Below are positions 1 to 64,000 of a DNA stretch of 64,000 bases, piece after piece. The translations under genes and the position numbers were made by a program. The notes under the pieces are model-generated. The model made no database searches. It was given only the letters and a program-made list of their open reading frames with translations, and was not told the DNA's origin. The stretch comes from Balneola sp. GTDB lineage: Bacteria > Bacteroidota > Rhodothermia > Balneolales > Balneolaceae. Positions within the stretch are counted from its first letter, which is position 1; every line of letters starts with the position of its first letter. The stretch covers positions 186,001 to 250,000 of the forward strand of contig JANQSE010000006.1 of NCBI GenBank assembly GCA_028284195.1, given 5' to 3'.

Positions 1-323
1 AAATTCTTATTCAGGAAGTTCACGATCCTGAACGGTATGGTGTGGCAGAGCTGGAAGGAGAAAAAGTAGTTTCCATTGAAGAAAAGCCGGTGAATCCAAA
101 ATCGAATTACGCGGTAACAGGAATTTATTTTTATGATGCTGCTGTTTATGACTGCATAAAAACCCTGAAGCCTTCGGGAAGAGGTGAACTGGAGATAACG
201 GATGTAAACAATTACTACATCTTTAAAGGAATGATGAGCAGTTCGGTATTAGAAGGTTGGTGGACTGATGCCGGAACCCCCGATTCTTACAAGCATGCCA
301 ATAAACTGGCTCAAGGTGATTAA
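1..323 (+). CDS. rfbA: Glucose-1-phosphate thymidylyltransferase, C-terminal part (cut by window edge)
   Basis: The reading frame is open from base 3, so the start lies outside the window and only about 106 C-terminal residues remain. Family hallmarks are visible: DPERYGVAE, the EEKP..PKSNYAVTGIYFYD block, GRGELEITDVNNYY and WWTDAGTPDS. These belong to RmlA, which makes dTDP-glucose from glucose-1-phosphate and dTTP, the first step to dTDP-L-rhamnose. Its stop codon overlaps the ATG of rfbD by one base, so the four rfb genes form one operon. An in-frame GTG at 42 is not the true start because conserved sequence continues upstream of it. Confidence 0.95.
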   Translation, partial: ILIQEVHDPERYGVAELEGEKVVSIEEKPVNPKSNYAVTGIYFYDAAVYDCIKTLKPSGRGELEITDVNNYYIFKGMMSSSVLEGWWTDAGTPDSYKHANKLAQGD

Positions 324-1180
324 TGAAGCTGCTGATTGCCGGTGCAAATGGCCAATTAGGAAAAGAGTGGATTGATTTCTGTTCGCAGAATCAGATTGAT
401 TATACAGCGTACAATTCAAACCAGCTAGATATTACTAACGCCTTACGCATGCAGGATAAATTAGAGATTGATAAACCTGATGCAGTAATTAATTGTGCTG
501 CTTATACAAAAGTTGATGATGCAGAGGAGAATATAGAATTAGCGAAATCCATAAATGCAGATGCGGTTAAAGAGCTGGCAACTTTATGCTTTTCAAGAAA
601 TATTAAGCTGGTACACTATTCTACAGATTACGTATTCAGCGGCTCTGAAAAGGATTTCAAAGCGTTTCCTGATGGGTATTTGGAAGATCATGGGAAAAAC
701 CCAATTAATGCCTATGGCAAATCTAAGGCGAATGGTGAAGCTGCATTAATTGATTCAGGTTGTTCTTTTTTGCTAATCCGGATCTCGTGGCTTTGTGGAA
801 AACACGGGAATAATTTTGTAAAAACAATGCTCTGGTTAGGGCAAAATCGTAACGAACTATCTGTAGTGAACGATCAATTGGGCAGTCCATCATTTTGCCA
901 TAAAGTAGTATCAGATACGTACCAATTATTGGCTAATAAGTATGAAGGTGTGTTTCATTCCACATCAGAAGGAGTAATTAGCTGGTACGATTTTGCTATC
1001 AAAATTTTTGAGATGAAAGAGCTTGATGTTAACGTACATCCAATTTCAACCGATCAGTTTCCAACCAAAGCAAAACGTCCTGTTTTTTCTAAGCTAAGTA
1101 CTGAAAAAATCAGTAACATTCCCGGCGTTAAAAAAGAAGATTGGAAAACCGGATTGAAGAAATTATTGGCTGAACTTTAA
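323..1180 (+). CDS. rfbD: dTDP-4-dehydrorhamnose reductase
   Basis: This is a 285-residue short-chain dehydrogenase-type enzyme that reduces dTDP-4-keto-L-rhamnose to dTDP-L-rhamnose, the last step of the pathway. The nucleotide-binding GANGQLG sits at residues 7-13, STDYVFSG near residue 100, and the catalytic Tyr131-x3-Lys135 in INAYGKSK. Length matches the family. It starts on the last base of the rfbA stop and is followed with no gap by rfbC, so translation is probably coupled. The gene order A-D-C-B differs from the classical enterobacterial B-D-A-C order. Confidence 0.95.
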   Translation: MKLLIAGANGQLGKEWIDFCSQNQIDYTAYNSNQLDITNALRMQDKLEIDKPDAVINCAAYTKVDDAEENIELAKSINADAVKELATLCFSRNIKLVHYSTDYVFSGSEKDFKAFPDGYLEDHGKNPINAYGKSKANGEAALIDSGCSFLLIRISWLCGKHGNNFVKTMLWLGQNRNELSVVNDQLGSPSFCHKVVSDTYQLLANKYEGVFHSTSEGVISWYDFAIKIFEMKELDVNVHPISTDQFPTKAKRPVFSKLSTEKISNIPGVKKEDWKTGLKKLLAEL

Positions 1181-1726
1181 ATGGAAATTACAGAAAGCAG
1201 AATAAAAGGGGTCTTTTTATTTGAGCCCAGGGTTTTTGAAGATGACAGGGGTTATTTTTTCGAATCATTCAGAGACAGCTATATGAAAGAGATTGGTTAC
1301 GATATTCAGTTTGTACAGGATAACGTTTCCAAATCATTCCAGGGTACTATCAGAGGTTTGCATTACCAGATTCAGAATCCTCAGGATAAATTGATAACGT
1401 GTTTAAAGGGGGAAGTATTGGATGTAGCTGTTGATATCCGAAGAAATTCACCAACCTTTGGAAACTATGTGGCTTTTAAATTGTCTGAGAAAAATCACAG
1501 GATGTTGCTTGTTCCCAAAGGATTTGCTCATGGTTTCTCTGTGCTAAGTGAGGAGGCCGTTGTGGTTTACAAATGTTCTGATTACTACAATAAAGAAGGC
1601 GAGCGGGGAATACGTTGGGATGACCCGATCATCAGAATAAACTGGAATATTTCACGGCCTATTCTATCAGATAAAGACAAAAAACTGCCGTTATTTTCGG
1701 CATTAAAAGAAGAGGATGCATTTTGA
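1181..1726 (+). CDS. rfbC: dTDP-4-dehydrorhamnose 3,5-epimerase
   Basis: At 181 residues this has the usual cupin-fold epimerase length. The catalytic base lies in RGLHYQ (His61), and VPKGFAHGF with His117 is the second family signature. It converts dTDP-4-keto-6-deoxyglucose to the L-lyxo-4-hexulose form used by RfbD. The ATG follows the rfbD stop directly and its own stop overlaps the rfbB start by four bases. Cytosolic enzyme; no unusual features. Confidence 0.95.
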   Translation: MEITESRIKGVFLFEPRVFEDDRGYFFESFRDSYMKEIGYDIQFVQDNVSKSFQGTIRGLHYQIQNPQDKLITCLKGEVLDVAVDIRRNSPTFGNYVAFKLSEKNHRMLLVPKGFAHGFSVLSEEAVVVYKCSDYYNKEGERGIRWDDPIIRINWNISRPILSDKDKKLPLFSALKEEDAF

Positions 1727-2724
1727 AAAAAATTATTGTAACCGGCGGGGCTGGATTTATTGGCTCAAATCTGATTTTGAAACTATTCAAAGACCACCCC
1801 GATTGGACGATCATGAATATTGATAAATTGACCTATGCTTCCGATCAGTCCTATCTGAAACCACTTCGGGATTCGGAACGCTATTACTTCAAAAAAATCG
1901 ACTTAGTAGATCGCGATGAAGTGAAGGATATCGTTAAGACATTTCAGCCGGATGGGGTTTTTCATCTTGCGGCAGAATCTCATGTAGATAACTCTATTAC
2001 AGGCCCTGAACCGTTCATTCAATCCAATGTGGTGGGCACATTTAATATTCTGGAAGAATGCCGTCAGCTTTGGAGTAAGGACGAAGAAGCCTGGGTGAAA
2101 AATCGTTTTGTACACGTTTCTACGGATGAGGTTTATGGTGAACTGAAAGACGATGGCTTTTTCACTGAACAAACCCCTTATGCACCGAACTCACCCTATT
2201 CGGCTTCAAAAGCAGCAAGCGATATGATCGTTCGGTCTTATTTTAAAACGTATGGAATGAACGTGGTTACTACGAACTGCTCAAACAACTACGGCCCTCA
2301 TCAGCATGATGAAAAACTAATCCCTACGGTAATTCGAAATGCGATGGTGCATAATCCTATTCCAGTATATGGAAAAGGGCAGAATATTCGCGATTGGTTA
2401 AATGTACTGGATCATTGTTCTGCATTAGAAACAGCTTTTTTAAAAGGAAAAGCCGGAGAAACGTACAATATTGGCGGGAATAACGAGTGGAAGAACCTGG
2501 ATTTGGTTCATAAGATCTGTGAGATATTGAATAACGAAGTAGGGAAAGGGCCTGATGGGGATTACAAGAACCTGATCACTTTTGTTACCGACCGTTTAGG
2601 GCATGATTTCCGCTATGCAATTGATGCTTCCAAAATTAAAGACGAACTGGATTGGGAACCCTCTCCTGATTTTGATGGAATGCTGAGAGACACAATTTTG
2701 TGGTACACAGAGAAATACAATTGA
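1723..2724 (+). CDS. rfbB: dTDP-glucose 4,6-dehydratase
   Basis: This 333-residue extended short-chain dehydrogenase converts dTDP-glucose to dTDP-4-keto-6-deoxyglucose. It has the Rossmann motif TGGAGFIGSN at residues 7-16, the STDEVYG active-site block (Thr134, Asp135, Glu136) and Tyr159-x3-Lys163 in PYSASKAA. Translation most likely starts at a TTG that overlaps the rfbC stop by four bases. That start gives the canonical MKKIIVTGGAGFIG amino end and no nearby ATG would do so. The overlap suggests coupled translation. It closes the rhamnose set. Confidence 0.94.
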   Translation: MKKIIVTGGAGFIGSNLILKLFKDHPDWTIMNIDKLTYASDQSYLKPLRDSERYYFKKIDLVDRDEVKDIVKTFQPDGVFHLAAESHVDNSITGPEPFIQSNVVGTFNILEECRQLWSKDEEAWVKNRFVHVSTDEVYGELKDDGFFTEQTPYAPNSPYSASKAASDMIVRSYFKTYGMNVVTTNCSNNYGPHQHDEKLIPTVIRNAMVHNPIPVYGKGQNIRDWLNVLDHCSALETAFLKGKAGETYNIGGNNEWKNLDLVHKICEILNNEVGKGPDGDYKNLITFVTDRLGHDFRYAIDASKIKDELDWEPSPDFDGMLRDTILWYTEKYN

Positions 2725-2750
2725 GAATTTTAATTCATAATTAATGAGCG

Positions 2751-3221
2751 ATGAGTGAACGTAGATATTGGTTAATGAAATCAGAACCAGATGCTTTTAG
2801 TATTGATGATATGGAAAAGGTAGGAGTGGAGCCCTGGGATGGAATCAGGAATTATACAGCTCGAAACTTTATGCGGGATGAAATGAACATTGGCGATGGT
2901 ATCTTTTTCTATCATTCTAATGCAAAGCCTATGGCTATTGTGGGAACCATGGAAGTTGCCAGCGAGCCATACGATGACCCAACACAGTTTGATCCCAAAG
3001 CCAAGTACTTCGATCCTAAAAGCAGCAAAGACAATCCTAAGTGGCAGTTAGTGGATGTGAAATTTGTACAGAAATTTGAGAATCCGGTTACCCGGGAGGC
3101 GATGAAAGAAGAACCGGAACTTGCTGACATGGAATTATTCCGTTTAGCTCGACTATCGATAACCCCAGTTCGGGAAAGCGAATGGAAAAAGATTCTTGAA
3201 ATGGCAGGTGCTGCTTACTGA
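2751..3221 (+). CDS. EVE domain-containing protein
   Basis: This 156-residue protein opens with YWLMKSEPDAFSIDD and contains WDGIRNYTARNFMRDEM and FYHSN, the signature of EVE-domain proteins related to human thymocyte nuclear protein 1 (PUA-like fold). The family is thought to read modified bases, but its bacterial role is unsettled. It lies 26 bases after rfbB on the same strand and may be read through from the rfb operon, although no functional link is apparent. The start gives the usual MKSEP-proximal amino end. Confidence 0.85.
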   Translation: MSERRYWLMKSEPDAFSIDDMEKVGVEPWDGIRNYTARNFMRDEMNIGDGIFFYHSNAKPMAIVGTMEVASEPYDDPTQFDPKAKYFDPKSSKDNPKWQLVDVKFVQKFENPVTREAMKEEPELADMELFRLARLSITPVRESEWKKILEMAGAAY

Positions 3222-3278
3222 ATTGGGCCATCTGAAAATCCTAAGATTGTAGTGCTAACAGCAGCGCAGAATAATGTT

Positions 3279-3620
3279 CTATTTATCCGACCAAACTGCC
3301 AGCTCATTGCCCGACGGATCTGTGAAGTGAAACCGCCTGCCACCGGGGAACGAAAAGACTTCTACTGAGATCTTGCCCCCGGATTCAATAATTTGAGCCT
3401 GTATTTCTTCAAGGTTTTCATGATACAAAACTACTAATGCTCCGTTTACAATTTCTTCATCAGTTTTCTCAAACCCACCATCCAGCCCGCTGTTAGCAAA
3501 AGCAGTATAGGTTGGCCCGTAATCTGTGAAATCCCAACCAAAAGCCTTACTGTAAAATTGCTTTATTTCGTTGAGATCCTTGGCATAAAACTCAATGTAA
3601 TTGATGTGAGTGTTTTTCAT
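3279..3620 (-). CDS. VOC (glyoxalase/bleomycin-resistance fold) protein
   Basis: A 113-residue single-module vicinal-oxygen-chelate protein. HINYIEFYAKDLNEIKQFY at the start and FHFTDPSGNELAVW at the end are the standard beginning and end of the paired beta-alpha-beta-beta-beta modules. Many relatives are described only as 'VOC family, PhnB/YaeR-like'. The substrate cannot be told from sequence. It lies 11 bases downstream of cphA on the same strand and could be cotranscribed, but a role in cyanophycin metabolism would be pure inference. Confidence 0.8.
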   Translation of the reverse strand: MKNTHINYIEFYAKDLNEIKQFYSKAFGWDFTDYGPTYTAFANSGLDGGFEKTDEEIVNGALVVLYHENLEEIQAQIIESGGKISVEVFSFPGGRRFHFTDPSGNELAVWSDK

Positions 3621-3631
3621 ATGTCGGAGCT

Positions 3632-6298
3632 CTATTCGGTTTGTTGTGGTAGATTAGGAATGTCATCCTTAGTAAAGTCATACAGGTTTTTTGCTTCCTC
3701 TTCCTTGTATTTGGTAACAAGGGCAAGTGCATCAGGTACCACATCACTGCAAATTACAATTAAACTGCCGGGTTTTGCGTTTGTAATAGCGTGCTTAATG
3801 GCTTCATTTTCTTTTGGAATTTTGGTTACCTTCTTATTAGGATCAACTTTCTTTATTCCTTCCGCTAACAAGTCTATTAATTCAGTATCGGTTCTGCCTC
3901 GCAGGTGCTTATCTTGCCTGATAATGATCTCATCAAACATTTCTGCTGCTACTTCTCCGATCTCGTTGTTGTCCTGATCTCTGCGATCTCCGATTCCCGC
4001 AATAATTCCAATTTTAGGAGTATGGTCCATTCGCTGGATCATATTGTTCAAAGCACGTAATCCGGCTGCGTTATGAGCATAATCAAGAAGCACATTAAAA
4101 CTCTCGAACTCAAACATATTCATTCTTCCCGGTGTTTGGGAAGGGGAAGGAATGAATGATTCCAAGGCTACTCTAATGTCTTCCAGGCTAACCCCGCGTA
4201 CATATGCCGCCAAAGCTGCGGGCAGCACATTCTGAATCATGAACGTAGCTTTTCCACCAAATGTAAGTGGTACACTGGTAGCTTTAGTGATCCGCATTTT
4301 CCATTCGCCCCGGCAAATGGTGATATACCCGTTTTCATAAATAGCAGATAAACCGCCTACTTTGGCAATAGCTTTGATTCTTGGGTTTTCTTCATCCATT
4401 GAAAACAGTGCCACATTTGCAGATACATTTTTGCGCATAGCATAAACAAGGTCGTCATCAGCGTTAAGTATAGCATATCCGCCAGCATGCACTGTTTCAG
4501 GAACCACACCTTTTACTCTTGCTAATTGCTCAATCGTGTGAATGCCCTTTAACCCTAAATGATCGGGGGCTACATTCGTTACAATAGCTACATCGCAGGA
4601 TTTAAAACCAAGCCCTGCACGAAGTAATCCGCCTCTGGCAGATTCCAGCACTGCAAAATCTATCGTTGGATCTTTGAGCACGAATTCGGCACTTACGGGT
4701 CCGGTACAATCTCCGGTCATCAATAACCGGTTTTGGATGTAAACACCATCAGAGGTAGTATATCCCACTTTATGCCCTTTCAATCTCATGATATGAGAGA
4801 CAAGACGGGTTGTGGTGGTTTTTCCATTCGTTCCCGTAACAGCAACTATTGGTATTTTTGACTCAATTCCCGGCGGGAATAGCATATCGACAACATGTCC
4901 GGCAACATTTCTGGGTAAACCTTCTGAAGGGGCCAGGTGCATTCTGAACCCAGGCCCTGCATTTACTTCGATTACAGCTCCTTTGGTTTCATGTAACGGC
5001 GCACTTATATCCGTAGTCATAATATCAATTCCACAAATGTCTAGGCCGATTAATCGTGAAATTCGCTCAGCCATAAATGCATTATAAGGGTGAACGATAT
5101 TAGTTACGTCTGTGGAGGTTCCCCCTGTGCTTAAATTTGCGGTGTCTTTTAATGCAAACCATTCACCATTTTCCAGAACAGTTTCCAATGTTTTCCCGGC
5201 CTGTTCGAGAATGTTTTCCGTTAACTCATTAACTGTAATCTCTGTTAATACCTTTTCATGCCCATATCCTCTGCGTGGGTCTTCGTTTACTTTATCAATC
5301 AATTCCTGGATGGTCGATTTACCATCTCCGGTAACTCCTGCAGGGGTTCGTTTAGCTGCAGCTACTAACTTATAATCGATGACAAGCAACCGGTAATCGT
5401 CGCCTTTTATATATCGTTCTACAATTACAGAGCGGGAAACTTCTTTAGCTGCCTCAAAAGCTTCCAGAGCTTCTTCCCAAGTGTTTATATCTGTAGTGAT
5501 TCCGCGCCCGTGATTCCCATTGATAGGTTTGATCACCAGCGGATATCCAAAATAATCCACCGTTTCTTTTAACCCCCGTTCTGTTCTGATGATATCGCCG
5601 CGAGGAACCGGTACTTCTGCTTGTTCCAGAATGTATTTTGTGTCTTCTTTGTCACAAGCCAGCTCAACACCAATGCTGCTTGTTTGGCTTGAAACGGTAG
5701 CCTGGATACGTTTCTGATTTTTACCATATCCTAACTGACAAAGAGAATATTTGTTGAGACGTATCCAGGGAATTCCTCTCGATTCGGCTTCTTCAATAAT
5801 GCTTCCGGTTGACGGCCCCAGCCGCTCTGCTTCGCGAAGCTCCCGCATTCGTTGGATATCAGTTTCCAGATCGTATTCCTCTCCATCAATTAAAGCTTCG
5901 GCAATTTTTACCGATGCTTTGGCTGCATAGCGCCCTACTTTTTCTTCTATATATGAGAACACAACATTGTAAACACCTTCTTCTCCATAACCACGGGTGC
6001 GTCCGAAACCTGTATCCATACCTGCAAGAGTTTGAATCTCAAGTGCGATATGTTCAATAACATGCCCCATCCAGGTGCCTTCATCAACCCGCTGAAAAAA
6101 TCCACCTTCTGTACCAACCGAACAGCGGTGCGTATATAAAGAGGGAAGTAGTTTTTCCAGGCGCTCACGAAACCCGGGAATTTTGTTGGTAGGCTTTTCT
6201 TCCAGGTCTTCCAGATCCAGAACCATCACAATTAGTTTGTGTCTTCGGATGGACCAGTAATTAGGTCCTCTCATCGCATTTATTTCCCGAATCTTCAT
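3632..6298 (-). CDS. cphA: Cyanophycin synthetase
   Basis: This 888-residue enzyme polymerises L-aspartate and L-arginine into cyanophycin using ATP. Three parts are recognisable: an N-terminal domain (about 1-160), an ATP-grasp ligase domain (about 200-470, with IKPINGNHGRG near 257 and EVNAGPGFRMH near 444), and a Mur-ligase-like C-terminal half beginning with the P-loop GTNGKTTTT near 489 and containing DYAHN. Both active sites look intact. The length fits CphA1-type enzymes. It is divergent from cphB across about 100 bases, so the two may share a control region. Translation from ATG gives the typical MKIREINAMRGPNYWS amino end. Confidence 0.95.
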   Translation of the reverse strand: MKIREINAMRGPNYWSIRRHKLIVMVLDLEDLEEKPTNKIPGFRERLEKLLPSLYTHRCSVGTEGGFFQRVDEGTWMGHVIEHIALEIQTLAGMDTGFGRTRGYGEEGVYNVVFSYIEEKVGRYAAKASVKIAEALIDGEEYDLETDIQRMRELREAERLGPSTGSIIEEAESRGIPWIRLNKYSLCQLGYGKNQKRIQATVSSQTSSIGVELACDKEDTKYILEQAEVPVPRGDIIRTERGLKETVDYFGYPLVIKPINGNHGRGITTDINTWEEALEAFEAAKEVSRSVIVERYIKGDDYRLLVIDYKLVAAAKRTPAGVTGDGKSTIQELIDKVNEDPRRGYGHEKVLTEITVNELTENILEQAGKTLETVLENGEWFALKDTANLSTGGTSTDVTNIVHPYNAFMAERISRLIGLDICGIDIMTTDISAPLHETKGAVIEVNAGPGFRMHLAPSEGLPRNVAGHVVDMLFPPGIESKIPIVAVTGTNGKTTTTRLVSHIMRLKGHKVGYTTSDGVYIQNRLLMTGDCTGPVSAEFVLKDPTIDFAVLESARGGLLRAGLGFKSCDVAIVTNVAPDHLGLKGIHTIEQLARVKGVVPETVHAGGYAILNADDDLVYAMRKNVSANVALFSMDEENPRIKAIAKVGGLSAIYENGYITICRGEWKMRITKATSVPLTFGGKATFMIQNVLPAALAAYVRGVSLEDIRVALESFIPSPSQTPGRMNMFEFESFNVLLDYAHNAAGLRALNNMIQRMDHTPKIGIIAGIGDRRDQDNNEIGEVAAEMFDEIIIRQDKHLRGRTDTELIDLLAEGIKKVDPNKKVTKIPKENEAIKHAITNAKPGSLIVICSDVVPDALALVTKYKEEEAKNLYDFTKDDIPNLPQQTE

Positions 6299-6401
6299 AT
6301 GCCTGTTTTAAATAAATATTAATAAATCGTGTTACTATGCCTGAAAGTAGATAAATTTTAGTGATTGAAAAAAATTAAGTATCGAAAAAGAAAATCAGTA
6401 T

Positions 6402-7259
6402 ATGGCAGCCAAAGGAGTACTTATTCCGATAGGAGGGAATGAAGATAAAGGCATTGAAGAAAGTGAAAGTTACACCTTAGATTTTATTGAAGATAGTATT
6501 CTGAGTAACGTAGTGAAGGAAGCAGGCGGGCCTGAAGCCAGTATCGCAATAATCCCGACTGCATCCAGTATTCCGAAAGAAATCGGGGATAATTATTTGG
6601 AAGCGTTTGATAAGCTTGGATGCTCCAATCTAAAAATGCTGGATATCAGAAACAGCCTGCAGAGCTCAAGTAAAGAAGTTATTAAAACTCTGGAAACGGC
6701 AGATTGTGTGATGTTTTCCGGCGGAAATCAAAGCAGGATCACAAAATTTATCGGGAATACCCCTGCCCATGAAATATTGAAAGAACGCTACCAAAACGAA
6801 CGATTTGTGATAGCCGGAACCAGTGCCGGAGCTATGGCGATGACTAGACATATGATTGCAGGGGGAAGCAGTCAGGAGTCTCTATACAAAGGAGCTGTTC
6901 AAATGAGAACCGGACTGGGGCTGATAGAAGGCCTGGTAATAGATACACATTTTATAAAGCGGGGCAGGTTTGGAAGAATAGCAGAGGCTATGGCAATTCA
7001 CCCAACTTTGCTTGGGCTTGGGCTCGCTGAAGACACCGGAATTATTATAGAGAATGGGAATCGTTTTAAAGTGATTGGCTCCGGAATGGTTCTTCTGTTC
7101 GACCCGGGTAAACTCACACATAACAGCCATCACATTTTACCTGAGGGAACACCTATTAGTTTAGGGAATCTTATAGTAGATATTCTGGCAAATGGTGATG
7201 AGTTTTCGATCGACAACCGCAGGGTTAGCATTTCCCCGATTGATGCGGAGTATATTTGA
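6402..7259 (+). CDS. cphB: Cyanophycinase
   Basis: A 285-residue serine peptidase of family S51 that cuts cyanophycin into beta-aspartyl-arginine dipeptides. It has the nucleophile elbow GTSAGAM with Ser141, the upstream FSGGNQSR motif, and DTHFIKRGRFGR around His183, all characteristic of CphB. There is no signal peptide, so the enzyme is cytosolic and would act on the stored intracellular polymer rather than on external cyanophycin. It is transcribed away from cphA and towards the isoaspartyl peptidase gene. Confidence 0.94.
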   Translation: MAAKGVLIPIGGNEDKGIEESESYTLDFIEDSILSNVVKEAGGPEASIAIIPTASSIPKEIGDNYLEAFDKLGCSNLKMLDIRNSLQSSSKEVIKTLETADCVMFSGGNQSRITKFIGNTPAHEILKERYQNERFVIAGTSAGAMAMTRHMIAGGSSQESLYKGAVQMRTGLGLIEGLVIDTHFIKRGRFGRIAEAMAIHPTLLGLGLAEDTGIIIENGNRFKVIGSGMVLLFDPGKLTHNSHHILPEGTPISLGNLIVDILANGDEFSIDNRRVSISPIDAEYI

Positions 7260-7331
7260 AAACTTTTTTGATCTAGAATAATTTCTGGCTTTTTAGATAG
7301 TCAGATTTTGAAAGAAACGTATTTGGCTAGC

Positions 7332-8264
7332 CTAATCGTAAATCTCAATAAATTCTTCGCCTGAACTTTTCTTCATTCCCCGATACATTCCATCGGTATT
7401 AAATTCCAGGCACACATTTCCTTTTTGATCAACGGCAATAAGGCCGCCATCGCCGTTAATTTTTAACAGCCTGTTTTGTACCACTTCATAGCAGGCTTCC
7501 TCTAAAGAAAGGTTTTTGTATTCCATCAAACAGCTGACATCATACGCAGCCACTCCACGAATAAAGAATTCCCCGCTTCCCGTACAGGATACTGCACACG
7601 TATTGTTATTGGCATAATTTCCGGCACCAATCATTGGGCTGTCGCCCACACGTCCAAATTTTTTATTAGTCATGCCGCCGGTAGAAGTTGCAGCAGCTAC
7701 GTTGCCAAATTGATCTAAAGCAACAGCACCTACCGTTCCAAATTTTTCTTCTTTGAGTGGAGAATGGTCAAGCTGAACTTTATCGTTTTTAAGTGCTTCC
7801 TGCCATTGTTGATGCCGAAGTTCATCGTAGAAATACTCATCAGTTTCTGAAGAAAATCCTTGCTCTTCAGCGAACTCCAGGGCTCCATTTCCAGCAAGAA
7901 AAACATGTTCAGATTCTTCCATGATTTTGCGAGCAAGCTGAATAGGATTTTTGATGCCGCTTATTCCTGCTACAGCACCAGCCATTAAATTTGCCCCTTC
8001 CATAATGGAAGCATCCATTTCATGAGTTCCTTCATGGGTAAATACAGAACCCTTTCCTGCATTGAACAGGGGAGAGTCTTCGAGCGTGGTTACGGCAATT
8101 TCTACTGCATCCAGTGCAGAATTTTCTTGTTGCAGCGCCTTATATCCTTTATCAAGAGCAAGTGAAAGAACAGCTTTATATGCTGCTTCTTTTTCATTAC
8201 TCATTTGGCTTTTGTGGATGGTTCCTGCACCACCGTGGATAGCTATAGTAAATAGTTTGCTCAT
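7332..8264 (-). CDS. iaaA: Isoaspartyl peptidase/plant-type L-asparaginase
   Basis: This 310-residue Ntn-hydrolase is made as a precursor that cleaves itself before Thr177 in FGTVGAVALD, freeing the threonine nucleophile. IHGGAGT at residues 9-15, GRVGDSPMIGAG and the TGSGEFFIR region are also family signatures. The enzyme hydrolyses beta-aspartyl dipeptides, exactly the product of CphB. Its position beside cphA and cphB therefore completes a route from polymer to free Asp and Arg. It converges on cphB with a 72-base gap. No signal peptide. Confidence 0.93.
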   Translation of the reverse strand: MSKLFTIAIHGGAGTIHKSQMSNEKEAAYKAVLSLALDKGYKALQQENSALDAVEIAVTTLEDSPLFNAGKGSVFTHEGTHEMDASIMEGANLMAGAVAGISGIKNPIQLARKIMEESEHVFLAGNGALEFAEEQGFSSETDEYFYDELRHQQWQEALKNDKVQLDHSPLKEEKFGTVGAVALDQFGNVAAATSTGGMTNKKFGRVGDSPMIGAGNYANNNTCAVSCTGSGEFFIRGVAAYDVSCLMEYKNLSLEEACYEVVQNRLLKINGDGGLIAVDQKGNVCLEFNTDGMYRGMKKSSGEEFIEIYD

Positions 8265-8338
8265 GGCAAGAAAATAGGAAATTTGAGAGATTGGAAATAG
8301 GAAGTACTAAGAAAGTGTCGTGCAGATGAAACGCACTA

Positions 8339-8436
8339 GACCAACGTCTAAGGCGGAGCAAAATCGAAGAGATTTTGCGGGGATTCCAGAAAGCAACTCT
8401 TTAGAACTTTGTATGCTTTTATAACGCTTGTTAGTT
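8339..8436 (-). repeat. attC-like recombination site (candidate)
   Basis: Read on the minus strand, this 98-base element begins AACTAAC and ends GTTGGTC. Both match the integron consensus boxes RYYYAAC and GTTRRRY at 6 of 7 positions and are complementary to each other at 5 of 7. The centre holds a perfect 8-bp inverted repeat (GCAAAATC/GATTTTGC at 8358-8365 and 8371-8378), as expected of a folded single-stranded attC. It lies directly downstream of the SH3-type gene, where a cassette attC should be. No integrase gene is in the window. The hairpin could alternatively be a simple transcription-related structure. Confidence 0.4.
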
Positions 8437-8438
8437 TT

Positions 8439-9137
8439 TTAATCTCCTGCTACTAGATGTGTGATTTTCCATTGGCTGTTGGTTTTCGTTAAACCTAACC
8501 GGTAGCCGATCGGGGAGGTAACAAACTTCCAGTAAACAAACCCACAAATTTTATTGTCCAGAGTACAAATATATTCCCAGGAAAGCCCCCCCATATAATT
8601 AGGTTCGATCTCCTGATGCTGATCCTTAGTTTCATAGGACTTATTTATAGGAAGCTGTACAATGTCATAGTTTAGTTGTGCCACAACCTTTGAGGTTGTG
8701 ATATTTGGTTCGTTTCGTACATTTACTTTAGTTCCGGTAATCAAAGAGTGTTCATACGGTTCGTAGTTTCCTTTTAGTTTATCCCAGTCTGTAAAAGTGT
8801 ATGGAAGCCAATAGCTGTTTGATTCTTTGTGATACTTTGAACCACCTAAAATGAGGAGGTGTTCTGCTACCTTCCAAAATCTAGATTTGGGGTCGTCAAA
8901 ATTCCAATATTCCTTAAACTCCTCAATTCCTCCTTCACCTCCCCAACTATTCGTCATTGAAGAACTCATGTTTTCGAGTATCCAGCTTTTATCCTTTTTG
9001 CCAACTGCTAAAGTAAATTCCGTTAAAAATTTGGAGAGTGTATAGTCTGAGATTTCAGCCGTTGGCGGGTACATTTTAGGCTGAGAAAACAGCAGGGGTG
9101 AGTTTAACAGCAACAGCACTAAGAAGGTCTTCTTCAT
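8439..9137 (-). CDS. Secreted protein with SH3-like segment, unknown function
   Basis: A 232-residue protein with a clear signal peptide (hydrophobic residues 3-18, ending FSQ). The segment VNVRNEPNITTSKVVAQL, around residues 138-155, resembles a bacterial SH3 domain, followed by a tryptophan-rich tail. Similar proteins are found scattered in Bacteroidota without known function. A role outside the cytoplasmic membrane is inferred from the signal peptide. The gene is bracketed by attC-like sequences on both sides and looks like a single-gene cassette. Confidence 0.7.
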   Translation of the reverse strand: MKKTFLVLLLLNSPLLFSQPKMYPPTAEISDYTLSKFLTEFTLAVGKKDKSWILENMSSSMTNSWGGEGGIEEFKEYWNFDDPKSRFWKVAEHLLILGGSKYHKESNSYWLPYTFTDWDKLKGNYEPYEHSLITGTKVNVRNEPNITTSKVVAQLNYDIVQLPINKSYETKDQHQEIEPNYMGGLSWEYICTLDNKICGFVYWKFVTSPIGYRLGLTKTNSQWKITHLVAGD

Positions 9138-9148
9138 TTTTTTATATA

Positions 9149-9240
9149 AGTTAACGGTTACGTTTGCTAAAATTAAATTTGTTTCAGTTTAGCATTTTCT
9201 CTGCCATTACTAATACAAAATGCTTTAAGGCGTCTTGTCA
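9149..9240 (-). repeat. Possible degenerate attC-like site with inverted repeats
   Basis: The plus-strand AGTTAAC at 9149-9155 (minus GTTAACT) matches the GTTRRRY box at 6 of 7 positions and sits 12 bases before the SH3-type gene. Inside are an exact inverted repeat, AGCATTTT at 9191-9198 against AAAATGCT at 9217-9224, and a GCTAAA/TTTAGC pair. The opposite outer box, near the methyltransferase stop, is poor. It may be an eroded attC, or the inverted repeat may simply help end transcription of the methyltransferase gene. Confidence 0.25.
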
Positions 9241-9939
9241 ATCTTGAGTTTGGAAAATAAAAAAATCTGCGTACGATGAAATATCATTGTTTCCATTAAA
9301 TGGGTACTTGTTAGGTATATGTTCTATCAGTTTAAAACTAGGAGCATTTTTTTCAACCCAGTTTGTGAATTTTCGATGTTTTACGTGGTCAGCAACGTTA
9401 TTATTTTTATGCTCATCCTCATTTGAGGAATAAATTAATACATACTTTTTTGAGGAAGAGAATAGCTTCTCCATATAGTCAAAATAGGCAGCATCTTCAA
9501 TTAAGTGATAAATAACATCTAGGCTTAGTGCAAGGTCTGCTTTTTCCTGATCGTATGCTTCCAATAATTCAAATCGTTTTGTGGGATCAGATTTGTAAAC
9601 TTTACGGCACCTGTTTACAACTGTTTGACTTACATCAAAACCAATGTATGATTTAAAATTGAAGTACGTTAGTTGATTTCCATCTCCACTGCCAAATTCT
9701 ATGACTGTTTCTATATTTTTTTTCTTAACAAATTCATTAATCACTTCAGCTTTAAATTCGGCTAGAATATTATAAGAACCTGCTCCGGAATCACCTCCCA
9801 ACCTATATCTGTTTTCCCAATACTCACCTGATGTTCTAAATTTTGGAATGCCATATATTTTTCGGTACAAATACATTGCGATATCTCCCAAAATTGGGAT
9901 TTTCTTAATCGCACTTTTAGTTTTTTCGTAGTTAATCAT
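9238..9939 (-). CDS. Class I SAM-dependent methyltransferase
   Basis: A 233-residue protein. Motif I, VIEFGSGDGNQ, is near residues 79-89, followed by GFDVS (acidic motif II) and LALSLDVIYHLIED, the usual core of small-molecule methyltransferases. The N-terminal 60 residues (KKIPILGDIAMYLYRKIYG) are like those of methyltransferases found in polysaccharide and capsule clusters. The substrate is unknown. It lies alone between two attC-like elements on the minus strand, away from any obvious pathway genes, as cassette genes usually do. Confidence 0.8.
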   Translation of the reverse strand: MINYEKTKSAIKKIPILGDIAMYLYRKIYGIPKFRTSGEYWENRYRLGGDSGAGSYNILAEFKAEVINEFVKKKNIETVIEFGSGDGNQLTYFNFKSYIGFDVSQTVVNRCRKVYKSDPTKRFELLEAYDQEKADLALSLDVIYHLIEDAAYFDYMEKLFSSSKKYVLIYSSNEDEHKNNNVADHVKHRKFTNWVEKNAPSFKLIEHIPNKYPFNGNNDISSYADFFIFQTQD

Positions 9940-9960
9940 TTTTTTAAATGTGTTTATAAT

Positions 9961-10055
9961 GATTTACGATGCGCCGGGCTAAGTTCAATTTGAATATAGG
10001 GAGGGTTGAGATGAGTTGCTTTGCAGCTCCTGAACTTAACCCAGCCACGTTGAAG
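9961..10055 (-). repeat. attC-like repeat, copy 1 (downstream of DoxX-like gene)
   Basis: The 66-base core at 9977-10042 is identical at 61 of 66 positions to copy 2 at 10568-10633, in the same orientation. The core begins GGCTAAGTTCA and ends TGAACTTAACCC, so its ends form an inverted repeat. The outer plus-strand box GTTGAAG (10049-10055) fits GTTRRRY at 6 of 7. The other outer box, GATTTAC (9961-9967), is degenerate. The pair of copies encloses the DoxX-like gene like attC sites around a gene cassette. Confidence 0.45.
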
Positions 10056-10118
10056 ATGAAGAGTGGAGCGAATTCATCTTTAAATGGTTTGGATATGAGT
10101 AGTAGGCGAAGATAGAGC

Positions 10119-10499
10119 CTATTGTTGTTTATGTAATGTTGTGTGCTGTTTTTTTTCAGAAAAGTAAGAAACAAGTAATAATACAAGTCCAACTAATGCA
10201 GGAACAAATCCCCCATCATCAGCGTTAATGTGTGCTAATCCTGCAAGTACCAGATCAAAGAAAAATCCCGCATATGCCCATTCTTTTAAAACTTGTGATT
10301 TTTTTGTCCATATTGCGATTAGACCCAAGATTTTAGCTATTGCTAATGGGTAAATAATATAAGTAGGATAACCCAGACTGGTGAAAACCTCGCTTACCAT
10401 TTCATAATTAATGAAATACATGCCCGCGGAAAAAAGCATCAAGACAGTTATTAATCCCGTTGATGCCCAATAAACTATTTTGTCTCTGTTATTACTCAT
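10119..10499 (-). CDS. DoxX-like family membrane protein
   Basis: A 126-residue protein with four hydrophobic spans (about 10-28, 44-62, 72-90, 97-113). The pattern LFSAGMYF...LGYPTYIIYPLAIAKILGLIAI and FFFDLVLAGLAH is typical of the DoxX-like (PF13564) family. Members are small quinone- or redox-associated membrane proteins of unclear biochemical role. It is enclosed by two near-identical 66-base repeats and looks like an independent single-gene unit, although its neighbours upstream also encode small four-helix membrane proteins. Confidence 0.8.
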   Translation of the reverse strand: MSNNRDKIVYWASTGLITVLMLFSAGMYFINYEMVSEVFTSLGYPTYIIYPLAIAKILGLIAIWTKKSQVLKEWAYAGFFFDLVLAGLAHINADDGGFVPALVGLVLLLVSYFSEKKQHTTLHKQQ

Positions 10500-10553
10500 T
10501 TGTTTTGTTATTTAGGTTGTAGAATTCAAGTTACTAATTGTTTTTTCAGTTGC

Positions 10554-10645
10554 ATACAACGTGGTCAGGCTAAGTTCAATTTAAATATAGGGAGGGTTGA
10601 GGTGAGTTGCTCTGCAGCTCCTGAACGTAGCCCGGCATGCTGCTA
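10554..10645 (-). repeat. attC-like repeat, copy 2 (upstream of DoxX-like gene)
   Basis: This is the second copy of the 66-base core (10568-10633). The outer plus-strand box ATACAAC at 10554-10560, followed by G, matches RYYYAAC at 6 of 7, while the far box is degenerate. The arms CAACGTGG (10557-10564) here and CCACGTTG (10045-10052) in copy 1 are exact reverse complements and both face the DoxX-like gene. The differing outer flanks are also complementary to each other (GCGCCGGG against CCCGGCATGC, approximate). Confidence 0.45.
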
Positions 10646-10652
10646 CCGGTTT

Positions 10653-11078
10653 TCAACTCAATTGTATTATCAACCCCGCCAGCCCGATAGTCAAACACAA
10701 AGGTGAAAACAACTTTGTATCTGCTCTGCCAAATCTGGTTTGTTTTACTTTCTTAAAAAACCCAACATATTTAAATTCGCCGATAGCCCTTAGTATAAAA
10801 ACAGCGGGAATTACCCATCTTACGTACTTTAAAATGTATTCGTATTGATTGAAATCAATAAGCCCTGATTTGGCTAAGTAAACAATTCCAAAAACAAGCA
10901 GCACCGTTCCAACGATTACAGTTTCTGTCTTTCCTGGATTTAATACTCTTGCACCTTCTTCATTAGTAGGCAAGGAAGAATCAAATCCCCACTGACCTCC
11001 AAGTGCCCAAAAAATATGGATTCCGCCTAGCAAGAAGAAAGTGGTGGTTAGCATAAAAGATAGTATGTATGGTGTCAT
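10653..11078 (-). CDS. DUF3995 family membrane protein
   Basis: A 141-residue protein with four predicted membrane spans. The conserved block GIHIFWALGGQWGFDSSLPTNEEG near residues 19-43 identifies DUF3995, a family of unknown function. It overlaps the stop of the upstream flavin monooxygenase by four bases (ATGA type), so the two are almost certainly translated together. It may act as a membrane partner or be protective, but the sequence does not say which. Confidence 0.8.
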   Translation of the reverse strand: MTPYILSFMLTTTFFLLGGIHIFWALGGQWGFDSSLPTNEEGARVLNPGKTETVIVGTVLLVFGIVYLAKSGLIDFNQYEYILKYVRWVIPAVFILRAIGEFKYVGFFKKVKQTRFGRADTKLFSPLCLTIGLAGLIIQLS

Positions 11079-12202
11079 ACGCTGGCTAGTTGAAATATCT
11101 GTCTTGATTGCCTTCTATTGACGACTTTTGGCGTGATTTGCATGGCAAAGTTTCTCAGGCTTATCAATACAGGGTTGGATAAGTGTGCCATTTTTCCTAA
11201 AGCCCAACTGGTATTCGCTACTTTGTGGGCTTTGGGCATTCTATGCTTTTGATAGTTTTGAAAAGCTTCGTTGGGCGCGCATTTACTCAAATCTTCGGAT
11301 AGTACATAGGCGTCTTCAATGGCCTGACAGGCTCCTTGCCCCATATTGGGTGTAGTGGCGTGGGCGGCATCTCCAATTAAACACACCCCGTCTTGATACC
11401 AGGTATTTGTCGGTTTTAGATCGGCTATTTCGGCAGTATGAATTTGGTTTTTTGGTGTTGCACCAATGAGTTCGTTTACAATGGGTGCATATTTATTGAA
11501 GTACCCATCAATTTCTTTCAGATCAAACTCTTTGATTGATTGTTTGAATGATTTTAACGCATACCAATATACTTTTTGAGGAGCTATTTGCACGAATCCG
11601 AACCGGTCTGCTTTTCCCCAGGCTTCATTCAGTTCGTTTTTATAAGCATTGGGAAGCTCAAAATCTGCTATCCCTCTCCAGCAAATTTGCTTCGCTTTTC
11701 TGGTCTTGTTGTTAGGAAACAGTTTTTGTCTTACGGTAGAGTTTAACCCGTCCGCACCAATGACTATATCTGAATGTATAGATTCTGAATGATCGAATAC
11801 AAGCTGATATTGATTGCCGGATCGTTTTATATCGATCAATTTATGATCCAGGAAGATTTGGGTGGACTGAAGCTGGTTGACTAAAATTTGCTGGAGCGTT
11901 CCCCTGTGAATGGCTACATTCTTCACCTTATGTTTTTGCTCAAAGTACTTCAAATCCACTTTCGAGATAGGTTTTAAGCTGGCTTTGGTGATATTCATTG
12001 AGGAAACAGTATTGCCGTTTTCTTCAATTTTAATCCCAAGTTTGTCATACACCTGCATAGCATTGTTGGCAAGTAGTATTCCTGCGCCTACAGGTTTTAA
12101 TTCCGGAGATTGTTCAAATATCCTGACGTTGATTCCTTTTTGTTCTAACGCAATTGCTGTGGTTAATCCTCCAATTCCTGCTCCTATGATATCTATGGTC
12201 AT
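11075..12202 (-). CDS. FAD-dependent aromatic-type monooxygenase
   Basis: A 375-residue flavoprotein of the UbiH/salicylate hydroxylase (PF01494) group. It shows the dinucleotide-binding GAGIGGLTTAIALEQKG at residues 7-23, a GADGLNS motif in the middle and the second FAD motif GDAAHATTPNMGQGACQAIEDA. It would use NAD(P)H and oxygen to hydroxylate an unknown substrate; TetX-like tetracycline-modifying enzymes belong to the same fold group. It overlaps the DUF3995 gene downstream and follows the DUF4345 gene, with a WYL regulator further upstream. Confidence 0.85.
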   Translation of the reverse strand: MTIDIIGAGIGGLTTAIALEQKGINVRIFEQSPELKPVGAGILLANNAMQVYDKLGIKIEENGNTVSSMNITKASLKPISKVDLKYFEQKHKVKNVAIHRGTLQQILVNQLQSTQIFLDHKLIDIKRSGNQYQLVFDHSESIHSDIVIGADGLNSTVRQKLFPNNKTRKAKQICWRGIADFELPNAYKNELNEAWGKADRFGFVQIAPQKVYWYALKSFKQSIKEFDLKEIDGYFNKYAPIVNELIGATPKNQIHTAEIADLKPTNTWYQDGVCLIGDAAHATTPNMGQGACQAIEDAYVLSEDLSKCAPNEAFQNYQKHRMPKAHKVANTSWALGKMAHLSNPVLISLRNFAMQITPKVVNRRQSRQIFQLASV

Positions 12203-12283
12203 TTGCGTTATTTTTAATTGGTGGTAATATCCTCAACTGCAAATAAGTTACTCATTCAAAAAACAACAACCATTATTGATTGT

Positions 12284-12667
12284 TTAAAGAAAAGTAACCA
12301 ACCCAAAAATATTTGCTGCACCTAAAACAAATTCAAACACAATGCCTTGGAGTATTTGTTTATTGGGCTTTCCATCAACAGCTATGCTGATAAATCTGCC
12401 CACTGCAAACCCAACAAAAATCAGCGATGCAACTACGAATGAAGCAAGGGTTAAACCCGGTATAATTGTTCCGAGCGAAATAACGATTCCTCCACAGAGC
12501 ATTACAGCACTTACTCCGCGCATTTCGTTTAACAAATTGACATCGTTTTCCAGTTTAATTCTTGAATTCTTTAAGTACGTTTTTATGGGGTTGGCTAATC
12601 TCATTGCTCCTACAAAGAGCAGCATAAGAGCAGATAATGAAAGGATTATTACCTTGATAATTTCCAT
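12284..12667 (-). CDS. DUF4345 family membrane protein
   Basis: A 127-residue protein with four hydrophobic spans. The motifs LNEMRGVSAVMLCGG, GFAVGRFISIAVDGKP and a C-terminal FEFVLGAANI match DUF4345, a four-helix family of unknown function. On the minus strand a TACCTTTG box lies about 30 bases before its start, so it probably heads a transcript running into the flavin monooxygenase and DUF3995 genes. The WYL regulator gene lies directly upstream. Confidence 0.78.
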   Translation of the reverse strand: MEIIKVIILSLSALMLLFVGAMRLANPIKTYLKNSRIKLENDVNLLNEMRGVSAVMLCGGIVISLGTIIPGLTLASFVVASLIFVGFAVGRFISIAVDGKPNKQILQGIVFEFVLGAANIFGLVTFL

Positions 12668-12695
12668 TTTAAATTGTTTTTGTTTTACGCTAACA

Positions 12696-12703
12696 CAAAG
12701 GTA
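12696..12703 (-). promoter_or_regulatory. TAnnTTTG promoter box for DUF4345/monooxygenase unit
   Basis: Minus-strand TACCTTTG matches the Bacteroidota -7 consensus TAnnTTTG exactly and lies about 30 bases upstream of the DUF4345 start. A TTG lies 14 bases further upstream, which is shorter than the usual gap, so the -33 element is doubtful. Confidence 0.45.
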
Positions 12704-12736
12704 AAACGGATCTGCGACAAGGGTGTGTCAGGGGTG

Positions 12737-13438
12737 CTAAGGTTTTTTTATATAATTTTCGAAGTACTCTTTTAAGGTGAGATTGTGCGGGGTAAATGTT
12801 TCTCTTAAATGGATAATTTTTTCAATGTAGTCGATTCGAAAAGCTCTGAAATCATTTCTCAATCTGCAAAATGCTATAAGCAGAAAGTTACCGTTGATGC
12901 TATAGACAGCAAAAGGCTCAATGGTACGGGTTGTTCGTTTATTTTCGGAAGAATGGTAATCAATTTTGAGGAGCTGAAAATGGATAATGGCGGATTGGAT
13001 CTGCATCAAGTTGTCGCTCGTTTTCTCCTGTTTATTATTGCCACCAAAGTATATTCTGTCTGCCAGTAAATCAGCGTGGCTTTTTTGTGAATACCTTAAA
13101 ATCGATTTTATTTTTTCTATGGCACTCGAAACATTATCGACCAGAGACTGATCTTTGTTTTTAATGATTAACTGTTCTGCAGTTACAAGAGCATTTGCTT
13201 CTTCTTCGGTAAACAAAACGGGGGCGAGGTAATACCCCTCCATAATAGAATATCCTTTGCCATTTTCGGTTACGATGGGGATGCCCGATTTTTCGAGCGT
13301 GCGAATGTCGCGGTAAATAGTGCGTACACTTACGTTGTGTTTTTCGGCCAGGTAGCCTGCTGTAATAATGCTTTTGGATTGCAGCTGAGTAATGATTGCC
13401 GTTAATCTCGAAAGTCTTGATTGTTCTTTCTTTTCCAT
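12737..13438 (-). CDS. YafY-type HTH/WYL transcriptional regulator
   Basis: A 233-residue regulator. Residues 1-60 form a winged helix-turn-helix (SRLTAIITQLQ...GYLAEKHNVSVRTIYRDIRTLEKSGIPI), and a WYL-type ligand-sensing part follows from about 135 (LLKIDYHS...RTIEPFAVY...FLLIAFCR...FRAFRIDYIEKI). It probably controls the DUF4345-monooxygenase-DUF3995 genes that follow on the same strand. This is inferred from adjacency, because the effector and operator are not visible. It is shorter than full-length WYL regulators, lacking the C-terminal extension. Confidence 0.85.
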   Translation of the reverse strand: MEKKEQSRLSRLTAIITQLQSKSIITAGYLAEKHNVSVRTIYRDIRTLEKSGIPIVTENGKGYSIMEGYYLAPVLFTEEEANALVTAEQLIIKNKDQSLVDNVSSAIEKIKSILRYSQKSHADLLADRIYFGGNNKQEKTSDNLMQIQSAIIHFQLLKIDYHSSENKRTTRTIEPFAVYSINGNFLLIAFCRLRNDFRAFRIDYIEKIIHLRETFTPHNLTLKEYFENYIKKP

Positions 13439-13556
13439 TTATCGTGCTTGCTGCCTGAGGCTAATCTTTAGTTAAAGTAAGTATAAGACTGGTTTTTAAT
13501 ATTATTGATCTGATATGTGTGGATGCCTTTCAAAGTATTCAAATAGATGTATTTAT

Positions 13557-14195
13557 TTAATGCTTGTCCTGTACAAGATGTACGGATAATTCCACATCTT
13601 TATCCACTAATGTTTTATCTATCCAATTTCCTCCATAGGCAATATTCCATTTAAAACGATCGAATCGGAACGTTGTGTGAAAAACAGAATCCCTGTGTAT
13701 TGCGGTAAATTGAATGTTTCGTGTAATGTCTTTCATACTAAGATTTCCGGAAACCAATAAACTATCACTTGATAAATATTCAACATCTGTTATGCTAAAA
13801 GTTGAGGTTGGAAATTTCTCAACATCAAAAAAGTCTTCATTATTCATATGCTCGTTGAACTTTTTTCTTTGTAAAGGTTCGTTTTCCGGGATATCAGTTA
13901 CACCAATGGTGGACATATCTGCTACAAAATATCCGCCTTTCAGCTCCCCATGTATGCTTAACAGATAGGCTGATTGTAATTCAAGTTCTCCCTCATGTTT
14001 TCCCATTCCGCGCATTTTTGTTCCTGCCCAGTGGATGGCAGAACCGTACAAATCAATGTGAATGGTATCCGGGTTTACTAAAACCTGAGCAGGTTTTTCG
14101 GCCATTAAAGCGACTTTCTGAGAAGTAGCGTCATACTTGTTTGTACAGGAAAAGAATAACAGCGAAACTGCGAGTATAGAAAGGTATTTCTTCAT
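13557..14195 (-). CDS. YceI-like lipoprotein
   Basis: From the ATG at 14195 the product is about 212 residues. The first residues MKKYLSILAVSLLFFSC form a lipoprotein signal with the lipidated cysteine after FFS, so an in-frame ATG 24 bases upstream is less likely. The rest matches the YceI lipid-binding beta-barrel family (KFPTSTFSITDVEYL..., ...VSGNLSMKDITRNIQF, ...FRFDRFKWNIAYGG). These proteins bind isoprenoid-type lipids in the periplasm. It follows the S10 peptidase gene with a short gap and is probably cotranscribed. Confidence 0.8.
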   Translation of the reverse strand: MKKYLSILAVSLLFFSCTNKYDATSQKVALMAEKPAQVLVNPDTIHIDLYGSAIHWAGTKMRGMGKHEGELELQSAYLLSIHGELKGGYFVADMSTIGVTDIPENEPLQRKKFNEHMNNEDFFDVEKFPTSTFSITDVEYLSSDSLLVSGNLSMKDITRNIQFTAIHRDSVFHTTFRFDRFKWNIAYGGNWIDKTLVDKDVELSVHLVQDKH

Positions 14196-14240
14196 CTCCG
14201 AATATATCGAACTCAACATAGTAAATGAAGGATACGGAGA

Positions 14241-15737
14241 TTAATACTTAGCCGGTGTGCCTTCTTCAGGGATAGTTTTTTGAATGAATTCCCGTACGTC
14301 ATCATTGGCATTTTTCAGGTCTTCAGCCCGCAAGTACATCATGTGCCCACTGCGGTAGCCTTTGAACGAAAACCGATCTCTCATTTTTCCGCCCGGATCA
14401 ATTTGCCACATGGTGTATTTGGCATCAAAATATTTGGTGGCACCATCGTAATATCCGCTTTGGATCATCGTATGGAGAAACGGATTTTGAGCCATTGCCT
14501 GGCGCAGGTTCTCGCCGGTATTATTTCCAGATCTGTCCCAGGGGCCAACCGGGCCAAACATATTGTATTTTATATCGGTTTTGTAATTCAGGTAATTGGC
14601 AAAATAGTGATTGATGGCCGGGGTAAAGGAGTGCAGCCACGAAGTAAGCTCGGAATTAAAATCGGGGCTGTCGCCGCTGTCAGTTTTGTCTAATCCTTTA
14701 TACCGTGAATCTAATCTGCCAATAGTATGGCCTTCATCCCGGAGCAGTTCTTTCCAGAAAAAGGCAGTAGGAACATCCAGGTTATATTGCAGAATCGCTT
14801 TTTTGGAAATCCCTGAAAAACGGGCCATTTGTTCTGCAGCCTGCTCGCGCTCACCATCCGAAATGAATCCACCTTTGGCAAGTACAGGCATTAGTTCATT
14901 AAGTGCATAATCCTCTGCCATAGGTAGCACATCCAGTAAATCTTTGGATTGCAGATCAGATGGTAGTTTTTTGTGGTACCATGCGGCCGCAGTAAAATAG
15001 GGGAGGCGAAGAGATGCTCCTAACGGGCCTTCTCGCCGGCGTTGAGCAGTGTGGATGCCTAACTCGGTAGGAGAAACTAAAATCACACCGTTCAAATACA
15101 TCCATTGCCGGTTTTGAAGTGCAAGAGCAAGCCCGGAAACACGAGTAGTGCCATAGCTTTCACCAATCAGGTATTTGGGCGATCTCCAACGGTTCACTCG
15201 TGTTACAAATGTATTAATCCATTCTGCGAGGTAAGTGATATCCTGGTTTACTCCAAAAAACTGTTTGCGATCGGCTTCTTCATCAATAATTCGGGAATAT
15301 CCGGTGTTTACTGGATTTACAAATACGATATCAGCCACATCCAGAACAGAATGCGGATTGTCTTTTACACCGTATGGTTGAATGGGAAACCCTTCGTCAT
15401 CAATTCGCAAAACTTTCGGCCCTGTGTAGGCAAGGTGCATCCAAACAGAGGCAGAACCCGGCCCGCCGTTAAAGGAGATCATTAAAGGGCGGCGGCGATT
15501 ATCTTTCACATCCGTACGTTCGTAGTAGGTATAGTGTACAGCGGCAATGGCTTTGCCGTCATCGTTCCACACGGGTTGTGTTCCCGTGGTTGCTTTATAT
15601 GGAACCCGTTTGTTTTTGATGGTTACTTCGTGCGTAGTGGTTACGGCTTCGTCTTCCGGAATGGTTCGTTGAAAGGCGAGCACAGCAGTTGAGGAAAAAA
15701 TCAGAAGTACAAACAGGGATAAAGAAAATCGTTTCAT
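14241..15737 (-). CDS. Serine carboxypeptidase-like protein, peptidase family S10
   Basis: A 498-residue protein with a signal peptide (about 1-21, ending VLAFQ). The alpha/beta-hydrolase S10 signatures are complete: the oxyanion-hole FNGGPGSASVW at 89-99, the nucleophile GESYGTT with Ser194, Asp431 in SGYYDGATKYF and His465 in YRSGHMMYL. Secreted S10 enzymes remove C-terminal amino acids from peptides at acidic pH. Its bacterial role is probably nutrition. On the minus strand a GTTAGCC box lies about 20 bases before its start, the same sequence as before the DUF2927 gene. Confidence 0.9.
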   Translation of the reverse strand: MKRFSLSLFVLLIFSSTAVLAFQRTIPEDEAVTTTHEVTIKNKRVPYKATTGTQPVWNDDGKAIAAVHYTYYERTDVKDNRRRPLMISFNGGPGSASVWMHLAYTGPKVLRIDDEGFPIQPYGVKDNPHSVLDVADIVFVNPVNTGYSRIIDEEADRKQFFGVNQDITYLAEWINTFVTRVNRWRSPKYLIGESYGTTRVSGLALALQNRQWMYLNGVILVSPTELGIHTAQRRREGPLGASLRLPYFTAAAWYHKKLPSDLQSKDLLDVLPMAEDYALNELMPVLAKGGFISDGEREQAAEQMARFSGISKKAILQYNLDVPTAFFWKELLRDEGHTIGRLDSRYKGLDKTDSGDSPDFNSELTSWLHSFTPAINHYFANYLNYKTDIKYNMFGPVGPWDRSGNNTGENLRQAMAQNPFLHTMIQSGYYDGATKYFDAKYTMWQIDPGGKMRDRFSFKGYRSGHMMYLRAEDLKNANDDVREFIQKTIPEEGTPAKY

Positions 15738-16079
15738 AAAGTGTTAGTTGGTTTTGGCTAACGATAGGGGATGGAGAAGAGATTTTCCGTAAAAAGTTGT
15801 TTGGGCGAGCTCGTTTTGAGCAATCATAACCAGATCAGGCGTGCTTTTAAACTTCTCGTTATTGAGCAATGAGCTGATTTATCCTTCAATTTGATTCTGT
15901 TTGTCTGGCATTCCACAGTGCAATTGTTGATGCTGTAAAAAAGAGCACTAAAATAAGATTTAAGTAATCTCCGCATATTATGGTAAAAATATTGCCAGAC
16001 AATTTTTTGCAGATAAAACCTTGCATCAAAAAAGGTATGAGTGGGAAAAAAGAATCATCCATCTTTTGTTAAGCACTTC
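15738..16079. other. 342-base gene-free stretch, possible eroded attC at its left end
   Basis: No convincing reading frame is found on either strand. The left end carries GGCTAACG (15757-15764; minus CGTTAGCC), which recurs exactly at 16791-16798 before the DUF2927 start. A possible partner box, minus ATAACGAGAAG, lies near 15850. AGAAG and CTTCTC words could form the inner arms of an attC of about 100 bases, but this is weak. The remaining 200 bases show nothing recognisable and may be a decayed gene. Confidence 0.3.
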
Positions 16080-16772
16080 TTATTGCTCTTCCAACAATAT
16101 ATTCCTCAACACCTTATCTGCTTGGCTTTCATTAAGGCCGATTCTCATTTCCGGATGATACAATAGCCGGATCAGGTCTTTATCAATTTGTGCATATTCA
16201 GTTACCTTCGTAGAAAAGGCCTGCTGAAAGATGCTTTCCGAAAACAACGGTGAATCTTTTGCCAGGCCTAAGGATTGTGTCAGCTCTTCTCTAAGCAGAT
16301 GTTTTTGCTCTGTTGAATCGGCTCTGAAAATATCTACATACATATAGCCTCTGAATAGTTCGTTTTCGCCATTCCAAAAAATGCTAAATAGGCCAAAATT
16401 AGCTGCAACAAGGTTCGACTGTGATGGAAATATTTCTGCATAAGAACTTCCGGAGCCAAAATAGATATAGTAGTTAGATTGAAGGGTGTCATCCACTACC
16501 TCAATTGTAAAACCTGTGGTAGATAAATCGTTAATCTCGTTGATTATTATATCCAATTCTGAAAGAAGTTCTGGTGTGGGGCTTCCTCCAACAAATATTC
16601 TCATATCACTTGTCCATCTTCTTGTTATCTCGCTTACATCACCAAACTCAAAACCTAAAGCCACATCTTTAAAATAATCGACAACACTTGAATTATATTC
16701 AGTAAGGCGGTCATCTTTTGAGCATGAGAATATGGACCAGTTAACGATCAGCAGAAATACAGCTGTTTTCAT
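16080..16772 (-). CDS. DUF2927-type lipoprotein
   Basis: Translated from the ATG at 16772, the protein is about 230 residues and begins with a lipoprotein signal, MKTAVFLLIVNWSIFSC. An in-frame ATG 48 bases upstream would put extra hydrophilic residues before the signal and is disfavoured. The block HLLREELTQSLGLAKDSPLF near the C-terminal third resembles the core of DUF2927, a family of secreted proteins with a putative protease-like EExxQ motif. Function unknown. It sits between two copies of GGCTAACG and may be a cassette gene. Confidence 0.65.
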   Translation of the reverse strand: MKTAVFLLIVNWSIFSCSKDDRLTEYNSSVVDYFKDVALGFEFGDVSEITRRWTSDMRIFVGGSPTPELLSELDIIINEINDLSTTGFTIEVVDDTLQSNYYIYFGSGSSYAEIFPSQSNLVAANFGLFSIFWNGENELFRGYMYVDIFRADSTEQKHLLREELTQSLGLAKDSPLFSESIFQQAFSTKVTEYAQIDKDLIRLLYHPEMRIGLNESQADKVLRNILLEEQ

Positions 16773-16843
16773 TGTTTGCTTTTTTATACCGGCTAACGTT
16801 AGTTTAAATAAACTATTCATTTATACCATATAATTAAGGGCTA

Positions 16844-18262
16844 TTACTCTTTCTCTATTGCTTCACTCTTTTTCAAAAACTCTAGAAACCTCCTTGGGAG
16901 CTCGAAAGGCCGGTCTAAAGAAATAGGCAGGAACCTACGGTTTGGTTGAACGGTTGGTTTTTCAGGCCTCAAATCGGGAGTCCACACAAAGCCTTCTAAT
17001 CTTCGGCTTGCTAAATCGGTGTATTCCGGCAGGAACAATCCCTGATTTTTCCCCATTTTGGCTTCCACCATTTCTCCATTTTCGAAAATAAGAATAGTAC
17101 TAGGAGATGTACTTTCGAATGCTCCATCCGGTTCGTTTTCTTCGTTCGTGATATGGTAGAGTACTTCACTATTTGGGTGGATCGTGATCTTTGAAATATC
17201 CCCATTTTCAAAATCTGCAATTAATGTATCTCCTCGTATTTGATGGAAACGCCCTGTTATAGTGTCTTCCTGAACAGCAAAAGGCTGGGGGTAAGATGTT
17301 AAACTCTTTACCTCGCTACTATCGAGTTGAACGAAGATAAAAGGCCCTGTTAGCTGAATGTTTTTGTTCCAGGTTTTTGGGCTTCCCCGGAGCCTGAAGA
17401 GTTCGGTTTCTGAATTATATAGCAAAGTGTCAGAGAGGGAGGAGAACTTCTCTGACCAGACTTTTACGCTATCATAGGCATCAATAGTTGAAACGGAATC
17501 TTTTTCTATGAAGCGGATTTGTTGTGCAAAAATGTGGGTGGTATCGTTGTGGGTAGAATCATCAGATACCCGCCGCAAATAGCCATTCCCGAGTAAGTAT
17601 CTTCTCCCTGTCGAATCTGCTTCAAGATAGTTTCCGGTAAGTACGGTGTTATTTTCTGTGTCCTCCACAAAAAGGTTGCTGAATAATTTTAAGAACTTTG
17701 TGGTTCTGTTTATGAATAAACTATCTCCCTCTACATATTGGGTGGAATCGCTTAACTGAACATTTCCCCGAAATTGTGCACTGTCCTGGTTTTGAAAATA
17801 TACTCCCGAAAGTGCTGTAAGTATGCCTTCACTATCTTCCAGGCGGATATCATTGAGAAAATTACCCACTTTAGTAACAAAGTTATAGTCAACAGCTGTG
17901 CCAAAAAGAAGGGTACTATCTTGTTTGATAATAACGCGCCCTCTTAGTTCGCTAAAATCCAGTACATTGTAATAAACTAAGGAGTCAGCCCAGATAATTT
18001 CGGTAGGGGTATCAATCTGGATGTTCCCAAAGGCGCGAAACTCATCTTTTTCCAGGAATTGCCAGGCACTGTCACATACAATACTGAAGCTTCCGGTTTT
18101 TAAACGGGCGTTATATAATTTTCTGATGGGTTCTCCATCAATAGTAACGGTATGTACTGTTTCTACATTTTGGAAAGTAACTACGGTTTGGGCTTTTAGT
18201 GCAAAAGGATTTAAAAACCCAATTAAGCCCAAAAGAAAAAGAGATAAAACAGGGTATTTCAA
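16844..18262 (-). CDS. OstA/LptA-like periplasmic protein, long form
   Basis: A 472-residue protein with a signal peptide (residues 1-24, ending LKAQ). It consists of repeating short beta-strand units such as GNIQIDTPTEIIWADSLVYY and GNVQLSDSTQYVEGDSL, the pattern of OstA/LptA proteins that bind lipid A while moving LPS across the periplasm. It is more than twice the length of E. coli LptA. Bacteroidota often have such 'OstA-like' long proteins. It overlaps the lptC stop by four bases, so the two are cotranscribed. Confidence 0.8.
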   Translation of the reverse strand: MKYPVLSLFLLGLIGFLNPFALKAQTVVTFQNVETVHTVTIDGEPIRKLYNARLKTGSFSIVCDSAWQFLEKDEFRAFGNIQIDTPTEIIWADSLVYYNVLDFSELRGRVIIKQDSTLLFGTAVDYNFVTKVGNFLNDIRLEDSEGILTALSGVYFQNQDSAQFRGNVQLSDSTQYVEGDSLFINRTTKFLKLFSNLFVEDTENNTVLTGNYLEADSTGRRYLLGNGYLRRVSDDSTHNDTTHIFAQQIRFIEKDSVSTIDAYDSVKVWSEKFSSLSDTLLYNSETELFRLRGSPKTWNKNIQLTGPFIFVQLDSSEVKSLTSYPQPFAVQEDTITGRFHQIRGDTLIADFENGDISKITIHPNSEVLYHITNEENEPDGAFESTSPSTILIFENGEMVEAKMGKNQGLFLPEYTDLASRRLEGFVWTPDLRPEKPTVQPNRRFLPISLDRPFELPRRFLEFLKKSEAIEKE

Positions 18263-18825
18263 TTGAACTGTGTTTTACCGGTTACCTGGTTTAGTGTATA
18301 ATTAGTAAGGTCTGTATCTCCAACAAACCCTACAGCTACAATGCTGTCGGCTTCTGTGATGATTATAACGTTTCCCGGAGTATCAACTTCATCTTTTTCT
18401 CTTTGCCAACGCAGGTAGTCTGAGAAAAGTGATTTACCATTTTTTGAAAGAACTTTAACATTACCGTATAATTGAAAAATTGCATCTTTGGGGATATAAA
18501 CAGCACTGTCAGCTAATACTTCGGTGTCCAGGCTGTCGGCTTTAAAAATGGATATTTCCACCGGGCCGCTCAGGTATGTAGTTTTATCACTCTGTTCGGT
18601 TATAGTGTGTGCTTTGCTGCTTTTTAGATTTAATATCAGCAATCCATCCTCCATAATATCCATGTTTATATTCAGGCTGGTGGAGCTGGTGATGAGAGAA
18701 TCTCCAAGTGCTTCTTTTATGCGTTGATTATCATATTCAGAAAGTTCTCCACAATTGGCAATCAGCAGTAGAATGCAAAAAGTGATAATCAGTTTAGGTA
18801 GTTCCAAAATAACGGTCTCCTGCAT
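18259..18825 (-). CDS. lptC: LptC-type LPS export protein
   Basis: A 188-residue protein with one hydrophobic segment at residues 10-24 ending in IANC, which may be a lipidation site (Asn before Cys is unusual). The remainder carries LptC motifs: GPVEISIFKADSL, DSAVYIPKDAIFQLYGNVKV and SDYLRWQREKDEVDTPGNVII. LptC bridges the LptBFG transporter and LptA. The start overlaps the end of upp by about 30 bases, and a TTG 18 bases further in is an alternative. It is followed by the OstA-like gene. Confidence 0.8.
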   Translation of the reverse strand: MQETVILELPKLIITFCILLLIANCGELSEYDNQRIKEALGDSLITSSTSLNINMDIMEDGLLILNLKSSKAHTITEQSDKTTYLSGPVEISIFKADSLDTEVLADSAVYIPKDAIFQLYGNVKVLSKNGKSLFSDYLRWQREKDEVDTPGNVIIITEADSIVAVGFVGDTDLTNYTLNQVTGKTQFN

Positions 18826-19420
18826 CTCCTAAACCAGGAACAATGTACGCCTGATTATTCAGTTTTTCATCAATTGCCGCTGTAATAATGGGTACATCAG
18901 GATGATCTTCCTGCAATCTTTTTATTCCTTCAGGGGCAGCAATTAAAGCAACAAACCGTATATTTTTTGCGCCAGATTCTTTGAGGAACTTTACGGCATG
19001 GCTGCCGCTTCCTCCTGTTGCCAGCATAGGATCAACAACCAATGTATAGCCATTTTCAATTCCCGCCGGCAGGTTATGATAATAGTTTACAGGTTCGTGG
19101 GTTTCCTCATCTCTGTAAACTCCAATGTGGCCCACTTTGGCTTCCGGAATAAAGTTAATGATGCCATCTACCAGGCTTAATCCTGCTCGTAAAATTGGTA
19201 TTACAATTACATCAGAAGCGGGGGTTAATCCTTTTGTTTTCTGAACAGGGGTTTCAATCTCGAACTCTTTGAGGGGAAGGCTGCTGAGGGCATGGTAAGC
19301 AAGTATGTTGCCTATTGTTGCCATTGCACGCCTGAAGGCAGCCGTACTGGTTGTTTTTTCTCGTAAAGTGGTTAGGTAAATGTCAATTACGGGATGGTTA
19401 ACCTCCAGTACGTTGCTCAT
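18794..19420 (-). CDS. upp: Uracil phosphoribosyltransferase
   Basis: A 208-residue enzyme that joins uracil to PRPP to give UMP in pyrimidine salvage. The PRPP-binding loop VVDPMLATGGSGSHAV and the C-terminal uracil-binding segment LNNQAYIVPGLGDAGDRYFGT are intact. It lies 9 bases after the alanine symporter gene and overlaps lptC, so the minus-strand run from 21055 to 16844 probably forms one transcript mixing transport, salvage and LPS-export functions. Confidence 0.95.
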   Translation of the reverse strand: MSNVLEVNHPVIDIYLTTLREKTTSTAAFRRAMATIGNILAYHALSSLPLKEFEIETPVQKTKGLTPASDVIVIPILRAGLSLVDGIINFIPEAKVGHIGVYRDEETHEPVNYYHNLPAGIENGYTLVVDPMLATGGSGSHAVKFLKESGAKNIRFVALIAAPEGIKRLQEDHPDVPIITAAIDEKLNNQAYIVPGLGDAGDRYFGTT

Positions 19421-19429
19421 AGTGGTGTA

Positions 19430-21055
19430 TTAATCTGATTCGGCTTCTTTCATTTTGGCGAAGTAGGTTTTACTTGCAACAGCAACTGTACCCGATAGTG
19501 CAAATAGCGCGATAATGTTCGGGAAAGTCATCAAGCCGAGAGCAATATCTCCAATAGCCCAGACTGTTTCAAGCGCAAGAACGGCACCAATAAAGTGCAT
19601 AATCAGATATATCACTTTGTAATAAATAATAGATTTATCACCTGCCAGGTACTGTATAGAACGATCTCCATAATAACTCCAGCTTATGGCTGTGGAAATA
19701 CCAAATAAGATCACACAGATAGTAACAATGTATTTACCGCCGGCAAATGGTAAGCCTTTTTCAAATGCTAATGCGGTTAACGGGGCACCATTTTCAATAA
19801 TGGATGTATGCAATCCGGTTACTTCTGCTCCGGAGGGAGATTTAGCTACATAGCTTCCATTCACTAATTCAAAGGAGCCGGTAAATGGTTGGGTACCTGC
19901 TGCATCAAGGTAAAAGTTGCCAGTAGTGTGGTCGTTTCTTATTACCTGGCCATTGGCTGGTTCGCCATCAACTATAATGAGCGTAGTACCATTATCAATT
20001 TCGTACGTATTTTCAGTGCTCGAAGCTAGGAATGGAATGTCATGCCTTTGTTCCCAGGCACCTGTGCTAACAATTACAAGTCCTGTCATGGTGCAAACTA
20101 AAATGGTATCAATAAATGGTTCTAACAGGGCAACTACTCCTTCTCGTACGGGTTCTTTAGTTTTTGCTGCGCCATGAGCGATGGGGGCAGAACCCTGGCC
20201 TGCTTCATTTGAGAATAATCCACGTTTAATTCCCCAAACCAGGGTGGTTAGGAAAACACCGGAGCCTACACCAAATAATCCTGCTTCAGGAGTAAAAGCG
20301 TATTTTATAATAGTTCCGAAAGCAGGGATCACTTCACTTGCATTAACTAGCAAAATAATTAGTGCACCTAAAACATAAATGATAGCCATTAAAGGCATCA
20401 AACTGGCAGTCACTTTTCCAATTCTTTTAATACCACCGATTATTACCACCCCTACAAGAGATGCAGTTACTAATCCTGTTACCCATCCGGGAATAAAGAA
20501 CGTACTTCCTATAGTGTCGGCAACTGTGTTTGCCTGAACAGCATTCCCGGTCAGGAACGAACAAATCACAGCCATAGCGGCAAAGAAAACAGCCAGCCAT
20601 TTCCAGTTTTCGCCCAATCCTTTTTCTATATAGTACATCGGCCCGCCGGAAACGGAACCATCATCATTTACTTTCCGGTACTTAACCGCCAGAGTACATT
20701 CGGTATATTTAATGGCCATTCCAAAAAAGGCGGTAACCCACATCCAGAATAATGCACCGGGACCGCCATAATGGATGGCTATTGCCACCCCGGCTATATT
20801 ACCAATACCCACTGTTGCTGATAATGCCGTTGTTAATGCCTGAAAGTGATTGACATCACCAACTGCATCAGGGTGATCGAATTTCCCCATCACTGAAAGT
20901 ATGCCGTGTCCGAATTTTCGAACCTGTACAAAACCGAGCTTCAATGTTATAAAAATCCCAAAACTTAGAAGAACAACAACCATGAAAGGGAAATTAGAGG
21001 GGGTACTCCAGACAAGGTCGTTCAGTGAGTTTACAATACTTTCAAATAGTTCCAT
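19430..21055 (-). CDS. Sodium:alanine symporter (AGCS family) with periplasmic insertion
   Basis: A 541-residue transporter with about 11 membrane spans. Conserved AGCS sequences include TALSATVGIGNIAGVAIAI, GPGALFWMWVTAFFGMAIKY, GGPMYYIEKGLG and GLFSNEAGQGSAPIAH. It imports alanine or glycine with Na+. Between the span ending LVIVSTGAW (about residue 330) and ALAFEKGLPFAGGKYIV (about 430) lies an extra stretch of some 80 polar residues, rich in Gly, Thr and Asn and probably beta-structured. Most family members of about 450-480 residues lack it. Confidence 0.9.
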   Translation of the reverse strand: MELFESIVNSLNDLVWSTPSNFPFMVVVLLSFGIFITLKLGFVQVRKFGHGILSVMGKFDHPDAVGDVNHFQALTTALSATVGIGNIAGVAIAIHYGGPGALFWMWVTAFFGMAIKYTECTLAVKYRKVNDDGSVSGGPMYYIEKGLGENWKWLAVFFAAMAVICSFLTGNAVQANTVADTIGSTFFIPGWVTGLVTASLVGVVIIGGIKRIGKVTASLMPLMAIIYVLGALIILLVNASEVIPAFGTIIKYAFTPEAGLFGVGSGVFLTTLVWGIKRGLFSNEAGQGSAPIAHGAAKTKEPVREGVVALLEPFIDTILVCTMTGLVIVSTGAWEQRHDIPFLASSTENTYEIDNGTTLIIVDGEPANGQVIRNDHTTGNFYLDAAGTQPFTGSFELVNGSYVAKSPSGAEVTGLHTSIIENGAPLTALAFEKGLPFAGGKYIVTICVILFGISTAISWSYYGDRSIQYLAGDKSIIYYKVIYLIMHFIGAVLALETVWAIGDIALGLMTFPNIIALFALSGTVAVASKTYFAKMKEAESD

Positions 21056-21187
21056 TGATCATTTTTTTGAATTAGTAGCTTTTTTTAACCCAAGAAAGTA
21101 AAAAAGATTTCGCAATAAACACGAATAACATTATCGCTTTGATAATTTCATTCTTTTCGGGTATTAAAAAAGTGAACGATTTGACGA

Positions 21188-21195
21188 TACCTTTG
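21188..21195 (+). promoter_or_regulatory. TAnnTTTG promoter box for the HU/IHF gene
   Basis: TACCTTTG matches the Bacteroidota -7 consensus and lies 50 bases before the ATG of the HU-like gene. No clean TTG -33 element at the usual distance is seen. Confidence 0.4.
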
Positions 21196-21245
21196 TTACT
21201 TTATGTGGTTGCTTAAACGAAATACAGAAAATTAAGGATATAACT

Positions 21246-21533
21246 ATGACCAAAGCAGATATTGTAGACATAATATCATCGTCAACAGGGCTTACCAAAG
21301 TAGAAACAGAAGCAGTGGTAAATGGTTTTTTAGAAACGGTTATTGATGCAATGAAAAGGGGTGAAACCATTGAACTACGGGGATTCGGAAGTTTTAAGGT
21401 AGTAAAACGGGCACAGAGGGTGGCTCGTAATCCAAAGACAAATGAAGAAGTAATTGTGCCTGAGCAATATGCGCCAATGTTAAAGATGTCGAAAGAATTT
21501 AAGGAAGCTGTGAACAGGAGCGTGTCTGATTAA
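21246..21533 (+). CDS. HU/IHF-family DNA-bending protein
   Basis: A 95-residue protein of standard HU length. It has the helical N-terminal dimer part (MTKADIVDIISSSTGLTKVE) and the beta-arm sequence GFGSFKVVKRAQRVARNPKTNEEV, followed by VPEQYAPMLKMSKEFKEAV. These are hallmarks of HU/IHF proteins that bend or wrap DNA. The sequence is slightly more IHF-like at the arm. It stands alone with its own promoter box, followed at 80 bases by the COX24-type mini-gene. Confidence 0.93.
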   Translation: MTKADIVDIISSSTGLTKVETEAVVNGFLETVIDAMKRGETIELRGFGSFKVVKRAQRVARNPKTNEEVIVPEQYAPMLKMSKEFKEAVNRSVSD

Positions 21534-21614
21534 AATGATTTAGAAAAGCTTCTAAAAGTTCTTATTTTCACACCCTGTTATAACAAAAACAACAATTATA
21601 ATTGGTGACCATTT

Positions 21615-21707
21615 ATGCCAAGCGGTAAGAAAAGAAAGCGCTCTAAAATTGCAAAGCATAAGCGCAAAAAGCGTTTGAGAAAAAACAGACATAAGAAGAA
21701 AAAATAG
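21615..21707 (+). CDS. COX24/AURKAIP1-type ribosomal mini-protein (bS22-like)
   Basis: A 30-residue, extremely basic peptide: MPSGKKRKRSKIAKHKRKKR followed by LRKNRHKKKK. This is the short AURKAIP1/COX24-domain protein conserved across Bacteroidota and related phyla, similar to the tail of mitochondrial mS38 and to bS22 of the small ribosomal subunit. More than half of its residues are Lys or Arg. A strong terminator follows within 7 bases, supporting a genuine short gene. Many gene finders would miss it because of its length. Confidence 0.85.
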   Translation: MPSGKKRKRSKIAKHKRKKRLRKNRHKKKK

Positions 21708-21713
21708 TTTTTA

Positions 21714-21741
21714 GGCTCTGGTTAATATCAGAGCCTTTTTT
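21714..21741 (+). terminator. Rho-independent terminator
   Basis: GGCTCTG and CAGAGCC form a perfect 7-bp stem with an 8-base loop, followed by TTTTTT. It ends the HU/mini-protein unit before the oppositely oriented gene at 21770. Confidence 0.9.
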
Positions 21742-21769
21742 AATTCTTTTAATTTAGATCGAATAGCAT

Positions 21770-22423
21770 TTAAGCTGCTACTGCTTTGTGTAATATCTTG
21801 TCTGATATATTAATTACTCTGTTGGCTTTAAGCAGTAATTCCTGCAATGCAGAGTTAACAAATTTGTTTACATCATTCAGGCTTTCTGGCTTATTCAATT
21901 GGTATTGGAAATAAGAAATAAGATTGATGGCTGATAAGTATTTTCCGTTTTGGTCGCCCTCAATCTCAACATGCCAACGTGTAATGATATCATCTTTAGC
22001 GAGTAATTGGTTTACATTTTTACTGATAGATTCCATCCAAAGGCTTGCGTTCTCTAACCGGTAATTGCCATTTTTCTCTGGCTGTACAGGCTGGCAAATA
22101 TCTTCATCAAAAAACCACGTCATTTCAATATCAATAGAAGGGATCAATGTGGTTTTTTTGAATCGGTTATCTTTTAAAAGAGGATGAGACTCCATTCCAG
22201 CTAAACGTTTGCAAAGTGCAGCTTCCCGAAAACTATCCCAATCAAAATTGATGGAAAGCGATCGCATGAATGAAGATAATTTTTTGAGATTGATCTCTAA
22301 TTCCAATCCTGTAGCATTAATTTTATTATTTTCCCATGTTTTAAAATTCTTTGCTGAAATACCTTTTTGTTCCAGATTAGTATCTATGGTATTAACGATG
22401 GAGTGAAAAATTGGATAATGCAT
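21770..22423 (-). CDS. Conserved hypothetical protein
   Basis: A 217-residue cytosolic protein that I do not recognise. It has no signal peptide or membrane span. It is mixed alpha/beta with a charged middle (LINLKKLSSFMRSLSINFDW, IPSIDIEMTWFFDEDICQP) and a helical C-terminal end (FVNSALQELLLKANRVINI). A normal codon pattern and the divergent placement against rqcH with a 42-base gap support a real gene. Its start (ATG at 22423) is the only convenient one. No function is proposed. Confidence 0.65.
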   Translation of the reverse strand: MHYPIFHSIVNTIDTNLEQKGISAKNFKTWENNKINATGLELEINLKKLSSFMRSLSINFDWDSFREAALCKRLAGMESHPLLKDNRFKKTTLIPSIDIEMTWFFDEDICQPVQPEKNGNYRLENASLWMESISKNVNQLLAKDDIITRWHVEIEGDQNGKYLSAINLISYFQYQLNKPESLNDVNKFVNSALQELLLKANRVINISDKILHKAVAA

Positions 22424-22465
22424 ATGCTATTGCTAATAAGTATTGACTAAAAATCCAGATTCTCT

Positions 22466-24046
22466 TTGAACTATTATGAAATAAAATATTTAAAGGATTT
22501 CATTAAATCCAAAATTGTTGGTAAAGAAATTATAATTGCGAACACGAGATACAAGAATCTGATTGAATTTTTTTTAGTTGGAGATTCAGAAAAAAACAAA
22601 CTGGTTTTTAGTACTTCTCCCGGTAACATCGCACTTTTTTGGGATGATCATTCCAATCCTAAGCGGAAAAATACAATCTCTTTTTTTGAAAAAATCTACG
22701 GCTTAGTTATTCGTGATGTAAGTATTGCCGAGAGCGATCGCATTCTAAATATTCACATCGAAGATGGTTATGAACTGGTCTTTAAGATATTTGGAAATAA
22801 CTCGAATGTAATACTCACAAAAGATGGACATGTTACCAAATCTTTTAAAGGAGGCGGTATTTCAGAAATAGAAACCCCAAAGGCCAAAAGCATTCAACTT
22901 TTTGATACCTCTGCTTTAGAAGGCACAGCAAAAGATAAAATCACAACCCTTAACCCACTTATTCCAAGAAGTCACCTGGATCTGATTATTAAACAACATG
23001 GCCTGGAACATCAAGATGATAAAGATTTAATAGTTTTTGTGGAGAACATAACCAAAGAAATACAAGCGGAACCCCAATGGCGTTTGCTTAAAGATGGTTC
23101 GACTACCCTTTTTAATAAAAAAATAGTAGAGCTGGAAACGGAAAAAACCTTTGATTCTATCAATGATCTGGTTTCCTATCGTTACAAAAACTATGCTCAT
23201 TCACAGCGCTTAAAACAGCAGAAATCAGAATGGACCAAACAGGTAAAGCGGCAAATAAAGAGAACAGAATCCAGTTTAAGAAATTTAAACAAAGCAGATG
23301 AGGGTGTTGAAAGATCAAAAAAGTATGAAAAGTATGGTCATCTGTTGATGGCGAACGGACATAAGAACCCGGTCTCTGCTACAGAAATTACCGTTTTGGA
23401 TTTATATGATGGTGGAAAGGAAATTCGAATTCCATTAGACGGAAAATTGTCAGTAATTGAGAATGCAGAGAAATACTATCATAAGTCAAAAAGCTCATTA
23501 CAATCGTACGATGAAGCACTGGAAAGAATTCCAATTCTGGAAAGAAAAAAAGAAGCTTTGGAAAAAATGAGCAGCGAACTCTCTGAAATAACAAGATTGA
23601 GAGATTTGAATGACTGGGAAAAAGCCAACTCCAAACAACTTGCTGAATTTCATTTTGGTGAAAAAAATTCAGCAAGTGAGATTATACTCCCTTTTTATAC
23701 CCTGCAGATTGACGATTATCCGGTTTGGATTGGTAAAAATGCTAAAAGCAATGATGTATTGGTACAAATGGCGCATAAAGAAGATGTATGGTTGCATGCC
23801 AGGGGTGTATCCGGGTCTCATACATTGATTCGGATGGGAAACACTAAAGAAATGCCGCCAAAACCGGTATTAATGGAAGCAGCTTCTTATGCTGCTTACA
23901 ACTCAAAAGCCAAAGGCTCACAAATCGTGCCTGTTATCATTACAAAAAAGAAGTATGTGCGAAAACCTAAGGGTGCCGCTGCCGGAGCAGTTCTGGTTGA
24001 TAAAGAGCAGGTAGAATTTGTAACTCCTAAAAAGCCAATTTTATGA
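22466..24046 (+). CDS. rqcH: RqcH/NFACT ribosome quality-control protein
   Basis: A 526-residue protein with the NFACT-N domain (about 1-200), a central coiled coil (about 255-380) and the NFACT-R domain (about 425-520, KEDVWLHARGVSGSHTLIRM). The Asp91-Arg92 pair in ESDRIL corresponds to the DR motif that B. subtilis RqcH needs to add alanine tails to stalled nascent chains. The start is TTG, giving MNYYEIKYLK; no in-frame ATG lies nearby. It overlaps aroK by four bases. Older annotation would call it a fibronectin-binding protein. Confidence 0.88.
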   Translation: MNYYEIKYLKDFIKSKIVGKEIIIANTRYKNLIEFFLVGDSEKNKLVFSTSPGNIALFWDDHSNPKRKNTISFFEKIYGLVIRDVSIAESDRILNIHIEDGYELVFKIFGNNSNVILTKDGHVTKSFKGGGISEIETPKAKSIQLFDTSALEGTAKDKITTLNPLIPRSHLDLIIKQHGLEHQDDKDLIVFVENITKEIQAEPQWRLLKDGSTTLFNKKIVELETEKTFDSINDLVSYRYKNYAHSQRLKQQKSEWTKQVKRQIKRTESSLRNLNKADEGVERSKKYEKYGHLLMANGHKNPVSATEITVLDLYDGGKEIRIPLDGKLSVIENAEKYYHKSKSSLQSYDEALERIPILERKKEALEKMSSELSEITRLRDLNDWEKANSKQLAEFHFGEKNSASEIILPFYTLQIDDYPVWIGKNAKSNDVLVQMAHKEDVWLHARGVSGSHTLIRMGNTKEMPPKPVLMEAASYAAYNSKAKGSQIVPVIITKKKYVRKPKGAAAGAVLVDKEQVEFVTPKKPIL

Positions 24047-24606
24047 ATGAACATCGTTTAAATCGTTTTGAAGGAAGTTTTTATTTATCTGGATTTATGG
24101 GAGCAGGAAAAAGTTCGATAGGAAGACTGCTCGCCAAAGAATTGGGGCTGGAATTTCGGGACCTTGATGAATATTTGGAGCAGAAAGAGAAAACCACCAT
24201 ACCCGAAATTTTTAAAACAAAAGGGGAAAATTACTTTCGGCAAAAGGAATGGGAGAACCTGTTAGATCTAACACGCACATTTAAGGGAGTTGTGGCTTTA
24301 GGCGGTGGGGCACTGCATAACCAACATATTATTGATCACCTGAAATTGAATGGGCTTCTCATTTATATTGATGTACCAATGGATGTGATTTTGACCAGGG
24401 TGTTGAATAATCCTAAACGCCCAATAGTAAGAGATGAGCATGGAGAAATAAAAAGCCGGGAAACTCTTAAAAGAGAACTGGAAGCCTTATATTCCAAACG
24501 AATTGAATTCTATAAACAGGTAGAAGTTAAAGTCATCACATCAGGCTATGAAAATAAAAACCTAGTGGTGAAACGGCTTATCGATAAAATCAAAAAACAT
24601 GTCTGA
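24043..24606 (+). CDS. aroK: Shikimate kinase
   Basis: A 187-residue enzyme that phosphorylates shikimate in aromatic amino acid synthesis. The P-loop GFMGAGKSS is at residues 17-25, FRDLDEYLE carries the Asp that binds Mg/shikimate, ENYFRQKEWENL supplies the shikimate-binding Arg, and ALGGGAL follows. The lid region NPKRPIV is also present. It overlaps both rqcH (4 bases) and aroB (8 bases), indicating tight translational coupling. Confidence 0.94.
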   Translation: MNEHRLNRFEGSFYLSGFMGAGKSSIGRLLAKELGLEFRDLDEYLEQKEKTTIPEIFKTKGENYFRQKEWENLLDLTRTFKGVVALGGGALHNQHIIDHLKLNGLLIYIDVPMDVILTRVLNNPKRPIVRDEHGEIKSRETLKRELEALYSKRIEFYKQVEVKVITSGYENKNLVVKRLIDKIKKHV

Positions 24607-25690
24607 TCGTATTCATTTGAATACAACACATGCGAACTCTTATTTCATACAAGTTGGTTACAACCTGATTGATGATGTAAGAACGTTTATTTCAGGTCAA
24701 TGGTCGTGCCAAAAAGGAGTGATTATTGTTGATGAGAAGGTTCTACACCTTTATGGAGATACATTCATTCAAAAGATAGTGGATGTTTTTGAAAAAGCAG
24801 TTTGCTGCTCCGTTCCCGAAGGAGAGTCGAGTAAAAGCATAGAGGCTTATTCAAATATTCTGGGTCAGATCTTAAATTCAGGGGTAGAACGAAATACTCC
24901 CGTTATAGTGATTGGTGGCGGGGTAACAGGAGATTTAGGTGGATTTGTAGCCGCATCGAGCCTGAGAGGAATGCCATTAATTCATATACCTACAACGCTA
25001 TTATCGATGGTTGACAGCTCAATAGGCGGTAAAACAGGAATTAATCATTCGGCAGGTAAGAACCTGATTGGAGCTTTTTATGAACCAACAGCAGTGTTTA
25101 CGGATTTGAAGTTTTTGGAGACACTGCCTCGCAAAGAGATTAGTAATGGTTTGGGAGAAGTAATTAAATACGGAATGATTTCGAATGCGGCTATTTTTAA
25201 GTTATTAAAGCAGTTACCAGTGAATGAGGCATTTACTTATTCCGAAAACTGGAAGAAGGTTGTAGAAATTTGCGTTGGAATAAAAGTTAGTATTGTAGAA
25301 GAAGATTTTAAGGAGTCTGGCATTCGTGAGTTTTTAAATTTTGGGCATACTTTTGCACATGTAATAGAAAAAGTTGGGAATTTTGAAGAGCACTCGCATG
25401 GAGAAGCAGTGTATATGGGAATGTGGGGGGGAGTAAAAGTTTCTAATTTATTGGGCTTTAATGTGAATGCTACCAATTTATCTGCTTTCAGGCCGTTGTA
25501 CGATTTAACATTCAGACCTGACCAACCTGTTAAAGAACTCACATCACTAATGATGCATGATAAAAAAGTTAACGAAGGAGAGATAAAAGTGATTGGATTG
25601 GAAGCTTTGGAAAAACCATTTTCAAAGATAATCAAAGATCATTCTGTTATACATTCGGCATGGGAATTTATAATGCAAGAGTTTAGCTAA
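24599..25690 (+). CDS. aroB: 3-dehydroquinate synthase
   Basis: A 363-residue NAD- and metal-dependent enzyme converting DAHP to 3-dehydroquinate, the second step of the shikimate route. Visible signatures are GGGVTGDLGGFVAASSLRG, PTTLLSMVDSSIGGKTGINH and the metal-binding FLNFGHTFAHVIE and EHSHGEAVYMGM. It overlaps aroK upstream and abuts tamB with no gap, so aromatic synthesis genes are joined to an envelope-assembly gene in one transcript. Confidence 0.95.
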   Translation: MSDRIHLNTTHANSYFIQVGYNLIDDVRTFISGQWSCQKGVIIVDEKVLHLYGDTFIQKIVDVFEKAVCCSVPEGESSKSIEAYSNILGQILNSGVERNTPVIVIGGGVTGDLGGFVAASSLRGMPLIHIPTTLLSMVDSSIGGKTGINHSAGKNLIGAFYEPTAVFTDLKFLETLPRKEISNGLGEVIKYGMISNAAIFKLLKQLPVNEAFTYSENWKKVVEICVGIKVSIVEEDFKESGIREFLNFGHTFAHVIEKVGNFEEHSHGEAVYMGMWGGVKVSNLLGFNVNATNLSAFRPLYDLTFRPDQPVKELTSLMMHDKKVNEGEIKVIGLEALEKPFSKIIKDHSVIHSAWEFIMQEFS

Positions 25691-28600
25691 ATGCCGGTGG
25701 TTCGATGGTTACATAAAATCTGGAACACCTTTTGGGCAATTGTTGTGGTTGTGTTTACCATTGTTGTAATAGGTGCGGGAGTTATTTTCGGGGTAGCCCA
25801 GCTCGACTCTTCTAAAACATTTCTTGCTACTCAAATCGAAAAAAACTTCAGTAAAAAATACAATGGTGTACTTACTATCGGAAAACTGGATGGGTTAATT
25901 CCATTCAGTATTGAATTGCAGGATGTGAACCTGTATCCGGATTCATCAAGTGTTCAGTCGGTATTTCACAGTGATAGCATATCAACAAATCTGGATTTTT
26001 TTGCGCTATTGGGGCAGCGTTTTGTAGTTACAGGCCTATCAATTAATACCCCCCGGATCATGATCGATCAGGAGTCAAAAAATTCATTATTGCATGCTTT
26101 AAAGAAAAAAAGCACGATAAGTTCACAAGATAGTGCAGGCATAGATGCTCCATTTTTCGAGATCCTTGCTCCTAATGCGATCGTTACAAACGGTACAGTA
26201 GTAATTAAAAATGCGTTTGAGGGCAGCAAACTTACACCTTATTCCGATAGTATAACCGTCCGGGATATTGATGTGTCAATGTATTTTGAGTATCACAAAA
26301 ATGAGCGGCTGCTTGATATTGAAAACCTTTCTTTTTTCACGAAAGAAATTGATTCAGGCAGAACAAAAATCAATGGGCAAATATACAGTAACGATCGTTT
26401 TCTTGAATTCAACTCATTCAATGTTGTAAATGAAAACTCCTATCTGAATATTACAGGCAGGCTGGATGGAATAGATATCTATAAGCCAAATTTGCTGGAG
26501 CAATTAAAAGAAGCAGAATATAACCTTGATCTCAGAGAGCTATCTATTTCTGATGCGAGAATGAATGATTTGGTATTTGATTCCGTGTTTTTTAAGAAAC
26601 CCCTGTTTTTATCTTCTGAAATTTCCGGCAGGCTGAACAATCTTGAATTGAATACAGCAAACATCAGGTATGGAAACTCTGAGATAAGTTTTTCAGGATT
26701 GATAGCGAATGCTTTTAGTGAGGATTCGTTAACCTATGAAGCAGCTATTTCTGAGATTATAGTTGATACTTCTGATGTAAAAGATTTCGCCCTTGATATT
26801 ACTCAATATCAATTAAACGCAATTCCGGACATTTCTATAACAGCTGATCTGTCAGGCAATGTACGTTCAATAAAGGGCAGGTTAGCAGGAATGGGAAACA
26901 GAGGCAAGATCACTTTTGATGGTGCCATTGGTTTTGGTGATCAAAAAAATATGAATGTAGCCTATCAAACAGATTCTCTGGATATTGGAAATCTATTCGG
27001 TAAAGTAATACAAAGTTCAAAAATCACATCAAGTGGAGAACTTATAACATCTGATTATACAAGCCCTTCAAGTTTTAAGTGGTTCAGTTTTGAGTCAACA
27101 GGCTTCGAAATTAATGATTCGACATTTAATAAAGTTAAAATAGATGCAATAGGTGAAGCAGGTGTTTTACGGCCAAATTTTCTTGTTAACGCCAAAGGTG
27201 GAACACTGCAGGGAAAAGGCATCATAGATATGTCTTCGCCAAACAATACCTCCATCAAATTTGATGGAACGGGGCAAAAACTGGATACGAAGTACCTATC
27301 TCAACTAAATGAGCTTGCCGAGGTAATTGCAGATATCGAATACACAGTTGATCTTCAGGGGGGTTCTTTTGATGATATTTCCGGCACGGTAAGTATCGAT
27401 GTACCATTAGCAACTGTAGGAGAAGACACACTAAGACCTCATTTATTATATGCTGATATTGCGAATACAGCTGGTAATGATAAATCTCTGCGTATCACAA
27501 CCACAGTGGCTGATATAACTTTGGAAGGAGATTATCAGCTCACAAATTTAAGAGCACTCTTTAACCACTGGAAAAGTTATTTTCAGAAAAGAGTTAAATC
27601 AGAGCTGTTTGCCTCAAGTTTAACGCCTGCTTCTTCTCATTCTGAAACTCAATTAATTAACCAGAATTTTGAATTTACCGGGCATATTAAAGATGTAGGG
27701 CTGGTTAAAAAATACTACCCGGAGTTTCCGGATATACAAACTTCATCAAGAATAACGTCCAACATCACATCAGATTCTTTACGTTTACTATTTAACGCAG
27801 ATATTACAGATACAAAATTCAGATTCAAAGAATACGAGGCAGATACATTAAGAACGCAGATAACCGGAAGTTTTCGTTATGATTCTGAATTAAAAGATTT
27901 CTCGAACTTTCTTGTTCAGAGCCATGCCGAAAGATTAAAAACTCCTTTTTTTAATACACAAGGGTTAATTGTTGATCTGGGGTTAGATAAAGACTCAATC
28001 TTCATAGAAACAAACATTAACGCTATAGGTGAAGAAGCAAGCTTAAAGTTGGTTTCTGACGGTGCTCTTACAGATTCTTCTGTAGTATTAAATTTGAATG
28101 ATTTTTTTCTGGGAAGCGAAGCTTATGCCTGGAAAAATCGTGACTCTTTAAAACTTATATACACAGATGAAAAGCGTCTTATTTTGGATACATTCGCCTT
28201 CGAGAATAACGAAGAGTTGTTTATTGCAGAAGGTACATTCAGTAACGATGTTGAAGATTCGGTAAGCTACAACTTTAGAGGGGTAAGGCTCGATCGTATT
28301 TCTGATTTGATAAATGGGGAAATTGGTTTTGGTGGGAATTTGAACGGTGCATTTACAACCCGCACTTTAACCCGCATACCAACAATTGTAGGAGAACTCT
28401 CTTTAGAAGCTTTGTCTTTAAATTCTCAAATTGTGGGAGATTTCAATATATCCAGTGTTTTTAACCAGGCGTTAAACCGGTTTGATACTAACGTTAGCGT
28501 TTATACCGATTCAACTATTTATCCTAACTATTTTCTGAGAAACGACAGGCAAGGACAAGATTTCGATTTTAATGGGTACGTACTTGCACCCGTAGCCGGA

Positions 28601-30382
28601 GAGTTCCCGGATGTTGATTCCCTTTTTTATTTCGATTTGGATTTTAATGCTATAGACCTTTGGGTGATTCCTTTTCTTGCACCAAAAGTTTTTACAGAAA
28701 TGTCGGGTACAGCTACCGGTTCAGGCCAAATTTGGGGCAATCTTGAAACCTATGACTTTCTTGTTGACTATGAAATTGGCACAGAAGATGCTGTTTATAT
28801 AAAACCTCGTTTCATTGATACCTATTACTATGGGCAAGGCCCGGTAACGTTCACGCGATCAGACGGTTTGGTTTTTGAAGATATCTTTTTGATAGATCCC
28901 TCGGGAGGTATGGCCGTATTAAACGGATGGTATAATTTTAATGATTTTGATCTTGTAAACAGTATGAACATTCAGCTGGAAATGGATGAATTTAAATTCC
29001 TAAATAATGAGTTTGATCCAACCGCGCCTTTTTTTGGGGAAGCCTATGGGACCGGAATTATTGGGATAACAGGTACAAATGTAGCTCCTGTACTTAGTAC
29101 AATTGAACCGATTAACATTTCTGACTTTTCGAGAGTTGAACTGCCTTTATTAGAAGAAACCGATTTGGATGAAGATAATAAATTCATTCGGTTCGTAGAT
29201 TCGTTCGATGAATTTGATGCTGATTCTGGAAGTGGCTCTGATAACACTACATTTACAATAGACGAAGAGCTGGATCTTTCTCAGTTAACATTCAAAGAAA
29301 GGTTCACGCTCGATCTGCAGTTTGTGGCAGATAATCCTATGGAAGTTCGGCTTATCTTTGATCAGGTGACTGGCGATATAGTTAGCACTAATGGAACCGG
29401 AAGGCTTAGAATAAGGCTCGAAGATGAAGACGTGAGTATTTTCGGGCGGCTTGATATTAGTGGAGGAGACTACCAGTTTGTAAGCGGCGATATATTTACA
29501 AGAAGATTTATATTAGAGCCAAACGGGAGTATTATTTGGGAAGGTGAACCCGATAATGCAAGGGTGAATATCGATGCGGTTTATTCTGCCCGCCCTAATA
29601 TCAGAACATTAACTACATCGAGAGCCGAGCTCGACTTAGATGATCCTGAAAGTGTGCAGAGGGCTCCTGTTGATTTGGTGCTAAACATTAGTGGCTCGTT
29701 ATCAAGCGTAGAAAATGATTTTTATTTCCGTCTTCCTGATAATTTTGAATCAAGGCAAAATTCAACACTTTCTACGCAAATCACTTCTTTGAATAGAAAC
29801 GAAGAAGAAAAATTATTACAAGCCACCAGTTTTCTTTTAATGGGAGATTTTATTCCTGCTTCTTCGGTAAATGGAGCCTCATCACTCACACAAAACTTTT
29901 CGGGCAGCAGTGCGGTTCTTAATCCGTTACTCTCAAATCAAGTAATCAGCCCTTTGCTTTCGAATCAAATTAATTCGTTATTGAGAAGCGATATTACCAG
30001 TTTTGATGTGGATTTTAATTTGAATACCTATAACCAGGTTGACTTAGGACTTGCACTTCGATTGTATAACGATCGGATTATTTTACGAAGAGATGGACAA
30101 ATAACCGGAGCTCAATCTAATATTGGGGATATCGGTGCCACCTACAAGATTAACAGAATATTTTCGGTTACGGCATTTCACAGGCAGGACCCAACATTCA
30201 GTAATTTATCCAGTGGGCAGGAATCACAACAGGCACAAGATATAAATGGGGTTGGAGTTGAGGCGCAGGTAAGTTTTAATACGTGGCAGGACTTTTTCAG
30301 GCGGTTAGGAAGCCCGTTTAGGAAGTTGTTTGGTACGAATAAAAAGGAAGAAGAAAATAAAGAGGATGAAAATCCTAGCTAA
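25691..30382 (+). CDS. tamB: TamB-like translocation and assembly module protein
   Basis: A 1563-residue envelope protein with an N-terminal membrane anchor (about 12-38) and a very long beta-rich body. The conserved DUF490/TamB C-terminal domain starts near residue 1190 (LDLQFVADNPMEVRLIF, ...GRLRIRLEDEDVSIFGRLDISGGDYQF, ...DLGLALRLYNDRIILRRDG). TamB-type proteins bridge the periplasm as hydrophobic grooves for phospholipid transport or outer-membrane protein assembly. No tamA gene is adjacent, but the barrel protein encoded at 32560 lies two genes away. Confidence 0.85.
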   Translation: MPVVRWLHKIWNTFWAIVVVVFTIVVIGAGVIFGVAQLDSSKTFLATQIEKNFSKKYNGVLTIGKLDGLIPFSIELQDVNLYPDSSSVQSVFHSDSISTNLDFFALLGQRFVVTGLSINTPRIMIDQESKNSLLHALKKKSTISSQDSAGIDAPFFEILAPNAIVTNGTVVIKNAFEGSKLTPYSDSITVRDIDVSMYFEYHKNERLLDIENLSFFTKEIDSGRTKINGQIYSNDRFLEFNSFNVVNENSYLNITGRLDGIDIYKPNLLEQLKEAEYNLDLRELSISDARMNDLVFDSVFFKKPLFLSSEISGRLNNLELNTANIRYGNSEISFSGLIANAFSEDSLTYEAAISEIIVDTSDVKDFALDITQYQLNAIPDISITADLSGNVRSIKGRLAGMGNRGKITFDGAIGFGDQKNMNVAYQTDSLDIGNLFGKVIQSSKITSSGELITSDYTSPSSFKWFSFESTGFEINDSTFNKVKIDAIGEAGVLRPNFLVNAKGGTLQGKGIIDMSSPNNTSIKFDGTGQKLDTKYLSQLNELAEVIADIEYTVDLQGGSFDDISGTVSIDVPLATVGEDTLRPHLLYADIANTAGNDKSLRITTTVADITLEGDYQLTNLRALFNHWKSYFQKRVKSELFASSLTPASSHSETQLINQNFEFTGHIKDVGLVKKYYPEFPDIQTSSRITSNITSDSLRLLFNADITDTKFRFKEYEADTLRTQITGSFRYDSELKDFSNFLVQSHAERLKTPFFNTQGLIVDLGLDKDSIFIETNINAIGEEASLKLVSDGALTDSSVVLNLNDFFLGSEAYAWKNRDSLKLIYTDEKRLILDTFAFENNEELFIAEGTFSNDVEDSVSYNFRGVRLDRISDLINGEIGFGGNLNGAFTTRTLTRIPTIVGELSLEALSLNSQIVGDFNISSVFNQALNRFDTNVSVYTDSTIYPNYFLRNDRQGQDFDFNGYVLAPVAGEFPDVDSLFYFDLDFNAIDLWVIPFLAPKVFTEMSGTATGSGQIWGNLETYDFLVDYEIGTEDAVYIKPRFIDTYYYGQGPVTFTRSDGLVFEDIFLIDPSGGMAVLNGWYNFNDFDLVNSMNIQLEMDEFKFLNNEFDPTAPFFGEAYGTGIIGITGTNVAPVLSTIEPINISDFSRVELPLLEETDLDEDNKFIRFVDSFDEFDADSGSGSDNTTFTIDEELDLSQLTFKERFTLDLQFVADNPMEVRLIFDQVTGDIVSTNGTGRLRIRLEDEDVSIFGRLDISGGDYQFVSGDIFTRRFILEPNGSIIWEGEPDNARVNIDAVYSARPNIRTLTTSRAELDLDDPESVQRAPVDLVLNISGSLSSVENDFYFRLPDNFESRQNSTLSTQITSLNRNEEEKLLQATSFLLMGDFIPASSVNGASSLTQNFSGSSAVLNPLLSNQVISPLLSNQINSLLRSDITSFDVDFNLNTYNQVDLGLALRLYNDRIILRRDGQITGAQSNIGDIGATYKINRIFSVTAFHRQDPTFSNLSSGQESQQAQDINGVGVEAQVSFNTWQDFFRRLGSPFRKLFGTNKKEEENKEDENPS

Positions 30383-30394
30383 CAAAAAGAATTA

Positions 30395-32548
30395 ATGAGT
30401 AGAAGCTCCAGGTTAAGTAGTCTCGAAGAAATAGTAGTAGACCTTATAAAAAGTAGCCCAAAAAAATCACTACAGAGAGAGGTGCTCGCAAATGCGCTTG
30501 CAATAACCAGCAAAAAAGAACACCGAAGGTTAGATAAAGTTGTTACCGGCTTGGTAAGCAAAGGAATGTTGAAAAGAGATGGAAAAACAATTCACTTTAA
30601 AACAATAAAACCCTCCAAAAAACAAGATCGAAGCCTGATAAAAGGCGTTATAGAATTAACCGTAAGAGGTACTGGTTATGTAGTGGTAGAAAATATGGAT
30701 GAAGATATTATGATTCCCAGGTACGACACTAATTTGTCGTTACCCGGCGATATTGTAAAAGTTAAAGTAACCGGAAATAAAAAAAACGGCCAGCCCAAAG
30801 GTAAGGTTATTGAAATTGCTGCGCGTGGTAAAGAATTCTACGTTGGTACATTCAGGAAAACAGGTGAAAAAACATACATTATTGAACCGGATCAAAAATC
30901 GGCGCATATAAACTTCTTTGTATTAAAAGAAAACATCAACAAAGCAAGCAATAACGATAAAGTACTTTTTAAATTAAAAAAATGGGTGCATCCAAAAGCT
31001 TTACCGGAAGCAGAAGTAATTTCCATTTTAGGGAAGTCGGGTTCTAATGATGCTAATATTCTGTCAATTCTGGCAGAAAATGAATTGAAGGCTGAGTTTC
31101 CGAAAGAAATAGAGAAGTTTGCAGAACAGATACCTGTCGAGATTCCTGAGGAAGAATTTGCCCGCAGAAGAGATATGAGAAAAGAATTTGTGTTCACTAT
31201 CGATCCTGCTGATGCCAAAGATTTTGATGATGCATTAAGTATACAAATTCTGGCAAACGGTAATTATTACTTGGGGGTTCATATCGCTGATGTTAGCTAT
31301 TATGTTGGTGCAGGCACCATGCTAGATAAAGAGGCTTATAGCAGGGGAACAAGTGTTTACCTGGTAGATCGTGTAATTCCAATGTTGCCCGAAAAACTGA
31401 GTAACGGCGTTTGCAGTCTGCGCCCAAATGAAGATAAACTTACCTACAGCTGTTTTATGGAAATTACACCAGTTGGAGAACTGGTTAACTATTCAATAGA
31501 AGAGACAGCAATCCACTCAAAACACCGCTTCACCTACGAGCAGGCTCAGGAAGTGCTTGATGGAGCAAATCACAAATACAGAAGAGAATTAAAGCATGCA
31601 GAGAAACTTGCAAAAGCGCTTCTCAAAAAAAGGTTTAAAGAAGGTGCTATTGATTTTGACAGCCCCGAACCTAAATTTGTGTTGGATCAGAGAGGTACAC
31701 CCATCGATGTTATAATTAAGAAAAGAATTTTTGCACACAGGTTAATTGAAGAGTGCATGCTAATGGCAAACAAAACGGTAGCGTTGCACATTGATAATTT
31801 GAGGAAAACTTCCGGTAAGCGAAAAAGTAAAAATCTGTTCCCGTTTTTTTATAGGATACACGATAAACCTGATGCAGAAAAACTTGCAGCTGTTGCAGCC
31901 CAGGTTGCTCCGCTTGATATCAGGTTTGAAGTAAATGACACTATGACCCCCAAACAAATAAATAATTTGCTTGAGAAGGTAAAAGGTTCTCCTGCGGAAA
32001 CTATTGTAAATGATCTATTACTAAGATCTATGGCAAAGGCGGAGTATTCTCCGGGAAATATTGGACACTTTGGTTTAGGATTTCCACATTATGCACACTT
32101 TACAAGCCCGATTCGCCGTTACCCCGATGTAATTGTTCATAGGCTATTAAAAGATTATGCTTCCGGCACATCTGGCAATAACTTCGAAACACTAACAAAA
32201 CACGGTGAACATTGTAGTACCAGAGAGCGTGCTGCAATTGACGCCGAACGAGATTCTGTAAAACTGAAGCAAGTGGAATTTTTAAGTACAAAAATAGGCG
32301 AAATCTTTAACGGGGTAATAACCGGTGTAATAGAAAGAGGTATTTTTGTAAACCTTAAAAATGTACATTGCGAAGGAATGGTAAAAGTCTCAGATTTAAC
32401 CGGAGATTATTATATATACAATCCTAATATGCATGCTTTAGTTGGAAAATCATCCGGCCGGGCTTATAAACTTGGCGATGATTTAAAAGTTAAGGTGCAA
32501 AACACCGATATTCATAAAAGACAAATTGATTTTACTCTAGCACACTAA
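30395..32548 (+). CDS. rnr: Ribonuclease R
   Basis: A 717-residue 3'-5' exoribonuclease. It has an N-terminal winged-helix part (about 1-70), cold-shock domains (about 80-240), the RNB catalytic domain with the acidic cluster DPADAKDFDDA at 270-280, and a C-terminal S1 domain (GEIFNGVITGVIERGIFVNL). It degrades structured RNA. It lies between tamB and the large barrel protein gene in a continuous plus-strand run with gaps of about 12 bases. Confidence 0.93.
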   Translation: MSRSSRLSSLEEIVVDLIKSSPKKSLQREVLANALAITSKKEHRRLDKVVTGLVSKGMLKRDGKTIHFKTIKPSKKQDRSLIKGVIELTVRGTGYVVVENMDEDIMIPRYDTNLSLPGDIVKVKVTGNKKNGQPKGKVIEIAARGKEFYVGTFRKTGEKTYIIEPDQKSAHINFFVLKENINKASNNDKVLFKLKKWVHPKALPEAEVISILGKSGSNDANILSILAENELKAEFPKEIEKFAEQIPVEIPEEEFARRRDMRKEFVFTIDPADAKDFDDALSIQILANGNYYLGVHIADVSYYVGAGTMLDKEAYSRGTSVYLVDRVIPMLPEKLSNGVCSLRPNEDKLTYSCFMEITPVGELVNYSIEETAIHSKHRFTYEQAQEVLDGANHKYRRELKHAEKLAKALLKKRFKEGAIDFDSPEPKFVLDQRGTPIDVIIKKRIFAHRLIEECMLMANKTVALHIDNLRKTSGKRKSKNLFPFFYRIHDKPDAEKLAAVAAQVAPLDIRFEVNDTMTPKQINNLLEKVKGSPAETIVNDLLLRSMAKAEYSPGNIGHFGLGFPHYAHFTSPIRRYPDVIVHRLLKDYASGTSGNNFETLTKHGEHCSTRERAAIDAERDSVKLKQVEFLSTKIGEIFNGVITGVIERGIFVNLKNVHCEGMVKVSDLTGDYYIYNPNMHALVGKSSGRAYKLGDDLKVKVQNTDIHKRQIDFTLAH

Positions 32549-32559
32549 TTAGTAATGAT

Positions 32560-35500
32560 ATGAAAGCCCGAATCCTCCTAACCTTTATACTAAGTGTAAT
32601 TATTGCCGGTACCGGTTTTGCTCAATACTTCTCATATGGGAAAAACCGGGTTCAGTACGATGATTTTGATTGGAGATATATACAATCAAAGCATTTTGAT
32701 GTGTACTATTACAGTACCCAGAATTATGAATTGGCTGAATTTACAGCAATGAGCATAGAAAGTGCTTATAAACAGATCAAAGAAGATTTTGATCATGAAT
32801 TAACAGATAGAATATCTGTAATTATTTATGATTCACACAATGATTTTTCGCAAACTAATGTAGTAACTCTTCCTACAAGTGCAGAGGGTATTGGCGGGGT
32901 AACAGATAAATTTAAAAACAGAATTACACTTCCATTTGATGGAGAATACAATGATTTTCGTCGCACTATCCACCATGAATTAGTACATGCCATATTTAAT
33001 GATATGTTTTATGGTGGTACTATTACTTCGATTATCCAAAATAATATCCAGCTTGTGTTTCCATTGTGGTTCGAGGAAGGCCTTGCAGAGTATAGTGCTT
33101 TAGGTTGGGATACGAATACAGATATGTATGTTCGTGATGCTGTTATTAACAACTATCTACCGTCTTTACAATATCTAAGTGGGTATTATGCATATAGAGG
33201 AGGGCAATCGTTTTGGAATTATATTGCTGAAGTGTATGGACGCGAAAAAATAGGAGAAATTCTTCAACGTATTAAAACCAGTAGAAATGTAGCATATGGG
33301 CTTTCAACAGCAACGGGTATGAATATGCAAGAACTATCAAAAAGCTGGATGGAGTATTTGAAAAAACGCTACTACCCGGAAGTTGCTGAGCGAGAAAAAT
33401 CTGACAATATTGCAACACTTTTAACTAAAAGAGGCTCTTCTGGAACGTATAATACTAGCCCTGCTATTTCGCCACAAGGTGATAAAATTGCAATGATTAC
33501 CAATGGAAGAGGATTCTTTGATGTTACGGTAATTAGTTCGATTAACGGTCAAAAGCTTAAAACGCTGATTAAAGGCGAAGATAATCCGGATTTTGAAGAA
33601 CTGAATATTCTTAATCCAAACTTAACGTGGTCTCCTGACGGAACAAAAATTGCTATGGCTGCGAAAACTCGCGGGCAAGATGACCTGGCAATAATTGAGT
33701 ATTCAACGGGAGAAGTTACTAAAATCAAATTTCCGGAAATAGATGCAATTGGTTCAGTTAGTTGGTCGCCTGATGGCAGCAAGCTCGCTTTTGACGCTAA
33801 TATAGGGCCGTATCAGGATATTTTTATCTATGATATTCAGAGTAAAGAACTTAGTAACATCACTCAGGATTTTTATACCGACCAACAGCCTGCTTGGGGA
33901 CCGGATTCAAAATCTATTTATTTCGTTTCAGATAGAAGTGATAGAACTGAATTGCGTAAGTACAGTATCAATCATAGTTTGTTTTATGGTGAAGGTTTTT
34001 ATCAAACCGATATTTATAAGCTGGAGCTAGATTCAAAGCATGCCAGCAGAATTACACAAACCTTAGAATGGAATGAAATACAGCCCTCTGTAACTCAAAC
34101 AGGTCGGCTACTTTTTATTTCAGATGAAAACGGAATACAGAATATTTACGAGATGGATCTGGAAAGCAGAACATCCAATCCATTGACTGATCTTCAAGCA
34201 GGTATTTTTCAGATTTCTGTAAGCGTAGATGGAAGTCGCCTGGCATTTAATGCTATAAATGAAGGGTATCTCGACATCTTTTTGTTAAAATCTCCACTTA
34301 ATCGTGCAAAACAAGAAGCTTTGAAGCTTAATTACTGGGCGGAACGCCGCGCTAAGGAGACAAAAGAACAAAGAGTACCAGCGTTAGCGTATGCAAATTC
34401 AATTTTTCAAGATGGTGTAACATCTATCGAAAAAGTTGATAAGAAAGAAAAAGAAGAGAAAAAAGCGCTTCAGCCAGTCGTAGAAAACCCCAATGAAAAT
34501 ATCGACTTCAGGAATTATGTATTTGCCGACGACGTAATCCAAGACACAACACTGGTATTAAGAGATATTGAGATATTCAATGTTGGCAAAAACATTACAG
34601 AGGATGGGAGGTATATTCCTAAAAGTTACCGGTTAAAGTTTGATGTTGATATCGCTTATAGTCCTTCTTTGGTTGCATCAACTTATGGATCTTACGCTCT
34701 TACTCAGTTCATATTAAGCGATCTGCTCGGAGATCATCAACTGGCAATGGGAACCAACTTTGTATTTGATTTAAAAGAAAGTGATTACAGTTTTCAATAT
34801 GGTAATTTAAAGCGTAGAACAAATTTCTTTATAAGCTATTTTCATACATCCCGAAAATTCCAAAACTTTTCAGGAGACCTTCTGCGATATAGAACATATG
34901 GATTGGGTTTAACGGCTCAATATCCTTTTAACAAGTTTAGGAGGCTCGACTTCAACTTGAATTACATAAATGTAGATTTGGATTATAATAATGTTTTCGG
35001 TGTTATTAATAACACAGGTAATTCTGGTTCTTTCGTAGATGATCCAAGTGAGAATAGCAACTTTGCTTATCCGGAGATAATTTTTACTGAAGACAGAACA
35101 AAACCAGGTTTTATAACTCCACGGGGAGGTGTTCGTTATTCTATCGGTTTAAGTGGAAGCCCTGCGATAGGGAGTACTGCACCGGAATTTATTTCTGTTC
35201 TTGGTGATTTTAGGAAATATTTTGATCTCGGATATCAATATACCTTTGCTCTGAGGTATTCCGGAGGTGCTTCAATTGGAAAAGATGCACAAAACTATTT
35301 TATGGGAGGAAAACTAGGTTGGATAAATCAGCGTTATTCAGATAATAGCCTGCCTTTAGATCGTATTTCAGATAACTTCTTTACTGTTCCGGCACTCCCG
35401 TTACGCGGATATGAGCTTAATGAAATAAATGGCACAAATTTCAGTTTGGTTAATGCAGAATTTAGGTTTCCGTTGTTTGCAGCATTAGTTCCAGGTGCTG

Positions 35501-35865
35501 TACCAATACTACCTCTTTATAATGTTACTGGGTTGGCGTTTTTGGATGTAGGTACGGCGTGGGGCACTGATATAAATTATGGCCTTCTCGAAACTGCCAG
35601 CTCAAATGCACCATTAGCGGTAAATGATAAATCTTTAGATCTGAAGGTGGCTAGAGAAGAGATTGGTTATATAGATTTGGGAAACGATGAATTTCGTCAA
35701 ATACCTTATTTAAAAGGGGATCTTTTGATTGGAGCTGGCTTTGGTTTCAGGTCAATTCTGTTTGGTCTACCTTTTGGGTATGATATAGGTTGGGCTTATG
35801 ATGGAGAAAGAGGTTTTAAAGGAAAAAAAGCTGTCCACTATTTCTCAATTGGCATCGATTTTTAA
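32560..35865 (+). CDS. Peptidase-MA, beta-propeller and outer-membrane beta-barrel protein
   Basis: A 1101-residue exported protein (signal peptide 1-21, ending GFAQ). Residues about 40-280 resemble peptidase MA (M61-like gluzincins), with HELVH at 139-143 and the downstream WFEEGLAEYSA supplying a third zinc ligand. From about 300 to 600 there are TolB/PD40 propeller blades (ISPQGDKIAM, WSPDGTKIAMAA, WSPDGSKLAF). The last 400 residues are BamA/TamA-like barrel strands ending in aromatic Phe (HYFSIGIDF). Such three-part proteins occur in Bacteroidota and Gemmatimonadota, with no known function. Confidence 0.82.
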   Translation: MKARILLTFILSVIIAGTGFAQYFSYGKNRVQYDDFDWRYIQSKHFDVYYYSTQNYELAEFTAMSIESAYKQIKEDFDHELTDRISVIIYDSHNDFSQTNVVTLPTSAEGIGGVTDKFKNRITLPFDGEYNDFRRTIHHELVHAIFNDMFYGGTITSIIQNNIQLVFPLWFEEGLAEYSALGWDTNTDMYVRDAVINNYLPSLQYLSGYYAYRGGQSFWNYIAEVYGREKIGEILQRIKTSRNVAYGLSTATGMNMQELSKSWMEYLKKRYYPEVAEREKSDNIATLLTKRGSSGTYNTSPAISPQGDKIAMITNGRGFFDVTVISSINGQKLKTLIKGEDNPDFEELNILNPNLTWSPDGTKIAMAAKTRGQDDLAIIEYSTGEVTKIKFPEIDAIGSVSWSPDGSKLAFDANIGPYQDIFIYDIQSKELSNITQDFYTDQQPAWGPDSKSIYFVSDRSDRTELRKYSINHSLFYGEGFYQTDIYKLELDSKHASRITQTLEWNEIQPSVTQTGRLLFISDENGIQNIYEMDLESRTSNPLTDLQAGIFQISVSVDGSRLAFNAINEGYLDIFLLKSPLNRAKQEALKLNYWAERRAKETKEQRVPALAYANSIFQDGVTSIEKVDKKEKEEKKALQPVVENPNENIDFRNYVFADDVIQDTTLVLRDIEIFNVGKNITEDGRYIPKSYRLKFDVDIAYSPSLVASTYGSYALTQFILSDLLGDHQLAMGTNFVFDLKESDYSFQYGNLKRRTNFFISYFHTSRKFQNFSGDLLRYRTYGLGLTAQYPFNKFRRLDFNLNYINVDLDYNNVFGVINNTGNSGSFVDDPSENSNFAYPEIIFTEDRTKPGFITPRGGVRYSIGLSGSPAIGSTAPEFISVLGDFRKYFDLGYQYTFALRYSGGASIGKDAQNYFMGGKLGWINQRYSDNSLPLDRISDNFFTVPALPLRGYELNEINGTNFSLVNAEFRFPLFAALVPGAVPILPLYNVTGLAFLDVGTAWGTDINYGLLETASSNAPLAVNDKSLDLKVAREEIGYIDLGNDEFRQIPYLKGDLLIGAGFGFRSILFGLPFGYDIGWAYDGERGFKGKKAVHYFSIGIDF

Positions 35866-35877
35866 CTGATTACTAAG

Positions 35878-37161
35878 TTAAAAACTACCGGAGATCAAAA
35901 GTCTCTGGTAGTTTTTCACAGGGTCAGTGTAATATACAAAGACAGTGTATTGTTGCTTCACACTCGAAATGCTATCATTTACTGGTACAATTTCAGATTT
36001 GTTACCCAGTTCTGGCTTTAGAAAATATTTATACCGATAAACCCCTTCTTTTAATAGCAAGCTGGTAATCCATTCCTCCGTTTTGGGATCATAAGCGAGC
36101 CTTGAACCTCTTGACAGTAGCCACGAGTTAAAATCGCCAGCGACAAACACTTCACTATTTCGAATATTATTTGGCTTAGCATTTAGCCGAAAAGTAACCT
36201 CTGTATATCTTGAATCTCTTTCTTTTTCAGGCTGTCCAAAATTGAAAGCATTTCTCTGAGTTGGCTTTGCTGAAAAGTTAAGCAGATCTGGTTTTAGGAT
36301 AATTCTGGGTGGTGTATATTCAGGCTGCCAGTCTTCAATTTTTGTAAGATTTATATTAAGCTCTGTAAGATCTAATGGAATGAAATCGAAGCTGGCAGCA
36401 AAAGAACTTTTTCTGGGAGTATAAAATCGAATTTTGCCTGGAGTTGTGATATCAAAAGTTTCTGTAGATCTAGAAGAGCCCCAAAATCTGTTTTGAACAA
36501 ATTCGAAACCAAGATCAAACTGTGGAAATTTTATGTTTTTTGGGTATTCATAAACTGAAAATAATTGATCTACTGCAGGAGAGTTACTTCCGGAATTAAA
36601 AACAGTTTCTACACTGGAGATTAACTTTCCTTGTTGCTCAGTAACAAAAAAGGGTAGGCTGAATAATTTTGTATTTGATACATAATCATATACGTGAACC
36701 ATGTAATTGCCACTGGTTATAAAAGAAAGTTCTCGGTTAGGAAATTCGTATTTATAATGAAAGTAGCCTGGTTTTGAAAAGGCATTTCTTTCTCCTCCGG
36801 TTATAACTAATTCATTTATTCCATCTATAAACCAAACTTCAGGGATATTACTTGGTTCCCAATGCTGGTTATAATGCTCGAATTTTAACCGGAATTGCCC
36901 GGGCAGAGATGTAAGTTCATCAAATTCCAGAACCAGCGTCTCGTTCTTATTAAGATTAATTATCGGGGGGTTGCTTTCATTGCTTGCACGATAAAGTTGC
37001 AGGCTTTGTATAGATTGAGGAGGAGAGAGCTGATTATTTACAAGTAACAAGCCTTGGCTTATATTTTTATTAACAAGGCCTGAGCCCGTCTCTAAAATCT
37101 CAGAAGAACCGAAACAAGCCATGGCTAGAAACCCGACAGCAAAGAATAAGCTTTTATACAT
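35878..37161 (-). CDS. DUF5103 protein (type IX secretion plug-type)
   Basis: About 427 residues from the ATG at 37161, giving MYKSLFFAVGFLAMACFGS, a lipoprotein-like signal. An in-frame start 21 bases upstream lies deeper inside dapF and is less likely. The N-terminal part (LQLYRASNESNPPIINLNKNETLVLEFDEL) and the C-terminal fold (FVAGDFNSWLLSRGSRLAYD) match DUF5103, the family that includes the plug protein of the SprA translocon in type IX secretion. The start overlaps dapF by 8 bases. Its last codons are embedded in a terminator hairpin. Confidence 0.72.
   Translation of the reverse strand: MYKSLFFAVGFLAMACFGSSEILETGSGLVNKNISQGLLLVNNQLSPPQSIQSLQLYRASNESNPPIINLNKNETLVLEFDELTSLPGQFRLKFEHYNQHWEPSNIPEVWFIDGINELVITGGERNAFSKPGYFHYKYEFPNRELSFITSGNYMVHVYDYVSNTKLFSLPFFVTEQQGKLISSVETVFNSGSNSPAVDQLFSVYEYPKNIKFPQFDLGFEFVQNRFWGSSRSTETFDITTPGKIRFYTPRKSSFAASFDFIPLDLTELNINLTKIEDWQPEYTPPRIILKPDLLNFSAKPTQRNAFNFGQPEKERDSRYTEVTFRLNAKPNNIRNSEVFVAGDFNSWLLSRGSRLAYDPKTEEWITSLLLKEGVYRYKYFLKPELGNKSEIVPVNDSISSVKQQYTVFVYYTDPVKNYQRLLISGSF
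35880..35916. terminator. Bidirectional terminator inside the DUF5103 3' end
   Basis: AAAAACTACC (35880-35889) pairs perfectly with GGTAGTTTTT (35907-35916), with an inner GAGA/TCTC continuation and a 7-base loop. T-runs occur on both strands, so it can end the plus-strand tamB-rnr-barrel unit and the minus-strand ccmB-DUF5103 unit. The left arm contains the DUF5103 stop codon and the stem encodes its last residues. Confidence 0.8.
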
Positions 37162-37981
37162 CAATTTCACCTTCAAATACAAAGGCAGCTGGTCCCATCA
37201 ACTTTATATTAGTGTATTTTTCTGAAGCGGCATTAAATGAAAAGGAAACAGTTAGTGTGCCACCTGCAACCAGTATTTCATACTCAAAATCATTTGCTTT
37301 ATTTTTTGATTTAAAATGTGTTGCAATTGCAGAAGCAATAGCGCCTGTACCACACGCAAGTGTTAAATTTTCTACTCCACGTTCATAAGTTTGCAGGTGA
37401 ATCGTATTGCCGTTTTTAGCACAAATAAAATTAACGTTTGTGCCCGGAGGATTAAATGAGTTATGATGCCTGATGGCAGACCCTTTCTTAATCAACTCTT
37501 TTTCAAGTTTAAGCTGTTCGGGATCTACAAATTTTACAATATGTTCGGTTCCTGTATATAGCTGGATTAATGGCTCTTGCTGTAATTCAATTTCTTTTGG
37601 CATGTTTACATCAGGGAAACTCACTGAAACCGAGTTATGCTCTAAATCAACTTCAGCTTTGTAAACAGCATTATGAACATTAAAGGTTTGTGATAACGCA
37701 TAACCATTGCTGGCAGCAAACAAGGCAAGGCAGCGACCTCCATTTCCGCACATTCCGGCATCGCTTCCATCTGCATTACGATAGGTCATAGTATAATCGA
37801 TGCCTCTTCGCTGGGGTAATTCCAATGCTATCAGCCCATCTGCACCGATGCCAAATTTTCGATCACAAAGTTTAGGGGTGAATGCAATGATTTCATCCAG
37901 GGTAAATTTAGTATCTCTGTTATCGATAACAACAAAGTCATTACCGGTGCCTTCCATTTTATGAAATTTAATTCGTGCCAT
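37154..37981 (-). CDS. dapF: Diaminopimelate epimerase
   Basis: About 275 residues from an ATG that shares one base with the holB stop codon; a GTG one codon earlier is an alternative. It interconverts LL- and meso-diaminopimelate for lysine and peptidoglycan. The two catalytic cysteines lie in GMCGNGGRC and TLACGTGA, and FHKMEGTGNDFVV is the usual amino end. Overlaps with both neighbours point to one operon ccmB-holB-dapF-DUF5103. Confidence 0.94.
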   Translation of the reverse strand: MARIKFHKMEGTGNDFVVIDNRDTKFTLDEIIAFTPKLCDRKFGIGADGLIALELPQRRGIDYTMTYRNADGSDAGMCGNGGRCLALFAASNGYALSQTFNVHNAVYKAEVDLEHNSVSVSFPDVNMPKEIELQQEPLIQLYTGTEHIVKFVDPEQLKLEKELIKKGSAIRHHNSFNPPGTNVNFICAKNGNTIHLQTYERGVENLTLACGTGAIASAIATHFKSKNKANDFEYEILVAGGTLTVSFSFNAASEKYTNIKLMGPAAFVFEGEIDV

Positions 37982-39165
37982 CACTCAACAAAAGCCGGTA
38001 AATGTTTCCAGGTTTCCTCAGATGTAATAAAAGGCGTAATACCTCGCATTAAGGCAGATATTCGGAACGATAGTACAGTAAAAACCAGCTTAGCAGATAC
38101 GTTTTGCCGCAGCAATGGCCGGCATTCATCAATTTGATGAAGCATTTTTTCCAGGTTTGCATCAACTAAAGATTCTGTAAACTTTTGAATAGAACTTAAT
38201 TGATCGATGTTGGTTACAAGCGATTCGTTCTGCGTATCTTTAAAAACCAGGAGATCACGAATATATATTTCCAGCAGGTTTGTGATCGCAATCATGCCTT
38301 CAATGTTATTCGAGCTTTGCCAATCTTGTATAAGTTTTGAAAGCGCAGCCGCATCCTGGCTGTACGAGGACCTCAAAAATTGCACAATTTCATCTCTGTT
38401 TTGTTTTAATCGTTCGATATCAAAAAACCGGGTAGCAGCATAATCACCGTTCGAAACTCTTGCCAGATAGGCTGCATCTTCAGTATTTATTTTGTCAATT
38501 TCTATTAAACCTGTTTCAACTTCTTTTTGAGTAAGTGTGCCTAAGGTTATATGTTGGCAACGGGATGTAATAGTCGGCAGAAGGCTTTCATAACTTTCTG
38601 TTGTTAGAATAAACATCAGCCGGTCAGAAGGTTCTTCTAGTAGTTTCAGAAATGCATTTGCCGTTTCTTTTCTCATTGTTTCTACATGCGTTAATATAAT
38701 GGCAACACGTTCTCCTTCGTTTGGGCGTAATTTTGCAATAGGGCGTATTTCATCTCTGAAATAATCGATGGGGTAAAATGCCTGTAAATTCTTTGACGAG
38801 GTTTCAACATGTAAAGACGGACGTTGCGAAAAATCAATGATCTCGTACGGGTCATGAGAAAGCAGCTCTAGTCGTTCTCTGATTTCTCCAACTTGAGCTG
38901 AAACAGGCTTTGGAATAAACACGTGGATATCAGGATGAGAAAACCATGATGATTTTTTTGAAGTCTGGTGTTCTCCTAAATCAGATAGGTTAGCAATCCC
39001 GTTAATGGCTTCAGCTAAGGCCAGGGCAAAAGCTGTTTTTCCTGAACCTTTTGTACCTGAAATTAAATAAGCGTGGCTGATACGCTCGGAAGCGAGTATT
39101 CTGTTTATCTGTTGCTTTGCTCGATGCTGGCCTACAAGGCGTTTATTACCAAATGATATATTCAT
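37981..39165 (-). CDS. holB: DNA polymerase III delta' subunit-type clamp-loader ATPase
   Basis: A 394-residue AAA+ protein. The Walker A ISGTKGSGKTAFA is near residues 37-49, the arginine-finger/sensor block EEPSDRLMFILTTESYESLLPTITSRCQ is near 180-210, and the helical C-terminal collar domain follows. It works in the DNA polymerase III clamp loader. The zinc-binding cysteines common in delta' are not obvious, as in several Bacteroidota homologues. It starts directly after the ccmB stop and shares a base with dapF. Confidence 0.85.
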   Translation of the reverse strand: MNISFGNKRLVGQHRAKQQINRILASERISHAYLISGTKGSGKTAFALALAEAINGIANLSDLGEHQTSKKSSWFSHPDIHVFIPKPVSAQVGEIRERLELLSHDPYEIIDFSQRPSLHVETSSKNLQAFYPIDYFRDEIRPIAKLRPNEGERVAIILTHVETMRKETANAFLKLLEEPSDRLMFILTTESYESLLPTITSRCQHITLGTLTQKEVETGLIEIDKINTEDAAYLARVSNGDYAATRFFDIERLKQNRDEIVQFLRSSYSQDAAALSKLIQDWQSSNNIEGMIAITNLLEIYIRDLLVFKDTQNESLVTNIDQLSSIQKFTESLVDANLEKMLHQIDECRPLLRQNVSAKLVFTVLSFRISALMRGITPFITSEETWKHLPAFVE

Positions 39166-39840
39166 TCATTCCTCCCATATATAATCAAAGAGTAATGTGC
39201 CTGCTGTTACCGTAACCCCGATAAAACCAATTAAAGCTGCAAAATCGTTGGAAAATCCTTCAGCAGAAGCATCAACAAAAGCACTTTTAGTAATATTTGT
39301 AAGTAGTAAAATAAACGGGATAAAAAGTGGGATAGAGAGCACTGAAAAGATAGCTCCTTTACGATCGGCCTGGGAGACAATTGCGGCAATCATGGTTGAA
39401 ACACTCGAAAGGCCAATAGTACCAAAACTTAAGATTACAAAAAAAGAGTTCCACGAAACTATGGTGATATCGGCTACAAAAATATAGACAGCAAACGTAA
39501 GTAGGTTAATGATGAAGCTGAACGTAAGATTGAATAGTAGTTTTCCTGCAAAAACGGTGCTTCCTTTGGCATAAAGCCGAAGCAAATTGTACGTGTTTTT
39601 ATCAGTTTCCGAAATAAAACTTCTTCCTAAAGAAGAAAGTGCTGCAAAAAGTACGATTATCCAGATGATGCCGCTTTTAGGGGTGGGATTCAGCTCCTGT
39701 GCCTTTATGGTAAACATTACAAGCAATAAAGATGAAATTACAAATGCCACTACCATATTGAACGCAAACCGGGTACGGAATTCCGTTTTCAAATCTTTTT
39801 TAAAAATCGTAAGAGAGCCCTGAATCCATTGCATAGCCAA
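39166..39840 (-). CDS. ccmB: Heme exporter protein CcmB
   Basis: A 224-residue inner-membrane protein with six hydrophobic spans. FKKDLKTEFRTRFAFNM at the start, WIIVLFAALSSLGRSFISETDKNTYNLLRLYAKG and the closing LLFDYIWEE match CcmB of the c-type cytochrome maturation ABC transporter. CcmA, CcmC and other Ccm proteins are not in the window, which differs from the compact ccm operons of proteobacteria. It heads the minus-strand operon with holB. Confidence 0.9.
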   Translation of the reverse strand: MAMQWIQGSLTIFKKDLKTEFRTRFAFNMVVAFVISSLLLVMFTIKAQELNPTPKSGIIWIIVLFAALSSLGRSFISETDKNTYNLLRLYAKGSTVFAGKLLFNLTFSFIINLLTFAVYIFVADITIVSWNSFFVILSFGTIGLSSVSTMIAAIVSQADRKGAIFSVLSIPLFIPFILLLTNITKSAFVDASAEGFSNDFAALIGFIGVTVTAGTLLFDYIWEE

Positions 39841-39952
39841 GTTTAAGAATTTACCAGCCTATTTGCCCGAATTAGCGGAATTAATCTTTGATTGATTCAC
39901 ATAGTACTGGGTATATTCCAAACAGAAACTGTCAACCCTAAAAATACTGTTC

Positions 39953-40423
39953 ATGAACCTATTTTCATTGCTGGAATCAAAAACCATCTTATCAAATCTT
40001 GAGGTGAATAATAAAAAAGAGCTGATATCTGTGATGGTTGACACGCTAGAGCAAAGAATAGGAAGCGAAAACCTGGAAGCAGTAAGAAAAGGTGTACTGG
40101 AAAGAGAAAAAATAATGTCCACGGGAGTGGGGAAGGGATTGGCCATTCCTCACTGTAAATCGCAAGTGGTAAATGAGAGTTTTGGCAGTTTTGCAATTTT
40201 AAAAGAGCCTCTTGATTTTAATTCCATTGACAACCAACCAGTGCAACTGGTTTTTCTTTTGATTAGCCCCGATTCCAAAAACAGCCTTCATATAAAATTA
40301 CTAAGCCGTGTTTCCAGGTTGATGAATAGTGGAGCATTTCGTGAAAAGGTAACCTCATGTACCAGTTCTGCTCAAATTCTTGAGGCTTTCAAAGAGGAAG
40401 AAGAAAAATATTTTGTAAACTGA
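39953..40423 (+). CDS. PTS IIA (PtsN-type) regulatory phosphocarrier domain
   Basis: A 156-residue protein with the EIIA-Nitrogen/fructose fold. The phosphorylatable His67 is in GLAIPHCKS, preceded by EREKIMSTGVG and followed by the typical helical end. No EIIB or EIIC is adjacent, so a regulatory role rather than sugar transport is more likely. That is an inference from context. It lies 3 bases ahead of the PBP4-type gene. An AATCTTTG with TTTG 17 bases further upstream (39862-39890) may be its promoter. Confidence 0.85.
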   Translation: MNLFSLLESKTILSNLEVNNKKELISVMVDTLEQRIGSENLEAVRKGVLEREKIMSTGVGKGLAIPHCKSQVVNESFGSFAILKEPLDFNSIDNQPVQLVFLLISPDSKNSLHIKLLSRVSRLMNSGAFREKVTSCTSSAQILEAFKEEEEKYFVN

Positions 40424-40426
40424 TTT

Positions 40427-41857
40427 ATGATTTTTCGAAAGCAATTACTCCTTACTTGTTCTGCATTGTTATTTAGCATTAATCTGCTCGCGCAGGAACT
40501 GGAATCTTTGTTAGGTTCAGTTCCAAATCAGGAAGCTTTTTGGGCAATTACTGTGTTGGATGAAAATGGTAATAACCTGGAAAGCCTTAATTCGGGTAAA
40601 CTTATTATTCCCGCTTCTAACCAAAAACTATATACATTGGGGGCAGTGTTAGATCGTCTTGGAAGTAATTTTACGTACACTACAAATATTTATGGTAAAG
40701 GAGAGTTAAGGGGCTCAACCTGGATTGGAGATTTGATTATACGAGGGTCTGGTGATCCCAGTATAAGCGGGTTTTTATATGAAGATGATCGTGAGTTTGT
40801 GTTCAAGAATTTGCTGCAGCAATTGAAAGAAAAAGGGATCTCTTCTGTTAAGGGAAATCTGATTAGCGACATAAGTTATTTTGATAATGAAGTATATCCG
40901 GTTGGATGGGATTGGTACGATCTCACTTTTTATTACGGAGTTGAAATTAGTCCGCTTTCATTTAATAACAACGCATTTGATTTGGTGGTAACTGCCGGGG
41001 ATAAGATTGGTGAAGCTCCTGCAATACGTTGGTATCCTGAAATTGATGATCTCACTATCATCAATAATCAAAAAATAATTGAGGCAGGCAATAAGTATGA
41101 CGAGTTTTATCGCAGAAAATTAGGTTCGAATAAAGTTGAATTAGCAAGTAAACTGCCCCAAGGCTATATAGAGGAAGAATCTCTGTCGATAGAAAATGCT
41201 CCAAAGTTTTTTCTTGATTCGTTCGCTTTGTTTTTGAGAAAAAATGGCTTTTCAATAGCTAAAGTATCGAACAAAAATGTGGTTTGTTTAGTCGTAGAGT
41301 GTACAGAGGTGCTGGCATCACATACTTCGCAGCCGCTTTCTAAGCTTGTGAAATGGGCGAATAAAGAAAGCGATAATTTTTATACAGAAATGCTCTTAAA
41401 AACACTGGCAGCTGAGAAGCAGGAAATTCCCGGAACATTCGAAAACGGGATTAAAGAGGTGCGAAATTTCTTAGCTGAACAGGGAATAGACACCAATCTG
41501 GTTAAAATGAATGACGGTTCGGGGCTTGCCATGGGTAATTATACAACAACAGAGAATATCAGCAGTTTTTTGCACTCTATGAAAAGCCATGCAGCGTATG
41601 ATATATTCTATAATAGTTTTCCGGTGGCAGGAATCGATGGTACAATAGCGCATCGCTTTAAAGGAACAGGATTGTATAATAATTTAAGAGCAAAGACGGG
41701 GTTTATCACAGGAATAAGAACCTTGAGTGGCTATATGACTGGAAGCTCCGGTAGGCAGATTACCTTTAGTTTAGCGACCAACCATTATGCCGGAAAGTTG
41801 AAACCTGTTGATGCTTCTCATCAAGAGATCATTGAGTATCTCTATAAAAAATATTGA
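40427..41857 (+). CDS. dacB: D-alanyl-D-alanine carboxypeptidase/endopeptidase, PBP4 type
   Basis: A 476-residue periplasmic peptidase of family S13 with a signal peptide (1-22, ending LLAQ). It has the active-site Ser64-x2-Lys67 in IPASNQK, the SxN motif in KESDNFYTEML and the KTG motif in RAKTGFITG. The enzyme trims D-Ala residues and cuts cross-links in peptidoglycan. It follows the PTS-IIA gene with a 3-base gap and precedes the response regulator by 12 bases, probably in one unit. Confidence 0.92.
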   Translation: MIFRKQLLLTCSALLFSINLLAQELESLLGSVPNQEAFWAITVLDENGNNLESLNSGKLIIPASNQKLYTLGAVLDRLGSNFTYTTNIYGKGELRGSTWIGDLIIRGSGDPSISGFLYEDDREFVFKNLLQQLKEKGISSVKGNLISDISYFDNEVYPVGWDWYDLTFYYGVEISPLSFNNNAFDLVVTAGDKIGEAPAIRWYPEIDDLTIINNQKIIEAGNKYDEFYRRKLGSNKVELASKLPQGYIEEESLSIENAPKFFLDSFALFLRKNGFSIAKVSNKNVVCLVVECTEVLASHTSQPLSKLVKWANKESDNFYTEMLLKTLAAEKQEIPGTFENGIKEVRNFLAEQGIDTNLVKMNDGSGLAMGNYTTTENISSFLHSMKSHAAYDIFYNSFPVAGIDGTIAHRFKGTGLYNNLRAKTGFITGIRTLSGYMTGSSGRQITFSLATNHYAGKLKPVDASHQEIIEYLYKKY

Positions 41858-41869
41858 TTAGCTTTGGGC

Positions 41870-43243
41870 ATGTCTAAATCGAAAGTAAAAATTTTAGTTA
41901 CAGACGATGAAAGAGGTGTTCGAAATACACTAAAAGAAATCCTTGAGTTTGAGGATTATGAAGTGCTATTAGCCGAAAGTGGTAGTGAGGCCCTGGAATT
42001 AATTTCAAAGCATAGCATTGATTTGATGTTCCTGGATATCAAAATGAAAGGAATTGATGGGATTGAAACACTTCGACAGATAAGAACTACCGGATTCGAA
42101 TTCCCTGTAATTATGATCTCGGGGCATGGTACCATTGATATTGCAGTTGAAGCTACCAAGATGGGAGCATTTGATTTTTTAGAGAAGCCTCCCGATCTGA
42201 ACCGTTTGTTACTTTCGGTTAGAAACGCACTTTCTCAGCAGAACTTAGCAAAAGAAGTAAAACAGATCAGAAAAAGGCTTCCAAAGATCCAGGAAATAGT
42301 AGGTGAGAGTAAAGCTATTTCAAAGATCAAAGCTATGATCGATAAAGTAGCACCTACACAATCAAGAGTTTTGATAACAGGAGAAAATGGAACAGGGAAG
42401 GAGTTGGTTGCTAAATGGATCCATGAAAAAAGCTCCCGAAGCAGAGAAGCGTTTGTAGAAGTAAATTGTGCGGCCATTCCAGCTGATTTGTTAGAAAGTG
42501 AATTGTTTGGACATGAAGAGGGTGCTTTTACAGGAGCAAATAATCGCCGAATTGGAAAGTTTGAGCAAGCAGACAATGGCACGTTATTTCTTGATGAGAT
42601 CGGCGATATGAGCCTTAGCGCTCAGGCCAAAGTGCTTCGGGCTTTACAGGAAAACAAAATCAACCGGGTTGGCGGTAACGAATCTATTTTGGTAGATGTT
42701 CGGGTGTTAGCAGCAACCAATAAAAATCTGGAAGAAGAGATCAAAAAAGGAAATTTCAGGGAAGATTTGTTTCACAGAGTAAGCGTGATTCCAATTCAGG
42801 TTCCATCATTAAATAAACGATCTGAAGACATTCCACTGATTGCAAAAGCTTGCTTGGAAAGATTAAAGGCATCTGATATTAGTTTTTCATCGATAGAATT
42901 TGATAAATCCGGCCTCGATGCGTTAAAAAAGAGAACATGGACCGGAAACGTTCGTGAGTTGTACAATGCTGTGGAGCGGCTAGGGATTCTTGCGAAGAAT
43001 GAGGTTATTGATGAAGAATCGGTAAATGAAATACTAAAACCCTGGGATTCCGAAAAGTCAGATTTGTCAGGGCTTGCCAATGAAACAGACAATTTCCAAA
43101 ATTTTAAAGAAACGGCAGAAAGGCTATTTTTGGTGAGGCAGTTAGAGAAAAATGATTGGAACATATCCCAAACTGCAGAAGCCGTTGGGCTGCAGCGCAG
43201 CCACATCTACAATAAAATGAAAAAATATAATATAGAGCGATAG
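41870..43243 (+). CDS. Sigma-54-dependent response regulator (NtrC family)
   Basis: About 457 residues from ATG 41870; a TTG two codons upstream is less likely. The receiver domain (about 1-120) carries the phospho-acceptor Asp56 in DLMFLDIKMKG. An AAA+ domain follows with Walker A GENGTGKE and the sigma-54-contacting GAFTGA loop, and a Fis-type helix-turn-helix lies at the end (NDWNISQTAEAVGLQRSHIYNKMKKY). No histidine kinase is adjacent. It overlaps nothing but is followed by folD after one base. Confidence 0.93.
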   Translation: MSKSKVKILVTDDERGVRNTLKEILEFEDYEVLLAESGSEALELISKHSIDLMFLDIKMKGIDGIETLRQIRTTGFEFPVIMISGHGTIDIAVEATKMGAFDFLEKPPDLNRLLLSVRNALSQQNLAKEVKQIRKRLPKIQEIVGESKAISKIKAMIDKVAPTQSRVLITGENGTGKELVAKWIHEKSSRSREAFVEVNCAAIPADLLESELFGHEEGAFTGANNRRIGKFEQADNGTLFLDEIGDMSLSAQAKVLRALQENKINRVGGNESILVDVRVLAATNKNLEEEIKKGNFREDLFHRVSVIPIQVPSLNKRSEDIPLIAKACLERLKASDISFSSIEFDKSGLDALKKRTWTGNVRELYNAVERLGILAKNEVIDEESVNEILKPWDSEKSDLSGLANETDNFQNFKETAERLFLVRQLEKNDWNISQTAEAVGLQRSHIYNKMKKYNIER

Positions 43244-43244
43244 C

Positions 43245-44138
43245 ATGAGTGCAGAAATCATAGACGGAAGAAAAGTAGCAGAATTAACCCGTGCCAGAGT
43301 TCGTGAAGATGTGCAAGATTGGAAAGCAAAAGGTAATCGTGCCCCGTTTTTACAAGTAGTATTAGTAGGGGATGATCCTGCTTCAAAAGTTTATATAGGT
43401 GCTAAAACAAAGGCGTGCGAAGATGTAGGTATTGAAACAGCAACAGAGATCTTGCAGGATACTATTTCTGCTAAAGAACTTAAGTCTGTAATTCGTGGAT
43501 ATAATGAAGATAATTCCATTGACGGCATTCTTGTTCAGCTACCGCTGCCTTCACACTTAAGTTCACACGATGTAATTGAAACTATCGATCATCGAAAAGA
43601 TGTGGATGGCTTCCACCCTATGAATGTTGGCCGGTTGGCGCTTTGTCAGCCTTGTTTTAAAAGCTGCACCCCTGCAGGAGTGATGGAGTTGTTTAAACAT
43701 TACAGCATTCCTGTAAAATCGAAGCATGCCGTTGTTATTGGTGCAAGCAATATTGTTGGTTCTCCAATGTCTATTATGCTTTCTAGAGAGAATTATACAG
43801 GTAAAGCCACAACTACAATTTGTCATAAATACACTAAAGATCTTACGCGGCATACTATCAATGCTGATATTTTAGTAGTTGCTGCTGGTCAGCCACATTT
43901 AATTAAAGCCGAAATGGTAAAAGAAGGAGCAGTAATTATTGATGTGGGGATCAATCGTGTAGCTGACGAAACCTCAGAAAAAGGATATAAGCTGGTTGGA
44001 GATGTAGATTTCGGATCAGTTCAAAAAAAGGCGAGCTGGATTACTCCTGTTCCCGGTGGGGTAGGGCCTATGACCGTTGCCATGCTAATGAAGAATACCT
44101 TGCTTGCTGCAAAAAAATCTATTTATCCTGATTCATAA
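43245..44138 (+). CDS. folD: Methylenetetrahydrofolate dehydrogenase/cyclohydrolase
   Basis: A 297-residue bifunctional enzyme of one-carbon metabolism. It has VGDDPASKVYIGAKTKACEDVGI with the catalytic Lys, DGILVQLPLPSHL, the NADP-binding VVIGASNIVGSPMSIML and the closing TPVPGGVGPMTVAML. It converts methylene-THF to formyl-THF. Its 3' end overlaps the convergent vapC gene by 16 bases, so the toxin gene was inserted or extended right up to it. Confidence 0.95.
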   Translation: MSAEIIDGRKVAELTRARVREDVQDWKAKGNRAPFLQVVLVGDDPASKVYIGAKTKACEDVGIETATEILQDTISAKELKSVIRGYNEDNSIDGILVQLPLPSHLSSHDVIETIDHRKDVDGFHPMNVGRLALCQPCFKSCTPAGVMELFKHYSIPVKSKHAVVIGASNIVGSPMSIMLSRENYTGKATTTICHKYTKDLTRHTINADILVVAAGQPHLIKAEMVKEGAVIIDVGINRVADETSEKGYKLVGDVDFGSVQKKASWITPVPGGVGPMTVAMLMKNTLLAAKKSIYPDS

Positions 44139-44548
44139 TCTACAACTGGTATGCCAAACTCCTGAGCTGCTTGAGTAAAGATCTCATCGAAAGTAAATAA
44201 ATAGTGTTTTTCTATGCTGCAAATTGAGAGATGTAAGGCATCCAGAGTTCTTAGAGGCAAGGAAGTTGTTTTTAAAATGAAGGATGCTCTTTCAAAGTGA
44301 TTTGAACCGAATGTAATTGTGCGCAAATATCCTTGACTAACCAATCTCTCAAATTCAGCAACTGCAATGGATGCTTCTTTGTTGGTCATTATCTGCATTC
44401 TTACTTTTTTGTTAATTGCTGAGATAAATTCAACTTGAGTCAGGTTGCTAATGCCGGCCGATCCGGCATCCACCATTTTAGAGTTTACCAAATCAGTTTT
44501 AGGTTCTGGAACAATGAATGCAACTATACAGCTTGTATCAATATACAC
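44123..44548 (-). CDS. VapC-type PIN-domain toxin
   Basis: A 141-residue PIN nuclease with a complete acidic set: Asp4 in MYIDTSC, Glu40 in LTQVEFI, Asp103 in RTLDALHL and Asp121 in FTFDEIF. VapC toxins cleave tRNA or rRNA and are neutralised by the partner antitoxin. The start codon is GTG. It follows the antitoxin gene with a 9-base gap. Its last codons overlap the end of folD on the opposite strand. Confidence 0.9.
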   Translation of the reverse strand: MYIDTSCIVAFIVPEPKTDLVNSKMVDAGSAGISNLTQVEFISAINKKVRMQIMTNKEASIAVAEFERLVSQGYLRTITFGSNHFERASFILKTTSLPLRTLDALHLSICSIEKHYLFTFDEIFTQAAQEFGIPVVDYESG

Positions 44549-44557
44549 GGTAGAACG

Positions 44558-44797
44558 TTAGTACCTTTCATTTCTTCTCATTTCGATTACAATCTCAGAT
44601 AAGGGTTTTCCTTTTGATTTGAACTGTTTTCGAAATTCCGTCATATCCGGAAATTGTAATTTCTTGGGCTTCTCATAGTTCACCAATTTAGCAATGGGTT
44701 TGTTATGCTTGGTGATGATAATTTCTTCACCATGCTCTGCAGCAGTGAGGTATTTGGCTAGTTGCTCTCTAACTTGGTTAATTGGTACTTTTTTCAT
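44558..44797 (-). CDS. Phd/YefM-family antitoxin
   Basis: A 79-residue protein whose N-terminal part (INQVREQLAKYLTAAEHGEEIIITKHNKPIAKLV) is the Phd/YefM DNA-binding fold. The charged C-terminal tail would wrap the toxin. It forms a toxin-antitoxin pair with the PIN protein downstream. A perfect 13-bp inverted repeat lies 8 bases before its ATG and is the likely autoregulatory operator. Confidence 0.9.
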   Translation of the reverse strand: MKKVPINQVREQLAKYLTAAEHGEEIIITKHNKPIAKLVNYEKPKKLQFPDMTEFRKQFKSKGKPLSEIVIEMRRNERY

Positions 44798-44804
44798 TGA
44801 GCTC

Positions 44805-44836
44805 TATTTATGTACATAATTAAATGTACATAAATA
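44805..44836 (-). promoter_or_regulatory. Inverted-repeat operator of the toxin-antitoxin pair
   Basis: TATTTATGTACAT (44805-44817) and ATGTACATAAATA (44824-44836) are perfect 13-bp inverted arms separated by 6 bases. Each arm contains the palindrome TGTACA. A minus-strand TTGACA at 44841-44846 lies next to the outer arm, so a dimeric or tetrameric antitoxin bound here would cover the promoter. Confidence 0.75.
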
Positions 44837-44901
44837 CGATTGTCAAAACAACATGGAATTTCTTATGTAAAGGATGACACTATGTTGTCACTCCTAGTCA
44901 T

Positions 44902-44909
44902 TAAGTTTG
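44902..44909 (+). promoter_or_regulatory. TAnnTTTG promoter box
   Basis: TAAGTTTG matches the Bacteroidota -7 consensus and lies 28 bases before the ATG of the 115-residue gene. A TTG at 44885-44887 is too close for a standard -33 element. Confidence 0.4.
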
Positions 44910-44937
44910 GGTAAATCAAAAAACAAACCCAACAATT

Positions 44938-45285
44938 ATGACATTACACACACTAACAAACCCGGCAATTTCCAAAAAAGCAGCACCAAAGTTATTTGTT
45001 GCACCGCTTCTCAATCGTATTAAAAAAGAAAGCAAACAGGAGTTTGAAGAAATGCAGCAATCCTTTGAGCTAATGGGTTGGGGTAACCTTCCTGATGAAT
45101 TGAAAATTGAAATTTATGACGACGTTCGTTTTATGGTTCATGAGTTAAAAGGATATTTTAGCAGCTGTGACGAATTTGTTGAGCGAAGAAGAAACAGTGT
45201 TCACTTTTGGGTAAGCAGTTTTCAGGATGGTATCTGCACATTGCAAGCAGCCATAAAAGCACTCAAAGTAAAATCATTGGTATGA
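44938..45285 (+). CDS. Small hypothetical protein
   Basis: A 115-residue protein, largely helical, without signal peptide or membrane span. Its middle (EFEEMQQSFELMGWGNLPDELKIEIYDDVRFMVHEL) is acidic and the C-terminal half has aromatic and Cys residues. I do not recognise a family. It has its own TAnnTTTG box and is followed by 225 bases without a gene. The start at ATG after a purine-poor leader is the only sensible one. Confidence 0.6.
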   Translation: MTLHTLTNPAISKKAAPKLFVAPLLNRIKKESKQEFEEMQQSFELMGWGNLPDELKIEIYDDVRFMVHELKGYFSSCDEFVERRRNSVHFWVSSFQDGICTLQAAIKALKVKSLV

Positions 45286-45474
45286 AGAGATAGAGAGGCC
45301 TAGGGTTTAGGTAGTCTTACTTCCTGATCTCTGAGCATTTTCTTCATTAGTATAAATCTCTTTTGTGGAGTACATATGTTGGCTGTTGCTCATAAAATTT
45401 AAAACTGCTTACCTGTTGATTTATGTATTCAAAAAAATAGTTTAATCGATAAAGCACTTCCATACAGATATCCT

Positions 45475-45482
45475 TATCTTTG
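45475..45482 (+). promoter_or_regulatory. TAnnTTTG promoter box for guaB
   Basis: TATCTTTG matches the Bacteroidota -7 consensus exactly, 29 bases before the guaB ATG. The remaining 190 bases between 45286 and 45474 show no gene, and I see no recognisable riboswitch there. Confidence 0.5.
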
Positions 45483-45510
45483 AAAAACTGCAAGCCAAAT
45501 TTTCTGTTTC

Positions 45511-46995
45511 ATGTACAAAATGAATGATTCTTCTCCATTTGATCGCATCACACGCCAGGGGCTTACTTATGATGATGTATTACTTGTGCCTAATCATTCA
45601 AAAGTTTTACCGCGCGAAGTTGACCTAAGTGTTCAACTCACTCCAACTCTTAAACTAAATATCCCGATTGTAAGTGCAGCGATGGATACCGTTTCGGAAT
45701 ATCGATTGGCAATTGCATTAGCTCGTGAAGGCGGATTAGCTATACTCCACAAGAACATGACTATTGAAGATCAGGCTGAACATGTTCGGTTGGTTAAAAG
45801 AAGCGAGAGTGGGATGATCGTTGATCCGGTAACTTTAAATGAGAGTTCCACTGTACAGGATGCAAGATCTTTAATGAGTAAGCATAAAATTGGTGGTATC
45901 CCTATTGTTGATGCAGCCGGAATACTGGTAGGAATTGTTACAAATCGTGATCTGCGTTTCGAGTCGGATATGTCTGGAAAGCTTGGAGATATTATGACTC
46001 ATGAGAATTTAGTTACTGCAAAAGAAGGGACAAATCTTCAGCAGGCTGAGCAGATTCTGCAACATTTTAAAGTAGAAAAACTTCCAATTGTAGATTCAAA
46101 CAACAAGCTCGTTGGTTTAATCACTTTTAAGGATATCGAGAAGAAAATGAACTTCCCAAATGCTTGTAAAGATGATTTGGGGAGATTGAGAGTGGGCGCA
46201 GCTGTAGGAGTTACTGCTGATACCATGGATAGGGTTGAGGCTTTAGTACACGCAGGAGTTGATGTAATTACCGTTGATACTGCCCATGGCCATTCTGATG
46301 GTGTTTTAAAAACCGTTACTCAAATAAAGAAGGCACATTCTGAACTTAATGTGATCGGTGGAAACATAGCCACAAGAGCAGGTGCTGAGGCTTTAGTTAA
46401 AGCCGGAGCAGACGCTGTTAAAGTTGGTGTTGGTCCCGGCTCAATTTGTACCACACGGGTGGTAACGGGAGTTGGCGTTCCCCAGTTAAGTGCAGTTATG
46501 GAAGTGGCAGAATTTTGCAATAATAAAGGTATTGGACTTATTGCTGATGGAGGAATCAAACAGACCGGAGATATTCCAAAGGCAATAGCAGGTGGAGCCG
46601 ATGTGGTAATGATGGGTTCAATGTTTGCTGGAGTGGACGAAAGTCCTGGAGAGACTATTATTTACGAATCAAGGAAATACAAATCGTATCGGGGAATGGG
46701 CAGCATAGGTGCCATGAAAAAAGGCTCTAAAGATCGTTACTTCCAGGATGTGGAGGACGACATTAATAAATTGGTGCCGGAAGGCATTGAAGGCCGCGTT
46801 CCATTTAAGGGATATTTAAGCGAAGTGGTGCATCAAATGACGGGCGGGCTTAGAGCGGCGATGGGTTATTGCGGTGCAGCCGATATAGCCGAGATGAAGG
46901 GTTCTGAGTTTGTGCAGATTTCCGCAGCTGCCTACAGAGAAAGTCATCCACACTCCGTTCAAATAACTAAAGAAGCACCGAACTATTCGGTTTGA
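45511..46995 (+). CDS. guaB: IMP dehydrogenase
   Basis: A 494-residue enzyme that oxidises IMP to XMP, the committed step to GMP. It has [10 protein letters not shown] near the start, two CBS domains at about 95-210 (MIVDPVTL..., MTHENLVTA...), the catalytic-Cys loop [18 protein letters not shown] and the flap region [16 protein letters not shown]. The CBS pair would bind adenine or guanine nucleotides for allosteric control. An ATG three codons further in is an equally acceptable start. Confidence 0.95.
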
Positions 46996-47008
46996 TCTGC
47001 TTCCATCC

Positions 47009-48289
47009 ATGAAAAACGTATTCTTTATTGTGTATTACTTTCCACCCATGGGCGGGAGCGGGGTACAACGTCCATTAAAGTTCGCCAAATATCTAAGAGA
47101 GTATGGCTGGAACCCCATTATACTTTGCCCTGATCCGGGAGCTTATCAGATATTTGACAAATCCCTTCAAAAAGAACTTGATTCATTGGATCTGGAAATC
47201 CATCGGGTAGATGCGAAAACACCTTTTCATACATTAGGAGGCAAGCAAAAATCTACTGGATTAGTAACGGGAAATGTGGCTAAAGTTCTTAGAAGTATTT
47301 CCCGCCGGGCATACTTTCCGGATAACAAGAAGGGATGGATTGCGCCAGCCATAAAAAAAGGGAAAAAGCTGATATCAGAGAAAAAAATTGATCTGATCTT
47401 TAGTACAGCTCCTCCATTCAGTAATCATGTTATTGCTAAAGAGCTGAGTAATGCTGCCAGAATTCCAATGGTAACAGATTACCGTGATTTGTTCTTAAAC
47501 AGTCATTTTGAAGCGGCTGAAAGCCAATCAAGAAAAGAGAAAAAAAGAAAGTTGGAAGCTGAATGGTTAAACAGCGCCAATGGTATTGTAGTGTTAGACA
47601 GCTTCGCCAAAAAAAAGATCAAAGAAAGTGTGAGTAAAGATCTTAACATCAAAGTACTTCCTCATGGGTATGATCCGGATGATTTTAGAACAGAAGTAAG
47701 TCCCGGGCTGGATTATAAAAAAGGAAAGCTCAATTGGCTATACAGTGGTTTATTTTATGAGTCGAATCAACCGGATGCATTTCTCGAAGCGTTAGAGAAA
47801 GTTTTTGGAAGAAGTCCGGATGTAAAGTCAGAAACACATCTTCATTTCCAGGGAGGGTTAAATTCTCGTATACAAAAAATGATTGATCAAAAAGGGCTTT
47901 CTGAGATAACCAGCGATTATGGGTATGTGTCTCATAACATAGCCGCTGCTAATCTTATAAAAGCAGATGTATTATGGATGATTTCAAATTTCTCAGAAAA
48001 TTTGAAACAGATTAAATCGGGCAAACTCTTTGAATATATAGGTAGTCAAAAACCGGTTTTTGGGTTAGCACATCCCGGTGAAGCTCAAAAATTATTGAAT
48101 TGTTATAAGGCCGGATTTGCAGTGGCACCGTCTAATGTGGAAAAAATAGCAGATGTAATTCTAAAAATTCATATGCTCTGGAAAGAAAATAAATTACCCG
48201 TTCCGTCGAAAGAAGTGGTACTATTGCACAATAGAAAAAAAATAACAGGTGATTTGGCACAATTTTTTAATGAAATTGCAGCCAAATGA
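47009..48289 (+). CDS. GT4-type glycosyltransferase
   Basis: A 426-residue protein. VYYFPPMGGSGVQRPLKFAK at the start is the donor-side beginning of GT-B retaining glycosyltransferases, and LFEYIGSQKPVFGL near the C-terminus is the nucleotide-sugar-binding end. The DxD-less GT-B layout and the LISEKKIDLIFSTAPPFS segment are shared with the similar protein at 59888, so the two are distant relatives. Its position between guaB and the M23 peptidase gives no pathway. A role in surface-sugar synthesis is inferred. Confidence 0.8.
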   Translation: MKNVFFIVYYFPPMGGSGVQRPLKFAKYLREYGWNPIILCPDPGAYQIFDKSLQKELDSLDLEIHRVDAKTPFHTLGGKQKSTGLVTGNVAKVLRSISRRAYFPDNKKGWIAPAIKKGKKLISEKKIDLIFSTAPPFSNHVIAKELSNAARIPMVTDYRDLFLNSHFEAAESQSRKEKKRKLEAEWLNSANGIVVLDSFAKKKIKESVSKDLNIKVLPHGYDPDDFRTEVSPGLDYKKGKLNWLYSGLFYESNQPDAFLEALEKVFGRSPDVKSETHLHFQGGLNSRIQKMIDQKGLSEITSDYGYVSHNIAAANLIKADVLWMISNFSENLKQIKSGKLFEYIGSQKPVFGLAHPGEAQKLLNCYKAGFAVAPSNVEKIADVILKIHMLWKENKLPVPSKEVVLLHNRKKITGDLAQFFNEIAAK

Positions 48290-48298
48290 AGCTTTAAA

Positions 48299-49159
48299 AT
48301 GAAATCATTTTTACAAAGACTATATCAGGACAGGCATAAAAATGTCGAAGTAATTTTGCTGGATGATTCTAAACCCGGCCAGGATAACTCGTACACAATT
48401 AAGCCTAATAATCTTTTCATAAGTTTTGTTTTTATTTCTCTGGCTTTTTCTCTGGTTGTGGCTTTGGTATTTATGCTTACCCCGTTAGGTAGTTTGCTCT
48501 ACAGCACAGATGAAGCCAAGATCAGGAGTGAAATACAAGACATATCTACAAGGATAATTGCACTTCAGGACTCTTTAGAGGTTCGGGATCAGCAATTACT
48601 GGATATAAAAGAAGTGATTCGTTTAAACAAAGACACCACGCTTACTCTGGATGAAAAACTGCAACGCGTAAATTCAGGTTCTGATAATCAGCAGCTGGGG
48701 AGGGTGCAAACTCAATTTGCAGACCTCAATATTTTTGAGCAGTTTGAAACAGAGAACTTTTTGGCGGCTAATATATTAAAAGATGTTCCTGATTTTCCGG
48801 CCAGGAGCCCTGCTTCAGGTACTAATACCAGAGGCTATGAGCCAATGCAAGGTCATTTTGGTTTAGATATTGCCACCAAAGAAGGCGAAGTTTTTATGAG
48901 TGTAGCAGATGGAACAGTGATATCAGGTAACTGGACATTGGATTTTGGGTACGTGATATCAATTCAACATAATGATGGTATAATCAGTATCTATAAGCAC
49001 TGTTCTAAGCTATATAAAATAAAAGGAGAGAAAGTGTTAAAGGGGGATATTCTGGGTTTAATTGGAGATACCGGATTATCAAGTTCAGGGCCGCATCTTC
49101 ATTTTGAGATCTGGAAAAATGGAATTTCTCAAAATCCTATTTCCTATTTAATTTTTTAG
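48299..49159 (+). CDS. M23-family peptidoglycan endopeptidase, membrane-anchored
   Basis: A 286-residue protein with one membrane span (about 41-60), a short coiled coil (about 72-105) and a LytM/M23 domain at the end. The zinc ligands look complete: His186 and Asp190 in GHFGLD, and His266/His268 in PHLHFE. It would cut or help control cutting of peptide cross-links in the periplasm. The gene lies just before a bactofilin gene (5-base gap), a pairing seen in many bacteria where the bactofilin scaffold positions an M23 enzyme. Confidence 0.9.
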   Translation: MKSFLQRLYQDRHKNVEVILLDDSKPGQDNSYTIKPNNLFISFVFISLAFSLVVALVFMLTPLGSLLYSTDEAKIRSEIQDISTRIIALQDSLEVRDQQLLDIKEVIRLNKDTTLTLDEKLQRVNSGSDNQQLGRVQTQFADLNIFEQFETENFLAANILKDVPDFPARSPASGTNTRGYEPMQGHFGLDIATKEGEVFMSVADGTVISGNWTLDFGYVISIQHNDGIISIYKHCSKLYKIKGEKVLKGDILGLIGDTGLSSSGPHLHFEIWKNGISQNPISYLIF

Positions 49160-49164
49160 TTCCG

Positions 49165-49605
49165 ATGTTTAATTCAAAAAAAGCGAGTAATACAGTGAGT
49201 AATTCAAATAATCAATCACCTTCAGTAAACATTATAAGTGAAGGTTCTAAGCTAAATGGCAATATCCGCGTTAATTCTGATATCAGAATAAGCGGAGTTG
49301 TAGTTGGTGAAGCTATAGCAAAAGGCAAATTAATCCTTACCGATAAAGGCGAAGTTAAAGGGAATATAACTTCTGCAGATGCAGATGTAGCCGGCAAAGT
49401 AGAAGGAGATGTAAAAGTGAGTAGCCGCCTGGTCCTCAGAAAAGAAGCGATTATCGATGGAAATATATTTACCAAATCGCTGATAGTAGAAGAGGGTGCT
49501 CAAATAAATGGTGCGTGCAAAATGGGGGCCGATATAAAAAACCTCCCCCAAAATAATGATGCTTCTTACGCTGAGGAAACAAAGCTGAAAGGAGCCCAGG
49601 CGTAG
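49165..49605 (+). CDS. Bactofilin
   Basis: A 146-residue cytoskeletal protein with the right-handed beta-helix repeat pattern (NIISEGSKLNGNIRVNSDIR, GKLILTDKGEVKGNITSADA, GKVEGDVKVSSRLVLRKEAI) and short disordered ends. Bactofilins polymerise without nucleotide and recruit cell-wall enzymes. It probably works with the M23 peptidase encoded upstream. It is separated by only 2 bases from the ATP synthase assembly gene, so the envelope pair and the ATP synthase operon may be transcribed together. Confidence 0.92.
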   Translation: MFNSKKASNTVSNSNNQSPSVNIISEGSKLNGNIRVNSDIRISGVVVGEAIAKGKLILTDKGEVKGNITSADADVAGKVEGDVKVSSRLVLRKEAIIDGNIFTKSLIVEEGAQINGACKMGADIKNLPQNNDASYAEETKLKGAQA

Positions 49606-49607
49606 GG

Positions 49608-49823
49608 ATGCGCCTGCCAGAAGAATACGCTAAATATTTGGGTTTGGGAGCAGAGATTGCTGGAACGCTTCTTGTGCCGATTGGAATAGGGTACGGAGTA
49701 GATCGGTTTTTTAGCACTTCGCCATTTGGAATCTTGATTGGCTCGGTTGTAGGAATTGCGTTGTTTTTTTCGTTGGTTTTTCGCTTGTCTAAACAAGACC
49801 GGAAAGAGGGAAGAGGTGATTAA
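49608..49823 (+). CDS. AtpZ/AtpI-type ATP synthase accessory protein
   Basis: A 71-residue protein with two membrane spans (GLGAEIAGTLLVPIGIGYGVDRFF and FGILIGSVVGIALFFSLVF). The pattern belongs to the AtpZ/AtpI family, which aids ATP synthase assembly and possibly Mg2+ uptake. It overlaps the next gene by 8 bases. Confidence 0.82.
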   Translation: MRLPEEYAKYLGLGAEIAGTLLVPIGIGYGVDRFFSTSPFGILIGSVVGIALFFSLVFRLSKQDRKEGRGD

Positions 49824-50187
49824 AAGGCTTGCAAGATTTAATACCATTCCTTTCATTCTCGCACTGGGTTCGTTCTTCATTTTACCCGTTGATCCGGCTG
49901 TGGCAATATTTTCAGGGTTTTTTCTTAGTGCCATATTTGTATTTAGCAGTGCATGGGTTTTAGAAAATTTTTGGGAAGCGGACTCTAAGTTGTTTATAAA
50001 GGTGTTTTTCTTTTCAATGGTAATCCGGTTTGTGCTGGTATTGGCGTCTATTGGAATTTTGTTCGGAGTAACAAAAATTCATGAAATCTACTTTACAGTT
50101 AGTTTCATAATTTCCTATCTTTACCAATCTGTAACGGAAGCGATTTTATTCAATCAAATCATACAAAAGAAAAGTAGCAAACAGTAA
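49816..50187 (+). CDS. ATP synthase subunit I-like membrane protein
   Basis: The likely GTG start at 49816 gives about 123 residues (V/MIKRLARFNTIPFILALG...); an upstream in-frame ATG at 49756 would read far into the AtpZ-type gene. Four hydrophobic spans are visible. Location and topology match the poorly conserved AtpI-like gene that precedes atpB in many ATP synthase operons. Sequence identity to classical AtpI is low, so the name rests mostly on context. Its stop overlaps the atpB ATG. Confidence 0.65.
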   Translation: MIKRLARFNTIPFILALGSFFILPVDPAVAIFSGFFLSAIFVFSSAWVLENFWEADSKLFIKVFFFSMVIRFVLVLASIGILFGVTKIHEIYFTVSFIISYLYQSVTEAILFNQIIQKKSSKQ

Positions 50188-51230
50188 TGGTTCAGGCCCT
50201 GCGTCGCGTTTTTTTAATACTATTATTTTTATCGGTTAGCACCTCAAACACATTCGCAGCAGAAGAAAAAGAGTCGCCTATAGATATTATGGGAACTGTA
50301 GCCGATCATGATTATTTTAATTTCTTCAGCATAAAAATCCCGCTCCCAAGAATTATCATACTTCAACATGCTGCAGGAAATACAAGTCTGGAGGTTTTTG
50401 GGAGTACCCACTCTGCCATTGAATCTGGATTATTTGAAGATGCAGATCATGCTTTGGTTCCAACTAACAACGGAAAAATTCTTATTGATCTTTCTATTAC
50501 ATCGCACTTAGTTTATTTTTGGTTAGGGTTAATTGCTGTTGCGATTTTTACTTCATTTGCGCGTCGAAGGTATAGCCAGGGAATAGGTGTTAAAACGGAG
50601 CCAAGAGGTGTAGTTCAAAATATCTTTGAAATTTTCTTTCTGTTTATTCGAGATGATGTAGCCAGACCTAATATTGACGATAAAAAAAGTGATAGGTACA
50701 TGCCTTATCTCTTTACTGTTTTTATGGGGATAGCTTTTATGAACGTTTTTGGCCTTTTACCATGGGCTGCAACAGCTACAGCCGATATTACAGTTACAGC
50801 GGTTTTTGCTCTATTCACATTTGTAATAACTCAGTTTAGTGGTTCAAAAGATTACTGGGGGCATATATTTTGGTTCCCAGGAGTTCCGCTTGGGGTTAAG
50901 TTCTTAATGATACCTGTAGAATTAATTGGCTTGTTAACTAAACCGTTTGCGTTAGCAATCCGGTTATTTGCAAATATGATGTCTGGTAAAATTATGATTA
51001 TAGCGATTCTTGGGCTCATATTTATTTTTAATGATATGTATGGTGCAGCAGCTGGTTATGGGGTAAGCATTTTCTCTGTGGCTATGACATCTGTACTTTA
51101 TATTTTGAAGCTATTTGTTGCGCTATTGCAGGCTTATATTTTCACGTTGCTCTCAGCGGTATTTATTGGAATGGCAGTAGAAGATCATTCACACGACGAA
51201 GAACATTATCATGCTGAGCATTCAGCATAA
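50187..51230 (+). CDS. atpB: F1F0 ATP synthase subunit a
   Basis: A 347-residue protein with a cleavable-looking signal (LILLFLSVSTSNTFA) and five or so spans. The essential stator Arg lies in KPFALAIRLFANM near residue 258. The extended N-terminal periplasmic part (about 30-110) and the His-rich tail (DHSHDEEHYHAEHSA) are characteristic of Bacteroidota-type subunit a. It forms the proton half-channels against the c-ring. Confidence 0.95.
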   Translation: MVQALRRVFLILLFLSVSTSNTFAAEEKESPIDIMGTVADHDYFNFFSIKIPLPRIIILQHAAGNTSLEVFGSTHSAIESGLFEDADHALVPTNNGKILIDLSITSHLVYFWLGLIAVAIFTSFARRRYSQGIGVKTEPRGVVQNIFEIFFLFIRDDVARPNIDDKKSDRYMPYLFTVFMGIAFMNVFGLLPWAATATADITVTAVFALFTFVITQFSGSKDYWGHIFWFPGVPLGVKFLMIPVELIGLLTKPFALAIRLFANMMSGKIMIIAILGLIFIFNDMYGAAAGYGVSIFSVAMTSVLYILKLFVALLQAYIFTLLSAVFIGMAVEDHSHDEEHYHAEHSA

Positions 51231-51260
51231 AACATTACTAAAACACTAATAAAAAAATAA

Positions 51261-51488
<228 letters not shown>

Positions 51489-51494
51489 ATAGTT

Positions 51495-52010
51495 ATGTAC
51501 TATTTTTTGGCTGGAGGCGGGGGTTTATTATCATTTAATACAGGTTTTGCTCTATGGATAGCAATATCCCTTGTGTTTTTTATTTTGATAATGAGCAAAT
51601 ATGCAGTTCCACCAATAATGAAAGCTCTTAATGAGCGTGAAGCTAAGATCAAAGATTCTCTGGAATCTGCTGAGAAAGCGTTAGCGAGAGCAGAAGAGGT
51701 ATCGAAAGATAACCAAAAAGCCCTTCGTGAAGCTGAAGCTAAAGCACAACAAATCCGAAAGGAAGCTTTAGAAGAAGCGGAACTCCTCCGTACAGAACGA
51801 ATTTCAAAAGCAAAGGATGAAGCCGCTCAAATTATAGAACAGGCTAAAGCCTCTATTGAGCAAGAGAAAAAGCAAGCGCTAATGGAACTTCGGAACGAAG
51901 TTGCCCAATTAGCTATTAAATCTGCTTCCGTCATCATTGACGCCGAACTAGACAACGAAAAGAACAACAAGCTGGTCGATAATTTTATTAGCGACTTGTC
52001 GAAAAATTAA
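51495..52010 (+). CDS. atpF: F1F0 ATP synthase subunit b
   Basis: A 171-residue peripheral-stalk subunit: one membrane span (about 16-36) followed by a long charged coiled coil (EKALARAEEVSKDNQKALREAE...). It joins the membrane sector to F1 through the delta subunit. A single b gene is present, so the stalk is a homodimer. Confidence 0.94.
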   Translation: MYYFLAGGGGLLSFNTGFALWIAISLVFFILIMSKYAVPPIMKALNEREAKIKDSLESAEKALARAEEVSKDNQKALREAEAKAQQIRKEALEEAELLRTERISKAKDEAAQIIEQAKASIEQEKKQALMELRNEVAQLAIKSASVIIDAELDNEKNNKLVDNFISDLSKN

Positions 52011-52019
52011 GCTTTGCTG

Positions 52020-52568
52020 ATGTTGGTATCAAAAGCAGCACGCCGATATGCAATTGCGCTTTTAGAGAATGCTAAAGAGCAAAACTCTTTAAAGAAGACC
52101 CTTGAAGATATTCAAATGGTTAAAGAAACCATTGATAATTCAAGAGAACTTCGAACTTTTCTAAAAAGCCCGATTGTTAAACCTCATGATAAGCAAGAAG
52201 CATTGTCATCAATTTTTGATGGTAACGTTTCAAAAGAAGTTTCTCAGTTTATCAAATTAGTTACTCAAAAAGGAAGAGAAGATATCCTGGAAGAAGTGGC
52301 TTGGGCGTTTGTAAATGAATACAACAAAGATGCGGGCATAATTACTGTACAAGTAAAAACTGCTGCCAAATTGGAGCCAAATCAAACAACTGAATTGACA
52401 AAAATGCTTGAAAAAGCTACCTCCAAAAAAGTAAATCTTGATCTGATTGAAGAGGAAGAACTAAAAGGTGGTATTTCGGTTAAGATTGACGATACAGTTA
52501 TAGATGCTACTGTAAAGCATAAATTAGAACAGCTTGAAACACAATTCCTCGAAGTATCGATGGAATAG
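52020..52568 (+). CDS. atpH: F1F0 ATP synthase subunit delta
   Basis: About 182 residues from the ATG at 52020; a TTG two codons earlier is an alternative. SKAARRYAIALLENAKEQN at the start and the C-terminal VKIDDTVIDATVKHKLEQL are typical of the delta/OSCP family. It caps the F1 head and anchors the b stalk. It is separated from atpF by a few bases. Confidence 0.93.
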   Translation: MLVSKAARRYAIALLENAKEQNSLKKTLEDIQMVKETIDNSRELRTFLKSPIVKPHDKQEALSSIFDGNVSKEVSQFIKLVTQKGREDILEEVAWAFVNEYNKDAGIITVQVKTAAKLEPNQTTELTKMLEKATSKKVNLDLIEEEELKGGISVKIDDTVIDATVKHKLEQLETQFLEVSME

Positions 52569-52600
52569 AATTTGAAAAGATTTAGAAATACAATAATACA

Positions 52601-54217
52601 ATGAGCCAAGTCAGACCAGACGAAGTTTCTGCCATATTACGCAAGCAATTAAGCGGTTTCGATAACGAAGCTGATGTGTATGATGTTGGTACCGTACTAG
52701 AAGTAGGCGACGGTATTGCACGTGTATATGGCCTTTCAAATGTACAAGCAGGCGAGCTTGTAGAATTACCGGAATCAAAAGATGAGAATGGTAACAACAT
52801 AACAGGAATGGTTCTTAACCTTGAAGAAGACAACGTGGGTATTGTGTTGTTTGGTTCTTCAAGCTCGGTTAAAGAAGGCCACTCTGTTAAAAGAACCGAA
52901 GACATTGCCTCTATCAACGTAGGTGAAGGTGTTCTTGGGCGTGTTATCGATCCTCTTGGCAATCCGATTGATGGTAAAGGCCCCATTACAGGTGATACTA
53001 TCAAATTACCGTTAGAGCGTAAGGCACCGGGTGTAATTTACAGAGAGCCTGTAGCAGAACCGCTTCAAACCGGGATTAAAGCGATTGATTCATTGATTCC
53101 TATTGGCCGTGGCCAGCGAGAGTTAATTATTGGTGATCGTCAAACAGGTAAAACTTCGGTTGCTGTTGATACGATTTTGAACCAAAAAGCTACTCAGGAT
53201 TCTGAGAAGCCGGTATTTTGTATTTATGTAGCAGTAGGCCAAAAAGGCTCAACCGTTGCAGGTATTAAGCAGGTATTGGAAGAAAATGGAGCAATGGATT
53301 ATACAGTTGTTGTATCTGCTCCTGCAAGTTCTTCGGCACCAATGCAGTATATTGCGCCTTTCGCCGGCGCAGCTGTTGGGGAGTACATCCGTGATACCGG
53401 GCGACACGCGTTGGTAATTTATGATGATTTATCAAAACAGGCGGTAGCTTATCGTGAGATGTCTCTGCTTCTGAAGAGACCTCCGGGGCGTGAAGCATAC
53501 CCTGGTGATGTATTCTACCTCCATAGCCGTTTGTTAGAGCGTTCTGCTAAAATCATCAACGATGATAAAGTAGCTCAATCTATGAACAACATTCCGGAAG
53601 GGCTGAAACCAATGGTTAAGGGTGGTGGTTCATTAACGGCACTTCCGGTTATCGAAACTCAGGCTGGCGATGTTTCTGCATACATCCCAACCAATGTAAT
53701 TTCGATTACAGACGGACAGATTTTCCTTGATACAGACTTGTTTAACTCTGGTATTCGCCCTGCAATTGATGTTGGTACTTCTGTATCTCGTGTGGGTGGA
53801 TCTGCTCAGGTAAAGTCCATGAAAAAACTTTCAGGTACACTGAAGTTGGATCTTGCTCAATATAGAGAGCTTGAAGCTTTCGCTAAATTTGGTTCCGACC
53901 TTGATGCGGCTACACAAGCTCAGCTAAGAAAAGGGGAGCGCACGGTAGAGCTGTTAAAACAAGATGTATATCAACCACTACCAGTTGAACGGGAAATTGT
54001 TCTTTTGAAAATTAATGACGAAGGGTTGCTTGATAAACTTCCTGTAGAAGCAATTAGTGAGTTTGAAGAGCAATTCCTGGAAACTGTGCTTTCAAAATAC
54101 AGTGCTGAAATGACTGATCTTGCAAAATCAGGTGTACTAAACGATGAATTTGGTGCAAATGTAATCGATTCGGCAAACACTGTTATCGATCAAATCCTAG
54201 CAGCACAAGAAGCTTAA
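52601..54217 (+). CDS. atpA: F1F0 ATP synthase subunit alpha
   Basis: A 538-residue non-catalytic nucleotide-binding subunit. Walker [11 protein letters not shown] is near residues 178-187, and [48 protein letters not shown] is the family core in abbreviated form (key pieces YDDLSKQA and [11 protein letters not shown]). The catalytic beta subunit is not encoded here. Nothing unusual. Confidence 0.96.
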
Positions 54218-54220
54218 TAC

Positions 54221-55111
54221 ATGGCGAATCTACGCGACATACGAAACAGAATTAGTTCTGTAAACAGTACGCAGCAGATTACAAAAGCTATGAAAATGGT
54301 TGCTGCTGCTAAACTTAGAAAAGCTCAGGAGCGGATGACCAAAACCCGCCCTTACGCTGCTAAGATTCAGGATGTGGTAGGTCGGTTAGCTGAAAGTGGA
54401 AGTGTTGAAAGCCCGTTAGTTGAAAAGGCTGAATCAAATCAGAATCTGCTTTTTATCATTGTGGGTTCAGATCGCGGACTTTGTGGAGGCTTTAACAACA
54501 ATCTTTTTAAAGAAGTAGAGAAGCAGCTAAGCAAGCAGTATAGCACTCAGCTAGAGGCAGGCACTATTTCCTTGATCACAATTGGGAAAAAGGCCACAAC
54601 TCACTTTACCAAGAGAAAATATAACGTGGTTGAAAGTTTTCCTGGCTTTTTTGATAACATTGAATATGATTCTACTTCTGCAATTATGGAATCAGCGGCT
54701 GGCGAGTTCATAAATGGAACATTTGATGAGGTCTATATTGCGTTTAACGAATTTAAATCGGTTATAGCACAAAACAGGAAAGTTGACAAAGTGTTACCCA
54801 TCGACCCGGCAAGTTTTGGATCTAAATCTGATGATGATTCTAAAACAGCCATTGACTATATTTACGAGCCTGATTCGAAAGCAATTTTGGATAAGCTTTT
54901 ACCTCTTCATTTGAATATTCAGCTTTGGAGAGCAGTACTTGAATCTAATGCGGCGGAACAGGGTGCACGAATGTCTGCAATGGATAGTGCCACAGAAAAC
55001 GCAAAAGAACTGGAGCGGGATCTGAAACTTGAGTACAACCAGGCACGGCAAAGTGCAATTACAACTGAGATTTCTGAGATTGTTTCTGGTGCACAAGCAC
55101 TTAGTGAATAA
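54221..55111 (+). CDS. atpG: F1F0 ATP synthase subunit gamma
   Basis: A 296-residue central-stalk rotor. The N-terminal helix (RDIRNRISSVNSTQQITKAMKMVAAAKLRKAQ) and the C-terminal partner (RMSAMDSATENAKELERDL) form the coiled coil. GSDRGLCGGFNNN is also typical. It is the last gene of the operon; atpD and atpC are absent, as in many Bacteroidota, where they sit elsewhere. Confidence 0.95.
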   Translation: MANLRDIRNRISSVNSTQQITKAMKMVAAAKLRKAQERMTKTRPYAAKIQDVVGRLAESGSVESPLVEKAESNQNLLFIIVGSDRGLCGGFNNNLFKEVEKQLSKQYSTQLEAGTISLITIGKKATTHFTKRKYNVVESFPGFFDNIEYDSTSAIMESAAGEFINGTFDEVYIAFNEFKSVIAQNRKVDKVLPIDPASFGSKSDDDSKTAIDYIYEPDSKAILDKLLPLHLNIQLWRAVLESNAAEQGARMSAMDSATENAKELERDLKLEYNQARQSAITTEISEIVSGAQALSE

Positions 55112-55148
55112 TCAGGACTTCAGTTTTTGATGTATTGATTTTTAACAC

Positions 55149-55233
55149 GGAGAGTTGGCAGAGTGGTCGAATGCGGCGGTCTTGAAAACCGTTGTGCCGC
55201 AAGGTACCGGGGGTTCGAATCCCTCACTCTCCG
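55149..55233 (+). tRNA. tRNA-Ser (anticodon UGA)
   Basis: The acceptor arms GGAGAGT and ACTCTCC pair fully, with a G discriminator. The anticodon loop CTTGAAA reads UGA at 55183-55185 and the T arm GGGGGTTCGAATCCCT is standard. The long variable arm (TGTGCCGCAAGGTACC region) identifies the class II serine type. CCA is not encoded. Confidence 0.95.
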
Positions 55234-55240
55234 CATTTAA

Positions 55241-55263
55241 AATAGCCCGACTGGGCTATTTTT
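55241..55263 (+). terminator. Rho-independent terminator after tRNA-Ser
   Basis: AATAGCCC and GGGCTATT form a perfect 8-bp stem with a GACT loop, followed by TTT. It ends tRNA-Ser and possibly the ATP synthase transcript. Confidence 0.85.
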
Positions 55264-55310
55264 GTTTTAATAATTAATATTTTAGTTCGTTACCAGCTTA
55301 AAATAAATCT

Positions 55311-56687
55311 ATGAAGATACTACTTACTTTTTGTTTGCTTCTTTTATCTGGTGCAGCGTCAAATTTATACCCGCAGGACACACTGGAGATTTCCCTTCAG
55401 GATTTTATTGAAAAAGGAGTGGCTAATTCCGGTCAATTAAAATATAGCAGAACAAATGTTCAGCTAGCTGAAAACCGTGCAAACCTTGCTAAAAACCAAC
55501 GCTTCTTACCCAGTCTTAATTTTCGCTCAGAACATGCTGTTGTACCGGGTGTATCATCCCCTAATGGTTTTGCAGAAGATCAGATTTATCTGGATCCGGA
55601 TGCAAAGAATGACTGGGAGAAATTTGGAATGTTCAATCGGTTTAGGATAAGCGGAGTACAACCAATATTTACCTGGGGAGCGATTGGTAAAGCAATTAGC
55701 GCAGCAGAAGAAGCAATACGAGCTTCTGAGTTTGAGTTTCAAGCGGCTAAGGATGACTTCGAAGTAAGGTTATTCGAATTATATTATAGTTATGTACTGG
55801 CCTTGGAAATAGAACGCCTTCTCGAAGATGCAAATGAGAAGATTCAACAAATAGCAGATAAGTTAGACGAATCAGCAGATGAAGGAGAGGATATCGATGA
55901 AACAGACGTGTTTAAGTTCGAGGTATTTAAATCAAATTTTGAAATTCAGAAAGCCGAAGTAAATCAAAGCCTGGTATTCGTAAAAGAGACATGGAAATAT
56001 TTGTTGAGAAACGAAGAAGGACATATCTATATACCATCAATTCGTTTTTTGGATCCATTATCTTTTGAACTATCCGGGCTGGGGTATTATCAAAGTGCTG
56101 CTTTTTTAAACCGAAATGAACTTAGAGGGATTGCTGCCGGTAAGGAAGCCCTTACTAAGTACATGAGTTTTCAAAAGGCACAAAATCTACCTGGGTTATA
56201 TTTTGGGTTTACAACCACATTGGCATCAACACCCGTTCGCCCAAGACAACCTAACCCATTTATAAGTACTCCCGAAAATACATTCAATACCGCAGTAGGT
56301 TTTACAATTCGCCAGAATTTGAATTTTTTTCAATCTAAAACCCAATTAGAAAGAGCAAAGATTGAAAAAAAGAAGATAGACTATCTTGCTGAAGCGGCTC
56401 GTGATGGTATTTTATTGGAAATCAATCAGACCTACCAAAAAGCTGCTGTTGCGGAAGTTAAAGTTGAAAAAACTGACGAAGCTCTTGTTACTACAAAAAG
56501 GTGGCTGAGGATGGAACAACAAGATTATGACTTTGGTATAGGTGATGTAAAAGATTTAATTGATGCCATGAAAATGGAATTGGAACTCAGGCTAAAAGAA
56601 AAAGAAAGTATTTACGAGTTTAATACAGCAATGGCGAAACTTAATAATGCAGCGGGAATTCCGTTGCAATTACTGGAACAAAACTAA
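55311..56687 (+). CDS. TolC-family outer-membrane efflux protein
   Basis: A 458-residue protein with a signal peptide (about 1-22) and the duplicated helical hairpin pattern of TolC/OMF proteins (FIEKGVANSGQLKYSRTNVQLAENRAN near the start, EINQTYQKAAVAEVKVEKTDEALVTTKRWLRMEQQDYDFG near the end; both abbreviated). It would form a trimeric exit duct. The partner inner-membrane pump is not nearby. It is followed after 4 bases by an MlaC-like gene. Confidence 0.85.
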   Translation: MKILLTFCLLLLSGAASNLYPQDTLEISLQDFIEKGVANSGQLKYSRTNVQLAENRANLAKNQRFLPSLNFRSEHAVVPGVSSPNGFAEDQIYLDPDAKNDWEKFGMFNRFRISGVQPIFTWGAIGKAISAAEEAIRASEFEFQAAKDDFEVRLFELYYSYVLALEIERLLEDANEKIQQIADKLDESADEGEDIDETDVFKFEVFKSNFEIQKAEVNQSLVFVKETWKYLLRNEEGHIYIPSIRFLDPLSFELSGLGYYQSAAFLNRNELRGIAAGKEALTKYMSFQKAQNLPGLYFGFTTTLASTPVRPRQPNPFISTPENTFNTAVGFTIRQNLNFFQSKTQLERAKIEKKKIDYLAEAARDGILLEINQTYQKAAVAEVKVEKTDEALVTTKRWLRMEQQDYDFGIGDVKDLIDAMKMELELRLKEKESIYEFNTAMAKLNNAAGIPLQLLEQN

Positions 56688-56691
56688 CAAG

Positions 56692-57276
56692 ATGAAGAAA
56701 TACATAACAATACCGGTTTTTTTATTGATGCTGTCAGGCATTACTATTGCCCAATCAGGTAAAGAAGAAATAAAAACACTTCTTGAACAAAGAGATCAAC
56801 AGGTTAAAGAGTTATTGGGGCCAAAAGGCACTGAGTATAACGATACCCAAAGAGCCTCTTTGAAAGAAATGATTAACGGGATTATTGATTTTGGAGCCAT
56901 GGCAAAATATGCACTGGGTGATACTTACGCGACATTAGATGAGGCCACTCAGAAAGAATTTGTTGAGTTATTTGGTACTATTGTACGGGATCAGTCTCTG
57001 AATAAACTAGATATTTATCGTGCAGAAGTAACCTATAAATCAATAACCGTTGATGGCGATAATGCTGAGGTAGAAACTTTTGCTGAACTTGATGAGATAC
57101 GTACCCCGGTGGATTATTCGATGAAGAAACAAAACGGTGAATGGGTTATTACCGATTTAATCCTTGATGAGGTTTCAACAGCAGAATCTTACAATGGCCA
57201 GTTTCAAAGAATCATCAAAAGGAAAGGTTTTGATTCTTTGATGAAAACCCTCCGTAAAAGAGCCGCAAGAAATTGA
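56692..57276 (+). CDS. MlaC-family periplasmic lipid-binding protein
   Basis: About 194 residues from the ATG at 56692, which gives the signal peptide MKKYITIPVFLLMLSGITIAQ; an in-frame ATG at 56647 lies inside the TolC gene. LKEMINGIIDFGAMAKYALG and VDYSMKKQNGEWVITDLILD are MlaC/Ttg2D signatures. MlaC ferries phospholipids between membranes with MlaFEDB. None of those genes is here, and the pairing with TolC is unlike the canonical mla operon. Confidence 0.85.
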   Translation: MKKYITIPVFLLMLSGITIAQSGKEEIKTLLEQRDQQVKELLGPKGTEYNDTQRASLKEMINGIIDFGAMAKYALGDTYATLDEATQKEFVELFGTIVRDQSLNKLDIYRAEVTYKSITVDGDNAEVETFAELDEIRTPVDYSMKKQNGEWVITDLILDEVSTAESYNGQFQRIIKRKGFDSLMKTLRKRAARN

Positions 57277-57302
57277 GAATTTTTCCATTCGATAAATAGC
57301 TG

Positions 57303-57310
57303 TATCTTTG
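57303..57310 (+). promoter_or_regulatory. TAnnTTTG promoter box of the polysaccharide locus
   Basis: TATCTTTG fits the Bacteroidota -7 consensus, 16 bases before the GTG start of the first glycosyltransferase-like gene. The nearest TTG lies about 27 bases further upstream, so the -33 element is uncertain. Confidence 0.45.
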
Positions 57311-57325
57311 AAATAAACTTCTACA

Positions 57326-58360
57326 GTGCTTAAATCTATACAAAACGAGAAGCTGGCAAAAGAGGGTTATGTGTATGTCAGCTATGGTCATCCAAAATAT
57401 TTAAAGCATACATTGGCTTCGGTTGTGTCTTTACGCAGACACGACAGAACCAGGCCAGTAGCTCTTCTGTGCAGCCAAAAGCAAAAAAATATTCTGGAAG
57501 AAAAAGGTTTAAGCTCTATGTTTTCTACTGTGCAAGTATTGCCTGAAGACAATTGCTCAATCGTTGGTTTTAAGCACAGCGTATATAAGTTTATGATTTT
57601 TGAGAGAAATTTGTACCTGGACAGTGACATTATATGGTGCAAAAACCCTAACGCATTGTGGAAATCGTTAAGTGTTTTTGATTTTACCATTACAGGAACT
57701 TTAGTTTCGGATAATTTTTTTGGAGCAGCCAAAGGAGCAGGTGTTTTAAAAGATATTTTTTTAGGTAGAAGAAAAAGAACCCTTAAAAAATTTGGACTAT
57801 CATACCTAAGTCGTGTTCAATCGGGGTTAATGTTTGCTCAGGATTATTCACAAACAAGAAAAGTGTGTACACTTGCCGCTGAAATGTTAGATCGTAAAGA
57901 TGAAACTCATTTCAGAAGTAGAAAAATGGAGCAAGGCCGTACAGAAGAATCTTGTGAATGGAGCTTGGCGATGGCAATGTCGAAACTTAATAATCCTGTG
58001 TATCCATGGTTAAAAGGCCATAATAGTGCTCAACTTGATTACATAGCCGACTTAACAGAACATGATGAAGAATTTGAATATGTATCCTGTAAATACTACT
58101 GTGATGATTTTGTTTATTCATTACGGGGTTTGAAATCCAGCTTTCTAAGAAAGCTCATAATTAAGGTTTGTTCATTAGTTCCTGGGAAAGGAGATTTCTT
58201 AATGACTACTCCGTATTGTATTCATTTCGGTTGGTTTCACGAAAAAAAACCTTTCTATGTATTTGCTGAATCAAATTGGAAACAATTAGTCAGAGTTTCA
58301 GAAAAGGAAAGAAATTTAATTCCAAAACAAGATGCTGATATAGCTTCTCGTAGCAATTAA
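57326..58360 (+). CDS. GT-A type glycosyltransferase-like protein
   Basis: A 344-residue protein starting at GTG. GYVYVSYGHPKYLKHTLASV and the acidic YLDSDIIWC motif (a DxD-type Mn2+/nucleotide-sugar site) point to a GT-A glycosyltransferase of the GT8-like kind. HFGWFHEKKPFY near the end resembles the closing His motif of that group. The acceptor is unknown. It is the first gene of the polysaccharide locus and is preceded by a promoter box. Confidence 0.7.
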   Translation: MLKSIQNEKLAKEGYVYVSYGHPKYLKHTLASVVSLRRHDRTRPVALLCSQKQKNILEEKGLSSMFSTVQVLPEDNCSIVGFKHSVYKFMIFERNLYLDSDIIWCKNPNALWKSLSVFDFTITGTLVSDNFFGAAKGAGVLKDIFLGRRKRTLKKFGLSYLSRVQSGLMFAQDYSQTRKVCTLAAEMLDRKDETHFRSRKMEQGRTEESCEWSLAMAMSKLNNPVYPWLKGHNSAQLDYIADLTEHDEEFEYVSCKYYCDDFVYSLRGLKSSFLRKLIIKVCSLVPGKGDFLMTTPYCIHFGWFHEKKPFYVFAESNWKQLVRVSEKERNLIPKQDADIASRSN

Positions 58361-58369
58361 AAAGTTTTT

Positions 58370-59836
58370 ATGATATACAGAGAGGCTTTAACTCGTGTAT
58401 TGCCGGTTACAAGGATAGTATTATTAGTTTCTATCATTTCTCTCTGTAGCAGTGTATTGAGTGCACAGATAAAAAATGATTACAGGATTAGTTACTCTTC
58501 AAAATTTGTGCTAAACATATCTGAAAAGGAAACTCCATTTTGGGGATGGGCTAATCAGCATGGAATTATAGATAGAAATTCAAGCAATCTAATCAGTTCT
58601 TTGTTGATTGGTTCACCTGGATACAATCTTTTTTCAGATCTTTATTTTAGTTTCAATACAGAAATTTTAGGAAGAGTTTCAGAAACGAATACTTTTTTCT
58701 TACCACAGGCATACGGTTTTTTTGAGATAAGTAATTTTGATTTACAGGTCGGTAGATTTTACCGGACACAAGTAATTGGTCAGGATAGAGACGCAACAAT
58801 CGGATCATTATTGGTTAGCGATAATGCAAATGCTTTGATTGGTTATAATCTGAAAAGTAAGCGTTTTTTATCTGTGCCATTATTGCAAGGATATTTAGAA
58901 TATAAGTTTAGCTACGGCGATTTTTTAGCACGGGATAGATATGTTCAGGATGTTTTTTTCCATTCGAAAGATTTTTACCTGCAGGTTCATATAGGTAGAT
59001 ATAAGCTTTCAAGTGGCATTATTCACAACGCTTTTTGGGGAGGGAAAAGCCCGGTTAGTGGCAATTTGCCTTCGAGTTTAGCTGACTATAAGCGAATAGT
59101 ACTTAACAATAGTGGCGGCGATAATGCGCTCTCAGGTGAACGAATCAATAGATTAGGAAATTCTATTTCAGGCTATGATCATGCAATGTCATATGAGTTC
59201 GACAATTTTAAACTTCAAATATCTAAGCTTTTCTTTATAGAAGACAGGCCTGCTTCCAGGCATCGAAGCCCTTGGGATGGACAGTGGAACGCTACTTTAG
59301 ATTTTAAAAATCACGATATCTTGGATTATATTGTTTACGATCATGTAAACACCAAAAGGCAGGATACCAAGGTTTTCGAACCGTATGGTAGAGCAAATTA
59401 TTATACCCATTTTCTTTATAGGACTGGATTTACTAATCGAGGCTTTGTATTAGGAAATCCACTTATTGAACTTGAACTTGATGAAAATGGAATTGCTCAA
59501 TCAGTAAATAATGTGCTGATTGCTCATCATTTGGGAGTAAAAGGAAGGGTTAGTGATAAATTATCCTTTTCCCAAAGAATGACCTACAGCAGAAATTATG
59601 GAAATTGTTTCGATCAATTGGTGGTACCAGGTAGTTGCAATTATGAACCTGATGACAATGTTGAATTGATTCCACTCTCGGAGCTTAGAAAAGATGCTTA
59701 TTATTTTTCTACCGGATTTAATTTTATAATAAATGAAAAGAAAGATACAAATGCCTCGATTACACTTAATTACGATTTTGGAGAACTGGAAAAAAGATTT
59801 GGACTTATAATGGGCTTTAAAACAATGATCTTTTAA
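58370..59836 (+). CDS. Wzi-like capsule assembly outer-membrane protein
   Basis: A 488-residue exported protein (signal about 14-32, ending LSAQ). It is rich in amphipathic beta strands and shows the family segments NAFWGGKSPVSG and YYTHFLYRTGFTNRGFVLGNPLIE, characteristic of Bacteroidota 'capsule assembly Wzi' proteins. It ends in Phe (GFKTMIF), typical of outer-membrane barrels. Wzi in enterobacteria holds capsule on the surface. Its place between two glycosyltransferase genes and a flippase supports a polysaccharide role. Confidence 0.82.
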   Translation: MIYREALTRVLPVTRIVLLVSIISLCSSVLSAQIKNDYRISYSSKFVLNISEKETPFWGWANQHGIIDRNSSNLISSLLIGSPGYNLFSDLYFSFNTEILGRVSETNTFFLPQAYGFFEISNFDLQVGRFYRTQVIGQDRDATIGSLLVSDNANALIGYNLKSKRFLSVPLLQGYLEYKFSYGDFLARDRYVQDVFFHSKDFYLQVHIGRYKLSSGIIHNAFWGGKSPVSGNLPSSLADYKRIVLNNSGGDNALSGERINRLGNSISGYDHAMSYEFDNFKLQISKLFFIEDRPASRHRSPWDGQWNATLDFKNHDILDYIVYDHVNTKRQDTKVFEPYGRANYYTHFLYRTGFTNRGFVLGNPLIELELDENGIAQSVNNVLIAHHLGVKGRVSDKLSFSQRMTYSRNYGNCFDQLVVPGSCNYEPDDNVELIPLSELRKDAYYFSTGFNFIINEKKDTNASITLNYDFGELEKRFGLIMGFKTMIF

Positions 59837-59887
59837 GCGTATTAAAAGTTTACTTAAAATTAGCCAAGAAGATCCTTGGTATTTCGA

Positions 59888-61162
59888 ATGCATAGAAAAG
59901 CGCTTTTAATTGCTCCATATTTTCCACCCAGGCACAGGGTTGGCAGCATCAGGCCATTTAGATTTGTTACACATCTTAAAGGTTTAGGATGGTCTCCTGC
60001 GGTTATTGCTTTAAAAGAGCCAAGTCAAAAACTAACTCAAAAAGAGAGAGAAGTATTAAAAGACATACCTTTATATGAGTTAGAAGTGCCATTTTCTAGA
60101 GACGATATTTCATTGAAGCCTGTAAAAAGCAAGTCATTTTCATTGTCTAAGTTTATAGATGACAGATTTCCGTTGGATACCTGGCTGCCGCTTTTTTTTA
60201 AAGAGAGGGAAAAAATTATTGATTTTTCCAGGAGCTTAAACCCTGACCTAGTTTGGAGCACAAGCGATCCTTGGTCAAGTAACTATATGGGGTTTAAAAT
60301 ATCTGAAGCATTAGATTTACCTTGGGTTGCAGATTTTCGAGATCCATGGACTCTTTGCAGTATTAGGTATTCTGGGAGAAGGTGGCCTGCTACTTATTTT
60401 GATAAACGTTTTGAAAGAAAGGTGATGAACAAGGCCAGGAAAGTTACTTTTACAGCAAAATCCACCGAAGATAAGTACCTGAGTTACTATCCGGTTCTAC
60501 AGGCTAAAACTAAAACCATTTATAATAGTTTTGATAGAAGCTTTTATCAAGATGATCCTGATGTGGAAATACCAAGCCTTTCGAAAGAGAAATTAAATAT
60601 ACTTTTTCTTGGTAAGTTCCGATCGCTTTCAACAGCTTATGATATTTTGTGTGTGTTACGTCAATTTAAATCCGAGAATGCAGATTATATTAAAGCAGTA
60701 GAAATTTATTCTTTTGCAGATTTGATGGGAAATGATCTTGAATTAGCAAAAGAATTAGGGGTAGAGAATCAATTCAAGACTATCGAGATAGTTCCAAATG
60801 AAAATGTGCTGGATTTAATTAACAAATTTGATCTTCTGTTGCTTAGTACCCATCCAGGCAGAGATGACATAGTACCGGCTAAGCTAATCGATTACTTGGT
60901 TTCCAAGCCTCCGATTCTTTCTTTAGCACCCAATAGTGAGGTGGGTGAAATTATCAAAAAAACTGATAGAGGTGTTCATTTTAAAAATGATGAAAGGGAA
61001 CAAGTACCTGAATTTTTAAAAAAATGTATTTCCTTAAAGAAATCAGGTGAAAGATTGCCTTATTATGGAGATGGTAATTCATCAGAGATAAGTAAATTTG
61101 AGGCAAAACAAACCACATCACAGCTGGTGGATGTTTTTAATGAAATAATTTCTAATGAGTGA
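59888..61162 (+). CDS. GT4-type glycosyltransferase
   Basis: About 424 residues from the ATG at 59888 (MHRKALLIAPYFPPRHRVGS); a TTG four codons earlier is possible. The N-terminal APYFPP...RPFRFVTHL and middle PWVADFRDPWT motifs, and the C-terminal DIVPAKLIDYLVSKPPILSL segment, mark a GT-B retaining glycosyltransferase resembling the one at 47009. It overlaps the flippase gene by 8 bases and so probably builds the repeat unit that the flippase carries. Confidence 0.82.
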   Translation: MHRKALLIAPYFPPRHRVGSIRPFRFVTHLKGLGWSPAVIALKEPSQKLTQKEREVLKDIPLYELEVPFSRDDISLKPVKSKSFSLSKFIDDRFPLDTWLPLFFKEREKIIDFSRSLNPDLVWSTSDPWSSNYMGFKISEALDLPWVADFRDPWTLCSIRYSGRRWPATYFDKRFERKVMNKARKVTFTAKSTEDKYLSYYPVLQAKTKTIYNSFDRSFYQDDPDVEIPSLSKEKLNILFLGKFRSLSTAYDILCVLRQFKSENADYIKAVEIYSFADLMGNDLELAKELGVENQFKTIEIVPNENVLDLINKFDLLLLSTHPGRDDIVPAKLIDYLVSKPPILSLAPNSEVGEIIKKTDRGVHFKNDEREQVPEFLKKCISLKKSGERLPYYGDGNSSEISKFEAKQTTSQLVDVFNEIISNE

Positions 61163-62681
61163 GAATAAAGGATCATTAGCAGATAAAGTAACCGTAGTGG
61201 TGTTCTCAAGAATACTTACTGCTCTTATCGATTGGTCCGTTGTAGTAATAATCGTAAATCTTATTTCTGAAACTGAGTTTGCTATTCTTAGCACACTCCT
61301 TATTGTTTACGAAGTGGCGAAAAATATTGGTACACTTGGCTTCCCTGAAAGTATTTTTTACTACTTCGAGAAACTTGCAAAAAACTATAGAAAAGCTTTT
61401 GCTGTTCAAACAACTGCAATCCTTTTTGTTACTGCTAGCATAGCTGCAATCGGTATTTTGACGTTCAAGTTGTTTGCTCCAGGTTTATTAACAGAGTTTA
61501 AACCCGAAAGTATAGAAACCATTGAACGCCTTTTACCCTATGTTGCCATTATTGTTGTAATGGAAATTCCAACTTGGCCGGTAAATAATATATTACTTGC
61601 ACTAGGCAGGCAAAAAGAAGCAGGATGGTATCAAATAATTACAAGTATACTTTCTTTTAGTGCAGTAGTTTTACCGCTATGGTTGGGTTATTCTCTTACC
61701 TTTGCAATTTATGGATTGCTTGGTTACTCCGTTATTAGGTTTTTAGGTTCCTTTATTTGGGTTTCTATCGTAATTCCCCCAGGGCCATTAAGAACTACAC
61801 ATACAAGTATAAGAGAGCAAGTAAGTTTTTCGGTACCTCTTGGTATTTCTTCTCTTGTAAGTCAATTCAATAAGTCGATTGATAAGATAATTGTTATTGC
61901 TTTTTTTGGCGAGGTTCTGGTTGCGAACTATAATGTAGGGGCCAATGAAGTCCCTATTTTGAGAGTGATTCCTTTTGCAGTAGGCTCAGTTTTGATAAGC
62001 AGATATGTAGGTTTTCAGCTAAAGGAAAAAGTTAAAGAACTAATCAATTTATGGCATAAGAGTATCGAAAAGGTGGCATTATTAATAATTCCGTTAGTAG
62101 TACTTTCGGTTGCCTTAGCTGCAGAGATAATCCCGATACTTTATGAAACAGAAGGTACTGATTATGCAAAGGCGGTACTGCCTTTTCAGATTTATAATCT
62201 GATAACACTGATAAGAGTTGCTCACTATGGTAGTGCCTTACAAGCGTATGGTGATACTAAAGGTATTCTGAATCTCAGCATATCTCTGTTGATCTTAAAT
62301 ATCCTTTTTAGTGTACCTGCCACACATTTCTTTGGAATAGCAGGCACAGCGGCGGGTACTTTAATTGCTAATCTTGTTAATTGGTATTTCACATTAAGGA
62401 AAATAGGCAAGCATTTAGAAATTCCTTTTTACCAGGTATTACCAATTAAAAAGTATAGCAAGATTATTGCTCTTTCTATAGCCATTGCAATTCCCGTTTT
62501 TTATTGGAAAAAGTATTCAGGAATATCAGAGTTCGAACCAAAGACAATATTCATATATACCGCAACAGCATATATTGGCACATACCTTTTGTTAGGTACG
62601 CTTATGAAATTGATTACGAAATCAGATTGGAAAATCTTTTTTAATGCTATCAGTCTTAGATTTTTTTGGGCAAGGAATTAA
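61155..62681 (+). CDS. Polysaccharide flippase, MVF/Wzx type
   Basis: A 508-residue membrane protein with about 13-14 hydrophobic spans and no signal peptide. The N-terminal GSLADKVTVVVFSRILTALIDWSVVVIIVNLISE and the PVNNILLALGRQKEAGWYQI segment are typical of oligosaccharide flippases of the MATE/Wzx superfamily. It would move undecaprenol-linked repeat units across the inner membrane. No Wzy polymerase is obvious in the window. Its 3' end overlaps the convergent methyltransferase gene by 4 bases. Confidence 0.85.
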   Translation: MSENKGSLADKVTVVVFSRILTALIDWSVVVIIVNLISETEFAILSTLLIVYEVAKNIGTLGFPESIFYYFEKLAKNYRKAFAVQTTAILFVTASIAAIGILTFKLFAPGLLTEFKPESIETIERLLPYVAIIVVMEIPTWPVNNILLALGRQKEAGWYQIITSILSFSAVVLPLWLGYSLTFAIYGLLGYSVIRFLGSFIWVSIVIPPGPLRTTHTSIREQVSFSVPLGISSLVSQFNKSIDKIIVIAFFGEVLVANYNVGANEVPILRVIPFAVGSVLISRYVGFQLKEKVKELINLWHKSIEKVALLIIPLVVLSVALAAEIIPILYETEGTDYAKAVLPFQIYNLITLIRVAHYGSALQAYGDTKGILNLSISLLILNILFSVPATHFFGIAGTAAGTLIANLVNWYFTLRKIGKHLEIPFYQVLPIKKYSKIIALSIAIAIPVFYWKKYSGISEFEPKTIFIYTATAYIGTYLLLGTLMKLITKSDWKIFFNAISLRFFWARN

Positions 62682-63517
62682 CCTTTCCTTAAAATGGCCA
62701 CACCTTTTTCAGAACCAACAAACTCTGCTTTTAATTCAGGATACTCTTTCATCCATTTTTCGACAATGGAGCTTTCGTCTTTTCGGTTAGCATCGTCTAA
62801 AATAATCACAGCATTATCACTGAGATTTTTATACAACAAACTTAATGCCGGGTATCTTGCTAACCGATTTAGCTTGAATGGTGGGCCATCAATAACCAGG
62901 AGGTCTATGTTTTTTGGGATGGATACGTTTTCCAAATTATACCAGCGATATTTATCTCCGTTGATTTTGTATTCCTTCAATGGTGCATGATAAAGTTCGG
63001 CTATATCACTAACGCCATAGATCTCTAACTCTTTTTTGTTATAGTCATAATACTTGCCATCATGATCGATAGAAACAATTTTTCCTGAGTTCATTTTCTT
63101 CAAAAAAAGTGAGGAAATTACTGTTGAAGACCCACTGCCAATTTCAAATATCTGTTGAGGTTTATTGAAGGAAATTTCCTTCAGGATGGTATAAATAAGC
63201 TCGGGAGTAGCAGCCCATCCTGTCATTAAAGGGAGTGGAATATTAGGTTCTATAGTACCATATATTGAAAAAAGAGTTTGGTTTTTTTGTTGGTTATGCT
63301 GAATTGATTCTTCCACTAATCCATGAACATGGTAAAAGCCTGCAAATAGGAAAAAAGTAAAAACAGATAGGAGTATAGAGATACTTAAAGCTTCTAAAAA
63401 ATATCCTAAAGCTATGAGAATTACGCCTGAGAGGATAGTAAAAGAAAAAACAATTTTAATATCAGACCTTTTAATCTTCAGGTCTTTCCATAGAAGTTTT
63501 CTGAAAAAGCTAATCAT
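62678..63517 (-). CDS. Membrane-anchored class I methyltransferase-like protein
   Basis: A 279-residue protein. Two adjacent hydrophobic spans (about 22-42 and 46-64) anchor it. Next comes a methyltransferase core with QQIFEIGSGSSTVISSLFLKK near residues 140-160 (motif I GSGS), SIDHDGKYYDYN (acidic motif II) and NIDLLVIDGPP (motif IV DGPP). The membrane tether is unusual for small methyltransferases. It may decorate polysaccharide on the inner membrane face, inferred from its neighbours. Confidence 0.75.
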   Translation of the reverse strand: MISFFRKLLWKDLKIKRSDIKIVFSFTILSGVILIALGYFLEALSISILLSVFTFFLFAGFYHVHGLVEESIQHNQQKNQTLFSIYGTIEPNIPLPLMTGWAATPELIYTILKEISFNKPQQIFEIGSGSSTVISSLFLKKMNSGKIVSIDHDGKYYDYNKKELEIYGVSDIAELYHAPLKEYKINGDKYRWYNLENVSIPKNIDLLVIDGPPFKLNRLARYPALSLLYKNLSDNAVIILDDANRKDESSIVEKWMKEYPELKAEFVGSEKGVAILRKG

Positions 63518-63527
63518 GTAGTTTGTA

Positions 63528-64000
63528 TTATATCCGTATTAGTTTCCCTGAAATATAGCTTTTTATCTGATCTTTATACTTCAAATAGATTTCAGGGTAC
63601 GGGAAAGCGAGTATTAGCAATTCCATCATAAAAGAATCAAACCGTATATTCATACTCAACATCACTCCGAAGTGCATTCCTATTAAAGATAGTATAATGA
63701 AAGGGCGGAGCTTTTTAAACCAACATAAAATTCCGAAAAACTCAGTGCTGATTCCTATCAAAAGCATTAAAGTTGCCGCAGGAATGCTATTCAAAGCTAA
63801 GGTTTGCACAATAGTATAGCTGAATTCACCCTCCCTTGACAGAATATCAGTCCCTTTTTCGGCTATCCATAGCCATAAATGTCTTCCATCGATCCAGCCC
63901 GGCCCAGTACCTATCAATTTTGATATGGAAGCCGAAAAATAACCAAGGCCTATATAAAAAATGGTGAACCCAAAGATGAAACGATACCTGCTTGAGGCTT
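63528..64000 (-). CDS. HTTM/DoxX-like membrane protein, partial
   Basis: The frame is open to the window edge, so only the C-terminal part is seen. YFSASISKLIGTGPGWIDGRHL, followed by several hydrophobic spans (TLMLLIGISTEFFGILCWF, FIILSLIGMHFGVML), resembles the HTTM domain of vitamin K-dependent gamma-carboxylase-like proteins and related DoxX-type proteins. The same-strand neighbour is the membrane-anchored methyltransferase. Its true start and full domain set are unknown. Confidence 0.6.
   Translation of the reverse strand, partial: ASSRYRFIFGFTIFYIGLGYFSASISKLIGTGPGWIDGRHLWLWIAEKGTDILSREGEFSYTIVQTLALNSIPAATLMLLIGISTEFFGILCWFKKLRPFIILSLIGMHFGVMLSMNIRFDSFMMELLILAFPYPEIYLKYKDQIKSYISGKLIRI

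Follow-up and report, generated by a model that had tools for sequence, protein, structure and literature searches.

A predicted zinc-protease head, a TolB-like propeller and an Omp85 barrel in one Balneola polypeptide encoded beside tamB and rnr

What might a single polypeptide that appears to combine a metallopeptidase, a beta-propeller and an outer-membrane barrel do when its gene stands beside tamB and rnr? The question is raised by a locus in the window, by which we mean the whole 64,000-nucleotide stretch of Balneola sp. DNA that was analysed (assembly GCA_028284195.1, contig JANQSE010000006.1, positions 186,001-250,000). Reading and translation of the open frame placed the gene exactly at 32560-35865 (+), with an ATG start and a product of 1101 amino acids, hereafter the fusion protein. 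From the N- to the C-terminus it comprises a signal peptide, a gluzincin-type Peptidase_MA head, a six-bladed TolB-like propeller and a 16-stranded Omp85 barrel of the BamA type. The signal peptide (32560-32622 (+), residues 1-21) was recognised by eye, with the end ...GFA-QY, and the structural model has an N-terminal helix at residues 2-15. That model was obtained with AlphaFold2: an alignment of 28 rows gave a pLDDT of 72 and a pTM of 0.57, and one of 65 rows gave a pLDDT of 82.0 and a pTM of 0.78, with matches to TolB and BamA. A scan for promoters and terminators returned signals at or below the level of shuffled sequence.

The head (32665-33384 (+), residues ~36-275) has a mixed beta, then helical fold, with pLDDT values mostly of 80-94 in the 65-row model, and its residues 71-268 match Pfam Peptidase_MA_2 (PF13485) with a score of 46.8 bits (cut-off 32.4 bits; E 3.9e-12). 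Within it lies HELVH (32974-32988 (+), residues 139-143); with a downstream glutamate, residues H139, E140, H143 and E173 form a predicted gluzincin signature. Because HELVH sits inside an above-cut-off Pfam match and is invariant in its clade, its occurrence as a chance motif was ruled out. Glu173 and Glu177 are both invariant among close relatives; residue 177 varies in paralogues, and Glu173 is kept in all six paralogues tested and in 76 of 76 aligned rows of the active type defined below. Glu173, in LWFEEGLAEY (33076-33078 (+)), is the probable third ligand of the predicted zinc site. The protease case is one of sequence, from which the head would be expected to bind zinc and to cleave proteins. 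We know of no activity, substrate or location for any member of the family.

The propeller (33400-34308 (+), residues 281-583) contains PD40 repeats (Pfam, E 6.7e-18) and matches the NCBIfam TolB model at E 1.7e-35, under the 343-bit cut-off of that model because the match covers the propeller only. In a structure search with the model, whose match list was filled by propellers and in which head and barrel were barely probed, TolB matched with a Z of 28.0 and an rmsd of 2.2 over 245 residues. TolB is closest to the propeller by sequence and by fold, and the closest structures include Pal-bound TolB. These matches would suit an envelope enzyme with another substrate, acting in peptidoglycan-bound or lipoprotein processing with a propeller that binds a Pal-like lipoprotein; however, only the fold is shared with TolB, and we hold this role to be quite improbable.

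A linker (34309-34659 (+), residues 584-700), first helical and then disordered, carries the conserved segment IDFRNYVF (residues 648-655) and leads to the barrel (34687-35862 (+), residues 710-1101). In the model, what precedes the barrel is either helical or disordered, and no POTRA family was matched in Pfam at E up to 1; likewise, the NCBIfam matches of the fusion protein at that limit include no TamL or TamA profile. Sixteen barrel strands were counted by eye from the DSSP line of the model, and Foldseek matched the model to BamA barrels at E 3e-11 to 1e-9 (TM at most 0.62 by target length). The window protein has no match to Pfam Omp85 (PF01103), but the barrels of orthologues do match above the 24-bit cut-off: a search of 19 genomes gave seven same-locus orthologue matches at 33.7-55.7 bits (G036 55.7, G039 42.9, G008 39.0, G009 38.8, G040 36.9, G037 35.9 and G010 33.7), and in one named relative (L085) all three domains lie above their Pfam cut-offs, with PF01103 at 43.6 bits. 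The tetrapeptide LRGY (35401-35412 (+), residues 948-951) equals the BamA loop-6 motif (V/L)RG(F/Y), as quoted for F. johnsoniae BamA in the available part of the source, with Arg949 in 113/113 and Gly950 in 108/113 aligned rows. At loci of a single family code (f6; L193 and L195-L198), loop 6 reads LRAT and not LRG(F/Y), possibly through misalignment. The three-part fusion proposed by the initial annotation is thus borne out by a Peptidase_MA match with an intact zinc signature, a TolB propeller match and a barrel that is predicted to be of full size, neither too small nor unfolded.

On which side of the membrane the head would lie bears on the earlier suggestion of a surface-anchored protease. 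An N-terminal head and an even number of barrel strands would place the head in the periplasm, and the available text on PlpD, an Omp85 protein with an N-terminal enzyme, describes that enzyme as held there; surface anchoring is therefore disfavoured. A surface-exposed protease would require the head to be passed outward through the barrel, as PlpD was formerly held to do according to the 2024 PlpD paper, which in the part available overturns this view for the model case. Moreover, passage would require unfolding of the head and six-bladed propeller, together more than 500 residues, and we consider outward passage highly improbable.

The three-part chain is not unique. A relative is present in 58/58 near-relative genomes, with the window genome counted and with one genome (G016) giving a propeller-sized match only. 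Of 247 sampled Bacteroidota genomes, 161 contain one with an E of 1e-30 or lower. Named relatives fall in Balneolia and in one record with the title Ignavibacteriae; others, with an identity of 23-27%, come from records that bear the titles Bacteroidales, Flavobacteriales, Cyclobacteriaceae and Chitinophaga. A search of plasmids gave partial matches only. A pattern search with two peptide patterns, from which the best 80 of 579 relatives were kept, yielded 79 distinct loci, and the 7 of these without an open frame of 1000 amino acids were excluded before counts were made. The alignment of 113 rows consists of the window protein, the other 72 pattern-search loci and 40 loci hand-picked from the 161 positive genomes so as to spread over family codes, with between one and five from each; loci of the different searches share organisms, and the counts are accordingly not independent. 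Weaker matches (E near 1e-90 to 1e-104; codes f11-f13 and f18, for example) lie outside the sample and may be paralogues. Paralogues of similar build that carry HExxH do occur in Balneolia. In the window genome, two further HExxH proteins of like build and ~1000-1100 amino acids (L040:5843-9190 and L133:2067-5036, strand -) were found, one of 1115 amino acids with HEFTH, a propeller and a Peptidase_MA_2 match above cut-off, and one of 990 amino acids with HELLH and no Pfam match.

Across this alignment, H139, E140, H143 and E173 occur together in 76 of the 113 rows, the active type, and not in the other 37, which are 30 Bacteroidia loci (L091-L120) and L207, L213, L214, L220, L221, L224 and L225. 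Among the zinc-less rows, H139 is retained in none, E140 in one, H143 in three and E173 in six. The head scaffold residues P168, W170 and G174 are retained in all 37, as are D845, R885, R949, G950, E967, R969, D996 and G998 of the barrel. HExxH strings in two inactive rows (L091 and L108) were rejected as zinc motifs, as they align to window residues 130-134, away from the zinc site. Since the active type is defined by the zinc residues themselves, the evidence lies in the single change of state on a tree built only from the columns after the head. This was a quick, unrooted tree without a mixture model; its 72 rows comprise 66 of the 113 aligned proteins plus 6 paralogues, the paralogue branches are long and the inactive clade has 87% SH-aLRT support. 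Because the paralogues also carry HExxH, a loss in Bacteroidia explains the change more simply than a gain would, within the limits of an unrooted tree with long paralogue branches. A Bacteroidia form that merely sits beside an active copy was ruled out in 12 Bacteroidia genomes: each has one place that matches head and barrel, and the other matches are pieces covering propeller positions. Mean identity to the window protein is 54% for the head, 38% for the propeller and 38% for the barrel in the active type outside Balneolia, where the head is the best-conserved part, and 29%, 24% and 24%, respectively, in the inactive type.

These patterns are consistent with an outer-membrane-anchored periplasmic zinc protease in the quality control of outer-membrane assembly, with a role like that of BepA, and we give this reading a rough probability of 0.4. 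The zinc site kept in the active rows with its single change of state, the well-conserved head and the full barrel with its loop-6 motif argue for it. However, Bacteroidia keep the whole architecture without the zinc site, so that the family has a job for which proteolysis is not needed. Alternatively, the fusion protein could be an assembly factor of the insertase or chaperone kind. Its work would then fall to barrel and propeller, with a head that does no more than bind clients and with catalysis as an option of one clade. The architecture and barrel motifs of the 37 zinc-less rows, the invariance of Arg949 and the persistence of the family across Bacteroidia after the one change at the zinc site would all agree with this, but in the window's own clade it is the head that is most conserved. 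Insertases of the Omp85 family receive clients via POTRA domains, and the fusion protein lacks such a domain. The genome, furthermore, encodes both BamA and a TamL-like protein. With the site lost in a whole group and the rest kept, we place the quality-control protease first and the non-catalytic assembly factor second, as a possible but rather doubtful reading.

The neighbourhood of the gene offers a further line of evidence. In the window the genes stand in the order aroK, aroB, tamB, rnr, fusion gene; from aroB on, the successive gaps measure 0, 12 and 11 nt. The putative tamB (25691-30382 (+), 1563 amino acids), the first gene of the conserved tamB-rnr-fusion run, is named from its length, its position and a weak signal with the NCBIfam TamB profile (18.8 bits against a cut-off of 825); rnr (30395-32548 (+)) encodes ribonuclease R (TIGR02063, 763 bits, above cut-off). 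The reported link to tamB and rnr is real and conserved among relatives. Balneolia contributed 46 loci in all, and rnr lies directly upstream in 42/42 of those with enough upstream sequence, and tamB within 3 kb upstream in 41/41 of those with at least 3 kb of it. When the 73 loci outside Balneolia were scanned with a profile built from 34 Balneolia TamB proteins, a same-strand upstream tamB was found in seven (L083, L209, L210, L215, L216, L217 and L227, all with E at or below 1e-68); the other 66 had none. The idea that the link is confined to Balneolia was therefore rejected; the seven comprise six loci from four other family codes and the named relative L083. All seven fall among the 36 active-type loci outside Balneolia, and none among the 37 inactive-type loci. 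In the metagenome assembly with L083, the rnr that precedes the fusion gene is broken into two open frames (L083:7852-9942), by a frameshift or an error.

Both the link and the near-zero spacing in the window favour the quality-control protease, but the link is not obligatory, since no tamB is in view at the 19 active-type loci of the Rhodothermia side, that is, of the same class by code (L189-L206, and L084 by its place in the tree). L211 and L212 have rnr and no tamB in view; at L211 only 1.8 kb of contig precedes the gene. Because rnr sits between tamB and the fusion gene, the run may also be fortuitous and owe its persistence to a conserved housekeeping operon. In Bacteroidia the neighbours of the fusion gene are metabolic genes; by sequence reading, the recurring ones resemble an M20-like peptidase, a class II ribonucleotide reductase, a metallo-hydrolase and a TauE-like protein. 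On the other side of the fusion gene in the window, a convergent gene (35878-37182 (-)) encodes a type IX secretion 'plug' protein (NF052315, 201 bits against a cut-off of 100), which adjoins the fusion gene in 23 of the 38 Balneolia loci that extend far enough to show it. SprA is also present in the window genome, within a 2447-aa frame.

The same gene order would fit a dedicated TamB partner, a third kind of TAM outer-membrane subunit that works beside TamL or replaces it at TamB, all the more as no TamL match was found in the fetched flanks of the 79 loci. The initial annotation had gone further, with a protein that may stand in for a missing TamA, and this part did not survive. A PF01103 search found six Omp85 genes in the window genome. 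One is BamA (TIGR03303, 378 bits against a cut-off of 297), and another (L038:9950-12355 (-)), on the contig of tamB but ~250 kb from it, encodes a TamL-like POTRA-Omp85 protein of 801 amino acids with a signal peptide. This protein matches NF052279 over positions 34-747 of 747 at 345.5 bits (E 6.8e-103; cut-off 400). With it in the genome, the fusion protein need not stand in for TamA. An Omp85 frame of 764-873 amino acids with a similar PF01103 match occurs in 18 of 19 genomes, counting the window genome, whose protein is the one compared with TamL. TamL and TamB are, moreover, reported to be conserved across all Bacteroidota analysed in the available part of one study (PMC12045153). Yet the fusion gene is found with tamB, much as tamL is in other groups according to the available part of another (PMC4494059). 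As rnr also intervenes and the link is absent from Rhodothermia-side and Bacteroidia loci, we consider a dedicated TamB partner unlikely.

Under the quality-control reading, the POTRA-less barrel would anchor the propeller and the zinc head at the outer membrane, on its periplasmic side. The task of propeller and barrel rim would be to retain or detect outer-membrane clients that are unfolded or have stalled, and any that fail would be cleaved by the HExxH head. Co-production with TamB would be explained if both serve outer-membrane building. The periplasmic side of the head, the class of clients and any contact with TamB or BAM are inferred parts of this proposal. An extended version, which we judge speculative and on balance unlikely, would have one polypeptide take clients at a BamA-type barrel, read them with the propeller and destroy failures with the zinc head on a TamB-linked route, with the Bacteroidia head now a non-catalytic client binder in a lineage without the tamB link.

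The existence of uncharacterised Omp85 subfamilies is a recognised gap in knowledge. Intact and lost versions of the zinc site in the same architecture, separated by a single change, make the need for an Omp85-borne enzyme in outer-membrane assembly testable by a one-residue mutation, and the conserved tamB link supplies a concrete candidate partner. The literature searched on peptidase-propeller-Omp85 fusions yielded only the text of Heinz and Lithgow and works citing their class, with no report of the zinc head, of zinc-site loss or of the tamB link, and the available parts of papers on BAM of Bacteroidota do not name the fusion protein. The strict retention of the zinc site in some bacterial groups, its one loss elsewhere and the tie to tamB look new. 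The soluble BepA has a helical repeat domain where the fusion protein has a propeller and a barrel. The comparison with this E. coli M48 enzyme, described in the accessible text as a periplasmic zinc metallopeptidase of outer-membrane protein quality control that promotes LptD maturation or degradation, is one of role and not of descent.

The barrel-propeller architecture itself is known. It fits the WD40-Omp85 subfamily named by Heinz and Lithgow in 2014, which was defined in a survey of all bacteria and is uncharacterised (PMC4104836); both have an N-terminal TolB-like propeller and an Omp85 barrel without POTRA domains. The available main text of that survey describes only the propeller and does not contain the word 'peptidase', and its supplementary tables may list the head. 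The PlpD paper, as far as available, counts WD40-like Omp85 proteins among intriguing targets. PlpD and other patatin-like Omp85 proteins likewise fuse an N-terminal enzyme to an Omp85 barrel but, unlike the fusion protein, PlpD is described with a lipase-type enzyme, one POTRA domain, a homodimeric state and no propeller. The 'Metallo' subfamily (Metallophos-Omp85) of the same survey also joins an enzyme domain to an Omp85 barrel, but with a PF00149 phosphoesterase, and the window genome encodes such a protein separately (contig C11, L039:2208-5969, 1253 amino acids); the part of the 2014 survey available calls this type a 'metalloprotease', and the Pfam name is calcineurin-like phosphoesterase. 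TamA and TamL share with the fusion protein an Omp85 barrel and, in other groups, the linkage of their gene to tamB (PMC4494059, in the part available), but they carry POTRA domains, and the TamL-like protein of the window genome, compared with the TamL lipoproteins described for other Bacteroidota, is the product of a separate gene that does not lie beside tamB and encodes no evident lipobox.
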